Below, piece by piece: positions 1-64,000 of a stretch of 64,000 bases of DNA. The DNA is from Actinomycetota bacterium (lineage in GTDB: Bacteria; Actinomycetota; Acidimicrobiia; Acidimicrobiales; RAAP-2). The DNA is taken from positions 1 through 64,000 of the forward strand of contig JAJPJD010000010.1 in assembly GCA_021324355.1 (NCBI GenBank), read 5' to 3'. Every line of letters starts with the position of its first letter. The first letter of the stretch is position 1. The notes beneath the pieces were generated by a model that saw nothing but the letters and a program-made list of their open reading frames with translations, was not told where the DNA came from and did no database searches. Position numbers and translations under genes: made by a program.

Positions 1-744
1 CACCTCCCAACCGAGGGCCTCGAAGTCGAGCCGGCCGTCCCAGAACTCGCTCCAGCGCCGAGCTCCATCACGGATCGCCACCGCCCGTCGCTCGACGTCG
101 GACACGCCACGGGTGTGCTCGGCCACGACTTCGATGATCGAAGACGTCCTGGCCCGGGCCAAGACGTCGATCCTCGGCCAGCGGCCCAACACGCCAATCG
201 CCGTCGCACGGGACCCTGAGCAGGCATTCCATACATCTGGGAACGCCCAGCGTGCGAGGGAGATGACCCGACGCAGGCAACGGTTGGCCTCGACGAGCAC
301 CTTGCCTCGTCGCTGGACCGCCCGCCGAAGGGCCAGTTCGGGAGCGGTGGGAAGGCGGGCCGGGACGAGGTCGAAGAACTCGCCGGCCCTCGAGAGCACC
401 CTGGCGTCGATGGGATCGGACTTGTTCTTTCCCGCCAGCGCCGAACGCAGCCTGGCTGAATGGCGGTTGCCCACGAGGGCCAACTCGACACCGGCCTTCT
501 CGAGCGTGACCGCCAATGGCAGCCATGTCATGGACGTCGGCTCGGCGACCTCCATGGCGCCGGGCCACGGGCTGAGCCGCTTGGCCAGCGCATCGAGCCC
601 GGCCAGCGTCGGGCCGCTGCTGAAGTCGTCCACCACCTCGCCGGCCCGACCGGCCTGGGGACGGCGAACCACGATGTGATGGTTGGCCACTACCGCGGCG
701 TCGATCCCAATCGCCACTGCGGCACTACCCTCGTGTGGAGCCAC
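1..744 (-). CDS. IS110-family transposase, N-terminal part (cut by window edge)
   Basis: An uninterrupted reading frame of 248 codons starts at GTG (742-744) and runs off the window. A strong ribosome site, AAAGGAGG, lies 8 nt before the start. The protein has the RuvC-like DEDD domain of IS110 transposases: Asp in GIDAA (residue 15), Glu in EVAEPTSM (68) and the NKSDPIDARVL block (Asp 110 and 113). IS110 enzymes are usually about 400 residues; the C-terminal catalytic-serine domain would lie outside the window. They act as recombinases guided by an RNA encoded in the element's own noncoding end. No frameshift is visible, so the copy may be intact. Confidence 0.88.
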   Translation of the reverse strand, partial: MAPHEGSAAVAIGIDAAVVANHHIVVRRPQAGRAGEVVDDFSSGPTLAGLDALAKRLSPWPGAMEVAEPTSMTWLPLAVTLEKAGVELALVGNRHSARLRSALAGKNKSDPIDARVLSRAGEFFDLVPARLPTAPELALRRAVQRRGKVLVEANRCLRRVISLARWAFPDVWNACSGSRATAIGVLGRWPRIDVLARARTSSIIEVVAEHTRGVSDVERRAVAIRDGARRWSEFWDGRLDFEALGWEV

Positions 745-1137
745 TCGAGGGTCCTCCTTTCTGTTCGGGGTCCACCGGCTCCTCTGACCGGAGCTCGCCG
801 GCGTTCCTCTTCGTTGATGGGAGGGCCCACGAGTGCGCTCATCGCACCGCAGTCCAGCGCCCCCGCGCCGCTCGCCAAGAAGAGGCGACCACCCCCACGT
901 GGTCACCCGTGCTTGTGGGTCATCCGATGCTCTGGCCGCGTCGAACAAGCTCCCGCCCGCCGAACGTGGCCCATCAATTCCCTCAACCGAGTCCGCCCGG
1001 GAACAGAACCTCGGCGACGATCTCTTTCACGAGCCCGGAGCCCAGCCGAATTGCGTCACCGCCGAGATTCCTCCCGAGACCACCGTAGGTGGTTCACCAC
1101 TCCGGAAGTGGACTCCTCAGTGATACAAGCCACAAAG
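745..1137. other. Noncoding region upstream of IS110 transposase
   Basis: These 393 bases between the transposase start and tRNA-Arg contain no convincing gene. IS110-group elements keep a long noncoding left end upstream of the transposase that encodes the bridge RNA, so the transposase-proximal half is a candidate for that RNA on the minus strand. A short hairpin (ACCACC-GTA-GGTGGT, 1079-1093) lies near the tRNA but has no T-run. IS110 elements lack long terminal inverted repeats, so the element boundary cannot be fixed from this copy alone. Confidence 0.4.
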
Positions 1138-1210
1138 CGCGCTCGGAGGGATTCGAACCCCCAACCTTCTGATCCGTAGTCAGATGCTCTATCCGTTGAG
1201 CTACGAGCGC
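1138..1210 (-). tRNA. tRNA-Arg (anticodon ACG)
   Basis: A 73-nt cloverleaf on the minus strand. The acceptor arms GCGCTCG/CGAGCGC pair fully, the anticodon loop is CTACGGA (anticodon ACG, reads CGN arginine codons), and the T arm has GGTTCGAAT. CCA is not encoded. It sits next to the IS110 element. Confidence 0.95.
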
Positions 1211-1282
1211 CCGGAACCTGCCGGTTCCCGGCTCCTCACGCTACCGTCACCACCAGCGGCCCTGGAACCGGAACGGCCGGCC

Positions 1283-1312
1283 TTGACACCCTCCCGGCCC
1301 TCGCTCTACGTT
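1283..1312 (+). promoter_or_regulatory. Likely promoter of the pca operon
   Basis: TTGACA (1283-1288) and TACGTT (1307-1312) are separated by 18 bases and lie just upstream of the first pca gene. Transcription would begin near 1319. A short inverted repeat (CGTT-CGGAC-AACG) overlaps the -10 and start region and could be a regulator half-site, but this is weak. Confidence 0.6.
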
Positions 1313-1326
1313 CGGACAACGCATGA

Positions 1327-2181
1327 ATGTGCGTGGAGCTGACCTCGAGGGGAGCGGTGGCTGAGATCCAGAGCCTCGCTGATGCCGTCGCGGCGACGGT
1401 GCACGACGGGGACTGCGTCGCCATCGAGGGGTTCACCCATCTGATCCCGGTCGCGGCCGGCCAGGAGATCATCCGCCAGGGCCGCAAGGACCTGACCTTG
1501 GTCCGGCTGACCCCCGACATCGTCTTCGACCAGATGATCGGCACCGGCTGCGCCCGCAAGCTGATCTTCGGGTGGGGCGGCAACCCGGGGGTGGGCTCGC
1601 TGCACCGTTTCCGAGACGCCGTCGAGAACGGGTGGCCAAGCCCCTTGGAGCTGGAGGAGCACAGCCACGCCGGCCTCACCAACCGATTCGTCGCCGCTGC
1701 CGCCGGGCTTCCCTTCGCCGTGCTGCGGGGCTATTTCGGGACCGGCCTCATGGGACGGCACGACTCGGTCAAGACCGTCGCCTGCCCGTTCACCGGTGAG
1801 ACCCTGGCTGCGGTGCCGGCCCTCCACCCGGACGTCACCATCCTCCACGCCCAGCAGGCTGATCGGTCGGGCAACGTCCTCATGTGGGGCATCACCGGCA
1901 TCAACAAGGAGGCCGCCCTGGCGGCGTCCCGGGTCCTGGTGACCGTCGAGGAGGTGGTCGACCGGCTGGCGGCGGTCCCCGGAGGCGTGGTCCTGCCGTC
2001 CTGGGTGATCGACTCGGTGGCCGAGGTCCCCGGAGGGACCTACCCCTCCTACACCGCCGGGTACTCCGAGCGGGACAACGACGCCTACGTCCGCTGGGAC
2101 GCGATCAGCCGCGACCGGGACACCTTCCGCAGCTGGATCGACCAGCACGTCATGCACGCGACCGCGGCGGTGCACTGGTGA
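1327..2181 (+). CDS. pcaI: 3-oxoadipate CoA-transferase, subunit A
   Basis: Family I CoA-transferase alpha subunit (284 residues from ATG 1327). With the next gene it would move CoA from succinyl-CoA to 3-oxoadipate, the step before thiolytic cleavage in the beta-ketoadipate pathway. The fold resembles glutaconate CoA-transferase GctA; the 3-oxoadipate assignment rests on the surrounding pca genes. It is first in the operon, behind the promoter at 1283-1312. GTG at 1357, giving a start VAEIQSL and preceded by GAGGGGA, is a plausible alternative that removes ten residues. The stop overlaps the next start by 4 bp. Confidence 0.82.
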   Translation: MCVELTSRGAVAEIQSLADAVAATVHDGDCVAIEGFTHLIPVAAGQEIIRQGRKDLTLVRLTPDIVFDQMIGTGCARKLIFGWGGNPGVGSLHRFRDAVENGWPSPLELEEHSHAGLTNRFVAAAAGLPFAVLRGYFGTGLMGRHDSVKTVACPFTGETLAAVPALHPDVTILHAQQADRSGNVLMWGITGINKEAALAASRVLVTVEEVVDRLAAVPGGVVLPSWVIDSVAEVPGGTYPSYTAGYSERDNDAYVRWDAISRDRDTFRSWIDQHVMHATAAVHW

Positions 2182-2975
2182 CCAGCCTCTCGACCACCGG
2201 GTCGGACACCTCCGCACGGACTTTTGACCGGGACGACATGATGATCGTCGCCGCCTCCCGGGCCTTGGTGGGGCGCCGGGTGTGTTTCGTCGGCATCGGC
2301 CTGCCTTCGACCGCCGCCAACCTGGCCCGGGCCACCTATGCCCCCGACCTGGTCCTCATCTACGAATCGGGCACCGTCGGGGCCAAACCGTCACGACTCC
2401 CGCTGTCGATCGGCGACGGGGAGCTGGCCGCCACCGCCGACACCGTCGTGTCGGTGCCCGAGATCTTCAACTACTGGCTCCAAGGGGGCCGGATCGAGGT
2501 GGGCTTCCTCGGTGCCGCCCAGATGGATCGGTTCGCAAACCTCAACTCCACCGTCATCGGGGACTACGACCACCCGACGGTGCGGCTGCCCGGCGCCGGT
2601 GGCGCCCCGGAGATCGCGGCCTCCTGCCAAGAGGTGATCGTCCTCATCCGCCAGAGCCCGCGGACCTTCGTGGAGCGCCTCGACTTTCGGACCACCGTCG
2701 GCTTCGGCGACGGCCCCGGAGACCGGGAGCGGCTGGGGCTGCGCGGCTCGGGGCCCACGCTGGTGATCACCGACCTCGGGGTGCTGCGCCCCGACCCGGT
2801 CACCTGCGAGCTCACGCTCAGCGCCCTGCACCCCGGCGTGGAGCTGGACGAGGCCAGGGCAGCCACCCCCTGGGAGCTGGCGGTCGCCCCCGACCTCGCC
2901 CGCACCGACCCACCGAGTGAGGTCGAGCTCCGGGCGCTGCGCGCCCTGCTCGCGACCAGAGGAGGGAGCTCGTGA
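2178..2975 (+). CDS. pcaJ: 3-oxoadipate CoA-transferase, subunit B
   Basis: Beta subunit of the same CoA-transferase, 265 residues from GTG 2178 (GTGA overlap with pcaI). The block LIYESGTVGA carries the glutamate (about residue 63) that forms the glutamyl-CoA intermediate in this family. That residue distinguishes it from IpdB-like ring hydrolases, which share the fold but lack it. The remainder resembles GctB-type subunits, so specificity for 3-oxoadipate is inferred from the operon. Its stop overlaps the pcaH start by 4 bp, implying coupled translation. Confidence 0.82.
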   Translation: MTSLSTTGSDTSARTFDRDDMMIVAASRALVGRRVCFVGIGLPSTAANLARATYAPDLVLIYESGTVGAKPSRLPLSIGDGELAATADTVVSVPEIFNYWLQGGRIEVGFLGAAQMDRFANLNSTVIGDYDHPTVRLPGAGGAPEIAASCQEVIVLIRQSPRTFVERLDFRTTVGFGDGPGDRERLGLRGSGPTLVITDLGVLRPDPVTCELTLSALHPGVELDEARAATPWELAVAPDLARTDPPSEVELRALRALLATRGGSS

Positions 2976-3673
2976 CCGCGAACCCCCAGTCCGTGCGGCC
3001 CGACCCCCCCTACGACTTCCCCGACTACCGCTCGAGCGAGCTGCGCCATCCCCGCCGGCCACTGCTCACCCTCCCCGACGGCCCGACCGAGCGCCATGGA
3101 CCGCTGTTCGGGTCCTCCCGGGTCCGACCGGAGGACGCCGACCTCACCACCCAGCACGCCGGGGAGCCGCTCGGGGAGCGGATCATCGTCACCGGCCGGC
3201 TCCTCGACGGCTCCGGCCGGCCTATCGCCGGCCAGCTGGTCGAGGTGTGGCAGGCCAACGCCGCCGGTCGCTACGACCACCCCAGCGACCAGCACCCGGC
3301 CCCCCTCGACCCCAACTTCACCGGCGCCGGGCGGTGCATCACCGGCGACGACGGCACCTACCGGTTCGTCACCATCAAGCCCGGCGCCTACCCGTGGAAG
3401 AACCACCGCAACGCGTGGCGGCCGGCGCACATCCACTTCTCGGTGTTCGGCCGGGCCTTCACCGAACGGCTGGTGACCCAGATGTACTTCCCCGGCGACC
3501 CCCTGTTTGCCCACGACCCGATCTTCAACTCGGTCAGCGAGCCTGCCCGGGAGCGCCTCATCTGTCGGTTCGACCCAGACACCACCGTCGAGGAGTGGGC
3601 GCTCGGCTACCGCTTCGACGTGGTGGTGGGCGGTCACCTGGCCACCCCGCCCGACCCGGCGACCCCGGCCTGA
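2972..3673 (+). CDS. pcaH: Protocatechuate 3,4-dioxygenase, beta subunit
   Basis: Iron-binding subunit of the intradiol dioxygenase that opens protocatechuate to 3-carboxy-cis,cis-muconate. All four Fe(III) ligands are visible: Tyr 101 (GRYDHP), Tyr 140 (PGAYPWKNH), and His 153 and His 155 (RPAHIHFSVFG). Its 233 residues are normal for PcaH. It starts at GTG 2972, overlapping pcaJ, and is followed within 6 bases by the alpha subunit, as in most pca operons. Confidence 0.95.
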   Translation: MTANPQSVRPDPPYDFPDYRSSELRHPRRPLLTLPDGPTERHGPLFGSSRVRPEDADLTTQHAGEPLGERIIVTGRLLDGSGRPIAGQLVEVWQANAAGRYDHPSDQHPAPLDPNFTGAGRCITGDDGTYRFVTIKPGAYPWKNHRNAWRPAHIHFSVFGRAFTERLVTQMYFPGDPLFAHDPIFNSVSEPARERLICRFDPDTTVEEWALGYRFDVVVGGHLATPPDPATPA

Positions 3674-3678
3674 GCACG

Positions 3679-4209
3679 ATGGCCGACGTCCTGCCCACCC
3701 CCTCCCAGACCGTCGGGCCGTTCTTCGCCATCGGCTTGCGCTGGCTGCACAGCCCAGAACTGGTGCCGGCCGACCACGACCTGGCAGTTCGGATCGAAGG
3801 CCAGGTGCTCGACGGCCACGGCGAGCCGGTCCCCGACGCCGTGGTCGAGATCTTTCAGGCCGACGCCCAGGGCCGGTTCCCCCCCGACACCGAGGACGGC
3901 TGGAGCGGGTTCGGGCGCTGCGGGACCGACGAGCACGGCCGGTTCCACTTCGTCACGGTCAAACCGGGCCGGCTCGGCGACGGCTCGGCCCCCCACCTCG
4001 ACGTCTCGGTCTTCGCCCGGGGCCTCCTGCAGCGGCTGGTCACCCGGTGCTACTTCGGCGACGAGGAGGCGGCCAACGCCGCCGACCCGCTCTTGGCCCA
4101 GCTGGACGGTCCGGCTGCGGCCAGCTTGGTCGCGCCGTTGCGTGATGGCGCCTACCGTTTCGACGTGCGCCTCCAGGGCGAGCAGGAGACCGCCTTCTTT
4201 GCCTGGTGA
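3679..4209 (+). CDS. pcaG: Protocatechuate 3,4-dioxygenase, alpha subunit
   Basis: Partner of PcaH (176 residues), with the opening TPSQTVGPFF typical of alpha subunits. It has the same intradiol dioxygenase core (VVEIFQADAQGRF, then VTVKPGRL) but lacks the tyrosine and histidine iron ligands, as expected for the alpha chain. The two subunits form the (alpha-beta)n enzyme in the cytoplasm. The 3' end is overlapped by the likely start of pcaB. Confidence 0.95.
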   Translation: MADVLPTPSQTVGPFFAIGLRWLHSPELVPADHDLAVRIEGQVLDGHGEPVPDAVVEIFQADAQGRFPPDTEDGWSGFGRCGTDEHGRFHFVTVKPGRLGDGSAPHLDVSVFARGLLQRLVTRCYFGDEEAANAADPLLAQLDGPAAASLVAPLRDGAYRFDVRLQGEQETAFFAW

Positions 4210-5542
4210 CCCCGAGCGCGACGGGAGCCTGTTCGGCTCCCTGCTGACCACCGACGCCCTGGCCGCCGCGACCTCCGACCGCGCGTGGGTGCAGGCGATG
4301 CTCGACGCCGAGGTCGCCCTGGCAACGGCGGAGGAGACCCTGGGCCTGGTGCCCGAAGGCACCGCCCGGGACCTGGCCCAGGCGGCCGACGCCAGCCGGT
4401 TCTCCCCCGCCGAGCTGGGCCGGGCCGGCCGGGCCAGCGCCAACCCGGTCGTCCCGCTGGTGGCTGCCCTGCGGCGAGCGGTCGGCCCGGGGACCTCGGA
4501 CTGGGTCCACCACGGTGCGACCAGCCAGGACATCCTGGACACCGCGGCCATGCTGGTCGCCCGCCGGGCGGCCGCCCTCATCGACCGGGATCTCGGGTCG
4601 CTGTGCGCCGGCTGCGCCGCCCTGGCCGAGCGGCACCGCTCGACCCTCATGGCCGGCCGGACCCTCCTGCAGCACGCCCTGCCGACCACCTTCGGCCTGA
4701 AGGCAGCCGGCTGGCTGGTGGCCGCGTCACGGGCCCGGGCCGGGCTCGCGGACCGCTGCGCCCGGCTGCCGGTCCAGCTGGGCGGGGCGGCCGGGACGTT
4801 GGCCGCGCTGGGAGCTGAGGGACTGGCGGTGGCCGAGGCGATGGCAGCCGAGCTCGGCCTGGCGGTCCCCCCGGTGCCCTGGCACACCGACCGCACGGTG
4901 GTGGTGGAGCTGGGCTCGGCCCTGGGCCTGGTGGCCGGGGTCGGGGCCAAGGTGGCCCTGGACGTCGCCCTGCTGATGCAGACCGAGGTCGCCGAGGCGG
5001 CCGAGCCGGCCGAGCCCGGCCGGGGGGGATCGTCGACCCTCCCCCACAAGCGCAACCCGGCCGGGGCGGCCCGGGTGCTGGCCGCCCACCGCCAGGCCGC
5101 CGCCGCGGTCTCGGTCCTCTTCGGGGCCATGGCCAACGAGCACGAGCGAGCGGTGGGGGGCTGGCAGGCCGAGTGGGAGACCCTCACCTCCCTGCTCCGG
5201 CTGGCCGGCGGGATCGCGGCAGTGGCCGCCGAGACGGTGGCCGGCCTCGAGGTCAACCCCGAGGCCATGGCGGCCAATCTGGCCCGCACCGGCGGGGTCC
5301 TGTTGTCCGAGCGGGTGGTGGGCGCCCTCACCGGCCCGCTGGGGCGGGAGCGGGCCACCGCCGCGGTCCAGGCCGCAGCCGCCCGGGCCGCCTCGAGCGG
5401 CTCCTTCGCCCACGAACTGGCCGCCGACCCGCTGGTCGCAGGCGAGCTCGGCTTGGACGAGCTGGCAGCGCTGCTCGACCCCGGCGGCTACCTCGGCGCC
5501 ACCGACGCCCTCATCGACCGGGCACTGGCCGCCGGAGGCTGA
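4199..5542 (+). CDS. pcaB: 3-carboxy-cis,cis-muconate cycloisomerase
   Basis: Fumarase/aspartase-superfamily enzyme closing 3-carboxymuconate to gamma-carboxymuconolactone. The superfamily signature GSSTLPHKRNP is present and HHGATSQDILDTA forms part of the active site. I chose TTG 4199 (447 residues) because AGGAG lies 10 nt upstream and the product then starts just before the conserved LFGSLLTTDA. An in-frame start at 4142 would add 19 residues read through the pcaG end, which look non-native. It overlaps pcaG by 11 bp. Confidence 0.9.
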   Translation: MPGDPERDGSLFGSLLTTDALAAATSDRAWVQAMLDAEVALATAEETLGLVPEGTARDLAQAADASRFSPAELGRAGRASANPVVPLVAALRRAVGPGTSDWVHHGATSQDILDTAAMLVARRAAALIDRDLGSLCAGCAALAERHRSTLMAGRTLLQHALPTTFGLKAAGWLVAASRARAGLADRCARLPVQLGGAAGTLAALGAEGLAVAEAMAAELGLAVPPVPWHTDRTVVVELGSALGLVAGVGAKVALDVALLMQTEVAEAAEPAEPGRGGSSTLPHKRNPAGAARVLAAHRQAAAAVSVLFGAMANEHERAVGGWQAEWETLTSLLRLAGGIAAVAAETVAGLEVNPEAMAANLARTGGVLLSERVVGALTGPLGRERATAAVQAAAARAASSGSFAHELAADPLVAGELGLDELAALLDPGGYLGATDALIDRALAAGG

Positions 5543-5543
5543 G

Positions 5544-6689
5544 GTGCCGGCCGTCGAGCACCGCGGGGCGACCATCGCCTACCAAGTCCACGGGCCCGAG
5601 CGGGCCCCGGCCCTGCTCCTGGCCAACTCCCTCGGGACCACCGTCGCGATGTGGGACGACGTGGTGCCGGCGCTGGCCCAGCGGTTCCGGGTCATCCGCT
5701 ACGACCACCGGGGCCACGGGGGCTCGAGCGCCACCCCCGGCCCCTACGACCTCGGGCTGCTGGCCGGCGATGCCCTGGCGGTGCTCGACGATGCGGGAGT
5801 GGACCGGGCGTCGGTCTGTGGGCTGTCGATCGGCGGGTCGGTCGCCGCCTGGCTGGCCGTCCACCACCCGCAGCGGGTGGAGTCGCTGGTGGTGTGCTGC
5901 GCCGCCAGCCGGTTCGCGACCCCGCAGAGCTGGGTGGAGCGGGCGGCACTGGTGCGCCGCGAGGGCCCGCTCGCCCTGCTCGACACCCTCATGGACCGGT
6001 GGTTCACCCAGGGATTCGCCGGCCGGGCGGCCGCCCGCCGCCGGGTGGAGGCCATGCTGGCCACCGTCGACCCCGAGGGCTACGCCGGGTGCTGCGAGGC
6101 CCTGGCCGAGCTCGACCTCTCGGCCGACCTCCCCCGGATCACCGCTCCCACCTTGGTGGTGGGGGGCGCGGCGGACCCGGCGGTGCCGCCGGCGGCCGCC
6201 CTCGAGCTGGCCGGGGCCATCCCCGGCTCGAGCCTGGTGGTGCTGGCCGACGCCGCCCACCTGCCGGCGATCGAGCAGCCGGCCCGGCTCACCGAGGCCG
6301 TGGTGGCCCACCTGTGCGGGCCGGCAGCCGAACGCGGCGACCGGGTCCGGCGATGGGTCCTGGGCGACGACCACGTCGACCGCTCGGCCGCCTCGACCGA
6401 CCCCACCACTGCCGGGTTCGTGGACCTGGTCACCCGGATGGCCCGGGGCGAGATCTGGACCCGGCCCGGGCTCGACCGGCGGACCCGCAGCTGCATCACC
6501 GTGGCCATGCTGGTCGCCCTGGGCCGCTTCGAGGAGCTGGAGCTGCACCTGCGGGGCGCACTGCGCAACGGGGTCGGTCGGGACGAGCTGGCCGAGGTGC
6601 TGCTCCACAGCGCTCTCTACTGCGGCTTCCCGGCGGCCAACCGGGCGGTGGCGGTGGCCCGAGGGGTGCTCGGGGGCGGCGATGGGTGA
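5544..6689 (+). CDS. pcaL: Fused 3-oxoadipate enol-lactonase / 4-carboxymuconolactone decarboxylase
   Basis: A two-domain fusion of 381 residues. Residues 1 to about 255 are an alpha/beta hydrolase (PcaD) with nucleophile Ser 95 in GLSIGG and the catalytic histidine in DAAHLPAIEQP. Residues from about 270 are a carboxymuconolactone decarboxylase (PcaC) with RPGLDRRTRS and the histidine of LHLRGALRNG. One polypeptide therefore performs the decarboxylation and lactone hydrolysis that yield 3-oxoadipate. Such fusions are typical of actinobacteria. It starts at GTG 5544, 1 base after the pcaB stop. Confidence 0.93.
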   Translation: MPAVEHRGATIAYQVHGPERAPALLLANSLGTTVAMWDDVVPALAQRFRVIRYDHRGHGGSSATPGPYDLGLLAGDALAVLDDAGVDRASVCGLSIGGSVAAWLAVHHPQRVESLVVCCAASRFATPQSWVERAALVRREGPLALLDTLMDRWFTQGFAGRAAARRRVEAMLATVDPEGYAGCCEALAELDLSADLPRITAPTLVVGGAADPAVPPAAALELAGAIPGSSLVVLADAAHLPAIEQPARLTEAVVAHLCGPAAERGDRVRRWVLGDDHVDRSAASTDPTTAGFVDLVTRMARGEIWTRPGLDRRTRSCITVAMLVALGRFEELELHLRGALRNGVGRDELAEVLLHSALYCGFPAANRAVAVARGVLGGGDG

Positions 6690-7503
6690 GCCCGATCTGG
6701 TGGCCAGCCACGGGCCCCACTCGGACTACGTCCGCTCCTTGGAGCGGGGGCTGGCGGTGCTGCGGGCCTTCGGCCCCGGCCGGGCTGGGCTCACCTTGAG
6801 CGAGGTGGCCCGCATCACCGGCCTCACCCGGGCGGCTGCCCGCCGGTTCCTCCTCACCCTGGTCGAGCTGGGCTACGTGACCACCGACGAACGCCGGTTC
6901 TCGCTCAGCCCCCGGGTGCTCGAGCTCGGCTACGGCTACCTGTCCGGTCTGGGGCTGACCGACGTGGCCACCCCCCACCTGGAGGAGCTGGTGGCGGCGT
7001 TGCGGGAGTCTTCCTCGATCGCGGTGCTCGACGGCGACGACATCGTCTACGTGGTCCGGGTGCCGACCACGCGGATCATGACGGTGACCATCACCTTGGG
7101 GACCCGCTTCCCCGCCTACTGCACCTCCATGGGCCGGGTGCTGCTGGCCGCCCTCAGCCCGGAGCGCTTCGACGACTACCTGGCCCGGGTGACCCTGGAG
7201 CCGCTCACCCCGCGCACGGTGACCGACAAGGCCCGGCTGGCGGCCATCGTGGCCGAGACCCGGGCCCGGGGCTACGCCCTGGTCGACCAGGAGCTGGAGG
7301 ACGGGCTGCGCTCGGTGGCGGTGCCCATCGTCGACGGCCGGGGCACCACGGTGGCCGCCGCCAACGTCTCGGCCCACGCCAGCCGGGTCTCCTTGGAGGA
7401 GCTGCGAACCCGCTACCTGAGCTGTCTCAGGCTGGCGGCCGAGCGGATCAATGCCGACCTCAAGCGGGTGGCACAGGCCGGCGGGAGCCTGCGGGTGCGC
7501 TGA
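6682..7503 (+). CDS. pcaR: IclR-family regulator of the pca genes
   Basis: 273 residues from ATG 6682, overlapping the pcaL end by 8 bp. The N-terminus is the winged helix of IclR proteins (YVRSLERGLAVLRAF, then LTLSEVARITGLTRAAARR). The C-terminus is the effector domain (FPAYCTSMGRVLLAAL; GYALVDQELEDGLRSVAVP). IclR members PcaR/PcaU/PobR control protocatechuate and 4-hydroxybenzoate genes, so self-regulation of this operon is likely. Being co-transcribed with its targets is less common than divergent placement. The inverted repeats at 13553-13592 are candidate operators. Confidence 0.85.
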   Translation: MGEPDLVASHGPHSDYVRSLERGLAVLRAFGPGRAGLTLSEVARITGLTRAAARRFLLTLVELGYVTTDERRFSLSPRVLELGYGYLSGLGLTDVATPHLEELVAALRESSSIAVLDGDDIVYVVRVPTTRIMTVTITLGTRFPAYCTSMGRVLLAALSPERFDDYLARVTLEPLTPRTVTDKARLAAIVAETRARGYALVDQELEDGLRSVAVPIVDGRGTTVAAANVSAHASRVSLEELRTRYLSCLRLAAERINADLKRVAQAGGSLRVR

Positions 7504-8684
7504 TGGCAGCCGACTTCGAGACCCAGGTGGGCATCGTCGGTGCCGGGCCGGCCGGCCTGGTCCTGGCACACCTGCTGCGACTGGAGGGCATCGACGCGGT
7601 CGTGCTCGAGCAGCGCTCCCGAGCCTACGTGGAGAGCCGGGTCCGGGCCGGGGTGCTCGAGCAGGGTTCGACCGACCTGTTGATCGAGACCGGGGTGGGC
7701 GCGCGGCTCCAAGCCGAGGGCGCCGTCCACCACGGGGTCAACCTCCAGTTCGAGGGCGAGCGCCACCGGATCGACTTCGCCGAGCTGACCGGGCGCCACA
7801 TCACCGTCTACGGCCAGCAGGAGGTGGTGAAGGACTTGATCGCGGCCGAGCTGGCCGACGGGGGCACCATCCTGTTCGAGGTCGCAGACGCCCTGCCCAC
7901 CGCGCTGACCGGGGACCGGCCGGTGATCCGCTTCCGCCACCAGGGCCGGGACCGGGAGCTCGCCTGCGCGGTGGTGGCCGGCTGCGACGGCTTCCACGGG
8001 GTCTGCCGCAGCGTCATCCCGCCGGGGGTGCTGACCGAGTACGAGCGGGAGTACCCCTTCGGATGGCTGGGCATCCTGGCCACGGTCGCGCCGTCCACCG
8101 AGGAGCTCATCTACGCCTACCACCCCCGGGGCTTCGCCCTCCACAGCCTGCGCTCGCCCGAGCTCTCCCGCCTCTACGTCCAGGTCGACCCGCACGACGA
8201 CATCGAGAACTGGCCCGACGAGCGCATCTGGTCCGAGCTGCAGCTGCGGCTGGCGGCGCCCGGCTGGACCCTGCAGGAGGGGCCGATCATCGAGAAGGGC
8301 ATCACCGCCATGCGCAGCTACGTGTGCGAGCCGATGCAGTACGGCAACCTGTTCTTGGCCGGCGACGCCGCCCACATCGTCCCCCCGACCGGGGCCAAGG
8401 GGATGAACCTGGCCATCGCCGACGTGGCAGTGCTGGCCCGGGCCCTGGCCGACTGGTTCCACCGCTCCGACCGGCGGGGCCTCGAGACCTACTCGAGCCG
8501 GTGCTTGGAGCGGGTCTGGCGGGTCCAGGACTTCTCCACCACCATGACCGAGCTGCTGCACGTGCTGCCGGGCCACGACCCCTTCGCCCGCAAGCTCCAG
8601 CGGGCCAAGCAGCGCTACGTGGCCACCTCCGGGGCGATGCGCCAGAGCATCGCCGAGAACTACGTGGGGCTGCCGCTGTCCTGA
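7503..8684 (+). CDS. pobA: 4-hydroxybenzoate 3-monooxygenase
   Basis: FAD-dependent hydroxylase (393 residues, normal length) converting 4-hydroxybenzoate to protocatechuate, which feeds the upstream pca genes. It has the FAD-binding GAGPAG (residues 13-18), the DG motif in VVAGCDGFHGVCR, and the GD motif in LFLAGDAAHIVPPTGAKG. It starts at ATG 7503 inside the pcaR stop (TGATG), so it belongs to the same operon. Its last 25 bases overlap the end of the converging livM gene. Confidence 0.95.
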   Translation: MAADFETQVGIVGAGPAGLVLAHLLRLEGIDAVVLEQRSRAYVESRVRAGVLEQGSTDLLIETGVGARLQAEGAVHHGVNLQFEGERHRIDFAELTGRHITVYGQQEVVKDLIAAELADGGTILFEVADALPTALTGDRPVIRFRHQGRDRELACAVVAGCDGFHGVCRSVIPPGVLTEYEREYPFGWLGILATVAPSTEELIYAYHPRGFALHSLRSPELSRLYVQVDPHDDIENWPDERIWSELQLRLAAPGWTLQEGPIIEKGITAMRSYVCEPMQYGNLFLAGDAAHIVPPTGAKGMNLAIADVAVLARALADWFHRSDRRGLETYSSRCLERVWRVQDFSTTMTELLHVLPGHDPFARKLQRAKQRYVATSGAMRQSIAENYVGLPLS

Positions 8685-9715
8685 GGGGGCGGGCCTAGGA
8701 CGTGGTAGCCGACCGGGAACAGCTCGACCCTGAGCCGCCGGGCCAGGGTCCCCCACAGCCCCCGGGGGAACCAGATGGCCACCCCGACCGCCACCGCCCC
8801 CACGATGATCAGATACCACGCCCCATGCTGGGCCAGGTTCTGCTGGAGGGCGAAGTAGATGACCGTGCCCAGGATCGGACCCTCGATGGTTCCCATCCCG
8901 CCGATCAGGCTGACGAAGATGATCTCGGCCGACCACTGGACACTGAACGCCGAGGCCGGCTGCACCTGCAGCTGGCTCACCGCCAGCACCGCGCCGGCGG
9001 CGCCACACCCGATCGCCGCCACCACGAACACCGCCCCCCGGACCAAGCTGACCCGGGTCCCGGCCGCTCGGGCCGCATCCTCGTCGTCGCGCACCGCTGA
9101 GAGCACCAGACCCAGGCGGCTCCGCAGCAGCAGGTAGGTCGCGCCCAACGCCACCACCACGACCGCCAGCGCCGACCAGTAGGTGAGGTGGGCGAACTGG
9201 GTGGGCGACAGGCTGGTGAGGCCGGGCACCGGGTGGCCGGTCCCGCCGCCGATGGAGGTGATCGAGCTGATGACCAGCTGGGCGGTGCTGGCCACCACCC
9301 AGGTGGCGATGGCGAAGTAGCCGCCCCGGGTCCGCAGCACCAGCGCCGCCACCGGCACCGCCAGCACCCCGCACACCACCGCCGAGACGGGGATCACGGT
9401 GAACGGCTCCATGCCGTGGATCGCCGCCACCACCACCGCGTAGGCCCCCAGGCCGATGAACGCCTGCTGGCCGATGGAGATCAGCCCGGCGTAGCCGGCC
9501 AGCAGGTTCCACATGGTGGACACGGTGAGCAGGATGAAGACGTTGACCAACAGCGAGGTGTCGCCGCTCGAGACCAGCGCCGGCATGAACGCCAGCAGCA
9601 CGAGCACCCCGGCCCCCAGGCCCAGCAGCCACGACGACCGGCGGGCCGAGCGGCGGATGCGGTAGCCGCCGGCCCCGAGGACCGGCAGCGGGGCCAGGGT
9701 GCCCGGGGCGCTCAC
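8660..9715 (-). CDS. livM: Branched-chain-type ABC transporter permease LivM
   Basis: Polytopic permease of 351 residues from GTG 9715, which overlaps the livH stop. It has the LivM family pattern: NLLAGYAGLISIGQQAFIGLGAY near the first third, GGYFAIATW, then the cytoplasmic loop SAVRDDEDAARAAG that contacts the ATPase, and IGGMGTIEGPILG. It is the last gene of the five-gene transporter operon and ends 25 bp inside pobA. Next to the pca/pob genes it may import aromatic acids rather than leucine; that is inference. Confidence 0.9.
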   Translation of the reverse strand: MSAPGTLAPLPVLGAGGYRIRRSARRSSWLLGLGAGVLVLLAFMPALVSSGDTSLLVNVFILLTVSTMWNLLAGYAGLISIGQQAFIGLGAYAVVVAAIHGMEPFTVIPVSAVVCGVLAVPVAALVLRTRGGYFAIATWVVASTAQLVISSITSIGGGTGHPVPGLTSLSPTQFAHLTYWSALAVVVVALGATYLLLRSRLGLVLSAVRDDEDAARAAGTRVSLVRGAVFVVAAIGCGAAGAVLAVSQLQVQPASAFSVQWSAEIIFVSLIGGMGTIEGPILGTVIYFALQQNLAQHGAWYLIIVGAVAVGVAIWFPRGLWGTLARRLRVELFPVGYHVLGPPPQDSGSPT

Positions 9716-10584
9716 GCCGCCTCCCGGACCGCGAACAGGCCCCGGGAGCGAACTGCCAGGACCGCCAGGAACACCACGTGGCCGGCCAGGATCTGATACG
9801 AGGGGTTGATCTGGGCCCCGATCTGCTGGGCCACCCCCAGCACCATCCCCCCGGCCAGGGTCCCCCACAGCGAGCCGATCCCCCCGATCACCACCGCCTC
9901 GAACGCGAACAGCAGGTTGGCGGTCCCGCTCGAGGGGGCGAACTCGGTGATCATCCCCGACGCCAGACCGGCCAGGGCCACCGTGGCCAGGGCGATGGCG
10001 GCCGCGATGCCAAAGACGTGGCGGTGGTCGATGCCGACCAACTCGGCCGCCTCCCGGTCGTCGGCCACCGCCCGGATCATCCGGCCGATCGAGGTCCGAG
10101 AGAGCAGCAGCTGCAGGCCGGCCAGCAGCACCACCGCCACGCCGAGGACCACCAACGAGATGTCCGAGATCGACACCACCCGGTTGGGGTTGATGGAGTC
10201 GGCGATCAGGCTGCCGATGTTGAGCGACTGGCCGTTGGCCGAGAACGCCTGCAGCAGCGCGTTCTCGGTGATGACCGACAACCCGAAGGTCACGAGCAGG
10301 ATGGTCATCGGGTCGCCCCGGCGCAAGGCCGACTGGAACAAGGTCCGCTGCAGGATGTAGCCGCCCAGGGCGAAGATCGGCACCACCACCAAGAACCCGA
10401 GGACCATCGGCAGCCCGGTCGAGGGGACCAGCACCACCGCGACGTAGCCGGCGATCACCGCGAAGTCCCCGTGGGCCAGGTTGATGATCCCCATCACCCC
10501 GAACAGCAGCGACAGCCCGCAGGCGAACAGGGCGTAGAAGCCGCCCAGCAGGAGCCCCTGGAGGATCGCGTTGAGCCAGGTCAT
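9712..10584 (-). CDS. livH: Branched-chain-type ABC transporter permease LivH
   Basis: 290-residue permease starting at ATG 10584 (ATGA overlap with livF). Characteristic LivH blocks are LQGLLLGGFYALFACGLSL at the N-terminus, GVMGIINLAHGDFAVIAGY, the coupling loop IRAVADDREAAELVGI, and VIGGIGSLWGTLAGG. It forms the membrane channel together with LivM. No anomalies are seen. Confidence 0.92.
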   Translation of the reverse strand: MTWLNAILQGLLLGGFYALFACGLSLLFGVMGIINLAHGDFAVIAGYVAVVLVPSTGLPMVLGFLVVVPIFALGGYILQRTLFQSALRRGDPMTILLVTFGLSVITENALLQAFSANGQSLNIGSLIADSINPNRVVSISDISLVVLGVAVVLLAGLQLLLSRTSIGRMIRAVADDREAAELVGIDHRHVFGIAAAIALATVALAGLASGMITEFAPSSGTANLLFAFEAVVIGGIGSLWGTLAGGMVLGVAQQIGAQINPSYQILAGHVVFLAVLAVRSRGLFAVREAA

Positions 10585-11315
10585 GCCGGCACCCCGGCCC
10601 CGCCGCTCGAGCGCAGCCCGAAGTAGGCGGCCTCGATGTCGGCCCGCCGCAGGCCGGCCGGGCTCCCCTCCAGCGTGGTCCGACCCTCGAGCAGACAGTG
10701 GACCCGGTTGGCCACCCGCAGCGCCTGGCTCACGTCTTGTTCGACCAACAGCACGGTGACCCCGCTGGCCAAGAGCTCGGGCAGGATCGCATAGATGCGC
10801 TGGACCACCACCGGGGCCAGGCCGAGCGACAGCTCGTCGAGCAGCAGCACGCTCGGGTTGGCCACCAGCGCCCGGCCGATCGCCACCGCCTGCTGCTCCC
10901 CCCCCGAGAGGCGGGCCGCCCGCTGGCGGCGGCGCTCGAGCATCCACGGGAACAGCTCGTAGACCCGGGCGATGTCGAACGGCCCGGGACGGGCCCGCAC
11001 CGTGCCCACCTTCAGGTTCTCCTCCACGCTGAGCGAGGGGAACAGCCGCCGGCCCTCGGGCACGAGGGCCAGCCCCCGGGACAGCCGGCCGCGGGCCGGG
11101 ATCCCGGTCACGTCCTCGCCGGCCAGCACGATGCGGCCCGAGGTGACCGGGTGGACCCCGACGATGGCCCGCAGGAGGGTGGACTTGCCGGCCCCGTTGG
11201 CCCCGATGATGGCGTAGACCTCGCCGGGGTCGACCGCGAAGCTCACGTGGTCGACCGCGCACAGCTGGCCATGGTGGACGGTCAGCTCGTCGACCTCGAG
11301 CAGCCGGCCGCTCAC
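10581..11315 (-). CDS. livF: Branched-chain-type ABC transporter ATPase LivF
   Basis: ABC ATPase of 244 residues from GTG 11315, overlapping the livG stop. It has Walker A GANGAGKST, the signature LSGGEQQAVAIGRAL, Walker B VLLLDELSLGLAP and an H-loop-region Gln in LLVEQD, which is typical of LivF. It powers the LivHM permease as a dimer with LivG. Confidence 0.92.
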   Translation of the reverse strand: MSGRLLEVDELTVHHGQLCAVDHVSFAVDPGEVYAIIGANGAGKSTLLRAIVGVHPVTSGRIVLAGEDVTGIPARGRLSRGLALVPEGRRLFPSLSVEENLKVGTVRARPGPFDIARVYELFPWMLERRRQRAARLSGGEQQAVAIGRALVANPSVLLLDELSLGLAPVVVQRIYAILPELLASGVTVLLVEQDVSQALRVANRVHCLLEGRTTLEGSPAGLRRADIEAAYFGLRSSGGAGVPA

Positions 11316-12052
11316 CGCGCGCCTTCGATGGCCAGCTCGGAGCCGAGGTAGACCTCGCGCACGACCGGGTCGGCCAGCACCGCCTCGGGCTGGCCGTCGG
11401 CGATGAAAGCGCCGCCGGCCAGGCACAAGAGCCGCTCCACCGCACCCACCAGGGCCCGCACCACGTGCTCGATCCACACCACCGCGGTGCCCTCGGCTTG
11501 GATCGAGGCCACCACCCCCACCAGCACCTGGACCTCGGGCTCGGTGAGGCCGCCAGCCACCTCGTCGAGGAGGAGCAGCCGGGGGCCGCTGGCGAGAGCC
11601 CGGGCCAGCTCCAGGCGCTTGCGGTCCAGCAGGCCGAGCGAGCCGGCCCGGCGGTTGGCCAAGGGGGCCAGCCCGCAGCGCTCCAGGCTGGCCAGGGCGG
11701 CCCGGTGGCTGGCCGCGCCGCGAGCCCGGGCGCCCTGCTGGGCCGCGACCAGCACGTTCTCGAACACGGTCATCTGCTCGAAGGGCCGGGGGACCTGGAA
11801 GGTGCGGGCCACCCCCAGCCGGCAGCGGGCCGCCACTCCCAGCCGGTTGAGCGTCGTCCCGTCGAAGCGCACCGTGCCCCGATCGGGCCGCAGGTCGCCC
11901 GAGATCATGGAGAACAAGGAGGTCTTGCCGGCCCCGTTCGGCCCGACCAGCCCCACCGCCGCCCCGGCGTCCACGCTGAGCGACAGGTCGTCGGCCACCA
12001 CCACGCCCCCGAACCGCTTGGAGAGGTGGGCCAGCTCGAGGAGGGCGGCCAC
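11312..12052 (-). CDS. livG: Branched-chain-type ABC transporter ATPase LivG
   Basis: ABC ATPase of 246 residues; GTG 12052 is chosen because it directly follows the binding-protein stop and begins VAALLELAHLSKRFGG. Walker A is GPNGAGKTS, the Q-loop region is VARTFQVPRPF, and Walker B is LLLLDEVAGGL. The signature position reads GSLGLLDRKRLELARAL rather than the usual LSxGxQ, so the signature glycine/serine pattern is degenerate. LivG proteins tolerate variation here, but it is worth noting. It pairs with LivF. Confidence 0.9.
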   Translation of the reverse strand: MAALLELAHLSKRFGGVVVADDLSLSVDAGAAVGLVGPNGAGKTSLFSMISGDLRPDRGTVRFDGTTLNRLGVAARCRLGVARTFQVPRPFEQMTVFENVLVAAQQGARARGAASHRAALASLERCGLAPLANRRAGSLGLLDRKRLELARALASGPRLLLLDEVAGGLTEPEVQVLVGVVASIQAEGTAVVWIEHVVRALVGAVERLLCLAGGAFIADGQPEAVLADPVVREVYLGSELAIEGAR

Positions 12053-12056
12053 GGCC

Positions 12057-13412
12057 TCAGGAGAAGGTCGGCACCAGGTCGCCGTTGATCGGCACGTCCT
12101 TGTTGAGCGAGTTGTCGACCACGAACTCCTGCCACGGGTACTTCTTGCCGAAGAGCTTCTTGCCCGGCTTCCACTGGACCCCGACCGGCTTGATGATCCC
12201 AACCCCGGGAGCCGGGCCGGCGGCGAAGTCGAGCGGCCCGCAGATCCCGCTGTAGCTCACGTGCTGGAGGTTGTGAGCCACCTGCGCGTGGTCGTGCGGG
12301 TCGTCGGAGGCCTTGAGCGCCTCGACTGCCACCTCGAACAGCGAGTAGCTCGACCCCAGCGAGTCGACCCACTCGTTGCCGGTGCTGCGCTCGAAGTCCG
12401 ACGCCAGGGTGGCCGCGGTCTCTCCGGTGAGCGACGAGCGGTACTTCGCGTACGGCGTCCACCACGCGTCGGTGGCGATGTTGTTGGACAGGTTGCCCAG
12501 CGCCACTGCGTCGCTCGGGAACAGCATGACCTTGGCCACCGTCGCCAGCCGGGGCCGGAACGCGGCCTGGGCAGCCTGCTTCCAGAAGGTGTTGAAGTCC
12601 GGCGGGATCGGGCAGTTGACGTAGAACTCGCACCCGGCAGCCTTGAACTTCTCGATCATCGAGCTGTAGTCGGTGGTGCCGTCGGTGTAGGCCCCGCCGT
12701 CGACGAACTTGTAGCCGGCCGCCTCGGCGTAGGGCGGGAAGCCGGCCCGGAAGGCGTTGCCGTCGGCGTCGTTGGGGAACATGCCGGCGAAGATCTTGGC
12801 CGCGTGGGTCTCGTCCTCGATCCGCTTCCACATCGGCAGGAAGGTGCCGGCGAACTCCTTCATCCCGAAGAAGAACACCGCGTTGTAGGTGAAGTTGGTG
12901 GTCGGGTTGCCGGGGTTCCCTCCCAGCCCCGCATACCACGACTCCCAGGGGACCACGGTGGCCAGGCACGGCGCGTGGTACTGCTGGGCGGCGGCAGCCA
13001 CCGGGTTGGTGGTCTCAGGGGTCGAGGTGGTGAGCAACAGATCGACCTTCTGCTGCTGGATGAGCTGCTGGGCCAGCTGGGCGGCCCGGTTGGGGTCCGA
13101 CTGGGTGTCGACCGGGATGATCTCGATCCGGTAGCGGGTCTTGCCGACGGTGATCCCCTTGGCGTAGGGGGAGGTGGCCCGCACCTTCTTCAACACGAAG
13201 GAGTCCGAAATCGAGAAGTCGGCGAAGGCACCGGTCCTCGGGCTCACGTAGCCGATCTTGATGGTGCTCGGGTTGGCGACGCTGAACGCCGGCTTGGTGA
13301 ACGCGCCCTGGGCCAGCGCCTCGCTCGCCGACACCGCCAGTGCGCCCGCCCCCAGGCCCTTGAGCAGGGTCCGCCGATCGACCCGCTTCCCAGCGGCCGC
13401 TGCCTCGTCCAT
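12057..13412 (-). CDS. ABC transporter substrate-binding protein (branched-chain amino acid type)
   Basis: First gene of the transporter operon, 451 residues, from ATG 13412 with GGGGGAG 5 nt upstream. The N-terminus carries a twin-arginine-like signal (RVDRRTLLKGLGAGALAV, then ALAQ), and no lipobox cysteine is visible, unusual for a binding protein in a Gram-positive cell. The mature part is a type I periplasmic-binding fold (KIGYVSPRTGAFADF near its start). Similar proteins bind amino acids, amides or aromatic acids. Its place opposite the pca-pob operon suggests a hydroxybenzoate-type ligand. Confidence 0.85.
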   Translation of the reverse strand: MDEAAAAGKRVDRRTLLKGLGAGALAVSASEALAQGAFTKPAFSVANPSTIKIGYVSPRTGAFADFSISDSFVLKKVRATSPYAKGITVGKTRYRIEIIPVDTQSDPNRAAQLAQQLIQQQKVDLLLTTSTPETTNPVAAAAQQYHAPCLATVVPWESWYAGLGGNPGNPTTNFTYNAVFFFGMKEFAGTFLPMWKRIEDETHAAKIFAGMFPNDADGNAFRAGFPPYAEAAGYKFVDGGAYTDGTTDYSSMIEKFKAAGCEFYVNCPIPPDFNTFWKQAAQAAFRPRLATVAKVMLFPSDAVALGNLSNNIATDAWWTPYAKYRSSLTGETAATLASDFERSTGNEWVDSLGSSYSLFEVAVEALKASDDPHDHAQVAHNLQHVSYSGICGPLDFAAGPAPGVGIIKPVGVQWKPGKKLFGKKYPWQEFVVDNSLNKDVPINGDLVPTFS

Positions 13413-13552
13413 GACGCTCCCCCCTGTCCTCGTCGGTCCAGGGCCGCCCTGCAGCTGACCCTCCAGGCTGCCGGCTGCGGCCGCCCCGCACTGGCCTCCG
13501 GTGGTTCCCCCTCCCACGACGAGCAGCTCGGCCGCCCCGCCGACGTCCGGCG

Positions 13553-13571
13553 GTGTTCGCAAACCGAACAC
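13553..13571. promoter_or_regulatory. Perfect inverted repeat upstream of the binding-protein gene
   Basis: GTGTTCG-CAAAC-CGAACAC, 7-bp arms with a 5-bp spacer, centred about 150 bp upstream of the start at 13412. Shape and sequence resemble IclR-family operators, and an IclR gene lies in the neighbouring operon. Binding by that regulator is inferred. Confidence 0.5.
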
Positions 13572-13575
13572 CTCA

Positions 13576-13592
13576 TTCGTAGAGTGAACGAA
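13576..13592. promoter_or_regulatory. Second inverted repeat, possible operator
   Basis: TTCGT-AGAGTGA-ACGAA, lying 5 bp from the larger repeat and sharing its TTCG/CGAA core. A TTGACA hexamer (minus strand, 13621-13616) lies just upstream, so both repeats fall where a regulator would contact polymerase. No good -10 at the usual spacing was found for that TTGACA. Confidence 0.35.
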
Positions 13593-13635
13593 GCGTCGCG
13601 AAAACGTCACACGGTTGTCAAGCGCGGCCGGCGCC

Positions 13636-14412
13636 TCAGAGCCCCAAGTGCTCGCCCTCCCAGAGGCGGATGCCGCCCAGGATCCCGGCGTTGTTGTCCA
13701 CGATGGTGGTCTTGGCGGCGACGTCGCCGAGCTCGTCCAGCTTGACTCGGCGGGCGTTGCCACCCCCGAGGTAGAGGTGGTCGAAGAACACCATCGCGTC
13801 CAGCTGCACCACGGCCTTGCGGAGCCGGGTGTTCCAGCGGTGGTCACCGATCGACTTGCGGGCCCGGTCACCCAGCTGCTCGTTGTAGGTCTCGCCCTTG
13901 CGGAATGGCTGGTGGGCGATCTCGAGGTGCGGGAGCAGGCGCCCGTCCAAGAACGCAGCGGTGCCGAACCCGGTGCCCAAGGTGATCACGAACTCGAGGC
14001 CCTTGCCGGCCACCACCGCGGCACCCTGGACGTCGGCGTCGTTCGCCACCTTGGTCGGCCGGCCCAGCGCCTCGGCCAGGGCCGCGGCGAGGTCGAAACG
14101 GTCCCACGCCGCCACCAGGTCCGGTTCGACGGCCGAGCCCGGGCCGGACTTGGTCACGAAGTGGGGCGCGCTCAGCACCAGGCCGCCCCGGACCATCCCG
14201 GGGAACCCGGCCGAGACCCGGTCGGCCGCCGGCAACGGCCGCACCAGCTCCACCAGCGCCCGCACCAGCACATCGGGAGGGAGCGGGTAGCGGGTGGCCT
14301 CACGCACCCGGTCGGCCACCATCGCCCCGGTCGCGTCCAGGACCGACGCCTTGAGCCCGGTCCCGCCGATATCGATGGCCAAGGTGAGCGGCCGTCTTGG
14401 TTCGCGCGGCAT
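13636..14412 (-). CDS. ppgK: ROK-family glucokinase, probably polyphosphate-type
   Basis: 258 residues from ATG 14412 with AGGAG 6 nt upstream. The N-terminal phosphate-binding motif LAIDIGGTGLKASVLD and the catalytic-loop Asp in NDADVQGAAV are those of ROK kinases. The GTGFGTAAFLDG block and short length match actinobacterial polyphosphate glucokinases, which phosphorylate glucose with polyphosphate or ATP. A longer N-terminus is open in frame but looks non-native. It stands alone between the transporter operon and the secretion-like cluster. Confidence 0.8.
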   Translation of the reverse strand: MPREPRRPLTLAIDIGGTGLKASVLDATGAMVADRVREATRYPLPPDVLVRALVELVRPLPAADRVSAGFPGMVRGGLVLSAPHFVTKSGPGSAVEPDLVAAWDRFDLAAALAEALGRPTKVANDADVQGAAVVAGKGLEFVITLGTGFGTAAFLDGRLLPHLEIAHQPFRKGETYNEQLGDRARKSIGDHRWNTRLRKAVVQLDAMVFFDHLYLGGGNARRVKLDELGDVAAKTTIVDNNAGILGGIRLWEGEHLGL

Positions 14413-14666
14413 CGATGGCTCCTGCTCGGAGCTCACCGACGCCTCGGCCGCTGCCACGACCGGCACACTACCGGGCCCCGGACGACGGACAGCGGTCGGC
14501 GATTCCTTCCCGTTGTCCCCTCCACCTGCGACCAGGCTGGCCCAGGGGTTCTCTATCCCACCCGAGCCCCGCGAGGCGGATCGTGCAAAGACGTGAGTGC
14601 CGGGTGACAAGTCCCGACCAGCGGGCTGATCCGTTCCTCCTGGGCTCGGTTCAGATCATCCGATCG

Positions 14667-16130
14667 TCACCCTCGACGAGCCGGTGGACCACTGCACCTC
14701 GGTTCCTCGCCGATCGGGCACCGCGCCTGCCTTCGGTCACGCGCTGTCCCACCAACTCGGTCGGCAAGCGTCCGGTCCGACCACCACGGGACCAGGCGCA
14801 GGCGAGCTGGCGGGAGCGCTCCGTAGAGGAGGACCGCCTCGCCCCCGGGCAGTTGGCGCAGCGCCTCGGGCGGGACCAGCGGCCTCGGCACCGGGGGACG
14901 CCGGCCGGCGCGCTCCCGGACCCCGGACCAGTCGCGGCCAGCGGGCTCGGACTCTCCGGCCAGCAAACGGACGTGCTCCAAGGTGGCCGGCTCCGCGATC
15001 CCCGACAAGAACAGCCGGGCCCGGTGGTTGTTCAGCACCGTCGGGGCCCGGGGCCCGTAACGGGCGTGGAGCTGGGCCAGGTCCTGCCAGATCGTCACCA
15101 GGGCGATGCCGTGGCCAGCGCAGGTGGCGGCCAGCCCGTCGAGCTCGGCCACCGGCGCGATGTTGGCCGCCTCGTCCAGCACCACGAGCAGCGCTGGGTC
15201 GAGCGGGCCGCGCCGGGCGGCGCGGGTGAACGCCGCATCCAGCACCGCTTTGACCACCGCGACGAACACCGGCCGCAGCCGGCGCTGGTCGTGGGCCGGA
15301 GCACACAGGTAGACGGTGTTGGTCCCCGACAACAGGGCGTCGGGGTCGATGGCCTCGCCCTGTCCGGCGGCCCCACCAGCCAGCGGTTCGAGCACGGCCT
15401 CGACCGTCGTGTACACCGACGAGCGCTGCCGCTCCTCCCGCTGCCAGCTGGCCTGGATGGCCCAGATCGCCTGGTCCACCCCGGCCCGCTCCAACAGCTC
15501 CAGCACCTCGGCCACCTCCTGGGTGTCCACCCAGCGCAGCACGTCGGCCAGCGGCCGATCGGCGCTGGCCGCCGCGAACAGCAGCGGGGCCAGCAGCTTG
15601 GCCGCCATCGCATACCAGAACTCCCCGTCGGCGGTGGTCCCCTCGGAGCGGGCCAGCTCGGTGAGGTCGGCCGCGACCCGGCGGGCGCCGGCCCACGACC
15701 GGGCCGCAGCCAGAGGGTCCCAGGCCGCCGGCCGCTCCCCGCTTGACCCGGTCGGATCGAACACCCACACCCGGCCACAGCGCCGGCGCCACCCCACGGT
15801 CGCCGCCAACAGGTCGCCCTTCACGCTGGCCGCCAGGACCGGTCCCTCCCAGCCCAAGATGGCCGGGATGGCCAGGGCGCTGGTCTTGCCGCTCTGGGTG
15901 GGACCGACCACCGCCACCGACTGGACCGGCTCGGCGAAGACCAGGCGACGGGGCCACCGACCGACTGCCCCGAGCCGGAGGCGGCCCGGTCCGCGACCAG
16001 CCAGCACGTTGAGCTCACCGCGGCGGGCCCAGCGGGCCCCGCTGCCGGAAGGACCAGCGGAGCGGACCCGCCCACCCAGTGCGACCGCCGCCAGGCCGAG
16101 CGCCGCACCGAGCAGTGCCGCGTCACTCAC
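14667..16130 (-). CDS. VirD4/TraG-like coupling ATPase
   Basis: 487 residues from GTG 16130, overlapping the upstream gene (GTGA). One membrane segment near the N-terminus (LLGAALGLAAVALGG) is followed by a hexameric-type ATPase domain: Walker A VVGPTQSGKTSAL at about residue 90 and Walker B ALLVVLDEAANIAP at about 295, then the TraG/VirD4 C-terminal block ALVTIWQDLAQLHARYG. Such proteins deliver substrates to type IV secretion channels. It is the last gene of the five-gene cluster. Confidence 0.85.
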   Translation of the reverse strand: MSDAALLGAALGLAAVALGGRVRSAGPSGSGARWARRGELNVLAGRGPGRLRLGAVGRWPRRLVFAEPVQSVAVVGPTQSGKTSALAIPAILGWEGPVLAASVKGDLLAATVGWRRRCGRVWVFDPTGSSGERPAAWDPLAAARSWAGARRVAADLTELARSEGTTADGEFWYAMAAKLLAPLLFAAASADRPLADVLRWVDTQEVAEVLELLERAGVDQAIWAIQASWQREERQRSSVYTTVEAVLEPLAGGAAGQGEAIDPDALLSGTNTVYLCAPAHDQRRLRPVFVAVVKAVLDAAFTRAARRGPLDPALLVVLDEAANIAPVAELDGLAATCAGHGIALVTIWQDLAQLHARYGPRAPTVLNNHRARLFLSGIAEPATLEHVRLLAGESEPAGRDWSGVRERAGRRPPVPRPLVPPEALRQLPGGEAVLLYGALPPARLRLVPWWSDRTLADRVGGTARDRRQARCPIGEEPRCSGPPARRG

Positions 16131-17392
16131 CTCGGCTCCACCATGGCCCGGTCGGTGTCGACCAGGGCCTGCTCGGCCGGGGAGACGACATGGCGGACCA
16201 GGAAGGACCGGGTCCCCACCTTCCACAGCGCCACGCCCCGGGTGAGCTGGGGCAGGAGGTCGACCTCGGTGCTCGACAACGAGAGCAGGTCGGCGGCGCG
16301 CCCCGCCTCGCCCGGCGGCTGGGCGTAGAGCACCAGGGTCTCAGAGTCGCTGAGCAGCCCCTCGGCCAAGCCCACCTGCTCGGAGCCCACCGGGCCGACC
16401 GCGCTGAGGTCGCTCAACCGGTGGAGCACTGCCACGTTGGCCACGCCGTGGGCCCGGGACAGCTTCCACGACGCCTGCAGCCACCGGGCCACTCCCAGGT
16501 TGGCCAGGATCGCCCACGCCTCGTCCACCACCAAGAAGGCGAACGCCCCCCGGCGCCGCTGCTGGGTGAGGGCCGCCTGCAACCAGGCGGTGGCGCAGGT
16601 CATGAGCACCCCGAGCGCGCTCGAGGCGTAGAGGGCCGACAGATCGAGGACCACCAGCGGCCCCGACAGGTCCAGGCCATGGGTGGTCGGGCCGTCGAAC
16701 ATCCCTCGCAGGTCGCCAGCCACCAGCCGGCGCAGCTCGAGCGCCACGTCCCGCCCGTCCTCGAGCAGCCGCTCCCGGTCGGTCGAGATCCCGGCCGCGG
16801 CCCCGGCGTCCGGGTCGAGCAGGGCTTCGACCACCTGGGGCAGGGTCGGCACCGCCCGGGCGGCCTTGGCCGAGGCCAGCGCCAGGTCGACCGCCGCCCG
16901 CTCCCGGGGCTGCAGCGGCCGGCCCAGGCAGGCGCTGGCCAGCGAGGCCAACAGCTCGCACTGGCGGCGGTCCGGATCGTCGAGGATCCCGTCGGCCCGC
17001 CGGGCGGCCACCGGGTCGAGCGGGTTGAGCCGGACCTCGCCCCCGGGCCGCAGGGCGACCGGCCGCACCCCCCACAGCCGGGCCAGCCCGGCGTACTCCC
17101 CCTTGGGGTCGACCACCCAGGCTCGCCGGCCGAAGACGGCCTGGCGCCACAGGAAGGTCTTGAGCAGCGAGCTCTTCCCCCGCCCGATCTGGCCGAAGAC
17201 GATCATGTTGGGGTTGGACAGGACCCCGGCGGCGTAGAGCTCGAACGGGTCGTAGACGAAGGACCCCCCGAGCAGATCGTGGCCGACCAGCACCCCCCGA
17301 TGCCCCAGGCCCGCCTCGGCCACCAGCGGGTAGGCGGCGCCGAGGTTCCGGGTGGTGACCGAGTGGGCCGGCACCTTGAAGCCCGCCCTCAC
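16127..17392 (-). CDS. VirB4-like ATPase of type IV secretion
   Basis: 421 residues from GTG 17392 (overlaps the upstream stop). Walker A is GQIGRGKSSLLKTF (about residue 60) and Walker B is FAFLVVDEAWAILANLG; the arrangement WVVDPKGEYAGLA matches VirB4/TraC ATPases. It lacks the long N-terminal half of classical VirB4. In actinobacterial systems that half appears to be carried by a separate SCO6880-like protein, which is exactly the upstream gene here. It likely energises channel assembly. Confidence 0.83.
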   Translation of the reverse strand: MRAGFKVPAHSVTTRNLGAAYPLVAEAGLGHRGVLVGHDLLGGSFVYDPFELYAAGVLSNPNMIVFGQIGRGKSSLLKTFLWRQAVFGRRAWVVDPKGEYAGLARLWGVRPVALRPGGEVRLNPLDPVAARRADGILDDPDRRQCELLASLASACLGRPLQPRERAAVDLALASAKAARAVPTLPQVVEALLDPDAGAAAGISTDRERLLEDGRDVALELRRLVAGDLRGMFDGPTTHGLDLSGPLVVLDLSALYASSALGVLMTCATAWLQAALTQQRRRGAFAFLVVDEAWAILANLGVARWLQASWKLSRAHGVANVAVLHRLSDLSAVGPVGSEQVGLAEGLLSDSETLVLYAQPPGEAGRAADLLSLSSTEVDLLPQLTRGVALWKVGTRSFLVRHVVSPAEQALVDTDRAMVEPR

Positions 17393-18888
17393 GACAGCCC
17401 CCGGCACAGCGGCAGGGTGCACAGCAGGGCCCGCTCCTGGTCGCCGTAGAGGCGGCGCAGCTCCAGGCGGGCCTGGCCGGCCGCCTGCTCGGTGGCCTGG
17501 CACCACTCCTCGAGCTGGGTCGGGTCGGACGAGGTCACCGTCACGTAGCCGCTGAAGCGGTAGGAACCGTGGCCGTCGGCCAGCTCGGCCTCCCGGCGCG
17601 CCACCAGCTCGGCCTCCCGGGCCCGCCGGGCAGTGGCGAGGAACCCTCCCCGTCGCCGCAGCTCCGAGTCGGCGATGTCGGCGGTCCGAGCAGCCTCGAC
17701 CGCCCGCACCGCCCGCGACGGGCTGACCGGCTCCATCACCACCGCCACGCTCCGGCGAAGCGGGCCGAGCAGGATCGGGGCCAAGAAGTCCGGCCCGACC
17801 TCGACCCGTGGCCACTCGGCGATCCAGTAGGTGACGTGCCAGTTGGCGTCGGTGCGGACCCGCCCCCACTCCGCCTGGGTGGCCATGGGCCACGGCCACC
17901 CGACCATGCACGGCGGGCACCGGCGCCCCTCGTCGCTCGCCGCCAGCTCGGCCGGGTCGGGCTGGCCGATGGCCAAGATCGCCGCCGCCAGCTCGGCCGG
18001 GCCGAGCGGGCCCCGGCAGGTGACGTCGGCCCCGCCGACCAGCCGGGACAGGTTGGCGAGCTCCCGCAGCACGCTGTCGACCGCCGCCCGCTCACGGTCG
18101 GTCCCCCGCCCCGGGCGCGACGTGCGGACCTGGACCGCCAAGAGGACCAGGTGCCGGGAGGTCCCGGTCCCGCACGCCTCCAGCAGCTGCTGGTAGGAGG
18201 CGTAGGCCTCGCGGTCGCGGCTGACCGCCCGCTCCTCCAGGTCGGCCCGGACCTTGCGGCCGTCGTCGGGGAGGGCCAGCGCCAGCCACTGGAGGCGGTG
18301 CACCGCCGAGCCCTCCCGAGCCAGGGCGGCCAGGACCGAGGCCCAGGCGCCGACCCGGCGCTCCTGCTCGTCGGTGCCGAGGAGGGCGAAGCTGTGGCCC
18401 TCGAGCGCCAGGGCCGCGGTCAGCGTCCCGGCCCGGCGGTCCTGCACCACGCCGACCTCCGCCGCCAGGTCGGTCGCGCGCGCCTCCAAGATGCCGAGGC
18501 CGGCGAACACCCCGGGCGGCGCCAGACGAGGCCCCCCGGGCCGAGCCAGGACGAACGGCACCGGGCCGCCGTGGGCCGGGCAGTGGCCGGCACCGGGCTG
18601 GCCCGAGCGACGCCGCCGACCCCCGGCCCCGTCGGCGCCCCACCGGATGAGGGTCGGCAGCCACTCCTCGGCCGTGCGCCCGCCCAGCGGCCAGCACGCC
18701 ACCGCGAGCGCTGACCCGAGGACCGCCACTGCCTCGGCCACGCCGAGCGGGTCCGGGTGGAGCCGCAGGGACCCGACGCCGAGCAGGAGGCCGGCCGCGA
18801 CCACCGCGACCTGCCCGCCCCGCCAACCGGCGATCAACCCCCGGCGCTCCAGCGGTCCGAACCGATAGCGCGGCCGCTCAGTGGCCAT
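17389..18888 (-). CDS. SCO6880-like membrane component of actinobacterial type IV secretion
   Basis: 499 residues from ATG 18888. The opening RYRFGPLERRGLIAGWRGGQ and two membrane segments at about residues 25-70 match the SCO6880/PrgI-like family found beside VirB4 ATPases in actinobacterial conjugation loci. The long soluble part contains RHLVLLAVQVRTSR, and ELRRRGGFLATARRAREAEL near its end. It overlaps the upstream gene by 11 bp and the downstream ATPase by 4 bp. Its biochemical role is unknown; an N-terminal VirB4-like partner is a reasonable inference. Confidence 0.75.
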   Translation of the reverse strand: MATERPRYRFGPLERRGLIAGWRGGQVAVVAAGLLLGVGSLRLHPDPLGVAEAVAVLGSALAVACWPLGGRTAEEWLPTLIRWGADGAGGRRRRSGQPGAGHCPAHGGPVPFVLARPGGPRLAPPGVFAGLGILEARATDLAAEVGVVQDRRAGTLTAALALEGHSFALLGTDEQERRVGAWASVLAALAREGSAVHRLQWLALALPDDGRKVRADLEERAVSRDREAYASYQQLLEACGTGTSRHLVLLAVQVRTSRPGRGTDRERAAVDSVLRELANLSRLVGGADVTCRGPLGPAELAAAILAIGQPDPAELAASDEGRRCPPCMVGWPWPMATQAEWGRVRTDANWHVTYWIAEWPRVEVGPDFLAPILLGPLRRSVAVVMEPVSPSRAVRAVEAARTADIADSELRRRGGFLATARRAREAELVARREAELADGHGSYRFSGYVTVTSSDPTQLEEWCQATEQAAGQARLELRRLYGDQERALLCTLPLCRGLS

Positions 18889-20209
18889 GGCGCCCCCCAC
18901 CGGGCTCGGGGTCCGGGCGCCACCGCAGCACCGGGCCCAGGTGGTCCGAGACCAGCTCGTGGTCGCCGATCCGAGCCGGAGGCGGCCCCAGCGCCGGGAG
19001 CGTCGCGCCCCACACCGGCGGAGGACCGCTCGGGCGCTCCCGCTCGACCACCGGGGCTGGAGCCGGGATGCCGGGCCAGGTGCCGACGGCGTCGCCGGGA
19101 GGCGTCGCCGGGGAGCTCCCGCCACCGCCCGGGGCGCCCCCACCCTCCGAGCTCGGCGGCTCGGGCCCCGGCAGCTCCAGGGGGGCCGCCGCGCCGGTGC
19201 CCACCGGCAGCTCGGGCAGCGGGGGCGGGCCCAGCTGTCCCACCACCAGGGCGACGCCGGTGCGGCCGCCCATGACCGCCGCCCGCTGGGCCCGGTGCCG
19301 TACTTCCTCCAGGTGGTGGGCGGCGCTCGCCTCCACCATCGGCACCAGCCGCAGCAGGGTGAAGGGGGCGAACGCGGCCAGGAGCAACAGGGCGCCCCCG
19401 GCCAGCTCGGTCGCGATCGAGCCCCCCGACCCCACCGCACCAGCGGCCAGGCTGAGGACCGCCACGATCACGAACTTGGACAACACCAGGGCGGCCACCG
19501 TCTCCACCAGCCGCCGGCACCAGTGCGACACCGCCGGCCAGACCAGGCTGGCCAGGGCGAGGGGGAAGAACAAGGTGGCGGCGTAGACCGCGGCCGACCG
19601 GACCAGCAGCTCGACCCACAGCACCAGCGCACCGAGGGCGACGAACAGCGCGCCGAGGAGCGCGACGAAGGTCGGGACCCCCGCCCCGGTGCCGGCCGCC
19701 TGGTCGGCGAGGGAGGAGGCGACCGCGGAGAGGGCCGAGCCGATGCTGCCCGAGGACCCCGACGACACCGCCGACGCGAGCGCGTCGCAGGCGGCGAGGG
19801 ACAGCTGCACCAGCTGCACCGCCACTGCGCCGACCAGGAGCGCGAGCGGCAGGTGGACCAGCGCGGCCCGCAGAAGAGCGCTCGGGCTCTGGCGGTAGAT
19901 GGACTGCACCACCGACGCGGCCAGCAGCGGCACCAGCACCACCGCGGCCAGCCCGACCATCACCTCGTAGTGGCTCTTGAACCACGACGCCCCCAGGTCC
20001 ACCGAGGTGGTCGAGCCGATGACGCTCCCCACCGCAGACAGCAGCCAGCTCGCCCCCTGGGCGACCCCGGACGCCAGCACGCCCAGCAGGTCGGAGGCTC
20101 CGGCTCCAAGGATCGACGCGGTGACCCCGGAGGCGGCGCCGCACGCGAGCGACAGGCCCGGGATCACCCCACAGCCCACGCCCGGGATGAACGGCAGGGC
20201 CGCAATCAC
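18878..20209 (-). CDS. VirB6/TrbL-like polytopic membrane protein
   Basis: 443 residues with about six hydrophobic segments between residues 20 and 310 (for example AAVVLVPLLAASVVQSIYR, LPLALLVGAVAVQLVQLSL, FVALLGALFVALGALVLWV). A cytoplasmic Pro/Gly-rich tail from about 330 to the end follows. This layout, and the position beside VirB4-like and VirD4-like genes, identify the VirB6/TrbL inner-membrane channel component. The tail is unusually long and low in complexity. The family was assigned by topology and context, not by a catalytic motif. Confidence 0.7.
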   Translation of the reverse strand: MIAALPFIPGVGCGVIPGLSLACGAASGVTASILGAGASDLLGVLASGVAQGASWLLSAVGSVIGSTTSVDLGASWFKSHYEVMVGLAAVVLVPLLAASVVQSIYRQSPSALLRAALVHLPLALLVGAVAVQLVQLSLAACDALASAVSSGSSGSIGSALSAVASSLADQAAGTGAGVPTFVALLGALFVALGALVLWVELLVRSAAVYAATLFFPLALASLVWPAVSHWCRRLVETVAALVLSKFVIVAVLSLAAGAVGSGGSIATELAGGALLLLAAFAPFTLLRLVPMVEASAAHHLEEVRHRAQRAAVMGGRTGVALVVGQLGPPPLPELPVGTGAAAPLELPGPEPPSSEGGGAPGGGGSSPATPPGDAVGTWPGIPAPAPVVERERPSGPPPVWGATLPALGPPPARIGDHELVSDHLGPVLRWRPDPEPGGGRHGH

Positions 20210-20246
20210 CGCGCCCGGCCCCCCGGGGCTCGCCCGCCGCCGTCCA

Positions 20247-20534
20247 TCAGTGCAGGCCCGACCCGGCGCCGAAGAAGAAGTTGATGAGGGTCGGGGCGGC
20301 CCCGATCAGCAAGGCGGCCAGCCCGGCCACCAGCACCGCTCGACGGCCGGCCAGCGCCTGGTGGTAGTTCTGCGAGTGGGCGCCGATGGCCCACGCGGCC
20401 GCCCCGACCACCAGGCCCACCAGCGCCAGGATGAGTGCCCACCCCCCGATCCCGTTGGCCAGCTGCTGCAAGGTGCCCCCGCCGGGCAGCTGGGCGGGAT
20501 CCGGGTTGAGCGTCACGCCTGCCAACAAGTGCAT
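20247..20534 (-). CDS. Small VirB2-like membrane protein
   Basis: 95 residues from ATG 20534 with GAGGGGG just upstream. A short N-terminal stretch (HLLAGVTLNPD) is followed by two hydrophobic helices (GGWALILALVGLVVGAAAW and AVLVAGLAALLIGAAPTLI) with a polar turn between them, the topology of VirB2/TrbC pilin-like subunits. It is the first gene of the five-gene cluster and lies head to head with the senX3-like gene. No cleavable signal is obvious. Confidence 0.6.
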   Translation of the reverse strand: MHLLAGVTLNPDPAQLPGGGTLQQLANGIGGWALILALVGLVVGAAAWAIGAHSQNYHQALAGRRAVLVAGLAALLIGAAPTLINFFFGAGSGLH

Positions 20535-20659
20535 CGCGCCCCCTCGCCGTGGTCTGTTCGCCGGGGCGCTCCGCTGCCCCGGCCGGTCGAGCCGAACGGT
20601 CGGAGCGCGCCACGGGCCGGGTCGTCCCGGTGGAGCTGTGCTCCTGCCATGCTGGAGAG

Positions 20660-22122
20660 GTGATCGCAGCGGCTCCGGCCCCTGGCCACATTGCCGGCCT
20701 GCCTCCACCGTTGGCCTACGGCCTGGCCGCGCTGATCCTGGTGGTCGCGATCGTGGTCTCGGTCGCGCTGGGCCGACGCTCGGGGCGTCAGGCCCTGACC
20801 CAGCGGCTCAGTGCGCTCGGCTCCCGCCTCGGCCTGCACCCGCCCAGCGAGGAGAGCGGGCTCGAGAACGCGCTGGCCTACCTCGAGCAGGTCACCGGGG
20901 CCGCCTCAGAGGCGGTGGCCGAGGCCAGCGCCGACGCCATCCGGCTCCGCCGGGCGATCGACGCGCTGCCCCAGGGGGTGGTGCTGTCGGACGAGAACGG
21001 CAAGGTCGTCTACCAGAACCCCCGGGCCAACGCGCTCATGACCAGCCGCCTGGGGGACGCCCTGGCCGCCCAGGCGGTGACCGAGCTGCTCGAGGAGGCC
21101 TGGCAGCAGGGCTCGGCCGAGCGCACCGTCGACCTCTACGGGCCGCCGCCCCGGACGCTGCACGTGCGGAGCCTGCTGATCGACGACGGTCGGCGCTCCC
21201 TCGGGGTGATCGCACTGATCGAGGACATCTCCGAGCGCCGGCGACTCGAGATGGTGCGCCGGGACTTCGTGGCAACGTCAGCCACGAGCTCAAGACGCCG
21301 ATGGGCGCGCTCGGGCTGCTGGCCGAGACGCTGGTGGCCGAGCCCGACAGCGAGGTCGCCCGCCGGCTGGCCAACCGGATCCACACCGAGGCCTTCCGGG
21401 TGAGCCGGATCATCGACGACCTGCTCGACCTGAGCCGCATCGAGGCCGAGTCCGACCCGCCGCGCGAGCCGGTCCTCGTGAACCTGATCATGGCCGAGGC
21501 GGTCGAGCGGGTCCGGGCCACCGCCGACCAGCGGGGCATCGCCATCGTGCTGTACGAACCCTCCCCGGCGGTGGCGGTCATGGGGGACCGCCGCCAGCTG
21601 GTCTCGGCCCTCCACGCCCTGCTCGAGAACGCGGTGACCTACTCCTACGACAACAGCACGGTCACCGTGACCGGCACCGTGGCCAAGGAGCCGGTCGACG
21701 ACGCGGCGGGCGCCGAGCCGGGACTGGCGCTGGCCGCCGGGCCCCCGCCGCCCCGCTCCCACCACCCGGCGGCGGCCGCCCCGGTGGCCCGGACGGCCAC
21801 CGATCCCCAGACCGCCCAGCCGGCCGAGCCGGACAGCGACGCCGGTCCCCTCCCGGCGGTCCACGGCGAGCGGGAGGTGGTGAGGATCTCGGTCGCCGAC
21901 CACGGGATCGGCATCCCGGGGCGGGACCTCGAGCGGATCTTCGAGCGCTTCTACCGGGTCGACCACGCCCGCAGCCGCAACACCGGCGGCACCGGGCTCG
22001 GGCTGTCCATCGTCCGCCACGTGGCCACCAACCACCGGGGCCGGGTGGACGTGGAGTCCCGTGAGGGTGAGGGGTCGACGTTCACCCTGGTGCTGCCGCT
22101 CCAGGGTGACCGGGGGAGCTGA
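20660..22122 (+). pseudogene. senX3: SenX3-like sensor histidine kinase, broken by a one-base frameshift
   Basis: From GTG 20660 the frame encodes one membrane segment (LAYGLAALILVVAIVVSVAL), a PAS-like domain (IDALPQGVVLSDENGKVVYQNP) and the helix leading to the phospho-acceptor (MVRRDFVA). At 21272-21275 one base is missing: GTGGCAACGTC where GTGGCCAACGTC is expected. The continuation NVSHELKTPMGALG, with all later boxes (LLENAV, DHGIGIP, GGTGLGLSIV), lies in the +1-shifted frame through 22122. Restoring one base gives 487 residues. A Pro/Ala-rich insertion of about 65 residues splits the ATPase domain. It may be a real loss or a sequence error. Confidence 0.82.
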
Positions 22123-22124
22123 CC

Positions 22125-22874
22125 GTGCCCTCGCCAGCGACCCGGGGCGGCGAGGACCGGCCGACCTGCGTGCTCATCGCCGAGGACGAGGAGTCCTTCG
22201 CCGACGCCCTCACCGTCGGGCTCAGCCGGGAAGGCTTCGTGGTGCACGTGGCCGGGGACGGCACCACTGCCCTCAACCTGTTCGGCTCGATCGACCCCGA
22301 CGTGGTGCTGCTCGACCAGATGCTCCCGGGGGGCCTCTCCGGCCTCGACGTGTGCCGCTCGATCCGGGCCACCTCGTCGGTGCCCATCATCATGGTGACC
22401 GCCAAGGGCGAGGAGATCGACACCGTGGTCGCGCTGGAGGTCGGCGCCGACGACTACGTCACCAAGCCGTTCCGCATGCGCGAGCTGATCGCCCGCATCC
22501 GGGCCGTCTCCCGCCGCTCCCCGAGGGGCGGGCCCGAGGTCGAGGGGGCCCAGCGGACCGAGGAGGGTCAGATCGTGGTGGGCGAGGTGGCGGTCGATCC
22601 CGACCAGCGGCGGGTGCACGTCCGGGGGTCCGAGATCCGGCTCCGGCGCAAGGAGTTCGACCTCCTCCTGCTGCTGGTGGAGAACGCCGGCCGGGTGCTC
22701 ACCCGGGACGTGCTGATCGACCGGGTCTTGGGTAGCGACTACATCGGCGACACCAAGACCTTGGACGTGCACATCAAGCGGCTGCGGTCCCAGATCGAGC
22801 GCAACCCGGCCGAGCCCGAGCTGATCACGACCGTGCGCGGCGTCGGCTATCGGTTCGCGGCTCCCGGCCGCTGA
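22125..22874 (+). CDS. regX3: RegX3-like response regulator
   Basis: OmpR/PhoB-family regulator of 249 residues from GTG 22125, 2 bases after the kinase. The receiver domain has acidic residues in AEDEES, phospho-acceptor Asp 64 (VLLDQMLPG), and the conserved Thr/Lys (MVTAKGE; YVTKPF). The C-terminal winged helix includes RLRRKEFDLLLLLVENAG and TVRGVGYRF. In mycobacteria RegX3 with SenX3 controls the phosphate-starvation response; the same role here is inferred. It stays intact although its kinase frame is broken. Confidence 0.88.
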   Translation: MPSPATRGGEDRPTCVLIAEDEESFADALTVGLSREGFVVHVAGDGTTALNLFGSIDPDVVLLDQMLPGGLSGLDVCRSIRATSSVPIIMVTAKGEEIDTVVALEVGADDYVTKPFRMRELIARIRAVSRRSPRGGPEVEGAQRTEEGQIVVGEVAVDPDQRRVHVRGSEIRLRRKEFDLLLLLVENAGRVLTRDVLIDRVLGSDYIGDTKTLDVHIKRLRSQIERNPAEPELITTVRGVGYRFAAPGR

Positions 22875-22878
22875 GCGC

Positions 22879-24183
22879 TCAGGGCCGGCGGATCACCGTC
22901 TCGCCCCCCAGGTACGGGGCGAGACAGTCGGGCAGCCGGACCGAGCCGTCGGGCTGCCGACCGGTCTCCACCAGGGCCGGCCAGATCCGCGACCAGGCCA
23001 GGGCCGAGCCGTTCAGGGTGTGCACCAGGACCGGCGGTCCGCCGGCGGCCGGGCGGTAGCGGATGTTGGCCCGGCGGGCCTGGTAGTCGCGGTACCAGCT
23101 GACCGAGGACACCTCCCAGAAGCGGTCGACCCCGGGCAGGTAGACCTCGAGGTCCACCGTCCGGGCAGCGGCGCCCGAGAGGTCGCCGGCACACAGCTCG
23201 ACCACCCGGTAGTGCAGGCCCAGGTCCTGCAGCAGGGCCTCGGCCCGGCTGGTGATGTCGGCGTGGACCGCCGGGGCCTGCTCGGCGGTCGCGTACGCCA
23301 TGAGCTCCACCTTGTCGAACTCATGGGTCCGCAGGAGCCCCCGGGTGTCCCGGCCGGCCGCCCCGGCCTCCCGGCGGAAGCACGCGGTGACCGCGCAGAA
23401 CCGCATCGGCAGATCGGCCTCGTCGAGGATCTCGCCCCGGTACAGCGAGGTGAGGGGCACCTCGGCGGTCGGGATGGCCCACAGGTCGTCTCGCTCGACG
23501 TGGTAGCCCTCGTCGGCGAACCGGGGCAGGTGCCCGGTCGCAGTCATGGTGTCGGTGAGCACCAGGGTGGGGGGCCGGATCTCCTCGTAGGCGTCGGCGT
23601 GGTGCTCGAGGGCGTACGCGCTCAGGGCCCGGATCAGGCGGGCGCCGGCCCGGCGGTAGAGGGGGAACATGGAGCCCGAGAGGCGAGCCCCCCGCTCCAG
23701 GTCCAAGATGCCCAGCTCCTGGCCGACCTCCCAGTGGGGCACCCGCTGGTGGGGCCCGTACTCGGGGGGCGGGGCACCGGCCTCCATGCCCGGCCACCAC
23801 CGCCGCACCACCACGTTGTCCTCGGGCCCGTCGCCGTCGGGGGTCTCCTCCGACGGCAGGTTGGGCAGGAGCAACAGCGCGTCGCGCAGCGCCCCCTGGG
23901 CGTCCTCGGCCTCGGCCGCAGCCGCCTTCTCCTGGTGCCCGAGCTCCCGGCTGCGGGCCACCAGCGCCTCCGCCGCGTCCGAGTCCCCGGCGCCCCGCGC
24001 CTCCCGGACCTGGCGGGAGAGCTCCTTCACCTGGGCTCGCAACGCCTCCTGGGCCCGCAGCCGCTGGCGGGCCAGCGCGTCGAGGGCCACCACCCGCTCG
24101 ACCTCGGCCCGGGCCACCCCCCGGCGGGCCAGGGCGGCGGCCACCGCCTCGGGGTCCTCGCGCAGCAGCCGGACGTCGATCAC
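22879..24183 (-). CDS. serS: Seryl-tRNA synthetase
   Basis: Class II synthetase of 434 residues from GTG 24183, with GGAGG 5 nt upstream. Residues about 25-110 form the antiparallel coiled-coil arm that holds tRNA-Ser. The catalytic core has motif 2 (FRREAGAAGRDTRGLLRTHEF region) and motif 3 (VHTLNGSALAWSRIW). The length is normal. It is divergently transcribed from the ABC-transporter pair. Confidence 0.95.
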   Translation of the reverse strand: MIDVRLLREDPEAVAAALARRGVARAEVERVVALDALARQRLRAQEALRAQVKELSRQVREARGAGDSDAAEALVARSRELGHQEKAAAAEAEDAQGALRDALLLLPNLPSEETPDGDGPEDNVVVRRWWPGMEAGAPPPEYGPHQRVPHWEVGQELGILDLERGARLSGSMFPLYRRAGARLIRALSAYALEHHADAYEEIRPPTLVLTDTMTATGHLPRFADEGYHVERDDLWAIPTAEVPLTSLYRGEILDEADLPMRFCAVTACFRREAGAAGRDTRGLLRTHEFDKVELMAYATAEQAPAVHADITSRAEALLQDLGLHYRVVELCAGDLSGAAARTVDLEVYLPGVDRFWEVSSVSWYRDYQARRANIRYRPAAGGPPVLVHTLNGSALAWSRIWPALVETGRQPDGSVRLPDCLAPYLGGETVIRRP

Positions 24184-24295
24184 GGCGCCCTCCGACGCCT
24201 GGCCGGAGTGCGCCGGCCGGGTGCACGAGCGCTCCGTGCGCGAGGCGAGCCTGGCATCGCCCGGCAACGCTACCGGGGGCCGGGATGTCGCCCGG

Positions 24296-24301
24296 TAGCG
24301 T
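24296..24301 (+). promoter_or_regulatory. -10-like hexamer 8 nt before an ABC ATPase start
   Basis: TAGCGT ends 8 nt before GTG 24310, so transcription would begin at or next to the start codon (leaderless). No clear -35 is seen. The same arrangement recurs across the window. Confidence 0.4.
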
Positions 24302-24309
24302 CGTCCACT

Positions 24310-25260
24310 GTGCCCGCGGTCGAGTGCTCGGACCTCGTCGTCCGCTACGGCGAGACCGTCGCGGTCGACGGGGTGTCGCTGCAGGCCGACGCCGGGGAGG
24401 TGGTCGCGGTCCTCGGGCCCAACGGGGCCGGCAAGACCACCACCGTGGAGGCGCTCGAGGGCTACCGGGAGCCGGCGTCCGGCCGGCTGCGGGTGCTCGG
24501 GCTCGACCCTCGCCGGGACCATCGGGCCCTGGTCCCCCAGATCGGGGTGATGCCCCAGCGCGGCGGGGTCTACCCGATGCTCGGTCCCCGCCGGGCCCTC
24601 GAGCTGTTCGCCAGCTACTACCCCGACCCGGCCCCGACCGGCGAGCTGCTCCAGCGGCTCGGCCTGGCGGCGGTGGCCCGCACCCCCTGGCGGCACCTCT
24701 CGGGCGGCGAGCAGCAACGGCTGTCGCTGGCCCTGGCCCTGGTCGGACGGCCCAAGGTGGTCTTCTTGGACGAGCCCACCGCCGGGGTCGACCCCCAGGG
24801 CCGAGCCGAGCTGCGTGCCGTCATCGCCGAGCTGGCCGAGCACGGGACGTGCGTCCTGCTCACCACCCACGAGCTGGCCGAGGCCGAGCGGCTGGCCGAC
24901 CGGATCGTGATCCTGCGGGCCGGGCAGATCCTGGCCGAGGGGACGGCGGCCGAGCTGGCCCGGCTGGGCAGCGGGCCGGCGGTGCGGTTCTGGTCCCGGC
25001 CCGGGCTGGACACCGCCGCCCTGGGGGCGGTGCTCGGGGCAACGGTCACCGAGGACCCTCCGGCCGCCTACCGGGCCGAGATCGCGCCGACACCCGAGGT
25101 CACCGCCGCCATCGCCGCCTGGCTGGCCGAGCACGGTGCCGACCTGGTCGAGCTCCGTACCACCGCCTCGCTCGAAGAGGCCTACCTGGCGTTGGTGGGT
25201 GCCGAGGCCGAGCTGGCCGAGGCCGGCTCACCCGGGCCCACCCGGGGTCGGCGGCGATGA
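24310..25260 (+). CDS. ABC transporter ATPase (ABC-2 export type)
   Basis: 316 residues from GTG 24310. It has Walker A LGPNGAGKTTTVEAL (about residue 38), the signature HLSGGEQQRLSLALALVG, Walker B VVFLDEPTAGVDP and an H-loop histidine in LLTTHELAEAERLADR. A C-terminal extension of about 100 residues follows, as in DrrA/CcmA-like ATPases. Its stop overlaps the permease start by 4 bp, so the two form an exporter. The substrate cannot be read from the sequence; drug or lipid-like compounds are typical of the family. Confidence 0.88.
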   Translation: MPAVECSDLVVRYGETVAVDGVSLQADAGEVVAVLGPNGAGKTTTVEALEGYREPASGRLRVLGLDPRRDHRALVPQIGVMPQRGGVYPMLGPRRALELFASYYPDPAPTGELLQRLGLAAVARTPWRHLSGGEQQRLSLALALVGRPKVVFLDEPTAGVDPQGRAELRAVIAELAEHGTCVLLTTHELAEAERLADRIVILRAGQILAEGTAAELARLGSGPAVRFWSRPGLDTAALGAVLGATVTEDPPAAYRAEIAPTPEVTAAIAAWLAEHGADLVELRTTASLEEAYLALVGAEAELAEAGSPGPTRGRRR

Positions 25261-25985
25261 GGGCGCTGTGGGCCCAGCTGCGGGCCGAGACCTGGATGAC
25301 CCTGCGCCGCGGCGAGACGCTGCTCGTGACGGTGGGCATCCCGGTCGTCTTCGTCGTCTTCTTCTCCCGGGTCCATGTCCTGCCGACCGGGCGGGTCCCG
25401 GCGGTCACCTTCGTGGTCCCGGGGATCCTGGCTCTGGCCGTGATGTCCACCGCCATGGTCGCCCTGGGCAGCGCGACCGGCTTCGAGCGCGGCTACGGGG
25501 TGCTGAAGCGCCTGGGGGCCACCCCGCTGCGGCGCGACCGGCTGATCGCGGCCAAGATCGCCACGGTCGTCGCGGTCGAGCTGGTCCAGGCGGTGGTGCT
25601 GGTCCCGGTGGGCCTGGGGCTGGGCTGGCGGCCGGCCGGCACCGCGCCGGTGCCCCAGGCAGTCGGCCTGGTGCTCCTGGCCACGGTGGCCTTCGGGGGG
25701 CTCGGCCTCCTGCTGGCCGGGGTCCTCGCCCCCGAGGTCAACCTGGCCGTGACCAACGGCCTGTACCTGGTCCTCCTGCTGCTCGGGGGCATGCTGGTCC
25801 CGCTGTCCAAGCTGCCCGGCGGGCTGGCCGCGCTGTCCCGAGCCCTGCCGGCGGCCGCCCTGTCCAGCGGGCTGCGGGCCGCCCTGGGCGGGGGCGGGCC
25901 GGTGCCCCTCGAGAGCTGGGTGGTCCTGGCCATCTGGGCGGTCGCGGCGCCGGCGGCGGCCGCGGTCAGCTTCCGGTGGGAGTGA
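25257..25985 (+). CDS. ABC-2 type transporter permease
   Basis: 242 residues with about six membrane segments (including LLVTVGIPVVFVVFFS, VPGILALAVMSTAMVALG and GLYLVLLLLGGMLVPLSKLP). The ERGYGVLKRLGATPLRRDRL cytoplasmic loop is the hallmark of ABC-2 permeases of the DrrB type. It starts at ATG 25257 inside the ATPase stop. It ends 3 bases from the converging thioredoxin-like gene. Confidence 0.87.
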   Translation: MRALWAQLRAETWMTLRRGETLLVTVGIPVVFVVFFSRVHVLPTGRVPAVTFVVPGILALAVMSTAMVALGSATGFERGYGVLKRLGATPLRRDRLIAAKIATVVAVELVQAVVLVPVGLGLGWRPAGTAPVPQAVGLVLLATVAFGGLGLLLAGVLAPEVNLAVTNGLYLVLLLLGGMLVPLSKLPGGLAALSRALPAAALSSGLRAALGGGGPVPLESWVVLAIWAVAAPAAAAVSFRWE

Positions 25986-25988
25986 GCC

Positions 25989-26570
25989 CTATCGGGAGAG
26001 GCCCCGTTCGTCCGCCCGGAGCTGGGCCGGGGTGATCGGGCCGTGCACGATCCGGGCAATGGTGCCGTCGGCGGTGATGAAGACCGCATCGGGCTCGGCG
26101 GTCAGGGCGTAGCGACCCTCGGTGACCGAGTAGGCCGAGTCGAGGCCGACCGGGAAGCTCACCCCGCTGGCCCGGACGAAGGCCAGGGCAGCCGGCGCTG
26201 GGTCCATCCCGTCGATCCCGATGATGGGGACCCGGGCCCGAGCCGGCTGGTCGCGGTAGAAGCGGGCCAGTGCCGGGATCTCCCTCCGGCACGGCGGGCA
26301 CCAGGTGGCGAAGAAGACCAGCACCGCCGGGCGACCGTTCCCCCCGCCGTCGGCCGGAACGCCCACCGTGCCCCGGCCGCCCAGCGCAGCGAGGGAGAAC
26401 CCCGGGGCCGGATCGCCCACCGCCGGGACCGCCGGCCCCGTCGAGCCCCGCGAGAGGAACAGCCCTGCCCCGAGGCCGGCGGCCAGGATCACCCCCAAGA
26501 CCAGGAACGCCAGGCGCGGTCGGCGGGGCGGGAGCCCAGGGTCCCCCCGAGCTGCCGCCTCGGCAGTCAT
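25989..26570 (-). CDS. Membrane-anchored TlpA-like thioredoxin-fold protein
   Basis: 193 residues. An N-terminal membrane segment (LAFLVLGVILAAGLGAGLFL) is followed by an extracytoplasmic thioredoxin domain with the redox motif WCPPC in VLVFFATWCPPCRREIPAL. It lies 4 bases downstream of ctaB and in the same direction, so a role in cytochrome oxidase or cytochrome c maturation (keeping thiols reduced for haem or copper insertion) is likely but inferred. Confidence 0.83.
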   Translation of the reverse strand: MTAEAAARGDPGLPPRRPRLAFLVLGVILAAGLGAGLFLSRGSTGPAVPAVGDPAPGFSLAALGGRGTVGVPADGGGNGRPAVLVFFATWCPPCRREIPALARFYRDQPARARVPIIGIDGMDPAPAALAFVRASGVSFPVGLDSAYSVTEGRYALTAEPDAVFITADGTIARIVHGPITPAQLRADERGLSR

Positions 26571-26574
26571 CGGG

Positions 26575-27504
26575 TCAGTGGATCCGGCGCACGAACACGT
26601 CGAGGGCCATCGCCCCGAACACCACCGCCAGGTAGGTGATCGAGTAGCCGAACAGCCGCATCGCCTCCCGGTCCAGCGACACAGCCGACCGGGCCAGGAC
26701 CCACAGGCGGCCCGCCAAGACCAGGTACGTGAGCCCGGCCAGCACCGCGATGGCGAGGTAGGTGGCGCCCATCCCGGCGACCACGCCGAAGCCGATGGTC
26801 ACCCCCACCAAGGCGGCGGTGTAGCCGAGGATGTTGCCGGCGATCCTGGTCGGCGGCGCCACCACCGGCAGCATCGGCACGTGCGCTGCCTCGTAGTCGT
26901 CGCGGTAGCGGATGGCGAGAGCCCAGAAGTGCGGCGGGGTCCACAAGAAGATGGCGGCGAACAGCAGCACCGGCGGCCAGGCCAGCGACCCGGTCACGGC
27001 GCTCCAACCCACCAGCACCGGCACCGCGCCGGCCGCCCCGCCGATGACGATGTTCTGGGTCGAGCGGCGCTTCAACCACACGGTGTAGACGCCGACGTAG
27101 AAGGCGGTGGCGGCCAAGGCGAGCACCGCCGAGAGGAGGTTGACCAGTCCCCACAGCATGGCGAAGGCGGCCACCTCGAGCGCACAGGCGAACACCAACG
27201 CCGCCCCGGGCGACACCGCGCCGGTCACGAGCGGGCGCTTCTGGGTGCGGCGCATGAGCCGGTCGATGTCCCGGTCGACGTACATGTTGATGGCGTTGGC
27301 GCCTCCGGCGGCCAGCGACCCACCGACCAGCGTGGCGCAGACCAGGCCGAGTGGCGGCAGGCCGCGGTTGGCCACCACCATCGTGGGCAGGGCCGTCACC
27401 AGCAGCAGCTCCACGATCCGGGGCTTGGTGAGGGCGATGTAGGCGCGCAGGCGGCCGAGGCGGACGCCGGTGACGACCCGGGCCGCCGGGGCGAGGGAGA
27501 CCAT
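26575..27504 (-). CDS. ctaB: Protohaem IX farnesyltransferase (haem O synthase)
   Basis: UbiA-superfamily prenyltransferase of 309 residues with about nine membrane helices. The prenyl-diphosphate site NMYVDRDIDRLMRRT is at residues 73-87 (Asp 77 and Asp 81). The second loop motif is YRDDYEAAHVPMLP. It adds a farnesyl group to haem B, giving haem O. The start is ATG 27504, and a -10-like TAGGCT (minus strand, 27517-27512) ends 7 nt upstream, suggesting a leaderless transcript. It diverges from ctaA. Confidence 0.94.
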   Translation of the reverse strand: MVSLAPAARVVTGVRLGRLRAYIALTKPRIVELLLVTALPTMVVANRGLPPLGLVCATLVGGSLAAGGANAINMYVDRDIDRLMRRTQKRPLVTGAVSPGAALVFACALEVAAFAMLWGLVNLLSAVLALAATAFYVGVYTVWLKRRSTQNIVIGGAAGAVPVLVGWSAVTGSLAWPPVLLFAAIFLWTPPHFWALAIRYRDDYEAAHVPMLPVVAPPTRIAGNILGYTAALVGVTIGFGVVAGMGATYLAIAVLAGLTYLVLAGRLWVLARSAVSLDREAMRLFGYSITYLAVVFGAMALDVFVRRIH

Positions 27505-27578
27505 CGGCGCCAGCCTACGGCCACGATGGCCGTGGCCACCAAGCGCCCAGCCGAGCCCGGCTTCGGCCGGGTGTTCGG

Positions 27579-27584
27579 TACGAT
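27579..27584 (+). promoter_or_regulatory. -10-like hexamer 8 nt before ctaA
   Basis: TACGAT ends 8 nt before GTG 27593. This supports that GTG, rather than GTG 27602, as the ctaA start of a leaderless mRNA. No -35 is visible. Confidence 0.4.
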
Positions 27585-27592
27585 CGAGCTAC

Positions 27593-28600
27593 GTGGGCGC
27601 CGTGACCGAGTCGAACGGCGACCCCAAAGGGGTCCGGCTCCCCCGGGTAGGGCCACGGCAGTTCCGCCTGCTGGCCGACGCCTCGCTGGTGGCGGTGTGC
27701 GTCATCGTCCTCACTGGAGCAGCGGTCCGCCTGACCGGCTCAGGTCTCGGCTGCCCCGACTGGCCGTCGTGCTTCCACCGCCGCTTCACGCCTCCGCTCT
27801 CGTTCCACCCGCTGGTCGAGTTCTCCAACCGTCTGGTGACCGTGGTCCTGGTGGTGCTCCTGGCGGTCACGCTGCTCGCCGCCCTGCGCCGCCGGCCGTT
27901 CCGGGCCGACCTGGCCTGGCTCAGCACCGGCCTCCTCGGGGGGGTCCTGGCCCAAGCGGTGATCGGGGCGATCGCGGTCTACACCAAGCTCAACCCCTAC
28001 GTGGTCCTGCTGCACTTCCTGGCCTCGATGGTGCTGGTCGCGGTGGCGGTGGTGCTCGCCCACCGCTCCCGCCGGGACTACCGGCCCGAGCTCGCCAGCA
28101 GCCTGGTGCCGCGGACCGTCGTCCTCGGCGGACGCCTGGTCCTCACCTTGCTCGGCGTGGTCCTGGTGGCCGGGACGGTCACCACCGGATCCGGCCCTCA
28201 CGCCGGCAACGCAACCGGGCAGCTGGTTGCCCGCCGCATCCCGGTGGCGTTGCGGGACATGGCCGAACTCCACTCCAGCCTGGCTCTGCTGCTCATCGGG
28301 GTGACCGTCGGCCTCGCTATCGCTCTCCACGCCATGCCGATTCCCGAACGGGTGCGCCGGGCCGCCCGCATCCTCTGCGCCGCTCTCGCCGCCCAGGCGG
28401 TGGTCGGCTACGCGCAGTACTTCAGCCACCTCCCCGTGGCCCTGGTCGAGATCCACGTCCTCGGAGCCACCCTGCTCACCGCCGGGGCGGTGCGCTTCCA
28501 CCTCTCGCTCACCGGCCACCCGCAGGAGGCACCCGACGTGGCCCCCGCCACGTCGTCACGAGCGGGAGCCCGAGCGTCGAAGGTCAAGGTGGCCGGCTGA
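27593..28600 (+). CDS. ctaA: Haem A synthase
   Basis: 335 residues with eight membrane helices. Haem-ligand histidines are visible in four helices: FHPLVEFSNRLVT, VLLHFLASM, AELHSSLALL and LVEIHVLGA. The loop pair GLGCPDWPSC supplies the conserved cysteines. CtaA oxidises haem O from CtaB to haem A for aa3-type oxidase. GTG 27593 was chosen from its spacing to TACGAT; GTG 27602 is possible. tRNA-Glu follows 35 bases downstream. Confidence 0.92.
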   Translation: MGAVTESNGDPKGVRLPRVGPRQFRLLADASLVAVCVIVLTGAAVRLTGSGLGCPDWPSCFHRRFTPPLSFHPLVEFSNRLVTVVLVVLLAVTLLAALRRRPFRADLAWLSTGLLGGVLAQAVIGAIAVYTKLNPYVVLLHFLASMVLVAVAVVLAHRSRRDYRPELASSLVPRTVVLGGRLVLTLLGVVLVAGTVTTGSGPHAGNATGQLVARRIPVALRDMAELHSSLALLLIGVTVGLAIALHAMPIPERVRRAARILCAALAAQAVVGYAQYFSHLPVALVEIHVLGATLLTAGAVRFHLSLTGHPQEAPDVAPATSSRAGARASKVKVAG

Positions 28601-28635
28601 TACGTTGGCCCTGCCGGACGGCTCGAGTCGAGCAC

Positions 28636-28708
28636 GCCCCCATCGTCTAGCGGCCGAGGACGCCGCCCTTTCAAGGCGGTAACACGGGTTCAAATCCCGT
28701 TGGGGGTG
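28636..28708 (+). tRNA. tRNA-Glu (anticodon TTC)
   Basis: 73 nt; acceptor GCCCCCA/TGGGGGT (one G-T pair), anticodon stem CCGCC/GGCGG with loop CTTTCAA (anticodon TTC), T arm GGTTCAAAT. CCA is not encoded. Its 3' side borders a 1.3-kb stretch of mobile-element debris, consistent with use of tRNA flanks as insertion sites. Confidence 0.95.
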
Positions 28709-28852
28709 CCCCTGTCTTCCCAGGTCACACTTCCTGATCTTCCTCTTCGGGACGAAGCTACAGAGAGTTCGGCGCGATTCAGCGCGATAGCGCGGTCCAA
28801 ACAGCTGTGGGGACCCGGTTTATGGGTTTGTGATTGACACCGTTGCACCGGC

Positions 28853-28922
28853 ACCTGGCTGACAGTCCCAGGACGCGACCCCGGGACCTGGGCGACACTG
28901 ACCCCGGTACCTGCCTGACACT
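28853..28922. repeat. Three copies of a 14-bp motif, likely insertion-sequence end
   Basis: ACCTGGCTGACAGT (28853), ACCTGGGCGACACT (28886) and ACCTGCCTGACACT (28909) lie in direct order, 33 and 23 bp apart, each preceded by CCGG-like sequence. Repeated transposase-binding motifs of this kind occur at the ends of IS21- and IS481-like elements. No transposase of those families is nearby, so this would be an orphan end. The 28709-29075 gap holds no gene. Confidence 0.45.
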
Positions 28923-28976
28923 GGACATCCACCACTTGGCGGTTGCCCCTTTGCCGTGGGCCGCTCAGGTGTGAGT

Positions 28977-28998
28977 CCACCCACGTGGTGGGGTTTTT
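28977..28998 (+). terminator. Hairpin followed by a T-run
   Basis: CCACC-CACGT-GGTGG followed by GG and TTTTT, the form of a Rho-independent terminator on the plus strand. It lies upstream of the truncated transposase gene and may protect the element from read-through or simply terminate the tRNA-side transcript. Confidence 0.45.
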
Positions 28999-29075
28999 CG
29001 GTTAGCCCGGGATGTCCACCACGTAGGTGGCCATCGGTGTGTTCCTAGCCGAACGCACCCAAGGAGGGCACCCCG

Positions 29076-29225
29076 ATGGCCCTTGCTCAGTATGACGTGT
29101 CCGCGCTGCTCGATGCGCTCCGTGGCAGCGACGGTATCGAGCTCGTCTGTGACCTCATCCGTCTCGTGCTACAGGAGCTGGTGGAGACCGAAGCGACGTC
29201 TGTAGTCGGCGCGGCCACCACGTGA
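29076..29225 (+). pseudogene. IS256-family transposase, N-terminal remnant
   Basis: From ATG 29076, with AAGGAGGGC well placed upstream, 49 codons match the start of IS256 (mutator-type) transposases: the segment LLDALRGSDGIELVCDLIRL is followed by VLQELVETEATSVVGA, where full-length relatives continue into a PYER-like block. Here the frame ends at TGA 29225 and nothing of the roughly 350 remaining residues follows. The original ribosome site and opening are intact, so this is a truncated element rather than a chance match. Confidence 0.65.
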
Positions 29226-29966
29226 CGGACTCCGCCCTCAGCTACTGAGGATTAATCACCGACTCACAGCCCGCAACCCAGTACGAGAACTCATACTGCG
29301 TTGAGGCCGATAGTGGTGGCGCTTTACACGGGTCGATGTTTGAGTCGGGATTGAAGTTGGGCAACTGTTGTCTGGCCCACTGGGCTAATCGTGATCGCCA
29401 TAGTCGCTGCGATCTTCATCGGCTATCTCGTCTATATCCAGTACAAGCGCGACGTCTCGTTCAACGCTGGTGCCCCAATTTCGGCGGATCCTCCGGTCCT
29501 GTCCTGCCCGGTCACTGCCCGTGTCCATCGTGCCTTCCTAGAAGTCCGAGTTTCACAGGCTACTTTGGGGTTAAGCGTTTGAGGCAGATGCTGCAATGAG
29601 CTCCCATTGCTTTTGGAAATAGTCAGTCCCAAGTCTCGGCCCTGCGGCTGATATGCCGTCTGCCGCACCGCCGAGATGTGGGTTGGCCGGTGTCAACCGG
29701 GTGGGCGATCCAGCCGTTGAGCAGTTGTGCGGCGCTGGCTCCTTCCGTACTTCGGCCTGATTGTCCTGCTGGTTCGCCGACGCCGCAACGATCGCGGCAT
29801 CGTCAACCTCCGCTTCCACACAACTCTCTGGACGTCAGACGCCTCATCCCGTCGGCCGACCGCCTGCTCCGTCGCGGCCGCGAGGGATCCGAGTCGCCGG
29901 GCCTGCCTGGATGCGCCCGGCTACGACGGCGAGCCCCGGCGAGATGTCGTCGAAGGGTCCGCCGCG
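29226..29966. other. Less GC-rich stretch without convincing genes
   Basis: About 740 bases visibly richer in A and T than the surroundings, between the IS256 remnant and an aminotransferase gene. Several short open frames exist on both strands but none has a recognisable domain together with a good start. The composition and the flanking insertion-sequence debris suggest transferred and decayed DNA. Confidence 0.5.
29391..29582 (+). CDS. Possible small membrane protein
   Basis: 63 residues from GTG 29391. The N-terminus is a clear hydrophobic helix (VIAIVAAIFIGYLVYIQY) followed by KRDVSFNAGAPISADPP, the layout of a single-pass anchor with a soluble tail. The second half has no pattern and may be out of its ancestral frame. 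No ribosome site was found. I do not recognise it; it may be the remnant of a longer gene. Confidence 0.25.
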   Translation: MIAIVAAIFIGYLVYIQYKRDVSFNAGAPISADPPVLSCPVTARVHRAFLEVRVSQATLGLSV

Positions 29967-29978
29967 TACGCTTGGCCG

Positions 29979-31286
29979 ATGACGCCAGGAGACCAGGACC
30001 AGGCGGTCGAGGCCGTCTCGTCCGCGCTCCTTGCGCTCTCGGCCCGGGCCCGGCAGGCCGGAGCCGCATACGCCGGGCCGGGGGCCGGGCCGGCCTCGGG
30101 CCGAGCGGCATCGGAGCTGGTCCGGCCGATCGCGTTCACCGCAGGGCTGCCCGACGCGTCGCTGCTGCCGGCCGCCGAACTGACCGAGGCGCTAGGAGCG
30201 GTGCTCGAGCGCGACTGCGAGCCCGCCCTCCAGTACGGCGGGGCCCAGGGCTGGCTCGGTCTCCGCGAGTGGCTGGCGTCGCACTGTCGGGACCGGGCCC
30301 AGGTCGCGCTCTCGGCCGACCACTTCAGCCTGACCAACGGGAGCGCCGGCGCGCTGGCCAACGTGTGCGAGACCTTCCTCGATCCTGGTGACGTGGCCGG
30401 CGTCGAGCGCCTCAGCTTCCCCCTGTCGGTCCGGACGATCCGGTCCATCACCCCACGGGTCGTGAGCATCCCGGTGGACGCCCACGGCATCGACGTCGAC
30501 GCGCTCGAGGAGCGGCTCACCGAGCTGCGCGCCGGGGGCGAACGGATGCGCTTGCTGTACGTGATCCCGACCTTCCAGAACCCGACCGGCACCACGCTCC
30601 CCTTGGACCGCCGCCTCCGGCTGGTGGAGCTGTGCCGGGAGCACGAGGTCCTGATCGTGGAGGACGATGCCTACGGCGAGCTGTGGTTCGACGAGGAGCC
30701 ACCGCCCTCGCTGTTCTCGCTCGCCGGCGGGGTAGGCGTGGTGAAGATCGGGACCTTCTCCAAGATCGTCGCCCCCGGCCTGCGGGCAGGGTGGTGCCAA
30801 GCAGCCCCGCCGGTCACCGCGGCCCTGGTCGCGACCCGCTGCGACATGGGGACCAGCCCGCTCGTGCTGCGGGCACTGGAGCATCTCGGCCGCTCGGGCT
30901 TCCTCGACGACCACATCGCCCGGGCCCGGCGGGTCTACGCCGACAAGTGCGGGATCGCCCTCAGGGCGCTGGCCGCCCACTGCGCCACGACCTGCCGCTG
31001 GCAGGCGCCCGGCGGGGGCTTCTTCGTCTGGGTCGAGGGCGACGAGGCGGTCGACCCGTCGGCTCTGGCCGCGGCGGCCCGGGAGGAAGGGGTCAGCTTC
31101 GTCGGCGGCCATGTCTTCTCGGCCGACCAGGGGGTCGGCCCCCGGGTGGCGTGGGAGCCCGGCGAGTCGCGCTCGTTGCGATTGGCGTTCTCGGCGGTGG
31201 CGGCAGAGGAGATCGACGAGGGCGTTCGCAGGCTCGGGCGGGCGATCGATCGGGCGATGACCCCCCGGGAGCCGGCGCGCCGCTGA
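29979..31286 (+). CDS. PLP-dependent aminotransferase, class I/II (MocR/2-aminoadipate type)
   Basis: 435 residues from ATG 29979; a -10-like TACGCT (29967-29972) ends 6 nt upstream, pointing to a leaderless mRNA. Fold-type I features: YGGAQGWLGLREWLA near residue 90, the substrate-binding PTFQNPTGTTLPL, the Asp of VEDDAYGELWF, and the PLP lysine in TFSKIVAPGLRAGW. It resembles the 2-aminoadipate or aromatic aminotransferase group but lacks the GntR DNA-binding domain of MocR proteins. The amino-acid substrate cannot be deduced. Confidence 0.88.
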   Translation: MTPGDQDQAVEAVSSALLALSARARQAGAAYAGPGAGPASGRAASELVRPIAFTAGLPDASLLPAAELTEALGAVLERDCEPALQYGGAQGWLGLREWLASHCRDRAQVALSADHFSLTNGSAGALANVCETFLDPGDVAGVERLSFPLSVRTIRSITPRVVSIPVDAHGIDVDALEERLTELRAGGERMRLLYVIPTFQNPTGTTLPLDRRLRLVELCREHEVLIVEDDAYGELWFDEEPPPSLFSLAGGVGVVKIGTFSKIVAPGLRAGWCQAAPPVTAALVATRCDMGTSPLVLRALEHLGRSGFLDDHIARARRVYADKCGIALRALAAHCATTCRWQAPGGGFFVWVEGDEAVDPSALAAAAREEGVSFVGGHVFSADQGVGPRVAWEPGESRSLRLAFSAVAAEEIDEGVRRLGRAIDRAMTPREPARR

Positions 31287-31325
31287 CGCCCCGGGGTGCG
31301 CCCCGCCCGGCGGCCGAAGGCATGC

Positions 31326-32357
31326 TCAGGGTGGCCCGGCCAGGTCGTTGGTGTAGTCGTGGTGCATCACGACGCCGATCCCGCCCGAGCTCCCCCAGCG
31401 GCCAGCGCGGTAGGTCATGATCCCGAGCGAGTGGGTCTCGGAGATCGGGCGGTGGTCGGCGGTGTAGCGCACGTACCCCCCGAAGGTGTGGGCCTTCTCG
31501 GGCGAGGCGTGCAGCACCCGGGCCTCGGGGAGGTTCACGGTGTAGGCCCACCGGCCCACGCCGCCGCCGGCCAGCTCGGCGAACTCCTCGAAGTTGGCGC
31601 CCGCCGACGACAGCGAGGCCTCGGTGGTCTCGGTGACCCGGAGCCGACTGCGCACCCCGGCCACCGCGTAGCCGTCCATCGGCCTCGAACGCCGGGCGTT
31701 GGCCGCGTTGGCCCGGGGGTTGGCGAGGGTGACGTTGGCCCTGCGACCGTGCTGGTGGGTGCTGTTCAACAGCTCCTGGTCACGGTGGTTGTAGCCCAGC
31801 ATCCAGTCCCGGCCCCGGCGCAGGGCAGCCAGGGTCGCGTCCTCGTAGGCCACCCCGATCGAGCCGGCCGGGGTGACGATGGTCGACGCCAGCTCGATCG
31901 CCCACCGGCCGTCGTTGTTGGTCACTGCGTAGATGCCCTCGACCCGGCACCGGCGGTGGCCGTCGGGCCCGTAGCGGGAGAAGCGCAGCGACACCCCGGC
32001 GCCCACCGGGTTGCACAGGTGCAGCTCGATCCCTTCCAGCAGGTCGTAGGAGGCTGGGCCGACCGAGTCCGAGGAGAGGTCGAGCGACGGCGGCGGCGCC
32101 GAGGCCAGCTGCTCGGGCGACTCCACCACCACCACCTCGACCCCCTCGTAGGTGGCAAAGGGGTAGTGGAACAGCTCGGCCATCGCCCCGCGGTCACGAG
32201 CGGCGACCGCCGCGAACAGGCGGGCCACGAGGGCCAGCCCGGCCGGGGCCGAGCGCTCGTAGGAGACCGGGAACCGACAGTCCAGCTGGCCCAGCGGGTG
32301 GATCCCGGCCGGAGCCGAAGGGTCGAGGCGGTCGGCGGGGCTCGGATCGACGGCCAT
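31326..32357 (-). CDS. Unrecognised 343-residue protein, possibly two NTF2-like domains
   Basis: ATG 32357 is preceded by AAGGAGG at good spacing, so the frame is real. No signal peptide or membrane segment is seen. The stretch FAAVAARDRGAMAELFHYPFATYEG looks like the opening of an NTF2/SnoaL-like fold, and the second half (YTVNLPEARVLHA, YVRYTADHRPISETHS, WGSSGGIGVVMHHDY) may be a second domain. I do not recognise the family and assign no function. It is monocistronic, facing the aminotransferase tail to tail. Confidence 0.65.
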   Translation of the reverse strand: MAVDPSPADRLDPSAPAGIHPLGQLDCRFPVSYERSAPAGLALVARLFAAVAARDRGAMAELFHYPFATYEGVEVVVVESPEQLASAPPPSLDLSSDSVGPASYDLLEGIELHLCNPVGAGVSLRFSRYGPDGHRRCRVEGIYAVTNNDGRWAIELASTIVTPAGSIGVAYEDATLAALRRGRDWMLGYNHRDQELLNSTHQHGRRANVTLANPRANAANARRSRPMDGYAVAGVRSRLRVTETTEASLSSAGANFEEFAELAGGGVGRWAYTVNLPEARVLHASPEKAHTFGGYVRYTADHRPISETHSLGIMTYRAGRWGSSGGIGVVMHHDYTNDLAGPP

Positions 32358-32516
32358 GGCGTCCTCCTTCCTCGGGCCCGGGCTCGGACCCGCCCGCCAG
32401 TCGTAGCCCAGGAGCCCAGAGCCGTCGAGGCCGCCGGGGCCGGCCTCCGGAGGGTGCGCCTATAGTTGGTCGGCTCGCGGTGGCCGGCCCTGGGCCAGCG
32501 TGCCGACGCCAATCAG

Positions 32517-32591
32517 GGACCTGTGGTGCAGCTTGGAGTGCACGCCGGCCTGTCAAGCCGGAGGTCGCGGGTTCAAATCCCGTCAGGTCCG
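32517..32591 (+). tRNA. tRNA-Asp (anticodon GTC)
   Basis: 75 nt; acceptor GGACCTG/CAGGTCC, anticodon loop TGTCAAG (GTC), T arm GGTTCAAAT. CCA is not encoded. A TATAGT hexamer at 32461-32466 is a likely -10 for this tRNA and the tRNA-Phe behind it. Confidence 0.95.
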
Positions 32592-32653
32592 CCCGGCCCG
32601 GGGCTCCGGCAGGCGAGCGGCCGCTCCGCCCGGAGCTAACGTGGTGCCCCCAC

Positions 32654-32726
32654 GGTCGGGTAGCTCAGTCGGCAGAGCGCGCGCCTGAAAAGCGCGAGGT
32701 CACCGGATCGACGCCGGTCCCGACCA
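32654..32726 (+). tRNA. tRNA-Phe (anticodon GAA)
   Basis: 73 nt; acceptor GGTCGGG/CCCGACC, anticodon stem GCGC/GCGC with loop CTGAAAA (GAA). The T loop reads GGATCGACG rather than the usual GGTTCGANN, a known variant position. It is 62 bases from tRNA-Asp and probably shares its transcript. Confidence 0.93.
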
Positions 32727-32932
32727 CTCCCATCCCGGCCACCGGCCGGCCGCGCCGGCCGCTCCGCCTTGGCATACTGGCCAACGGCGCGACTGGCGGT
32801 TGGGCGTGGGTCACCACGGGGAAGCCAACGAGCCTGGGGTCGCCCGCCTGGGCCCCGGGCGAGGACTGACGTGACGCTCTCCCCGGTGCTCGCTGCCCAA
32901 GAGACGAACCGACGGCCGACGGCCCCCCGGCG

Positions 32933-34276
32933 GTGACCGCCCGTCCGGCGCCGGCCGGTCTCACGAGCGACCAGCGCTTCGCCGAGACGGTGGCCGCCCT
33001 GGAGCGGCTCCGCCACCGAGGCGTCCGACCCGGGATCGACCGGATGGCCCGGCTCTGCCGCCACCTCGGCCATCCCGAGCGAGCCGCCCCGGCGGTCCAC
33101 GTGACCGGCACCAACGGGAAGGGGTCGACCGCCAAGATGGTGGCCACGCTCTTGGGTGCCCAGGGACAGCGCGTCGGTTTGTACACGTCGCCCCACCTGG
33201 TGGACGTCACCGAGCGGATCGCCCTCGACGGGGTGCCGATCACCCACGAGCGCTTCGTCGAGCTCTACGAGTCCCTGGTTCCCACCTTCGAGACGGTCGG
33301 GGCCCAGCTCGGCGAGCCGATCACGCACTTCGAGGCGTTGACCGCCATGGCGCTGGTGGCCTTCGCCCAGGACCAGGTCGACTCCCTGATGATCGAGGTC
33401 GGGATCGGCGGCACCCACGACGACACCAACGTCGTCGACGCCGCGGTGGCGGTGGTCACCAACGTCGACCTGGACCACGCCCGCTACCTGGGCAGCACCC
33501 GGGAGGAGGTCGCAGCCCAGAAGGCCGGGATCATCAAGGCCAAGGCAGTCGCCATCCTGGGCGAGGTCGACCCGGGGATCCGGCGCATCCTGGAGGTCCG
33601 CTGCGCCGAGGTGGGGGCCACCCCGTGGCGGCTGGGCCAGGAGGTCCGGATCCTCCACCAGGCCCCGGCCCCCGGCGGCCGGGCGGTGACGGTGGCGACC
33701 CCAGGCGGCCACTACCGGGTCCGGGTCCCCCTGCGGGGGGCCCACCAGGCAGCCAACGCCGCCTGCGCCCTGGCTGCGGCCGAGGCGTTCGGCGGCCACC
33801 CGCTCCCCCCCGACTCCCTCGGCGCGCTGCGCGAGATGGCCAACCCGGCCCACCTCGAGCTGTTCGGGGAGCCCCCGGCGGCGGCAGTGGACGTCGCCCA
33901 CAATCCCCACGGATCGGCCGCGCTGGCGGCCGCGCTCGAGGAGGCCTTCGGCCCTCGTCCGAGGGTGCTCGTCTTCGGGGTGAGCCCGGACAAGGACGCC
34001 GCGTCGATGCTCCGACGACTCTGCGATCACGTCGCCGCCGCGGTCTTCACCCAGTGCCCCGACGCCCCCCACCGCGAGCCCGAGGAGCTGGCCGAGCTGG
34101 CCCGGGACCTCGGCTACCGCGCCACCTGGGTGGAGCCCGACCCGCGCCAAGCGGTGCGCGCCGCACGGTCCCTCGCCAGCCACGGCGAGCTGGTGGTCCT
34201 CACCGGCAGCCACTACTGGATCGGGGACGTCTACCCCGAGCTCACGTCCCTGTTCGGCCCGCCCTCGGCCCGCTGA
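32933..34276 (+). CDS. folC: Folylpolyglutamate synthase / dihydrofolate synthase
   Basis: Mur-ligase-superfamily enzyme of 447 residues that adds glutamate to dihydropteroate or folates. The P-loop VTGTNGKGSTAKM is at about residues 57-69, followed by YTSPHLVDVTERI and IEVGIGGTHDDTN. The C-terminal domain has VDVAHNPHGSAALA. It starts at GTG 32933. The C-terminus meets pyrE tail to tail with 7 bases between. Confidence 0.93.
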   Translation: MTARPAPAGLTSDQRFAETVAALERLRHRGVRPGIDRMARLCRHLGHPERAAPAVHVTGTNGKGSTAKMVATLLGAQGQRVGLYTSPHLVDVTERIALDGVPITHERFVELYESLVPTFETVGAQLGEPITHFEALTAMALVAFAQDQVDSLMIEVGIGGTHDDTNVVDAAVAVVTNVDLDHARYLGSTREEVAAQKAGIIKAKAVAILGEVDPGIRRILEVRCAEVGATPWRLGQEVRILHQAPAPGGRAVTVATPGGHYRVRVPLRGAHQAANAACALAAAEAFGGHPLPPDSLGALREMANPAHLELFGEPPAAAVDVAHNPHGSAALAAALEEAFGPRPRVLVFGVSPDKDAASMLRRLCDHVAAAVFTQCPDAPHREPEELAELARDLGYRATWVEPDPRQAVRAARSLASHGELVVLTGSHYWIGDVYPELTSLFGPPSAR

Positions 34277-34283
34277 GGCGCCC

Positions 34284-34841
34284 TCAGGAGCCCAGCTCGT
34301 AGGGGAACCCGAGGTCAGGCGCCCCGAACAAGGCCTCGAAGCGCAGCCCGGCCTCGGCCGCCAGCCGGCCCACCGTCCCGCCTCGGTCCACCAGCGCGAC
34401 CAGCAGCACCGGCTCGGCTCCGGCCGCCCGCACCGCCTCGGCTGCCTCGAGCAGCGAGGTCCCCCGGGTCACGGTGTCCTCGGTGACCACGACCCGGTCG
34501 CCCGGCTCGAGCGCCCCGGCGATCCGCCCCCCGGCCCCGTGGTCCTTGGCCTCCTTGCGGACGCTGAACGCCCGCAGCCGGCGGCCCCGGGTCGCGGCCA
34601 CCGCCGCGGTGACGAACGCCACCGGGTCCGCCCCCATGGTGAGGCCGCCGATGGCCGTCGCCTCCGGCGGGACCAGCGACAAGACGGCGTCTGCGACCAG
34701 CACCATGGCCTCGGGCCGGCACACCGTCTGCTTGGCGTCGATGAACCAGTCGCTGGTCCGGCCCGACTTGAGCACGAATTGCCCCCGGCGGACCGAGTGC
34801 TCGAGCAGGTGGGCCCGCAGGGTCTCTCGAGGGTCGCTCAC
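34284..34841 (-). CDS. pyrE: Orotate phosphoribosyltransferase
   Basis: 185 residues from GTG 34841, overlapping the purM stop. Conserved blocks are SGRTSDWFIDAK near the N-terminus, SVRKEAKDHGAGG (catalytic lysine loop) and the PRPP-binding RVVVTEDTVTRGTS. It makes orotidine monophosphate in pyrimidine synthesis, yet here it is the last gene of a purine transcript (purF-purM-pyrE). Both pathways use PRPP. Confidence 0.93.
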   Translation of the reverse strand: MSDPRETLRAHLLEHSVRRGQFVLKSGRTSDWFIDAKQTVCRPEAMVLVADAVLSLVPPEATAIGGLTMGADPVAFVTAAVAATRGRRLRAFSVRKEAKDHGAGGRIAGALEPGDRVVVTEDTVTRGTSLLEAAEAVRAAGAEPVLLVALVDRGGTVGRLAAEAGLRFEALFGAPDLGFPYELGS

Positions 34842-35896
34842 CGATCCACCACCGCCCCGGTGCCCGGGACAACCCGGCCGATGGTCACCGAGGCGGCCCC
34901 GGCCCGGGCCAACGCGGCTGCCACCGCCGCCAGCTCGGCCTCGGCCACCACCAGCACCATGCCGACCCCCAGGTTGAACACCCGGCGCATCTCCGCCTCG
35001 TCCACGCCGGCCCGGGCGATCTCGGCGAAGATCTCGGGCACCTCCCAGGACCCCCACACCACCTCGGCATCGCAGTGGCCGGGGAGGACCCGGGCCAGGT
35101 TGGCCGCCAGGCCGCCCCCGGTCACATGGGCACAGGCATGCACCGCCCCTGGGACCTCGGCCAGGGCCCGCCGCACCGCCGGCGCGTAGATGACCGAGGG
35201 CTGGAGCAGCTCCTCGCCCAGGCTCCGCGGCGACCCGGGCCACGCCGGCCCGCCGAGCTCTCGGCCCTGGCGCTCGAGCAGGACGTGGCGGGCCAGGGCG
35301 TAGCCGTTGGACCGCAGCCCGGGCGAGGGCAGGCCCAACAGCCGGTCGCCCGGGGCCACCCGGGCCGGGCCCAGCTCGGTCCCCCGCTCGACCACCCCCA
35401 ACGCGAACCCGGCCACGTCCAGGTCGTCCTCGGCCATGGCCCCCGGGTGCTCGGCCGTCTCGCCGCCGATCAGGGCGCACCCGGCCTGCCGGCAGCCCTG
35501 GGCGATGCCTGCCACCAGCGCCGAGAGCCGGTCCGGGACCAGTCGGCCGACCGCCACGTAGTCCAGCAGGAACAGCGGCTCGGCCCCCGAGCAGACCAGG
35601 TCGTCCACGCACATGGCCACCAGGTCCACCCCGACGGTGTCGTATCGGCCGAGGTCCCGGGCGATGAGCAGCTTGGTGCCCACGCCGTCGGCGCAGGACA
35701 CCAGCACCGGGTGGCGGTAGCGGGAGGTGTCCAGCTCGAACAGGGCGGCAAACGGGCCGACCCCGGCCACCACGCCGTCCCGCCGGGTGGTGGCCGCCAG
35801 CTCGGCGATGCGCCGCACCGCCTCCTCGGCCGCCCCGACGTCGACCCCTGCCCCGGCATAGGTGGCTCCGCCGGGCTGGCCGGGCTGGTGCCCCAC
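34838..35896 (-). CDS. purM: Phosphoribosylformylglycinamidine cyclo-ligase (AIR synthetase)
   Basis: 352 residues of normal length. The N-terminal TYAGAGVDVGAAEEAV, then VSCADGVGTKLLIA and the conserved LIGGETAEHPG and AHVTGGGLAANLARVLP blocks identify PurM. It converts FGAM to AIR using ATP. It lies 3 bases downstream of purF and overlaps pyrE by 4 bp. Confidence 0.95.
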   Translation of the reverse strand: MGHQPGQPGGATYAGAGVDVGAAEEAVRRIAELAATTRRDGVVAGVGPFAALFELDTSRYRHPVLVSCADGVGTKLLIARDLGRYDTVGVDLVAMCVDDLVCSGAEPLFLLDYVAVGRLVPDRLSALVAGIAQGCRQAGCALIGGETAEHPGAMAEDDLDVAGFALGVVERGTELGPARVAPGDRLLGLPSPGLRSNGYALARHVLLERQGRELGGPAWPGSPRSLGEELLQPSVIYAPAVRRALAEVPGAVHACAHVTGGGLAANLARVLPGHCDAEVVWGSWEVPEIFAEIARAGVDEAEMRRVFNLGVGMVLVVAEAELAAVAAALARAGAASVTIGRVVPGTGAVVDR

Positions 35897-35899
35897 CGC

Positions 35900-37360
35900 T
35901 CAGACTCCGGGCAGGGCGCCCTGGAGCACCCCCGGCCGGTCGCCGGGGGCACGCAGCCGGTCGTCGGCCAGCGGCACGCTGACCGGGTACTCCCCGGTCA
36001 GGCAGGCGTCGCAGAAGCCGACGCCACCTGCCCCGATGGCCGCCTTCAGGTTGTCCAGGGTGAGGAAGGCGAGGGAGTCGGCACCGAGGTAGGCGGTCAT
36101 CTCGGGGACCGTCATGCTGGCCGCCAGCAGCTCGGCCCGGGTCGGGGTGTCGATCCCGTAGAAGCAGGGCCACGCGAAGGGTGGCGAGGACACCCGCAGG
36201 TGGACCTCGGCCGCCCCGGCCTCCCGCAGCATGGCCACCACGGTGCGGATGGTGGTGCTGCGGACGATGGAGTCGTCCACCACCACGAGGCGCTTGCCCT
36301 CGATGTTGTCCCGCAGCGGGTTGAGCTTGCGCCGCACCGCCCGCTCGCGGGCCTGGTGGTCGGGGTCGATGAAGGTCCGGCCGATGTAGCGGTTCTTCAC
36401 CAGGCCCTGGCCGTAGGGGATCGCGGACTCCTTGGCGTAGCCCTCGGCAGCCGGGACCCCGGACTCGGGCACCGCCATCACCATGTCGGCGTCGACCGGG
36501 GCCTGGCGGGCCAGGAGCTCGCCCATCCGGCGCCGGGCACCGTGGACCTCGATGCCGTGGAGGCGGGTGTCGGGGCGGGCGAAGTACACGAACTCGAAGA
36601 TGCACAGGCGGTCGTCCACCTGGTCCTCTGCGAACAGCTGGACCGAGCGGACCCCGGACGGGCCGATCACCACCAGCTCGCCCGGGGACAGCTCCCGCAC
36701 GAACGCCGCCCCGATCACATCGAGGGCCGGGGACTCCGAGGCGAGGACCCAGCCGGCCGGCCGGCCGGCCTCCCCCAGCCGGCCCAGGCACAGCGGCCGG
36801 AACCCGTGGGGGTCCCGCACGCCGTAGAGGTGGGTGGCATCCATGAGGACGAAACTGAACGCCCCGGCCAGCTCGGGCACCACCGCCTGGATGACCCCGG
36901 CGAGCTCGCCGTCGGCCGGGTCGCTGGCCGTCCCCGGGTAGGCAGCGGCCAGCAGGCCGGCCACCACGTCGCTGTCCGAGGTGGCGACGCCGGGCAGCAT
37001 CCCGGCCCGCTCGGCCAGGGTGTCGGTCTCGGTCAGGTTGCCGTTGTGCCCCAGGGCGAACCCGGCCCGCCCGACCGCCCGGTAGGCCGGCTGGGCGTTG
37101 CGCCAGTCCGAGCTGCCATGCGTCGAGTAGCGGGTGTGGCCGATCGCCAGGTGGCCCTGGAGGGCCGACAGCGTGCGCTCGTCGAAGACCGTGGCCACCA
37201 GGCCCATGTCCTTCACGACGGTGATGGTCTCGCCGTCGCTCACCGCCATCCCGGCCGACTCCTGGCCCCGGTGCTGGAGGGCGTAGATGCCGTCGAAGGT
37301 GAGCCGGGCCACCGGCTGGCCGGGGGCATAGACCCCGAAGACGCCGCAGGCTTCCTTCAT
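35900..37360 (-). CDS. purF: Amidophosphoribosyltransferase
   Basis: 486 residues from ATG 37360. The product opens MKEACGVFGVY; the cysteine at position 5 becomes the N-terminal nucleophile after removal of a four-residue propeptide. A glutaminase domain (LQHRGQESAG, GHNGNLTE) is followed by the phosphoribosyltransferase domain with the PRPP motif LVVVDDSIVRSTT. It catalyses the first committed step of purine synthesis and heads purF-purM-pyrE. Open frame upstream of 37360 is not conserved-looking. Confidence 0.95.
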   Translation of the reverse strand: MKEACGVFGVYAPGQPVARLTFDGIYALQHRGQESAGMAVSDGETITVVKDMGLVATVFDERTLSALQGHLAIGHTRYSTHGSSDWRNAQPAYRAVGRAGFALGHNGNLTETDTLAERAGMLPGVATSDSDVVAGLLAAAYPGTASDPADGELAGVIQAVVPELAGAFSFVLMDATHLYGVRDPHGFRPLCLGRLGEAGRPAGWVLASESPALDVIGAAFVRELSPGELVVIGPSGVRSVQLFAEDQVDDRLCIFEFVYFARPDTRLHGIEVHGARRRMGELLARQAPVDADMVMAVPESGVPAAEGYAKESAIPYGQGLVKNRYIGRTFIDPDHQARERAVRRKLNPLRDNIEGKRLVVVDDSIVRSTTIRTVVAMLREAGAAEVHLRVSSPPFAWPCFYGIDTPTRAELLAASMTVPEMTAYLGADSLAFLTLDNLKAAIGAGGVGFCDACLTGEYPVSVPLADDRLRAPGDRPGVLQGALPGV

Positions 37361-37488
37361 CGTCGGTCCAACGACCCCACTTGTTCCCCGGGCCCTCCGC
37401 CCGGCCCACGCCACCGCCGGTAGGAGTCTCTCACAGCGGGCCCCCACCGCCGCTCCGCCCGGAGCCGCTCCGGTAGCGTCGGTCGGGC

Positions 37489-38328
37489 GTGATCGACCTC
37501 CACCTCCACTCCAGCGCGTCCGACGGCACCGACCCCCCGGCCGTGATCGCCGAGCTGGCCGAGGCGGCCGGCTGCCGCGCCATCGCGCTCACCGACCACG
37601 ACACCCTGGCCGGGCTGCCGGCGGCCGCCGCCCGCGCCGCGGAGCTCGGGATCGAGCTGGTCCGGGGGTGCGAGGTGTCGTGCGCGTTCTCGGGCGCCAC
37701 CACCCACGTCCTGGTCTACTTCGTCGAGGGCGAGGAGGGTCCGCTCCACGACGAGCTCGCTCGGCTCCGCCAGGACCGGGTGGCCCGGAACCGGGTCCTG
37801 GCCGCCCGGCTGGCCGAGCTGGGGGTCCCCCTCACCTACGACGAGGCGGTGGCCCAGGCGGCCGGGGAGGAGAGCCTCGGGCGACCCCACTTCGCGACCC
37901 TGCTGGTGGCCAAGGGCCTGGCCACCTCGGTGGCCGACGCCTTCGATCGCTGGCTGGCCCCCGGCCGGCCGGCCTACGTGCCCAAGGCCCGGGTCCACCC
38001 GGCCGAGGTGGCAGCCAAGGCCCGGGCGTCGGGAGCGGTCTGCGCCCTGGCCCACCCGCTCACCTTGGAGCTGGCCGAAGACGACCTCGACCGGGCGGTC
38101 GGGCAGCTGGCCGAGGCCGGCTTCGCCGGGCTCGAGGCCTACTACGCCAGTTACTCGCCGGCCGAGCGGGCGGCGCTCGCGGACCTGGCCGCCCGCCACG
38201 ACCTGGTCGCGACCGGCGGCTCCGACTACCACGGCACGATCAAGCCCGGGCTGGCGGTCGGGACCGGCCGGGGGGACCTGGCCGTGGACGACCAGGTCCT
38301 CGAGCGGCTGGCCGCCCGGCGCCCCTAG
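37489..38328 (+). CDS. PHP-domain phosphoesterase
   Basis: 279 residues from GTG 37489. The PHP metal site is visible: HLHSSASDG at the N-terminus, ALTDHDTLAG, the VRGCEVSC glutamate, CALAHPL and TGGSDYHG at the C-terminus. Relatives (YciV/RNase AM) hydrolyse 3',5'-nucleoside bisphosphates or trim RNA 5' ends. A TAGCGT hexamer ends 9 nt before the start, so the mRNA may be leaderless. It converges on purL with a 4-bp overlap. Confidence 0.87.
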   Translation: MIDLHLHSSASDGTDPPAVIAELAEAAGCRAIALTDHDTLAGLPAAAARAAELGIELVRGCEVSCAFSGATTHVLVYFVEGEEGPLHDELARLRQDRVARNRVLAARLAELGVPLTYDEAVAQAAGEESLGRPHFATLLVAKGLATSVADAFDRWLAPGRPAYVPKARVHPAEVAAKARASGAVCALAHPLTLELAEDDLDRAVGQLAEAGFAGLEAYYASYSPAERAALADLAARHDLVATGGSDYHGTIKPGLAVGTGRGDLAVDDQVLERLAARRP

Positions 38329-40610
38329 CGCCCCCACCCGGCCTCCCCGAGCGCCGCCGGGATCGCGCCGGCAGCCGCCGCGCACAGCGCGGCCAGCTCC
38401 ACCTCGACCACGTCGTCGACGACCAGGACGTCGCCCCCGGCCTCCCCGAGCACCCGGGCCCCCACCCCGGCCGCCGCGGCGCGGGCGGCCAGCTCGGCCG
38501 GTCGGGTGGTCGCAACCACCACGCGCGATGGTGCCTCGGTGAACAGCTCGGCGTGACCGGCCAAGCCGCCGAGGCGGGCGCCCACCCCGGCCGCCACCGC
38601 CATCTCGGCCAGCGCCAGCCCCAGCCCGCCGGCCGAGACGTCGTGCACCGCGTCCACCAGCCCGCCACCGCCCGCCACCTCGGCCCCCACCAGCTCGGCC
38701 ACCAAGCTGGCCACCCGCCGGTGGGCCGCCAGGTCGAGTGCCGGCAGGGTGCCGGTGCGCTGCCCCCGCCGCTCGACCGCCCACCGGCTGCCCCCGAGCG
38801 TGAGGTCGGGAGGGCCGGGGGGGTGCAGCAGAACGACCGTGGACCCCGCCGCCCAGCCGGTCCCGGGCGGGCGGCGCTCGAGCCGCTCCACCACGCCCAG
38901 GCCGCCGATCACCGGCGTGGGCGGGATGTCGACCCCGCCGCTCTCGTTGTAGAGGCTGACGTTGCCGCCGACCACCGGCAGCCCGAGGGCGGTGCACGCC
39001 TCGGCCATGCCGTCGATCGCCTCGGACAGCTGCCACATCACCTCGGGGTGCTCGGGGTTCCCAAAGTTGCAGCAGTTGACCACCGCGATCGCCCGGGCCC
39101 CCACACAGGCCAGGTTGGCCACCGCCTCGGCCACCAGCAGCGCGGTGCCGGCCCGGGGGTCGACCGCACACCACCGGGGGTTGGCGTCGGTGGTGAGGGC
39201 CACCCCCCGGCGCGACGCCGGCAGGCCCGGGCCGGCCAGCCGGAGCAGGGCCGCGTCGCCCCCCGGGCCGACCACGGTGTTCAAGAACAGCTGGTGGTCG
39301 TACTGGCGCCAGACCCAGGCGGCGTCGCCGGCCAACGCCAAGAGGTCGGCAGTGCAGTCAGCTGGCGGGGGCAGGGCCTCGGGGCCAGCCGCCCGCCGGG
39401 ACGCCAGATCGGCCGGCGGCGCCATCGGCCGGCGGTAGCGGGGCGCCCCGTCGGCCAGCGACGCCGCCGGCACGTCGGCGACCACCGGCCCGCCGGGGTG
39501 CTCCCGGACCCGAAGGCGGCCCACCGGCCTGCCGGCGGCCGGCTCGGGCTCGGTCACCCGGCCCACCACCGCCGCCCGGACCTCCCAGCGGGCGCAGACC
39601 TCCACCAGCGCGTCCCAGTGCTCGGGGGCGACGATGGCCAGCATCCGCTCCTGGCTCTCGCTGGTCATGACCTCCCAGCTGGCCATGCCGGCCGCCCGCC
39701 GGGGGACGGCGGAGAGGTCGAGCTCCATGCCCACCCCGCCGCGGGCCGCGGTCTCGGAGGCGGCGCAGGTGAGGCCGGCGCCCCCCAGGTCCTGGACTGC
39801 GACCACCAGGCCCAGATCGAGCAGCTCGAGACAGGCCTCGATGAGTCGTTTCTCCTCGTAGGGGTCGGCGACCTGGACGCTCGGGCGCTTGGCCTGGTCG
39901 GCCGGGCCTGCCCCGTCGGATCCGGCGAACCCGGCCGACGCCAGCACGCTCACCCCGCCGATCCCGTCGCGCCCGGTGGGCGCCCCGAGCAAGACCACCA
40001 GGTTCCCAGGGCCGCTCGCCCGGCCCAGCACCAACCGAGCGATCGGAAGCGCCCCCATGCACAACACGTTCACCAACGGGTTCTGCGAGTAGGCGGGGTC
40101 GAAGGTGAGCTCGCCGCCCACCGTCGGCACCCCCACCGCGTTGCCGTAGGCGGCAATGCCGCCCACCACCCCCTCGAACAGCCAGCGCTGGCGGGGCTGG
40201 TCGAGGGGCCCGAAGAACAGCGGGTCCATGAGAGCGAGCGGCCGGGCGCCCATCGTGAAGATGTCCCGGATGATCCCCCCCACCCCGGTGGCCGCCCCCT
40301 GGTGAGGCTCGACCGCCGACGGGTGGTTGTGGCTCTCGATCCTGATCGCCACCGCGATCCCGTCCCCCACGTCGAGCACCCCGGCGTTCTCGCCCGGCCC
40401 GACCAGCACGCCCGGGCCCTCGGTGGGGAGCCGGGCCAGGTGGACCCGAGAGGACTTGTAGGAGCAGTGCTCGCTCCACATGACCGCGTACATGGCCAGC
40501 TCGAGGTGGTTGGGCTCCCGACCGAGGATGTCGATCACCCGGTCCAGCTCCTCGTCGGTGAGCCCGAGGGCACGGTGGAGCGGCTCGACGTCGCCCCCGG
40601 CCTCGGCCAC
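38325..40610 (-). CDS. purL: Phosphoribosylformylglycinamidine synthase, subunit II
   Basis: The small-type PurL (761 residues) that works with PurS and PurQ, both encoded nearby. Conserved blocks include MWSEHCSYKSSRVHL, the RIESHNHPSAVEPHQGAATG ATP-site region and LGLPVVGGNVSLYNESGG. GTG 40610 is preceded by TAGGGT (minus strand, 40622-40617) with 6 nt between, so the transcript is probably leaderless. It stands alone, separated from purQ by a small conserved gene on the other strand. Confidence 0.95.
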   Translation of the reverse strand: MAEAGGDVEPLHRALGLTDEELDRVIDILGREPNHLELAMYAVMWSEHCSYKSSRVHLARLPTEGPGVLVGPGENAGVLDVGDGIAVAIRIESHNHPSAVEPHQGAATGVGGIIRDIFTMGARPLALMDPLFFGPLDQPRQRWLFEGVVGGIAAYGNAVGVPTVGGELTFDPAYSQNPLVNVLCMGALPIARLVLGRASGPGNLVVLLGAPTGRDGIGGVSVLASAGFAGSDGAGPADQAKRPSVQVADPYEEKRLIEACLELLDLGLVVAVQDLGGAGLTCAASETAARGGVGMELDLSAVPRRAAGMASWEVMTSESQERMLAIVAPEHWDALVEVCARWEVRAAVVGRVTEPEPAAGRPVGRLRVREHPGGPVVADVPAASLADGAPRYRRPMAPPADLASRRAAGPEALPPPADCTADLLALAGDAAWVWRQYDHQLFLNTVVGPGGDAALLRLAGPGLPASRRGVALTTDANPRWCAVDPRAGTALLVAEAVANLACVGARAIAVVNCCNFGNPEHPEVMWQLSEAIDGMAEACTALGLPVVGGNVSLYNESGGVDIPPTPVIGGLGVVERLERRPPGTGWAAGSTVVLLHPPGPPDLTLGGSRWAVERRGQRTGTLPALDLAAHRRVASLVAELVGAEVAGGGGLVDAVHDVSAGGLGLALAEMAVAAGVGARLGGLAGHAELFTEAPSRVVVATTRPAELAARAAAAGVGARVLGEAGGDVLVVDDVVEVELAALCAAAAGAIPAALGEAGWGR

Positions 40611-41160
40611 GGCCCCACCCTACCGGCCGCCTGGTCCCCGGCGGCCAGCGTGTGGTGGCAGGCATGCAGGACCACCTCTGGTCGAGCGAGCACGGCGGCG
40701 ACGCGCGGCGATTGCCCGACTGGTGGCCCTCGACCGGGGGTGCCCAGTCGAGGAGCTCAGGGTCGAGGCGGTTGCGGTCTGGTTCGCCCGCTGCCGATCC
40801 CGATTCCGGGGACGGTCAGCCCGGGACCTGCCCGGCGCGGTCCGATCGGGGATGCCCATAGTCCGGCCACATCCCCGGCCCGCAACGGCGATCATCTCGT
40901 CTCGGGCGGCCCGAACGGGAAGGCCCTGCAAGAAAAATACGCGGCGACTTGTCGACCCCACCCGTGGCATCTGTGGCCCTCTGCCAAGCGCCAAGCACCT
41001 CGGCCGAGCCTCGACGTTGCGCGCAGTCCCAGCTCACGCAAGTTCTGACCCTTGCCAGCACCAAAATGGCCAATGGTGCCGCCAGCACATTGCCGCTGTC
41101 TGCGGCTCGGACATGTCCGTGTTGCCAGACGAAGGTCGGCCCAGAGATCCACAAAGTGGC
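40611..41160. other. Intergenic region between purL and a small conserved gene
   Basis: About 550 bases. The purL promoter lies at its left end. Open frames across the first 240 bases have no recognisable domain and no agreed start. The right half (from about 40920) is less GC-rich. I see no RNA gene, riboswitch or repeat here. Confidence 0.4.
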
Positions 41161-41190
41161 TTGGATCGGACCCCTGCTTCACGCGACAAT
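41161..41190 (+). promoter_or_regulatory. Promoter for a leaderless gene
   Basis: TTGGAT (41161-41166), 18-base spacer, GACAAT (41185-41190). The ATG at 41197 is only 6 nt beyond the -10, so transcription should start on it. This is the best -35/-10 pair among the leaderless candidates in the window. Confidence 0.6.
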
Positions 41191-41196
41191 GGGTCC

Positions 41197-41607
41197 ATGC
41201 CGAGAACCAAGAGCACGATGACGCCACAGCACAAGGCAGCCCTCGCCCGGGGGCGGGCGGAGGGCTTGGCCATCCGGCGCTACCTCGAGGCGCTCGAGTC
41301 CTCCCGACCGCGGCGGGGGCGGCGTCGGACGCCCGCCTCCATCGCCAAGCGGCTGGAGGCGATCGAGGCCGAGCTGCTCACCGCCGACCCGCTGACCAAG
41401 CTCCATCTCATGCAGCAGAAGAAGGACCTCAACGACGAGCTGACCCGCCTCTCGGAGGGTGGCGACCTCGAGGAGCTGGAGAAGCAGTTCGTGAAGGTCG
41501 CCAAGGCCTACGGCGAGCGCAAGGGGATCAGCTACGCCACCTGGCGGGCTGCCGGGGTGCCGCCCTCGGTCCTCCAGAAGGCCGGGGTGACCCGGACCAA
41601 GGGCTGA
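41197..41607 (+). CDS. Conserved actinobacterial protein of unknown function
   Basis: 136 residues from ATG 41197 (leaderless promoter directly upstream). A basic N-terminus (MPRTKSTMTPQHKAALARG, then RPRRGRRRTPASIAKRL) is followed by a helical, coiled-coil-like middle (LEAIEAELLTADPLTKLHLM) and an ending typical of the family (YGERKGISYATWRAAGV). Proteins of this shape are widespread in actinobacteria; to my knowledge none has an established role. The charge suggests nucleic-acid contact. It lies between purL and purQ but on the opposite strand. Confidence 0.75.
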   Translation: MPRTKSTMTPQHKAALARGRAEGLAIRRYLEALESSRPRRGRRRTPASIAKRLEAIEAELLTADPLTKLHLMQQKKDLNDELTRLSEGGDLEELEKQFVKVAKAYGERKGISYATWRAAGVPPSVLQKAGVTRTKG

Positions 41608-41610
41608 GCG

Positions 41611-42279
41611 TCAGGGGACCCCGACCCCGACCAGCGATCGCAGCAGGACCAGGCCGTCGGTCGAGCCCAACAGTTCCGAGCTTGCCCGCTCGGGATGGGG
41701 CATGAGCCCGACCACGTTGCCCGCACGGTTGCAGATCCCAGCGATGTCGTCGAGCGAGCCGTTGGGGTTCTGGCAGTAGCGCAGCACCACCCGGTCCTCG
41801 TCGCGCAGCTGGGCCAAGGTCTCGGGCGTGCAGACGTAGCTGCCGTCGAAGTTGTTGATCGCCAGCAGCAGCTCGGTCCCGGCCGGGACCGCTCGGGTGA
41901 GCACTGACCGGCTCGACGCGACCGTGACGCTGACCGGTCCACACATGAAGCGCAGGTCCCGGTTCTTCTGCAGGGCCCCCGGCAACAGACCAGCCTCGGT
42001 CAGCACCTGGAACCCGTTGCAGATCCCGACGACCGGGCCGCCGACCGCCGCGAACCGAGACAGCGCCCCCATCACCGGGGAGAACCGGGCCAGGGCGCCC
42101 GGCCGCAGGTAGTCGCCGTGAGCGAACCCGCCCGGCACCACCACCGCGTCGAGATGGTCGAGCCGGGTCGCGGCGTGCCAGACCAGCTCGGCGTCGGCCC
42201 CGACCCGCTCGAGGGCCAGGACGACGTCGTGCTCGCAGTTGGTCCCGGGGAAGACGACCACGCCGACCCGAGGTGCCAT
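41611..42279 (-). CDS. purQ: Phosphoribosylformylglycinamidine synthase, glutaminase subunit
   Basis: Class I glutamine amidotransferase of 222 residues. It opens RVGVVVFPGTNCEHD; the nucleophile is Cys 87 in VVGICNGFQVL; the His/Glu pair is in GLMPHPERAS. It supplies ammonia to PurL. It follows purS with a 1-base overlap and faces the small conserved gene tail to tail. Confidence 0.95.
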   Translation of the reverse strand: MAPRVGVVVFPGTNCEHDVVLALERVGADAELVWHAATRLDHLDAVVVPGGFAHGDYLRPGALARFSPVMGALSRFAAVGGPVVGICNGFQVLTEAGLLPGALQKNRDLRFMCGPVSVTVASSRSVLTRAVPAGTELLLAINNFDGSYVCTPETLAQLRDEDRVVLRYCQNPNGSLDDIAGICNRAGNVVGLMPHPERASSELLGSTDGLVLLRSLVGVGVP

Positions 42280-42536
42280 CAGGCCTCCAGCGAGCAGACC
42301 GACACCGAGGCCTCCTCCAGCACCGGGTTGGCCAGCAGTGCGCCGGCCAACGCCTCGGCCCGCTCCCGGGCCCGAGCCTCGGTGGCCGCCTCCACCTCGA
42401 AGCGGAACACCCGCCCGGTCGCCAGCGCCGACACGTCCTCGAACCCGAGCGCCGGCAGCGCCCGCTCGATGGTTGCGCCCTCCGGATCGGCGATCCCCGG
42501 GCGGAGGCGCACCTCCACCCGGGCGGCAAACCTCAC
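42279..42536 (-). CDS. purS: Phosphoribosylformylglycinamidine synthase subunit PurS
   Basis: 85 residues from GTG 42536, with GGAGG 10 nt upstream. The pattern is that of PurS: VEVRLRPGIADPEGATIERAL, GFEDVSALATGRVFRFEVEA, and LLANPVLEEASV near the end. PurS bridges PurQ and PurL for ammonia transfer. It ends on the purQ start. A longer start in the purC tail is possible but not needed. Confidence 0.92.
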   Translation of the reverse strand: MRFAARVEVRLRPGIADPEGATIERALPALGFEDVSALATGRVFRFEVEAATEARARERAEALAGALLANPVLEEASVSVCSLEA

Positions 42537-42556
42537 GGCTGGCTCACCTCCGCCAC

Positions 42557-43450
42557 TCACGACGGACCGTACCAGTCGGCCAGCCGGCGTCCGGTGACCC
42601 GCTCGTAGGCCTCGACGTAGCGGGCCGAGGTGGCCGCGACCACCTCGGGCGGCAGCGCCGGCGGGGGCGGGGTCCGATCCCACGGCTGGGCCGCCGCCCA
42701 GTCCCGCAGCGGCTGCTTGTCGAAGGAGGGCGGGGTCGAACCGGGCACCACCTGGTCGGCCGGCCACAGCCGCGAGGAGTCGGGAGTCACCACCTCATCG
42801 CACAGCACCAGGCGGCCATCGATCAGGCCCAGCTCGAACTTGGTGTCGGCCAGCACCAACCCGGCTGCCGCCACCCGATCGGCGGCCCGGCGGTACAGCT
42901 CGAGGCAGACCTCCCGCAGCTCCTCGGCCAGCCGCCGCCCGACGATCCCGGCCGCCCGGTCGAAATCGATGTTCTCGTCGTGACCGGCCTCGGCCTTGGT
43001 GGAGGGAGTGAACATCGGCTCGGGGAGCCGGTCGGCCAGGGCGAGGCCGGAAGGCATGGGCGACGAGTGCACGGTGCCCGAGCGGGCGTACTCCTCCCAG
43101 GCCTGGCCGGCCAGGTAGCCGCGGACGATGCACTCGAGGGGGACCATCTCGGCCTCCCGCACGACCATCGCCCGCCCGGCTACCGGGCCGAGCTCCTCCA
43201 CCCCCGGCACCACGGCAGCAATCGTGGTGGGGTCGGCCGTGACCAGCGCGTGGTCGACCACGTCGGCCAGCACCTCGCACCAAAAGACGGTCATGGCGGT
43301 GAGGACCCGGCCCTTGTCCGGGATGGGCTCGGCGAACACGACGTCGTAGGCGCTCACTCGGTCCGACGCCACCATGAGGAGCTGGCCCGGCCCAGCCCGG
43401 TAGAGGTCACGGACCTTGCCCGAGCGCAGCAGGAGCGGCGCGCCGGTCAC
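42557..43450 (-). CDS. purC: SAICAR synthase
   Basis: 297 residues from GTG 43450 (overlaps purB stop). It has LLLRSGKVRDLY at the N-terminus, ASDRVSAYDVVF, VPLECIVRGYLAGQAW and the ATP/metal site LVLADTKFELGL, then LCDEVVTPDSSRLW. It condenses CAIR with aspartate. Length and motifs fit the longer SAICAR synthase group that includes the yeast enzyme. Confidence 0.95.
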   Translation of the reverse strand: MTGAPLLLRSGKVRDLYRAGPGQLLMVASDRVSAYDVVFAEPIPDKGRVLTAMTVFWCEVLADVVDHALVTADPTTIAAVVPGVEELGPVAGRAMVVREAEMVPLECIVRGYLAGQAWEEYARSGTVHSSPMPSGLALADRLPEPMFTPSTKAEAGHDENIDFDRAAGIVGRRLAEELREVCLELYRRAADRVAAAGLVLADTKFELGLIDGRLVLCDEVVTPDSSRLWPADQVVPGSTPPSFDKQPLRDWAAAQPWDRTPPPPALPPEVVAATSARYVEAYERVTGRRLADWYGPS

Positions 43451-44757
43451 CGGGCGATGCCCTCCAGCGCATCCACCGCCCGGCCGGCATGGCGGAGGAG
43501 ATGGGTGAGGTCGAACGCCCGGTCCAGCTCGGCCGGGCTCAGCCCCACCTCGGGGTCCTCGGCCAGCACCGATCGGAACGGGCGCCCTGTCTCCCACGAC
43601 CGCCGGGCGTCGCGCTGGACCACCCGGTAGGCCTCGTCCCGCGGGCGGCCGCTCGCCACCATGGCCAACAGGACCGACTGGCTGAAGACCAACCCCAGCG
43701 ACCCGTGCAGGAGGTTCTCCATCGCCCGGTCGCGGTGGACCACCAAGCCCGCGACCAGCTCGGTGGCCCGGCGGAGCAGGTAGGCGGTGAGCGCCGCCGC
43801 GTCGGGCAGGACGATCCGCTCGACCGAGCTGTGCGAGATGTCCCGCTCGTGCCACAGCGCGACGTCCTCCAGCCCGCTCACCAGGTAGCCCCGCAGCACC
43901 CGGGCCAGGCCGCACAGCCGCTCGGCCAGCACCGGGTTGCGCTTGTGGGGCATCGCCGAGGAGCCCTTCTGGTCGGCCCCGAACGGCTCTTCGACCTCGG
44001 CCAGCTCGCTGCGGGCCAGGTGCCGCACCTCGGTCGCCACCAGCTCGACCGTCGTCCCGGCGGCCGCGCAGGCATAGAGGAACTCGGCGTGGCGATCGCG
44101 CGAGAGGACCTGGGTGGCCGGGACCGGCTCGAGGCCCAGCGCCCGGCACACCGACGCCTCGACCGCCGGGTCGATGTTGGAGTAGGCCCCGACCGCCCCC
44201 GAGAGCTTGCCCACCGCCACCCGCCGGCGGGCCGAGACCAGCCGCTCGCGGTCCCGGTCGACCTGGAGGGCGAACAGCGCGAACTTGGCCCCGAAGGTGG
44301 TCGGCTCGGCATGCATGCCATGGGTCCGGCCGGCCACCGGCACGTCCCGCAACTCCCGGGCCCGATCGACCAGGGCCCCGATGAGACCGCCGGCCGCCTC
44401 GATCAGCAGATCGGACGCCGTGACCAAAGCGACGCTCAGCGCGGTGTCGACCACGTCCGAGGAGGTGAGCCCGAAGTGGACCCAGGCCGCCTCGGGACCC
44501 CCGATGCGCTCCTGGACCACGTCCACGAAGGCGGCGACGTCGTGGTCGGTGGCCCGCTCGCGCTCGGCCACTGCGGCCACGAAGTCGGCGTCGACCGCGG
44601 GCGCCCGAGCCCGCACCGCCTCGGCCGCCGCTCGGGGTGCGACCCCCAGGTCGGCCAGGGCCTCCACCGCGAGCAGCTCGACCTCGAGCCACCGGGCCAG
44701 GCGGGCCTCGTCGCCGAACAACGCCGCGATGTCGGGGGGGGCGTAGCGGGGGATCAC
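43447..44757 (-). CDS. purB: Adenylosuccinate lyase
   Basis: Fumarase-superfamily lyase of 436 residues from GTG 44757 (4-bp overlap with purD). It has VIPRYAPPDIAALFGDEA at the start, WVHFGLTSSDVVDTA, GRTHGMHAEPTTFG and the signature GSSAMPHKRNP. It acts twice in purine synthesis: SAICAR to AICAR, and adenylosuccinate to AMP. It lies in the same operon as purA, which makes its second substrate. Confidence 0.95.
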   Translation of the reverse strand: MIPRYAPPDIAALFGDEARLARWLEVELLAVEALADLGVAPRAAAEAVRARAPAVDADFVAAVAERERATDHDVAAFVDVVQERIGGPEAAWVHFGLTSSDVVDTALSVALVTASDLLIEAAGGLIGALVDRARELRDVPVAGRTHGMHAEPTTFGAKFALFALQVDRDRERLVSARRRVAVGKLSGAVGAYSNIDPAVEASVCRALGLEPVPATQVLSRDRHAEFLYACAAAGTTVELVATEVRHLARSELAEVEEPFGADQKGSSAMPHKRNPVLAERLCGLARVLRGYLVSGLEDVALWHERDISHSSVERIVLPDAAALTAYLLRRATELVAGLVVHRDRAMENLLHGSLGLVFSQSVLLAMVASGRPRDEAYRVVQRDARRSWETGRPFRSVLAEDPEVGLSPAELDRAFDLTHLLRHAGRAVDALEGIAR

Positions 44758-46034
44758 CGGCTCAGCGCGGCTCGGTCGACACCTGAGGCGATGTCCCGGC
44801 GCACCTGCATCCCCGGCCAGGACACCGCGGCGACGGCGCGGTAGGCGAGGTCCCGGGCCTCCCCGAGCGTTGGGGCCAGCGCGCCGAACCCGAGCACCCG
44901 CCCGCCCGCCGTCCGCCACCCGCCGTCAGGGTCCCGGGCCGTCCCGGCGTGGTACACGGTGACCCCCTCGACCGGCTCGGCCAGCTGGCCGTCGGGCCCC
45001 AGTCCCTCGATGGCCTGTCCGGTGCGCGGCGACTCGGGGTACCCCGGCGCGGCGGCGACCACACAGGCGGCAGCGTCGGACACGAAGCCCGGGTCCCCTC
45101 GCAGCGTGCCGGTGGCCGCGGCCAGCAGCACCTCTGCCGGGTCGTCGGCGAACCGGGGCAGCAGCACCTGGGCCTCGGGGTCACCGAAGCGCACGTTGAA
45201 CTCGAGGACCACCGGTCCCGAGGAGGTCACCATGACCCCGGCGTAGAGGACCCCGCGGTACCCCACGCCGCGGCGCGCCAGGGCGGCCAGGGTGGGCTCG
45301 ACCGCTCGGTCCAGGACCTGGTCGACGACCGGAGGGGGAATCTCCGGTGGCGGCGAGTACCCGCCCATGCCTCCGGTGTTGGCCCCCCGGTCCCCATCCC
45401 GGGCCCGCTTGAAGTCTCGGGCCGCCGGCAGCGGGACCACCCGCCGGCCGTCGCACAGCACGTGCACCGAGCACTCGACGCCGTCCAGGCCCTCTTCGAT
45501 CACCACCCGCCGGCCAGCGTCGCCGAACGCCCGGCCCGAGAGCTTGGCCTCGACATCGGCCTCGGCCTCGGACCGGTCCCAGGTGACCAGGACCCCCTTG
45601 CCGGCAGCCAGCCCGTCGGTCTTCACCACGAAGGGCCCGGGGAGGCCAGCGAGGAAGTGACGGGCAGCAGAGAGGTCGTCGAACACCCCGTAGCGGGCGG
45701 TGGGCACGCCGGCCTCCGCCAACACCGACTTCATGAACGCCTTGGATCCCTCGAGGCGGGCGGCGTCGCGGCCGGGCCCCAGCACCGCCAGGCCGCGAGC
45801 CGCCAGCCGGTCGGCCAGCCCGTCGACCAGCGGCCCCTCCGGACCCACCACGGTCAGGTCGGCCGCGATGTCCTCTGGGGGGGCAGCACTGAGCGAGATC
45901 CGATGGCCACCGACCTCGCCTGGCATCCCGGGGTTGCCCGGCGTGACCACCACCTCGGCACTGCGGGCCAGGGCGCGGGCCAGCGCGTGCTCCCGGCCCC
46001 CACCCCCGACGACGCAAACCCTCAGCGAGGCCAC
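44754..46034 (-). CDS. purD: Phosphoribosylamine-glycine ligase (GAR synthetase)
   Basis: ATP-grasp ligase of 426 residues from GTG 46034. It has LRVCVVGGGGREHALARAL at the N-terminus, FVVKTDGLAAGKGVLV in the ATP-grasp fold, and the metal-binding VVLEFNVRFGDPEAQVLLP. It lies 4 bases after purA and overlaps purB. Frame further upstream falls inside purA and is not used. Confidence 0.95.
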   Translation of the reverse strand: MASLRVCVVGGGGREHALARALARSAEVVVTPGNPGMPGEVGGHRISLSAAPPEDIAADLTVVGPEGPLVDGLADRLAARGLAVLGPGRDAARLEGSKAFMKSVLAEAGVPTARYGVFDDLSAARHFLAGLPGPFVVKTDGLAAGKGVLVTWDRSEAEADVEAKLSGRAFGDAGRRVVIEEGLDGVECSVHVLCDGRRVVPLPAARDFKRARDGDRGANTGGMGGYSPPPEIPPPVVDQVLDRAVEPTLAALARRGVGYRGVLYAGVMVTSSGPVVLEFNVRFGDPEAQVLLPRFADDPAEVLLAAATGTLRGDPGFVSDAAACVVAAAPGYPESPRTGQAIEGLGPDGQLAEPVEGVTVYHAGTARDPDGGWRTAGGRVLGFGALAPTLGEARDLAYRAVAAVSWPGMQVRRDIASGVDRAALSR

Positions 46035-46038
46035 CGGC

Positions 46039-47322
46039 TCAACGGACGGCGAAGGTGACGAACTGCTCGCGCTCGGGCCCGACCCCGACCGTTCGCACCG
46101 GCACACCGATCTGGTCGGCCAGGAATGCCACGTAGTCCCGGGCCGCCGCCGGCAGCCCGTCGACCGAGGTGACCGACGACAGGTCGGTCACCCACCCCGG
46201 CAGCTCCTCGTACACCGGGCGCACCCGGTGCAGGGTGGACTGGTGGTAGGGCGGGTAGCGGTAGGTGACCCCGTCGGCCTCGTAGGCAACGCAGACCTTG
46301 ACCGTCTCGAAGGTGTCGAGCACGTCCAGCTTGGTGAGAGCCACCTCGGTGAGCGAGTTGAGCCGGACCGCCTGGCGGAGCATGACCGCGTCGAACCAGC
46401 CGCAGCGGCGGCGCCGGCCGGTGTTGGTCCCGAACTCCTGCCCCCGCTCGACCATGAGCGCGCCGGTGTCGTCGGTGAGCTCGGTCGGGAAGGGGCCGGC
46501 CCCGACCCGCGTCACGTACGCCTTGGCGATCCCGATCACCCGGTCGATGTCCCGGGGTCCGAGCCCCGAACCGGTGCAGGCGCCCCCGGCCACCGGGTTG
46601 GAGGAGGTGACGAAGGGGTAGGTCCCGTGGTCCAGGTCGAGGAAGGTGGCCTGGGCCCCCTCGAGCAGGATGTGCTGCCCCCGAGCCAGCGCCTCGTGGA
46701 GCAGGCCGACCGTGTCGGCCACCATCGGGACGATCCGGGGGGCGTAGACGCCAAGGTAGGTGTCGGCAATCTCCTCGGCCGAGCAGGGCAGGCGGTTGTA
46801 CACCTTGGCCAGGACCGCGTTCTTCTCCTTGATCGCCACGTCCAGCTTCTGGCGGAAGATCTTCGGGTCCATGAGGTCCTGGACCCGGAGCCCGACCCGG
46901 GCCGCCTTGTCGGCGTAGGCCGGCCCAATGCCCCGCCGGGTGGTGCCCAGGGCGTTCTTGCCCAGGAACCGCTCGGTCACCCGGTCGAGCTCCCGGTGGT
47001 AGGGCATGATCAGGTGGGCGTCACCGCTCACCTTGAGCCGGCTGGTGTCCACCCCCCGGGCCTCCAGCGCGTCCAGCTCCTCCAGCAGCACCCCCGGGTC
47101 CACCACCACCCCGTTGCCGATCACCGGCGTGGCGCGCTCGTAGAGCACGCCCGAGGGGACCAGCTGCAACGCGAAGGCCTCGCCGCCCACCACGATCCGG
47201 TGGCCAGCGTTGTGACCGCCCTGGTAGCGGACCACATAGTCCATCTCGGCGGCGAGCAGGTCGGTGAGCTTGCCCTTCCCCTCGTCGCCCCACTGGGTCC
47301 CGACGACCACGGTTGCAGGCAC
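46039..47322 (-). CDS. purA: Adenylosuccinate synthase
   Basis: 427 residues. GTG 47322 was chosen because GGAGG lies 7 nt upstream and the product then opens [18 protein letters not shown], the universal PurA start; a TTG 12 codons earlier is less likely. The GTP P-loop [11 protein letters not shown], the IMP-site [11 protein letters not shown] and [17 protein letters not shown] are intact. It heads purA-D-B-C-S-Q, converting IMP to adenylosuccinate. A TAGAGT hexamer about 40 nt upstream could be its -10. Confidence 0.95.
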
Positions 47323-47413
47323 CGCCCGCCCTCCGTCGATGGCTGGTGAGAACGACAAACTCTACCGTGGCCGGGGGGACCCACGGACCTGGCCTCGGTC
47401 CTAGCATGGCTCC

Positions 47414-47851
47414 ATGGTCGCAGCGGCCGCCGTGGTCAGCGCCTCCGAGGAGACCGTGGTCGTCGTCCTGGCGGTGGTGTTCGCCGGGCTGTGCTTCGCC
47501 CGGACCGCCACGTTCCGCCGGCGGCTGGGCCGGAGCCCGTGGGGGATCCACCCCAACCTGTGGCTGGTGATCGGGTTCCTGCTCGGGCCGATCGGCGCCT
47601 TCCTGGCCCTGGTGGCCTGTGCCACCACCCGGGTCGGCCCGGCGTTCGGCCCCGCTCCCGCGGGCCCGTTCGGCCCCGCTCCCCCGCCGGCACCGCCAGC
47701 GCCGGACAGTCCGCCCCCCGGCTGGTACCCCGACCCCTCGGGCCACCACGAGTACCGCTTCTTCACCGGCGTCGACTGGACCGCCGACGTGGTCGACAAC
47801 GGGAGGCATTCCATCGAGCCCCTGCCGCCCCCACCGCCGAACCCGGGCTGA
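47414..47851 (+). CDS. Small membrane protein with DUF2510 domain
   Basis: 145 residues from ATG 47414. Two hydrophobic segments (VVVVLAVVFAGLCFA and LWLVIGFLLGPIGAFLALV) flank a basic loop. A Pro-rich linker leads to a C-terminal DUF2510 motif, PPPGWYPDPSGHHEYRFF followed by TGVDWTADV. DUF2510 is common in actinobacterial membrane proteins and has no known activity. TAGCAT (47402-47407) ends 6 nt before the ATG, so the mRNA is probably leaderless. It converges on clpB. Confidence 0.78.
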   Translation: MVAAAAVVSASEETVVVVLAVVFAGLCFARTATFRRRLGRSPWGIHPNLWLVIGFLLGPIGAFLALVACATTRVGPAFGPAPAGPFGPAPPPAPPAPDSPPPGWYPDPSGHHEYRFFTGVDWTADVVDNGRHSIEPLPPPPPNPG

Positions 47852-47862
47852 CCTCGACGGAG

Positions 47863-50352
47863 TCAGCGCAGGGTGAGCTGGCCGTCCTGCACGTCGACCG
47901 TGATGGTCGAGCCTTCCGTGTACTTCCCGGACAGCAGATCCAGGGCCAAGCGGTCCTCCAGCTCCTTTTGGATCACTCGCCGCAGGGGCCGAGCGCCGAA
48001 CGCCGGGTCGTAGCCGGCCCGGGCCAGCCACTCCTCGGCCGCCGGGGTCACCGAGAGCGCGAGCCGGCGGGCGGCCAGCCTGGTCCGCAGGCGTGACAAC
48101 TGGATGCCGACGATGATCCGCAAGTCCGCCTCGGTGAGGGAGCGGAACCGGACGATCTCGTCGATCCGGTTCACGAACTCGGGCTTGAAGAAGTCCGCCG
48201 GATCCCCGGGAAGGTTGGAGGTCATGATGAGCACGGTGTTGGTGAAGTCCACCGTGCGCCCCTGGCCGTCGGTCAGCCGGCCGTCCTCGAGCACCTGCAG
48301 CAAGATGTTGAACACGTCGGGATGGGCCTTCTCGATCTCGTCGAGCAGGACCACGGCGTAGGGACGGCGCCGCACCGCCTCGGTGAGCTGCCCTCCCTCC
48401 TCGTAGCCGACGTAGCCGGGTGGGGCACCGACCAGGCGCGAGACGGCGTGCTTCTCCATGTACTCGCTCATGTCGATCCGAACCATGGCCCGGTCGTCGT
48501 CGAACAAGAACTCGGCCAGGGCCCGAGCCAGCTCGGTCTTGCCCACCCCGGTCGGCCCGAGGAACAGGAAGGACCCGATCGGCCGGCGGGGGTCCGACAG
48601 TCCGGCTCGGCTCCGCCGGATCGCGTTCGCCACCGCGCTCACTGCCTCGTCCTGGCCAACCACCCGGGCGTGCAGGGCATCTTCCATCCGGACCAGCTTG
48701 GCGATCTCGCCCTCGAGCAGGCGGCTGACCGGGACGCCGGTCCAACGGCTCACCACCTCGGCAACGTCCTCGGCGTCAACCTCCTCCTTCAAGAACCGCT
48801 GGGTGCTCTGGAGCTTGGCCAGCTCCTCGGTGGCCGCGTCGATCTTGCGCTCCAGCTCGGGGAGCTCGCCGTAGCGGACCGCGGCCGCGCCGGTGAGATC
48901 CCCGTCGCGCTCGAGCCGCTCGGCCCGACCCTTGGCGTCCTCGTACTGGTCCTTCAGGTCACCGATGGCCTCGATGGCTGCCTTCTCGGCCTGCCAGTGG
49001 GCGGTCATGGCGTTGGCCTGCTCGTTCAGCTCGGCCAGCTCGGCCTCGAGGCGCCCCAGGCGCTCGACCGAGGCCTCATCGGACTCCTTCTCCAAGGCGA
49101 CCTTCTCGATCTCGAGCTGGCGGATGCGGCGGATGACCACGTCGAGCTCGGTCGGCATCGAGTCGATCTCGATCCGGAGCCGGCTGGCGGCCTCGTCGAT
49201 CAGGTCGATGGCCTTGTCGGGGAGGAAGCGGCCCGAGACGTAGCGGTCCGAGAGCATCGCCGCCGCAACCAACGCGGCATCTTGGATCCGGACCCGGTGG
49301 TGGTTTTCGTAGCGCTCCTTCAGGCCGCGCAAGATCGCGATGGTGTCCTCGACCGAGGGCTGCTCGACATAGACCGGCTGGAACCGCCGCTCGAGGGCAG
49401 CGTCCTTCTCGATGTACTGCCGGTACTCGTCGAGCGTGGTCGCCCCGATCAGGCGCAGCTCGCCCCGGGCCAGCAGGGGCTTGACCATGTTCCCGGCGTC
49501 CATCGCGCCCTCGGCGGCCCCCGCCCCGACCAAGGTGTGCAGCTCGTCGATAAAGGTGATCACCTGGCCGTTGGAGTCCGTGATCTCCTTCAGCACCGCC
49601 TTGAGGCGCTCTTCGAACTCGCCTCGGTACTTCGCCCCGGCGACCATGGCGGACAGGTCGAGCGCGATCAGCCGCTTGTTCTTGAGGCTTTCGGGGACGT
49701 CACCCTCGACGATCCGGTTGGCCAGCCCCTCGACGATGGCGGTCTTGCCGACACCGGGCTCGCCAATGAGCACCGGGTTGTTCTTGGTCCGCCGGGACAG
49801 CACCTGGATGACCCGGCGGATCTCCTCGTCGCGGCCGATGACCGGATCGAGCCGGCCTCGGCGGGCGGCTTCGGTGAGGTCGCGGCCGTAGCGCTCGAGC
49901 GCCTGGAAGGTCTCCTCGGGGTTGGGTGAGGTCACCCGGTGGCTGCCCCGGACATCTCGCAGCGCACCCAGCAGCTGCTCCCGGTCGGTGCCGAGCTCGT
50001 CAGCGAAGGCCAGCAGCAGGTGCTCGATCGACAGGTAGTCGTCGCCCAGGTCGGCGCGCAGCCGGTCGGCTGCCTCGAGGCCTTCTCGGGCCGCCCGACC
50101 CAGCCCTGGCTCCTGACCGCCAACTGCCCGAGGCAGTTTGCGGCGAGCCTCGGCCAGTCGGGCGGCAACCTCGTCGGGAGAGACGCCGACCCGCTGGAGG
50201 ACTGGGCGGGCGATGGTGTCGGGGTCGGCCAGCACGGCCGAGAGCAGATGGGCCGGGGTGATCTCGGGGTTGTTCGCCTCGGCGGCCATCCGGGTCGCGT
50301 TGGCGAAGGCCGCCCGGGTCTTCTCGGTCCAGCGTTGGGGGTCAAGCGTCAT
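47863..50352 (-). CDS. clpB: Disaggregase chaperone ClpB
   Basis: 829 residues; an N-terminal Clp repeat domain (to about 145) and two AAA+ modules, with Walker A motifs GEPGVGKTA (about 200) and GPTGVGKTE (about 590) separated by a coiled-coil M-domain (about 400-520, [20 protein letters not shown]). No ClpP-binding IGF loop is evident, as expected for ClpB. It works with DnaK/DnaJ/GrpE to rescue aggregates. It is the last gene of the dnaK operon, 39 bases after hspR, so HspR would control all five genes. Confidence 0.95.
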
Positions 50353-50391
50353 GGTCGGTCCTGCCTCGTCAACTCCTCTGCACCGGGCGGC

Positions 50392-50823
50392 TCATCGGGC
50401 CGCATTCCTCGGCGTCGGCCGGTAGGGGATGGGGGCCTGGTCGAGCGGCACCAGGTCCCGGCGGTAGTAGCGGTGGGCGCGCTCGAGCGCCTCGTTGGCT
50501 TCCCGCCGCACCTGGTCAAGCTGGGCCCGAAGTCGACGGACCTCTGCCTCGAGCTCGAGCACACGACGGACTCCTTCCAGGTTCACGCCCGCCGCGGTGA
50601 GCTCTTGGATTCGCCGGAGCCGAGCCAGATCGAGATCGCTGAACCGACGCGACCCGCCGGGGGTCCGGACCGGCTCCAAGAGACCCTTGCGCTCGTAGAC
50701 ACGAAGGGTCTGGGGATGCACTCCCGCCAGCTCGGCGGCCACTGAGATCACGTACACCGCTCGGTGCTCGGGCATCGCGCCGTCAACGGCGCCGTCGCGA
50801 TCCCGCAGGGTCGGCGTGTCCAT
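50392..50823 (-). CDS. hspR: Heat-shock repressor HspR (MerR family)
   Basis: 143 residues from ATG 50823, chosen because GGAGG lies 9 nt upstream across the dnaJ stop; a start 27 bases further up is inside dnaJ. The MerR helix-turn-helix is SVAAELAGVHPQTLRVYERK, followed by GLLEPVRTPGGSRRFSDLD and a coiled-coil C-terminus. HspR binds HAIR inverted repeats with DnaK as co-repressor. One such site precedes dnaK (54624-54644), implying autoregulation. Confidence 0.92.
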   Translation of the reverse strand: MDTPTLRDRDGAVDGAMPEHRAVYVISVAAELAGVHPQTLRVYERKGLLEPVRTPGGSRRFSDLDLARLRRIQELTAAGVNLEGVRRVLELEAEVRRLRAQLDQVRREANEALERAHRYYRRDLVPLDQAPIPYRPTPRNAAR

Positions 50824-50827
50824 CTCC

Positions 50828-51928
50828 TTAGACCTCCTCCAGCCGCTCACGCGGCGCTGGGTCGGTGACCGCGGCGAGCGACTCGACCGCCGCCCGCTGC
50901 TCTTCGGTCAGGGAGCGGGGCACCACCACGTCCACCTTCACCAGCAGGTCGCCCGGTTTCGAACCGTTGCGGCCGGCTGGGACGCCGTGGCCTTTCACCC
51001 GCAGCACCGTCCCCGGCGCGGTGCCGGCCGGAACGCGGACTCGAACCGGCTCGTCCAGGGTGGGCACGGTGATCACGGTGCCCAGCGCGGCCTCCGGAAA
51101 GGTGATCGGGACCGTATAGGTCAGGTTGTTCCCCCGTCGGCCGAACTTGGGGTGCGGGCGCACGTGCACCGACACGTAGAGGTCACCGGGAGGAGCCATG
51201 CCCTGCCCAGGAGCACCTCGCCCTTTCACCCGGATGCGCTGGCCATCCTCGACCCCGGGGGGGATCCGCACCTTGACCTGGCGGTTCCGGCGCTCGGTCC
51301 CGGTCCCAGCACAGGTCGGACACGGTGTGTCCACCACCCGTCCCCGGCCGTTGCAGCGTGGGCAGATGGTGGACAGCGAGAACAGCCCCTGATTGTCGTC
51401 CAACGTCCCGCGGCCGCCGCAGCGCTCGCACACATGCGTCGAGGTCCCAGGCGCAGCGCCCGTCCCGTTGCAGGTCCGGCAGCGAGCGTCCTGGGGCACG
51501 TTGACTGAGGTGGTGACGCCGCGCACCGCGTCCTCGAACGACAGGTGCAGCTCGGCCTCGACATCGGCACCCCGCTGCGGCCCCGCGGTCCGACGCCGCC
51601 CTCGACCAAACAGGCCTCCGAACAGGTCGCCGAGGTCGCCCAGGTCTTCGACTCGGAAGGTCGTGCCCCCGCCCGGACCACCGAAGCCGCCAGCCATCGG
51701 ACCGAGGCGGCGGGCCTCGTCGTACTCCTTGCGGGTGGCGGGATCGCCCAGGACGTCATGAGCGGCCGAGATCTCCTTGAACCGCTCCTCGGACCCTGGA
51801 TTAGCGTCCGGGTGGTACTGCTTGGCCAGTTTGCGGTAGGCGCGCGTGATCTCCTTGTCGGAGGCCGTGGGTGGCACTCCGAGGATCTTGTAGTAGTCCT
51901 TCTCGAACCACTCCCGCTGGACCGGCAA
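50828..51928 (-). CDS. dnaJ: Co-chaperone DnaJ
   Basis: 366 residues, starting at TTG 51928, one base from the grpE stop, with GAGAGG upstream. It has a J-domain with the HPD motif (KQYHPDANPG, about residue 36), a Gly/Phe-rich linker (GGFGGPGGGTTF) and four zinc-binding CxxCxGxG repeats (CRTCNGTG, CERCGGRG, CPRCNGRG, CPTCAGTG). The C-terminal substrate domain is complete. The TTG start is weak and may limit translation. Confidence 0.94.
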   Translation of the reverse strand: MPVQREWFEKDYYKILGVPPTASDKEITRAYRKLAKQYHPDANPGSEERFKEISAAHDVLGDPATRKEYDEARRLGPMAGGFGGPGGGTTFRVEDLGDLGDLFGGLFGRGRRRTAGPQRGADVEAELHLSFEDAVRGVTTSVNVPQDARCRTCNGTGAAPGTSTHVCERCGGRGTLDDNQGLFSLSTICPRCNGRGRVVDTPCPTCAGTGTERRNRQVKVRIPPGVEDGQRIRVKGRGAPGQGMAPPGDLYVSVHVRPHPKFGRRGNNLTYTVPITFPEAALGTVITVPTLDEPVRVRVPAGTAPGTVLRVKGHGVPAGRNGSKPGDLLVKVDVVVPRSLTEEQRAAVESLAAVTDPAPRERLEEV

Positions 51929-51929
51929 C

Positions 51930-52664
51930 TCAGCCTCTCACCCTGACCATGGCCGCCCGCAGGGTCTGACCCCGCCACCGGTAGCCGGGACGCATGACCT
52001 CGGCCACCGTGGGGCCGCCCTCCTCCGCTGGCGGCGCACCTTCGCTGACGACATGGGCCACTGCCTCGTGGACGGAGGGATCGAATGCCACCTCGACCGC
52101 GTCGACCCGCTCCAGGCCCTCCTTGGCCAGGATGTCGAGCAGCTGGCTTCGAGCCTGGTGCAGCGCGTCCAGCGCCGCTGGCGGCCGCTCAGCAGCTGCC
52201 CCGTCCTGCGCCTCCTCCTGCTCGCACGCACCCTCTTGGGGGGTGGTGCCGAGGTGGGCGATGGCCAGATCCAGGGTGTCGAGGACCGGCAGGAGCTTGC
52301 GCACCAGGTCCGACACCGCCCGAGCACCCAACTCCTCCTGCTGGCGGAGGACCCGCTTGCGGGAGTTGGCGAAGTCGGCCTGGGAACGCTGGAAAGCAGC
52401 CAGGTACTCGTCGCGCTCGGCGGTCAGCGCGGCGACATCGGTGAGGATCGTCTCAGAGGCCTGGGACAGTTGGTCCGCGACCCCTTCGGTCGGCTGGCCG
52501 GCTTCCGGCTGCTCCGACCAGACATCGGCGTCGGAACCCTCCGCCAACCGGCCTTCGACGCCGTCCGCGCCGGGCCCTTGCTCCTCGGTCCCGTCAACGG
52601 CCTCGCCGATCGCCTCGACCTCGCCGCCGGGGACAGAAAGGTCGCGCTCGGGTCGAGAGGTCAT
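51930..52664 (-). CDS. grpE: Nucleotide-exchange factor GrpE
   Basis: 244 residues from ATG 52664 (ATGA overlap with dnaK). An acidic, disordered N-terminus of about 65 residues leads to the long coiled coil ([20 protein letters not shown], then [10 protein letters not shown]). The C-terminal beta domain has [12 protein letters not shown] and [20 protein letters not shown]. An acidic/Ala-rich insertion of about 30 residues ([19 protein letters not shown]) follows the four-helix region, making it longer than usual. Confidence 0.93.
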
Positions 52665-54490
52665 TTCTCGTCGACGATCTCGGCGTCCACGACCTCCTCG
52701 TCAGCCGCCTCGCTGCGAGCCTGTGCAGTGGCACCGTCGGCCGCGCTGGCCTGCGACGCCTGTTCGTAGAGGCGCTGCGAGAAGCTCTGGCTAGCGGTCA
52801 CCAGTTTCTCGGTGGCCGTCTTGATGGCCTCGACATCCGAACCGCTGAGCGCGTCCTTCACGCCCTGGAGTGCCGAGTTCACGGCCTCTCGCTCCGAACC
52901 CTCGATCTTGTCACCCTGCTCTCGTAGGAGCTTCTCGGTCTGGTAGACGAGCGTGTCGGCAGTGTTGCGGACCTCTGCCTCCTCCCGCCGCCTCCGATCT
53001 TCCTCGGCGTGAGCCTCGGCGTCCCGGATCATGCGCTCGATGTCTTCCTTACTGAGCGCCGACTGACCAGTGATGGTCATCGACTGCTCCTTGCCGGTGG
53101 CCTTGTCCTGTGCTGCGACGTGGACGATCCCGTTGGCGTCGATATCGAAGGTCACCTCGATCTGCGGGATGCCCCGAGGCGCCGGTGGCAGGTCGACCAG
53201 CTGGAACTTGCCCAGCGTCTTGTTGTACATCGCCATCTCCCGCTCACCCTGGAGCACGTGGATCTCCACCGATGGCTGGTTGTCCTCCGCAGTCGTGAAG
53301 ATCTCCGAACGCTTCGTCGGGATCGTGGTGTTCCGTTCGATGAGGCGGTGCATGACGCCGCCCTTGGTCTCGATCCCGAGGCTGAGCGGGGTGACGTCGA
53401 GCAGCAGCACGTCTTTGACCTCACCCTTCAGCACGCCGGCCTGCACGGCTGCGCCGACTGCGACCACCTCGTCAGGGTTCACCCCCTTGTGCGGCTCCTT
53501 GCCAGTGAGGGAGTGGACCAGCTCCTGGATTGCCGGCATCCGGGTCGACCCGCCGACCAGCACCACGTGGTCGATGTCGGACGTCTTGAGTCCGGCGTCC
53601 TTGATCGCCGCCTCGAAGGGCCCCTTGCACTGCTCGACCAGGTCGGCGGTCAATTCGTTGAACTTGGCCCGCGTCAACTTCACATCCAGGTGCTTGGGTC
53701 CTTCGGAGGTCGCAGTGATGAATGGCAGGTTGATCTGGGTCTCCTGCAATGAGGAGAGCTCGATCTTGGCCTTCTCCGCCCCCTCCTTCAGACGCTGCAT
53801 CGCCATCTTGTCCACCGAGAGGTCGACACCCTCGGTGTCCTTGAACGACTTGACCAGCCAGTCAATGATCTTCTGGTCCCAGTCGTCACCACCCAGGTGG
53901 GTGTTGCCCGAGGTCGACTTCACTTCGAACACGCCCTCGCCGATCTCGAGGATCGAAACGTCGAACGTTCCTCCACCTAGGTCGAAGACCAAGACGGTCT
54001 GATCCTTGTCTTCCTTGTCGAGCCCATAGGCCAGAGCGGCTGCGGTCGGCTCGTTGATGATGCGGAGCACCTCGAGACCGGCGATCTGCCCCGCTTCCTT
54101 GGTCGCGGTCCTCTGCGCGTCGTCGAAGTACGCCGGGACGGTGATCACTGCCTGCGTCACAGTGTCGCCCAGGTAGGCCTCGGCGTCTCGCTTCAGTTTG
54201 CCGAGGATCCGGGCCGAGATCTCCTGGGCCGTGTACTTCTTCCCGTCGATGTCGATGGTCCAGTTCGTCCCCATGTGGCGCTTGACCGAGCGGATGGTTC
54301 GCTCGGGGTTGGTGATCGCCTGGCGCTTGGCGACCTCGCCGACCAGCACTTCGCCGCTCTTGGCGAACCCCACCACCGACGGCGTGGTCCGACTCCCCTC
54401 GGCATTGGGGATGACGACCGGTTCGCCGGCCTCCAGCACGCTGACCACGGAGTTCGTCGTCCCGAGGTCGATCCCTACCGCTTTGGCCAT
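52661..54490 (-). CDS. dnaK: Chaperone DnaK (Hsp70)
   Basis: 609 residues from ATG 54490. The ATPase domain opens [17 protein letters not shown], has [17 protein letters not shown] and the phosphate-2 loop [13 protein letters not shown]. The substrate domain and the lid end in the acidic [12 protein letters not shown]. It leads dnaK-grpE-dnaJ-hspR-clpB. A leader of roughly 120 nt separates it from the promoter. Its base composition is less GC-extreme than its neighbours, as expected for a highly expressed gene. Confidence 0.96.
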
Positions 54491-54612
54491 GCCCTTGCCT
54501 CTCCTCTTTTGTTTTTTGTTGTTCTTGTTGGCTGTGTGTGTTCGTGCTCCTGGTCCGGTGGTCCCAGGAGCGTTGCGATCCACCCTTGGCGCTCGCGCAC
54601 CTGACGGAATGA

Positions 54613-54643
54613 AGTATATCAAACCTGATCGAACTTATATCAA
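54613..54643 (-). promoter_or_regulatory. Promoter of the dnaK operon
   Basis: On the minus strand TTGATA (54643-54638) is followed after 19 bases by TATACT (54618-54613), close to housekeeping consensus though the spacing is 2 bases long. The HAIR-like repeat covers the -35 and most of the spacer, so a bound repressor would block polymerase. Confidence 0.55.
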
Positions 54644-54644
54644 G
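54624..54644 (-). promoter_or_regulatory. HAIR-like HspR operator
   Basis: CTTGATA-N7-GATCAGG on the minus strand, against the HAIR consensus CTTGAGT-N7-ACTCAAG: same arm length and spacer, 5 of 7 arm pairs symmetric. It lies in the dnaK promoter, and hspR is the fourth gene of the operon, which makes the match credible. Confidence 0.6.
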
Positions 54645-54739
54645 TTTTTACTCACAACTTATTCACCCTGGTGGCGCCACCAATTTGTGGCCCGCCAACT
54701 GGCCCGGAGACCAACCGAGCGTCGGCGACTGGGGGAGGT

Positions 54740-55717
54740 TCAGCTGGGGGCGGCAGCCCGACCCTGGCCACCGCGGCGAGCGCGGAACGGCTCGCCCAGC
54801 TGGGCCAGCAGGGTTCGCAGCTCGAGGCCGGACTCCTCCACCGGCACTGGCCGGCCGGCAAGGCCGGTGGCACAAGCCGGGGCGGCCGGGTTCGGGAACC
54901 GGGCCCGGCCGGCCAGCACGTCCCAGACCGTGAGGACCACTCCGAGGTTGAGGCCGAGCGCGCCCTGGGGCGAGTGGTGGATCCGATGGTAGGCGGGGCT
55001 CACGATGACCTTCCCGATCGGACCGAAGGTCCACGGCACGTTGGCATGGGACAGGGTGCCCACGCACACGTACCCGGTGATCAGGGCCGGGGCCACCTCC
55101 CGGTCCCCGACCAGCACCACCACCGGGAGGGTGGCCAAGAAGAACCCGGCCAGGTGGCTGAGGGGGTGCGCTCGGAAGGCGGTCAGCACGTTCAGTTCCT
55201 CCTGGCTGTGGTGAAGGGCGTGAAACCGCCACAGCGGCTCGAGGCGGTGGTCGGCCCAGTGGGCCAGCCAGTTCCCCGCGTCCATGAGGACCACGGTGAG
55301 GGCGAACAACGCCGGCCGAGGCCAGCTGGCAGTGCCGCCGAGCTCCATCCAGCGGGCGTGGAAGGCGAGCAGCGACCCGAACGCCACCGAGAGCAGGGTC
55401 ATGATCGGGACCGCCACGGTCAGGTGGACCAAGAGGTACCCGGCGTCATGGGCGAGGCCGGCAGTCACCTCCCGACGACCGTCTGCCGGCCACAGCCGCT
55501 CGCACACCAGCGCGACCGCCACCACGACCACCACCGCCGGCGCCACCAGTTCGGCCCGTCCGAGGGCCAGAACCCGGCCCAGGCTTCCCTGCCGCTCGAG
55601 CGTCGCGACCGCATACCACACCAAGCCGGCGGTGGCGGCGGCAACCCCGAACGTCGGCAGGTACACGCGGCGAGCTGGCGTGACAGCCGAACCGCCGGCG
55701 GCCACGGTGACCGTCAT
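54740..55717 (-). CDS. Sterol desaturase / fatty-acid hydroxylase family membrane protein
   Basis: 325 residues with about five membrane helices. The di-iron histidine clusters are visible: [27 protein letters not shown] and [10 protein letters not shown], the HxxxH/HxxHH/HxxHH pattern of the family. Such enzymes hydroxylate or desaturate sterols, carotenoids or fatty acyl chains; the substrate here is unknown. It is monocistronic. ATG 55717 diverges from the phosphoglycerate mutase gene. Confidence 0.87.
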
Positions 55718-55818
55718 CGCCGGCGGCCCTTCGGACTCCCCACCTCCGGTGCTACGTGGGTCCGGCCGTTCCGGATTCCCTGTGCCCCGCTGAGCCGGGC
55801 CGACGGTACGCTGCCGTC

Positions 55819-56577
55819 GTGCTCGACCTGCTGCTGCTCCGCCATGGCGAGTCGGCGTGGAACGCCGAGAACCGGTTCACCGGCTGGATCGACGTCGAGC
55901 TGAGCGACAACGGCCGGGCCGAAGCGGTGGCGGCCGGCCGGCTGATGGCCGACGAGCCCGGCCTGGACCTGCGACTGCTCCACACCTCGGTGCTGGTTCG
56001 GGCCATCACCACCGCAGAGCTGGCCCTCCACGAAGCCGGGCGGAGCTGGGTCCCGGCCCGACGCCACTGGCGGCTGAACGAGCGCCACTACGGAGCCCTG
56101 CAGGGCCTGGACAAGCGGCAGACCGCCGCCCGCCACGGAGAGGCCCAGGTCAAGCTGTGGCGCCGCAGCTACTCGGTGCCGCCACCGCCGCTGCCGCCCG
56201 AGCACCCCGACAACCCGGTCAACGACCCCCGCTACCGAGACGTCGACCCGGCCGACCTCCCACTCACCGAATGTCTGGCTGATGTGGTCCGCCGGGTCGT
56301 GCCCTACTGGGAGGAGGCGATCGTCCCGGACCTGCGGGCCGAGGCCGACCGCGGTGGGGCGGTCCTGGTCGTGGCCCACGGCAACAGCATCCGAGCGCTC
56401 CGCAAGCACATCGAGCACATCTCCGACAGCGAGATCGCGGATCTCGAGATCCCGACCGGCATCCCCTACCGGTGCCTGCTCGACGAGCGGCTCGAAGTTC
56501 TGAGCGCGCGCTACCTGGGCGACCCCGAGCGGGCGCTGGCGGCGGCCGAGCTCGTTCGGCGCCAGAGCGAGCTGTAA
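55819..56577 (+). CDS. gpmA: 2,3-bisphosphoglycerate-dependent phosphoglycerate mutase
   Basis: 252 residues from GTG 55819; TACGCT (55807-55812) ends 6 nt before it, so the mRNA is likely leaderless. An upstream in-frame start would add 21 residues with no similarity to the family. The phosphohistidine motif [11 protein letters not shown] is at residues 5-15, followed by [12 protein letters not shown], the proton-donor region [11 protein letters not shown] and the second histidine in [11 protein letters not shown]. It interconverts 3- and 2-phosphoglycerate in glycolysis. Confidence 0.92.
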
Positions 56578-56605
56578 CCAGCCTGGCCCGCCTTTGCCGG
56601 CGGGC

Positions 56606-56962
<357 letters not shown>

Positions 56963-58531
56963 TCACCCGTCCGGACCGGCCGGCGGCAACAGGTGCTCCC
57001 GCAACCCTACGGAAGAGCCTCCCCCGGTGTCAGCGGACATGGCGACCATCGCGCCGATCCGCTCGGCGAAGGTCTCCTCGGGGAACGCCTCCTCGTCGTG
57101 AATCGCCAGGTCCCCGACTTCGAGGACCTCGTCACGGTAGCGAGCCCCACGCAGCACCAGCCCGATCAGCTTCATCAGGATGAACGTCACCAGCGCCGAC
57201 CAGAAGATCACCCAGATCGCCGCCCGGAACTGCTCCCAGAGCTGGTGGGCGGAGCCGGTGTACATGAGCCCGCTCACCGAGAACGGTACGCAGCTCTTCG
57301 ACGAGGCCGCGTAGGCGGCACTCGAGGTGGAGACGACCTGGCCGGCCGCACTGAGGTGGCCACAGCCGTACTCCAGCATGTTCGGGTCACCGAAGATCCC
57401 GAGGAGCATCCCGCCGACGAAGCCGGCGATCCCGTGGGTGTAGACGACCCCCAAGGCGTCGTCCACCCTGGAGAAGGGGCGCACTTTGGACAGGTAGTTC
57501 CAGCACACCCACACCAGGGCGGAGCAGATGGCCCCGACCGCGATCGCGCCCCACCCGTTCACCCAACCGGCGCATGGGGTGATCCCGACCAAGCCGCAGA
57601 TCATCCCGTTCACGCCCCCGAGGAACGTCGGCTTCTTGGACCGGGTGAACCAGGCGTCCATGGCCATCCAGACCACGACCCCGACCGCGGTCGCCAGGTT
57701 GGTGTTGACCACCGCAGCGGCCGCGTCCACCCCGGCGTAGTAGGGGTCGCCGCCGTTGAAGCCGTTCCAGCCGAGCCACAGGATCCCCGCACCTACTGCT
57801 GCCATCACCAGGTTGTTGGGGATGGCGTGCTGGCGATCTCGCATGAGCCGCGGGCCCAGAACCCACGCCGCCACGAACCCCGACACCCCGGCAGACATGT
57901 GGATCACGAACCCGCCGGAGAAGTCCAGCGCCCCCTCCTGCGCGAAGTACCCACCGCCCCAGAGCAAGAAGGCGTTGATCGCGTACACGAAGGTCGACCA
58001 CAACGGGACCAGGAGGCACCAGGCGGAGAACTTGATCCGGCCGACCAGGCTCCCCATGAACAGCAGCGGCGTGATGGCGGCGAAGACGAACTGGAAGTAG
58101 GCCAACGACGTCGTCGGGAAGTGGAAGGGGATGACCGTGTTGGCCGCCGACACTGCCTGGCCCTGCTCATTGGTTGCGTTGGTGATCTGTCCCGGCTTGC
58201 CGACCAGGTTCTCAAAGAAGTGCTTCACCCAGCCCACGCCGGTGAGCTGGGTCTGCACCCCGTTGTGGACGCCCCCACCAAGCGAGGTCGACCCGAAGCC
58301 CATCTTGTAGGACCACAGGACCCAGGCGATCAGCACCAGCGAGAACCCGGCGAACATCATCGCCAGGACATTGACCGCCCACTTCTTCTGGACGATGGAC
58401 GCGTACAACACGGCCAGAGCAGGAAGGCTCATGAGGCCGACGAAGGTGGCGGCGACGATCTGCCAGGTGTTGTCGCCCGTGTTCAGCCAACTCGGGTACG
58501 GGACCTGGTGCGCAGCAGCGAGCACGTACAC
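56963..58531 (-). CDS. amt: Ammonium transporter
   Basis: 522 residues from GTG 58531 with GAGGAG 9 nt upstream. About eleven membrane helices; family blocks include DFSGGFVIHMSAGVSGFVAA (channel His), ILWLGWNGFNGGDPYYAG and GAICSALVWVCWNYLSK. A cytoplasmic tail of about 60 residues follows the last helix. It forms a trimeric NH4+/NH3 channel closed by PII, encoded next. A GlnR-like box about 95 bp upstream suggests induction under nitrogen limitation. Confidence 0.94.
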   Translation of the reverse strand: MYVLAAAHQVPYPSWLNTGDNTWQIVAATFVGLMSLPALAVLYASIVQKKWAVNVLAMMFAGFSLVLIAWVLWSYKMGFGSTSLGGGVHNGVQTQLTGVGWVKHFFENLVGKPGQITNATNEQGQAVSAANTVIPFHFPTTSLAYFQFVFAAITPLLFMGSLVGRIKFSAWCLLVPLWSTFVYAINAFLLWGGGYFAQEGALDFSGGFVIHMSAGVSGFVAAWVLGPRLMRDRQHAIPNNLVMAAVGAGILWLGWNGFNGGDPYYAGVDAAAAVVNTNLATAVGVVVWMAMDAWFTRSKKPTFLGGVNGMICGLVGITPCAGWVNGWGAIAVGAICSALVWVCWNYLSKVRPFSRVDDALGVVYTHGIAGFVGGMLLGIFGDPNMLEYGCGHLSAAGQVVSTSSAAYAASSKSCVPFSVSGLMYTGSAHQLWEQFRAAIWVIFWSALVTFILMKLIGLVLRGARYRDEVLEVGDLAIHDEEAFPEETFAERIGAMVAMSADTGGGSSVGLREHLLPPAGPDG

Positions 58532-58624
58532 GACTCGGGTCTCCTCTCTTGTGACGTCCCGCTGCCCGAGCCACGGCCCGTGTGCAGTGGTCCGTCCCTG
58601 CCGCCGACAGGATGCAGCCTGGGG

Positions 58625-58662
58625 GTTTCTGGACCGTCACGTCCGTGTTTCCAGAGCATGAA
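58625..58662 (-). promoter_or_regulatory. GlnR-like binding box upstream of amt-glnB
   Basis: On the minus strand: TTCAT-n6-GAAAC-n6-GTGAC-n6-GAAAC. The GlnR consensus in actinobacteria is gTnAC-n6-GaAAC repeated at the same spacing. Three of the four half-sites match at exact 6-nt intervals and the outermost is weak. The position before an ammonium transporter and PII gene is the classical GlnR target. Confidence 0.7.
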
Positions 58663-58782
58663 CATGCGGCCCGAGGCCGTCTTCCCTGCTCCCTCGGTCG
58701 AGCGTCGACCTAGGATCCGCCCATCTCGGGCTGCCCCACGGTTTCCTCCGACGCTCCGGTCTCGACGCTGCGCGGCGCAACG

Positions 58783-59274
58783 GTGGCGGTCAGCGCCGGG
58801 TCGGTCGCGCGCGGTGCCGCCATCGCGCTGGCCGTCGGCCTGCTCGCCTCGGCGGGACTGCTGCTCGCAGCCGGACTGCACCAGCGCGCCCAAGCCAACG
58901 ACCTCGAAGCGCACGGGGTCCACGCCCTGATGACCGTGACCGGGTGCGTCGGGCTGCTCGGGGGCAGCGGTAGCAATGCTGCGGGGTACGCCTGCCGCGG
59001 CACCTACCGCTACCGCGGCGTCACCTACGCCCAGGCCGTCCCAGGGAACATCCGACGGGCACCCGGCTCGATGGTCCAGGTCGTCATCGCCTCGGACGAC
59101 CCCGAACTGGTGTCCGCCCCGGGCACTGTGGCACTGCACCGGTCACTGGCGAGCCTGGTGGTCATCCCGTCGTTGTTGGCGCTGGGCGGGCTCGGGGCCC
59201 TGGCCCCATGGGCACTGCGGGCGAGCCGGCGCCGAGTGGCGCGTCCGTCGGGAGCTCAGGCTGGGGGTGTGTAG
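58783..59274 (+). CDS. Membrane protein with DUF3592-like extracytoplasmic domain
   Basis: 163 residues from GTG 58783. Two membrane helices (AIALAVGLLASAGLLLAAGL and SLVVIPSLLALGGLGALAPW) enclose an outside domain with CRGTYRYRGVTYAQAVPG, similar in layout to DUF3592 proteins. A TAGGAT hexamer (58711-58716) lies 6 nt before an in-frame ATC (58723), so the true start may be 20 codons earlier on a rare codon. The function is unknown. Its end overlaps the next gene, which is on the other strand, by 19 bp. Confidence 0.6.
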   Translation: MAVSAGSVARGAAIALAVGLLASAGLLLAAGLHQRAQANDLEAHGVHALMTVTGCVGLLGGSGSNAAGYACRGTYRYRGVTYAQAVPGNIRRAPGSMVQVVIASDDPELVSAPGTVALHRSLASLVVIPSLLALGGLGALAPWALRASRRRVARPSGAQAGGV

Positions 59275-59828
59275 CGCCGGTTGGCCTGGGGCCGGCCCCG
59301 GGTCGGCCGCGCTGGGTCGCGTGCCGGCTTGTCAGCCTGGGAGCTCCGATAGGCGCGGACCAGGTACCACGCCCCTCCCAACAGGAAGGGCACCCCGAAC
59401 CCCCAGTAGTGGAGGTTGAAGATGGCCAGCCCATAGAGGGCCATGGCCATGCCGACGAACAGACGCTTGCGGTACCAGGCGGCAGCCAGCATGACCACCG
59501 CCAAGGCGAGCAGGACCAACTCGAGCAGGTGGTAGGTGGCGATGCTGGCGTGCAGCTTGTTCAGCTGGCCATCTCGGAGCCGGGCCGGTGGGTCGTGCGC
59601 GATCAAGTAACTGGTCACCACCAGCGCGATCGCCGCCGCCAGGGGGGCGGCGGCCAGGGCCACCAGGCGCTCCCGGTCTTCGGAACCCGGATGGTCAGCG
59701 GCAGCTCGAGTACCGCCGCCACCGTCCGACGGCTTCAGCACCAGCCGCCGGAGCCGCTCGCCGAACGAGCCGGACGGTGGATGGGTCGGCACGCCCCCAC
59801 GTTGATCCTCTGGCATTGCCGGGGACAT
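59256..59828 (-). CDS. Unrecognised membrane protein
   Basis: 190 residues from ATG 59828. A soluble, basic N-terminus of about 55 residues is followed by four hydrophobic segments (LAAAPLAAAIALVVTSYLI, YHLLELVLLALAVVMLAAAW, FVGMAMALYGLAIFNLHYW, VPFLLGGAWYLVRAY) and a basic tail. I do not recognise a family. It converges on the DUF3592-like gene and diverges from the cyclic-nucleotide-binding gene. Confidence 0.6.
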   Translation of the reverse strand: MSPAMPEDQRGGVPTHPPSGSFGERLRRLVLKPSDGGGGTRAAADHPGSEDRERLVALAAAPLAAAIALVVTSYLIAHDPPARLRDGQLNKLHASIATYHLLELVLLALAVVMLAAAWYRKRLFVGMAMALYGLAIFNLHYWGFGVPFLLGGAWYLVRAYRSSQADKPARDPARPTRGRPQANRRYTPPA

Positions 59829-59935
59829 CGGCGAAGGGTACCTCTTGGTGGTCTGGCGTCAAGACCCGAGCACGACACGCCGAACCCTCCACACTGCCGG
59901 GCAGGTCCGGCCCAGGCCGACTACCCTTTCCGCCC

Positions 59936-60364
59936 ATGCCACGCACGAGCGCAAAGGAAATCGACCTCTCCCAAATCTGGCTGTTCGCGGCGTGCTCGGC
60001 CAGGGACCTCCGAAAGGTGCGCTCGTCGCTCGACGAGATCCACGTGGACGCGGGCGAGGTGCTCTGCGAGGAGGGGGCCACCGGTCACGAGTTCTTCTTG
60101 ATCGTGAACGGCACGGCTGCGGTCAAGCGCAAGGGGCGCAAGGTGGCCACCCTTGGGCCCGGCAAGTGGTTCGGCGAGCTGGCCCTGCTCGACCGCCAGC
60201 CACGGTCGGCCACCATCGTGGCCGAGACCGACATGGACCTGCTGGTCCTGGAGCAGCGCCACTTCCTGGGGCTGCTCGACACCATGCCATCGCTCAGCCG
60301 CAAGATGCTGGCGGCGATGGCGTCCCGCCTGCGCGAAGCCGACAAGCTCGCCTTCCCCGGCTGA
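59936..60364 (+). CDS. Cyclic-nucleotide-binding domain protein
   Basis: 142 residues from ATG 59936; TACCCT (59922-59927) ends 8 nt upstream, a leaderless arrangement. The whole protein is one CRP/CNB beta-barrel: EGATGHEFFLIVNGTAAVKR and the phosphate-binding cassette WFGELALLDRQPRSATIVAE, where Glu and Arg contact the ribose and phosphate. There is no DNA-binding domain, so it is not a transcription factor itself. It lies 4 bases before the F420-type gene, suggesting a shared transcript. Confidence 0.85.
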   Translation: MPRTSAKEIDLSQIWLFAACSARDLRKVRSSLDEIHVDAGEVLCEEGATGHEFFLIVNGTAAVKRKGRKVATLGPGKWFGELALLDRQPRSATIVAETDMDLLVLEQRHFLGLLDTMPSLSRKMLAAMASRLREADKLAFPG

Positions 60365-60368
60365 GGCG

Positions 60369-60794
60369 GTGGAACTCTCCCGTGCCGTGCAGTTCGCGCA
60401 GTCGCGGCGGCAGGGAGTCCTGATCACGATCCGCCGGGACGGCCGGCCCCAGGCCTCCAACATCATCTTCCTCATGGAGCCGGACGGATCCACCCGGATC
60501 TCTGTGACCGAGGACCGAGCAAAGACGAGGAACCTCCGCCGAGACCAGCGAGCCGAGCTCTACGTCCCGGGGGACTCGTTCTGGGAGTACGTCGTGTTCG
60601 ACGGCACTGCCCAGCTCAGCCCGCCGGCGGCCGAGCCGACCGATCAGGTCGTGGACGAGCTGGTCGACCTGTACCGGCAGATTCGGGGCGAGGACCACCC
60701 GGACTGGGACGACTACCGCCGTGCCATGGTCGCGGAGCGGCGGGTCGTCCTCAGCTTCCGCCCGGCTTCCGCCTACGGTCAGCTCCGCGGCTGA
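60369..60794 (+). CDS. PPOX-class flavin/F420-dependent oxidoreductase
   Basis: 141 residues from GTG 60369. A split-barrel fold of the pyridoxamine-oxidase-like class: QGVLITIRRDGRPQASNI, VTEDRAKTRNLRRDQRAELY, then YVVFDGTAQLS. Many actinobacterial members of this size use F420H2 instead of FMN. The substrate is unknown. It directly follows the cyclic-nucleotide-binding gene, and the pairing may mean a nucleotide signal affects this enzyme; that is inference. Confidence 0.8.
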   Translation: MELSRAVQFAQSRRQGVLITIRRDGRPQASNIIFLMEPDGSTRISVTEDRAKTRNLRRDQRAELYVPGDSFWEYVVFDGTAQLSPPAAEPTDQVVDELVDLYRQIRGEDHPDWDDYRRAMVAERRVVLSFRPASAYGQLRG

Positions 60795-60809
60795 CGGGGC
60801 TGGCCGTCC

Positions 60810-62870
60810 CTAGGCCGGCTGCGAGCCCGAGCGCTCCGCTGCTGCCGGGGACAGTGACTCCTCGACCAACTGGGAGAGGTCGAGGACCCGAACCTCGTCC
60901 TCCTTGCTGTTCGCCCGCACCGCGTCGTCGAGCATGATCATGCAGTAGGGGCAGGCGGTCGAGACGACGTCGGCTCCAGTCGAGAGCGCCTCGTCGGTTC
61001 GCTCCATGTTGATGCGCTTGCCGATGGTCTCCTCCATCCACATCCGGGCCCCGCCGGCCCCGCAGCAGAAGCTGCGCTCGCGGCACCGGCGCATCTCGAT
61101 CTGGCGAGCGCCGGGGATGGCATCGAGCACCGAGCGGGGCTGATCGAACACCCGGTTGTGCCGACCGAGGTAGCAGGGGTCGTGGTAGGTGACCGTGCCC
61201 TCGTAGCCGTCTCCGGGGCTCAACCGGCCGGTAGAGACCAAGTGCTCGAGCAACTGGGCGTGGTGGATGACTTCGAAGTCGCCTCCCAGGCGGGGGTACT
61301 CGTTCTTGATTCTGTTGAAGCAGTGGGGACAGGTCGCCACGATCTTTCTCGCCCCGGCGCTCTTCAGAGTTTCCACGTTGAGCTTGGCCTGCTCCTGGTA
61401 GAGATACTCGTTCCCCAGCCGGCGGGCCGGGTCGCCGGTGCACGACTCGCGCTGACCCAAGATGGCGAAGGTCACCCCGGCGCGGTGGAGCATTCGGGCG
61501 GTGGCCTGGACGGCCTTGCGGGCCCGCTCGTCGAGCGCGCCGGCGCAGCCGACCCAGTAGAGGTACTCGACGTCGTCGGGGATGGTGTCCTGGACCACCG
61601 GAACCTCGAAGTCCAGTGCCGCGATCCAGTCGGTCCGCTTCGCCTGGCCGAGCCCCCAGGGGTCGCCCTGATTCTCGATGTTGCGAAGCATGAGGCCGGC
61701 CTCGCTCGGGAACCGGGACTCCATGAGAACCTCGTATCGACGCATGTCGACGATCGCGTCCACGTGCTCGATGTCGACCGGGCACTCCTCGACGCACGCC
61801 CCGCAGGTCACGCAGGACCACAGCACATCCGGCTCGATGGTGTTCGGCACCAGGGTCTCGGTCGGCTCGGCTTTCTCGGGGTCCCGAGCGAGCAACCTCG
61901 ATGCCTGGGAGAACATGTTGTCCCGCAGCCCCATGATCACCAGCTTGGGCGACAACGGCTTGCCGGTGTTCCACGCCGGACATACCGCCTGGCACCGCCC
62001 ACATTCGGTGCAGGTGACGAAGTCGAGCATCTGTTTCCACGTGAAGTGCTCGATCAACCCTGCGCCGAACACGGTGTCCTCGGTCACGTTCTCCATATCC
62101 ATGTCCGGGGTCTTGTCGAGGGCACCGAGCGCACGCGGGCGCCTCGACATGGCCACATTCAGTGGCGCAGCGAAGATGTGAAGGTGCTTCGAGTAGGAGA
62201 CGAACACCAAGAAGCCCACGATCACGCAGACGTTCAGGATGACGAACACCGTCTCGAGCACGCTGTTCACGCCTGACCCCAGGGGATGCAGCGCCTTTCC
62301 CACCAGGTGGGATGCGAAGGCCCACCACGTGTAGGGAAAGTCGCCGGTGTTGGTCTGGGCCGCCCGATAGATGAGGAGCGTGACCATCACCATCGCGATG
62401 AGCAGGAGGGTGACCCACGCCGCATCGGTGTGGGAACCGTAGAAGCGGGACCGGCGATCAAGTCGCTTGGGCGCGTTGCGGATCCGGATCACCGAGAACA
62501 CGCACAGCGCGACCAGGACGGCGCAGATGAAGAAGTCCTCCAGAAAACCCAGAACTGGGTTGTGTCCGAATCCCCAGATGGCGAAGGTCTTGGAGAAGAG
62601 GTCTCCGTAGGCCTCGATGATGGTGAACAGCAGCACGGTGAAACCCCAGAAGGTGAACGCGTGCGCCACCCCTGGGACCGTCCAGCGCAACAGCTTGCGC
62701 TGGCCCCCGACCTCGACCAGCTCTGCCTCGGCGCGCGACGCAAGGTCCTGCACCCGATCCGGCGCCGGCGCGCCCGAACGGACCAGCTTGGAGATCCGCC
62801 AGAGGCGACGTCCGGCAACCGCGAACGCCAGTGCGGTCGCGCTCAGCCCAATGACGATCCGTACCACCAT
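60810..62870 (-). CDS. Membrane-bound Fe-S oxidoreductase (heterodisulfide reductase-like)
   Basis: 686 residues combining three parts. Residues 1 to about 240 contain about five helices like the NarI/DsrM cytochrome b subunit. Residues about 290-390 hold two [4Fe-4S] motifs, CTECGRCQAVCP and CVTCGACVEECP. Residues about 430-670 carry two CCG domains (VGCAGALDERARK, CPHCFNRIKNEYP; CCGAGGARMWMEE, CPYCMIMLDD). Actinobacterial relatives probably pass electrons between the quinone pool and a flavoprotein such as an acyl-CoA dehydrogenase or ETF. It is monocistronic. Confidence 0.87.
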   Translation of the reverse strand: MVVRIVIGLSATALAFAVAGRRLWRISKLVRSGAPAPDRVQDLASRAEAELVEVGGQRKLLRWTVPGVAHAFTFWGFTVLLFTIIEAYGDLFSKTFAIWGFGHNPVLGFLEDFFICAVLVALCVFSVIRIRNAPKRLDRRSRFYGSHTDAAWVTLLLIAMVMVTLLIYRAAQTNTGDFPYTWWAFASHLVGKALHPLGSGVNSVLETVFVILNVCVIVGFLVFVSYSKHLHIFAAPLNVAMSRRPRALGALDKTPDMDMENVTEDTVFGAGLIEHFTWKQMLDFVTCTECGRCQAVCPAWNTGKPLSPKLVIMGLRDNMFSQASRLLARDPEKAEPTETLVPNTIEPDVLWSCVTCGACVEECPVDIEHVDAIVDMRRYEVLMESRFPSEAGLMLRNIENQGDPWGLGQAKRTDWIAALDFEVPVVQDTIPDDVEYLYWVGCAGALDERARKAVQATARMLHRAGVTFAILGQRESCTGDPARRLGNEYLYQEQAKLNVETLKSAGARKIVATCPHCFNRIKNEYPRLGGDFEVIHHAQLLEHLVSTGRLSPGDGYEGTVTYHDPCYLGRHNRVFDQPRSVLDAIPGARQIEMRRCRERSFCCGAGGARMWMEETIGKRINMERTDEALSTGADVVSTACPYCMIMLDDAVRANSKEDEVRVLDLSQLVEESLSPAAAERSGSQPA

Positions 62871-62972
62871 GTATCGAGACCCACTTCCGGTCAGAGCAGG
62901 GATCTCCCTGCTCAGGAGCCATCTCGTCCGGTCAAAGCAACGTGGAACAAGAAGATAGTGTGGCGGGCACTG

Positions 62973-63043
62973 GCGGGCGTAGTTCAGCGGCAGAACATCA
63001 GCTTCCCAAGCTGAGAACGCGGGTTCGATTCCCGTCGCCCGCT
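62973..63043 (+). tRNA. tRNA-Gly (anticodon CCC)
   Basis: 71 nt; acceptor GCGGGCG/CGCCCGC, anticodon stem CAGC/GCTG with loop TTCCCAA (CCC), T arm GGTTCGATT. CCA is not encoded. A GATAGT hexamer at 62954-62959 is a possible -10. Confidence 0.95.
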
Positions 63044-63232
63044 CGCAGCGGTGCCGCGAGGCGGCCCGGACGGTGCCTCAGGACCCCGCGGACACGCCTG
63101 CCCACCTCGACCTGGCCCTTTCGGGGCGTGGTACCCCGACCGCTTGCACACGGTGACCGTGCCACCACGGTCGATGCGATCACGCCCGACCCGGCGGCGG
63201 GTGGGGAACTGCGACTCCGATCACAGTTCGGA

Positions 63233-64000
63233 TCAGATTCCGGCCGCCTTGGCCTTGCCGCCGGGGGCCGAGACCATCAACCGAACAAGCTCTTCGGTGA
63301 TCCGCGGTTCCAAACCCTCGGTATGCCCTTTGTCGAGGCGCACCACGTCGGCAATCACCCGGCCGTCGCGAGCGTTGGGATAGATGAACATGCGGGCCGT
63401 GCCCGGCCGGGGCAAGCGGCCCCAGCTCGGGGTCGAGCGATCACCCCACCGGGTGTCGTGAATCTTCCCCGGCTCGTCGTCCACGACGTCGGCCAGGTGT
63501 TGGCGCGGTCCAGCCCCGTACCGTTCCGCCCACGGCGAGGTCTCGGGCAGCACGGTGATCTCGTGCTCCCCGGTGGCGAAGATGAACGAGATGTCGGTCT
63601 GCGGTGGCGGCGGCGGCCCTTGGGCCCGCATCCGGGCCCGGAACGCCTCCATGGCGGCCTGCTCGGCCTCACTGCGCGGCGGACCAAAGTTCGGCGCCCG
63701 CTCGGCTGGGCCGATCCTTCCGCCCGACAGGCTCAACCACCCGTCGACCCGATCGGCGAAGAACGGACTGTCGAGCAGCCGCCGGGCGGTCGACCCACCC
63801 TGGGAGTGCCCGACCAACCAGAAGGCCCGGATGCGCTCGCGGCCGAATCGCTCAAAGACCTGCTCGACGAGACGCTCCAGGTACTCGTCATCGGCCTTCG
63901 GATCCCAATGGCGGGTCGGCTCGACGGTGGCGGCGCTCGGGGTCGCGATCACCAACCGGTACTGGTTCGCGTAGTCGTAGGCGGGGAAGTACTCCCGCTG
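63233..64000 (-). CDS. Alpha/beta hydrolase, esterase-like (N-terminus outside window)
   Basis: 256 codons are in the window and the frame stays open through 64000. The nucleophile elbow is FWLVGHSQGGSTARRLL, and a histidine near the end (RLDKGHTEGLEP) is the likely catalytic base. The stretch EYFPAYDYANQYRLVIATPS upstream of the GTG at 63955 is protein-like, so the true start lies beyond the window. The substrate is unknown. The 190 bases between tRNA-Gly and this gene show nothing else. Confidence 0.75.
   Translation of the reverse strand, partial: QREYFPAYDYANQYRLVIATPSAATVEPTRHWDPKADDEYLERLVEQVFERFGRERIRAFWLVGHSQGGSTARRLLDSPFFADRVDGWLSLSGGRIGPAERAPNFGPPRSEAEQAAMEAFRARMRAQGPPPPPQTDISFIFATGEHEITVLPETSPWAERYGAGPRQHLADVVDDEPGKIHDTRWGDRSTPSWGRLPRPGTARMFIYPNARDGRVIADVVRLDKGHTEGLEPRITEELVRLMVSAPGGKAKAAGI

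Follow-up and report, generated by a model that had tools for sequence, protein, structure and literature searches.

The five genes that fill positions 14667–20534 of the stretch of Acidimicrobiales DNA analyzed here (64,000 nucleotides; the window) probably encode the channel of a vertically inherited, conjugation-type DNA-transfer system, the second half of which would be a separate relaxase locus behind pafBC. More tentatively, we propose that the bacterial family owns an inherited chromosomal conjugation apparatus (a relaxase, two VirD4-like ATPases and the channel) that moves its own chromosomal DNA between cells, and that may be for bacteria what the Ced/Ted systems are for archaea. Conjugation machinery in bacteria is regarded as nearly exclusive to plasmids and integrative conjugative elements (ICEs), and the mycobacterial exception to element-borne conjugation uses a type VII system. 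If the proposal is true, relaxase and channel are core genes and cells can be selected for exchanging genes. Among the papers searched, none joined Acidimicrobiales with a relaxase.

The channel gene cluster and its two-chain VirB4

Reading of the sequence revealed five co-directional minus-strand genes of type IV secretion system (T4SS) type in the 5′ to 3′ order pilin, VirB6-like (SCO6881), SCO6880, VirB4 C-terminal ATPase and VirD4. The initial annotation had described five such genes in one direction, the last four chained by 4–11 bp overlaps, and we reproduced both the coordinates and the overlaps: 11 bp between the VirB6-like and SCO6880 genes, 4 bp between SCO6880 and VirB4, and 4 bp between VirB4 and VirD4. 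The pilin gene does not overlap the others and is separated from them by a 37-bp gap. It encodes a small VirB2/TrbC-like subunit (DUF6112; 20247..20534, minus strand) of 95 aa with two hydrophobic segments, matches the DUF6112 profile at 3e-9 and, weakly, the TrbC profile at 0.003, and is 55–91% identical across the clade. The polytopic membrane protein that follows (VirB6/TrbL-like, SCO6881 family; 18878..20209, minus strand, 443 aa, GTG start) is a putative VirB6, an assignment that we consider weak: its match to the SCO6881 profile (4e-17) falls under the strict cut-off of that model, and the top Foldseek matches of its predicted structure, to the R388 VirB6 protein TrwI, are weak (prob 0.94, E 0.05).

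The remaining three genes were assigned by stronger profile matches. The SCO6880 family protein (17389..18888, minus strand, 499 aa) matches its profile at 4e-79 (267 bits against a cut-off of 60); the VirB4 C-terminal ATPase half, or VirB4C (16127..17392, minus strand, 421 aa), carries a Walker A motif GQIGRGKS and a Walker B motif VVDEAW and matches VirB4 families (2e-18) and the VirB4-like PDB entry 4ag5 (9e-13); and the VirD4/T4CP coupling ATPase (14667..16130, minus strand, GTG start), with one N-terminal hydrophobic segment, matches VirD4/T4SS-DNA_transf (PF02534, 1e-30) and TraG-D_C (1e-15). The parts required of an SCO6880-type channel are thereby accounted for: a VirB4 ATPase, with SCO6880 as its N-terminal and VirB4C as its C-terminal half; a VirB2-like pilin and a VirB6-like pore, on the weak TrbC match, the sub-cut-off SCO6881 match and the weak VirB6 fold; and a VirD4 coupling protein, of which a second copy lies beside the relaxase. 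The channel cluster contains no VirB8-like or peptidoglycan-hydrolase gene. PADLOC gave no specific match to a defence system, the only likeness being generic P-loop similarity to mad8.

Structural modeling addressed the earlier impression that the VirB4 function is split between two proteins. Modeled with AlphaFold2 (pLDDT 78, pTM 0.80), the SCO6880-like protein had R388 VirB4 (TrwK) as its sole significant match in Foldseek (E 3e-10), and residues 124–499 superpose on TrwK/VirB4 residues 15–382 with a Z of 23.9. Since SCO6880 is predicted to fold like the N-terminal half of VirB4 and the ATPase half is encoded by the next gene, VirB4 would be made as two chains; at the level of predicted folds the split is thus confirmed, with SCO6880 supplying the N-terminal half plus two N-terminal membrane helices and VirB4C the ATPase half. 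Systems of the SCO6880 type, those on plasmids included, normally show this division, and it is not peculiar to the source genome.

A vertically inherited locus between senX3 and ppgK

Our sample of the host family comprised 150 genomes from 21 genera, most of them MAGs. The family consists of little-known soil and freshwater bacteria of the Acidimicrobiales. The same five genes and neighbors, which the initial annotation had suggested seeking in related genomes, were found again across the family: a profile built from the family's own VirB4 detected this gene in 138 of the 150 genomes and 20 of the 21 genera, and SCO6880 was matched in 40/61 genomes of the host and its relatives. Where enough flank was available, senX3/regX3 (divergent, upstream) and serS adjoin the channel in 30 of 31 loci and ppgK follows it downstream in 16 of 18 family loci, while the order of the channel genes is kept in 28/28 family loci. 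The block CtaA-UbiA-ABC2-serS-regX3-senX3-channel-ppgK is kept even in divergent small-genome family members. In the window these neighbors are a senX3-like histidine kinase (20549..22122, plus strand, frame-shifted near 21300 in the assembly), a regX3-like response regulator (22125..22874, plus strand), the seryl-tRNA synthetase gene serS (22879..24183, minus strand) and, on the other side, the ROK-type polyphosphate glucokinase gene ppgK (13636..14466, minus strand); they are ordinary chromosomal genes, as had been noted. The interval between VirD4 and ppgK in relatives was considered as a place for additional T4SS genes and holds instead P450, amidase and other metabolic genes.

Among the 12 family genomes negative for VirB4, six have a clear pilin match, and in at least five of these a regX3 match lies nearby on that contig; in two the contig breaks off at the site or close to it; and three have neither a pilin nor a regX3 match at the threshold used. 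One genome assembled into four contigs (G031) carries a genuine channel deletion, in which the first 38 pilin codons remain between senX3 and ppgK.

The channel genes are under purifying selection (dN/dS 0.02–0.18, the lowest value, 0.02, being that of the pilin in one pair of relatives), and the distances between channel proteins correlate with those of the flanking serS and of unlinked genes. In a quick VirB4 tree with several long branches, resident copies and those of sister lineages form a group (SH-aLRT 91) that excludes most copies from other settings, some of which are carried by elements. Named entries for this kind of channel come mostly from uncultivated Acidimicrobiaceae/Acidimicrobiales MAGs. 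Together, these data show that the channel locus is vertically inherited and fixed in the chromosome of an Acidimicrobiales family. The family-wide fixed synteny and congruent gene distances support one of the two origins that the initial annotation had offered, a domesticated DNA-translocation machine.

The other origin, the remainder of an integrated element, is countered by the same synteny and by purifying selection across the family. The idea that an ICE integrated near senX3/regX3 and then decayed would be in keeping with the homology of the channel genes to plasmid and element genes and with the local absence of both integrase and relaxase, but we give it almost no credence: one site is shared by nearly all loci over ~20 genera, the genes are complete and selected, their motifs are invariant, and their distances follow those of serS. 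For the family as a whole, fixed synteny and selection rule it out. Nor do the hallmarks of an ICE appear: distribution is not patchy and sites are not variable, the relaxase lies outside the cluster (adjacency being seen only in the sister lineages L188, L189, L194 and L199), and no integrase accompanies the genes. On this last point the earlier observation that none is visible was upheld in a search for tyrosine integrases; neither the 92-kb contig (C57) nor the relaxase contig (C21) has a Phage_integrase match, the genome's four matches all lying on contigs C58, C15, C22 and C61.

A second conserved locus with a MOBF relaxase

A genome-wide search for relaxases of the TrwC type returned a single one, on contig C21, and none on the 92-kb contig. 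For relaxases of this type, the description of the cluster as lacking one stands for the window and fails for the genome, where an intact MOBF relaxase with a VirD4-like partner of its own occupies a second conserved chromosomal locus; in sister lineages the relaxase lies beside the channel genes. Model MOBF relaxases carry a C-terminal helicase domain. The present enzyme (L003:15636-17021; 461 aa; PF08751, 2e-64) yielded no Pfam match beyond TrwC, suggesting a relaxase-domain-only variant rather than a bifunctional enzyme like TrwC/TraI; relaxases of the family are likewise short (about 380–490 aa) and have no recognised helicase domain. The features that define MOBF are present, namely a TrwC domain with its catalytic tyrosine and HUH histidines, and Tyr14 and the HUH-region residues H151, H160, H162 and H164 are invariant in 19 sequences.

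The relaxase was detected in 147/150 family genomes and in all 98 of the 98 high-quality ones. A fused PafBC-type regulator lies upstream of it in 20/20 testable loci, and a second VirD4-like ATPase gene is convergent with it in 21/21. This ATPase carries the Walker A motif GPSRSGKTSS and has no obvious N-terminal membrane segment, and is apparently soluble. The pair forms a second fixed chromosomal locus behind pafBC; dN/dS is 0.25–0.36 for the relaxase and 0.10–0.20 for the second VirD4. No oriT was found, and close relatives have little non-coding DNA at either end of the relaxase gene.

Relaxase and channel also occur together outside the family. In L188 and L189, two sister lineages, the pilin gene and a longer relaxase homolog are 84–366 bp apart; L194 and L199 have the relaxase within a few kb of the channel genes. 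All 14 genomes with clade-related channel genes outside the sampled family loci have a MOBF relaxase, which in several of them again adjoins pafBC; a single contig of the isolate Salsipaludibacter albus carries both relaxase and VirB4, ~12 kb apart. Across genomes, relaxase protein distances correlate with those of VirB4 (r 0.73) and SCO6880 (r 0.87), a pattern that points to shared inheritance from ancestors as much as to joint function. Moreover, a plasmid of Iamia sp. SCSIO 61187 (NZ_CP050949.1) carries a related MOBF relaxase with SCO6880, VirB4 and VirD4, indicating that this relaxase type and channel type co-occur as a mobile set. Its VirB4 is 41% identical to the present one, and related SCO6880-type plasmids are found in Streptomyces and Arthrobacter; unlike the chromosomal system, these are plasmid-borne with IS elements and cargo, have relaxases of >1000 aa and occupy no fixed chromosomal locus.

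Proposed mode of action, alternatives and related systems

We propose that the relaxase would nick a chromosomal (or resident mobilizable) strand through its conserved tyrosine and remain bound to it, and that one or both VirD4-like ATPases would deliver the relaxase-DNA complex to a channel composed of the VirB2-like pilin, the VirB6-like pore and a two-chain VirB4 motor, in which SCO6880 would serve as membrane anchor and N-terminal half and VirB4C as ATPase half. Single-stranded DNA would then be passed into a neighboring cell of the same population. A relaxase that nicks, a VirD4 that couples and a minimal channel of pilin, VirB6 and two-chain VirB4 would together supply what conjugative export of single-stranded DNA requires. 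As neither locus has an integrase and both are vertically inherited, chromosomal DNA, or mobilizable DNA resident in the cell, is the likeliest substrate. The system thus probably carries single-stranded DNA, chromosomal or helper-dependent, from cell to cell; that DNA moves at all, the direction, the substrate, an oriT, the cargo and the regulation are what we infer from the genes.

Candidate modes of regulation were considered at both loci. PafBC has been reported to be activated by single-stranded DNA in mycobacteria (PMC11804915), and by this analogy the pafBC setting would fit a use in recombination repair. Motif searches upstream of the pilin, pafBC and second VirD4 genes gave no convincing enrichment of the RecA-NDp/PafBC promoter motif, the slight excess for the second VirD4 falling inside its coding Walker A region. 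Control by RegX3 through a PHO box was likewise rejected, with no motif enrichment in the intergenic region shared by senX3 and the pilin gene. Other conserved blocks were seen in this region.

Other functions can be envisaged for the same genes. The machinery might, as has been proposed for Streptomyces cmdABCDEF, have been domesticated for a different cellular job, such as movement or segregation of the cell's own chromosome or envelope development, with the relaxase acting here as a separate chromosomal DNA-processing enzyme. Loss of these cmd homologs disturbs sporulation and chromosome segregation and not transfer of the SLP2 plasmid (PMC2782261); moreover, G031 retains an apparently intact relaxase after losing the channel, so that the enzyme may serve another role, and the relaxase gene is directly downstream of a DNA-damage regulator, pafBC. 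Yet cmd contains just one ATPase, and neither a VirD4 nor a relaxase has been reported for it, whereas the present system conserves a relaxase together with two VirD4-like ATPases; we consider this function unlikely. A resident helper channel, which would export mobilizable plasmids or IMEs in trans or secrete proteins and be selected through its cargo elements or effectors, seems to us less probable still. A VirB4 and T4CP with no nearby relaxase was the criterion for protein-exporting T4SS in one survey (PMC3158045), and some family genomes do hold additional long-relaxase elements; however, that almost all genomes keep a relaxase at a fixed locus of its own suggests a standing partner rather than changing cargo, and none of the genes seen linked to the channel resembled an effector. 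Import of DNA, for recombination repair or as a nutrient, shares with Ced and Ted the same minimal pilin/VirB6/VirB4 set that moves cellular DNA, in the case of Ced described as import (PMC9905601), and would accord with a relaxase behind the single-strand-activated pafBC; but no relaxase is apparent in the archaeal systems of this type (PMC9905601), conservation of a relaxase speaks for a processed strand being exported, and no RecA-NDp/PafBC-type promoter motif was found upstream of the channel, pafBC or the second VirD4 gene, and we regard import as very improbable.

For the preferred reading, an inherited conjugation apparatus, the nearest functional analog among known systems would be Ced/Ted, domesticated T4SS relatives that transfer cellular DNA (PMC9905601). 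Like them, the machinery described here, known from its genes, is chromosomal, vertically inherited and minimal, with a VirB2-like pilin, a VirB6-like pore and a VirB4-like motor; it differs in being bacterial, in its two-chain VirB4, and in having VirD4-like ATPases and a MOBF relaxase. VirB4C is not a member of the CedB family (CedB model, E 0.07). The Streptomyces cmdABCDEF (SCO4126-4131) and SCO6878-6881 clusters are also chromosomal and actinobacterial, with VirB4C-, SCO6880- and SCO6881-type genes (PMC2782261), whereas only the present system has the senX3/regX3-serS setting and a relaxase partner throughout the family.

Parts at two separate loci would be missed by cluster-based surveys. 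A survey that demanded VirB4, T4CP and relaxase within 60 genes reported fewer T4SS than expected in Actinobacteria, although relaxases were many (PMC3158045); by its rules the channel locus would count as a protein exporter and the relaxase as a mobilizable element. The mismatch may be explained in part by dispersed loci and a two-chain VirB4, which can escape such searches.

Two likenesses concern single components. The R388 Trw system resembles the present one in the N-terminal fold of TrwK/VirB4, weakly in its VirB6 fold, and in TrwC-type relaxase motifs. It differs in being plasmid-borne, in its diderm host, in a fuller VirB set and in a relaxase with a helicase domain. The whole SCO6880 model, including its transmembrane hairpin, also resembles a membrane subunit, probably EccE, of the mycobacterial ESX-3/ESX-5 type VII systems (6umm_A, 6sgz_D, 7b9f_E; Z 17.8 over 271 residues), a likeness of fold alone, since the SCO6880 sequence profile matched no PDB chain, and one to a subunit that, unlike SCO6880 in its setting here, belongs to a protein-secretion system.

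Structural likeness of the SCO6880-like protein to type VII secretion

Superposing the mycobacterial ESX membrane subunit 6umm_A on the AlphaFold2 model of the SCO6880-like protein (m6fb1f8d4da32; window 17389-18888) gave a Z score of 17.8 over 271 residues, and the superposition spans the whole length of the modeled protein, including its N-terminal transmembrane hairpin. Two further ESX chains also superposed on the model (6sgz_D, Z 12.8; 7b9f_E, Z 12.2); all three chains are probably EccE. Comparing the SCO6880 sequence profile with PDB chains gave no support for this likeness. The likeness in fold suggests that this actinobacterial T4SS subunit is akin to a core component of T7SS.

Genetic context of the relaxase and channel

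At the MOBF relaxase locus of the same genome (L003:13674-17021, contig C21), a gene for a fused PafBC-type WYL regulator is followed, after 34 bp, by the start of the relaxase gene. In 20 of 20 testable loci, pafBC lies upstream of the relaxase gene on the same strand. PafBC is reported to be activated by ssDNA in mycobacteria (PMC11804915). The arrangement is a standing link between a regulator with this reported ssDNA activation and a predicted ssDNA-making enzyme.

Comparison of window 20535-20700 with homologous intergenic regions (n=58 loci) revealed two conserved blocks in the stretch that senX3 and the pilin gene share, on the upstream side of the latter: CCAGCATG in 18/58 loci, and CGACCGTT in 12/58 (shuffles, at most 9). 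The coding sequence of the adjacent senX3 (window 20549-22122) passes from one frame into another near 21300, whereas in close relatives it is a single intact frame of about 490-500 aa; the change of frame is either a real frameshift or an assembly error.

Channel loss and additional copies with long relaxases

In one family genome, G031, the channel is cleanly deleted, leaving the first 38 pilin codons (L260, C1:814000-833999); senX3 and ppgK are retained on its flanks, and the relaxase persists elsewhere in the genome. Some family genomes carry extra copies (L208, L209 and L212) in which the relaxase is long, at more than 1100 aa, and lies close to an SCO6880-type channel that is divergent. 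These copies, likely conventional conjugative elements, coexist with the resident system in the same genomes.
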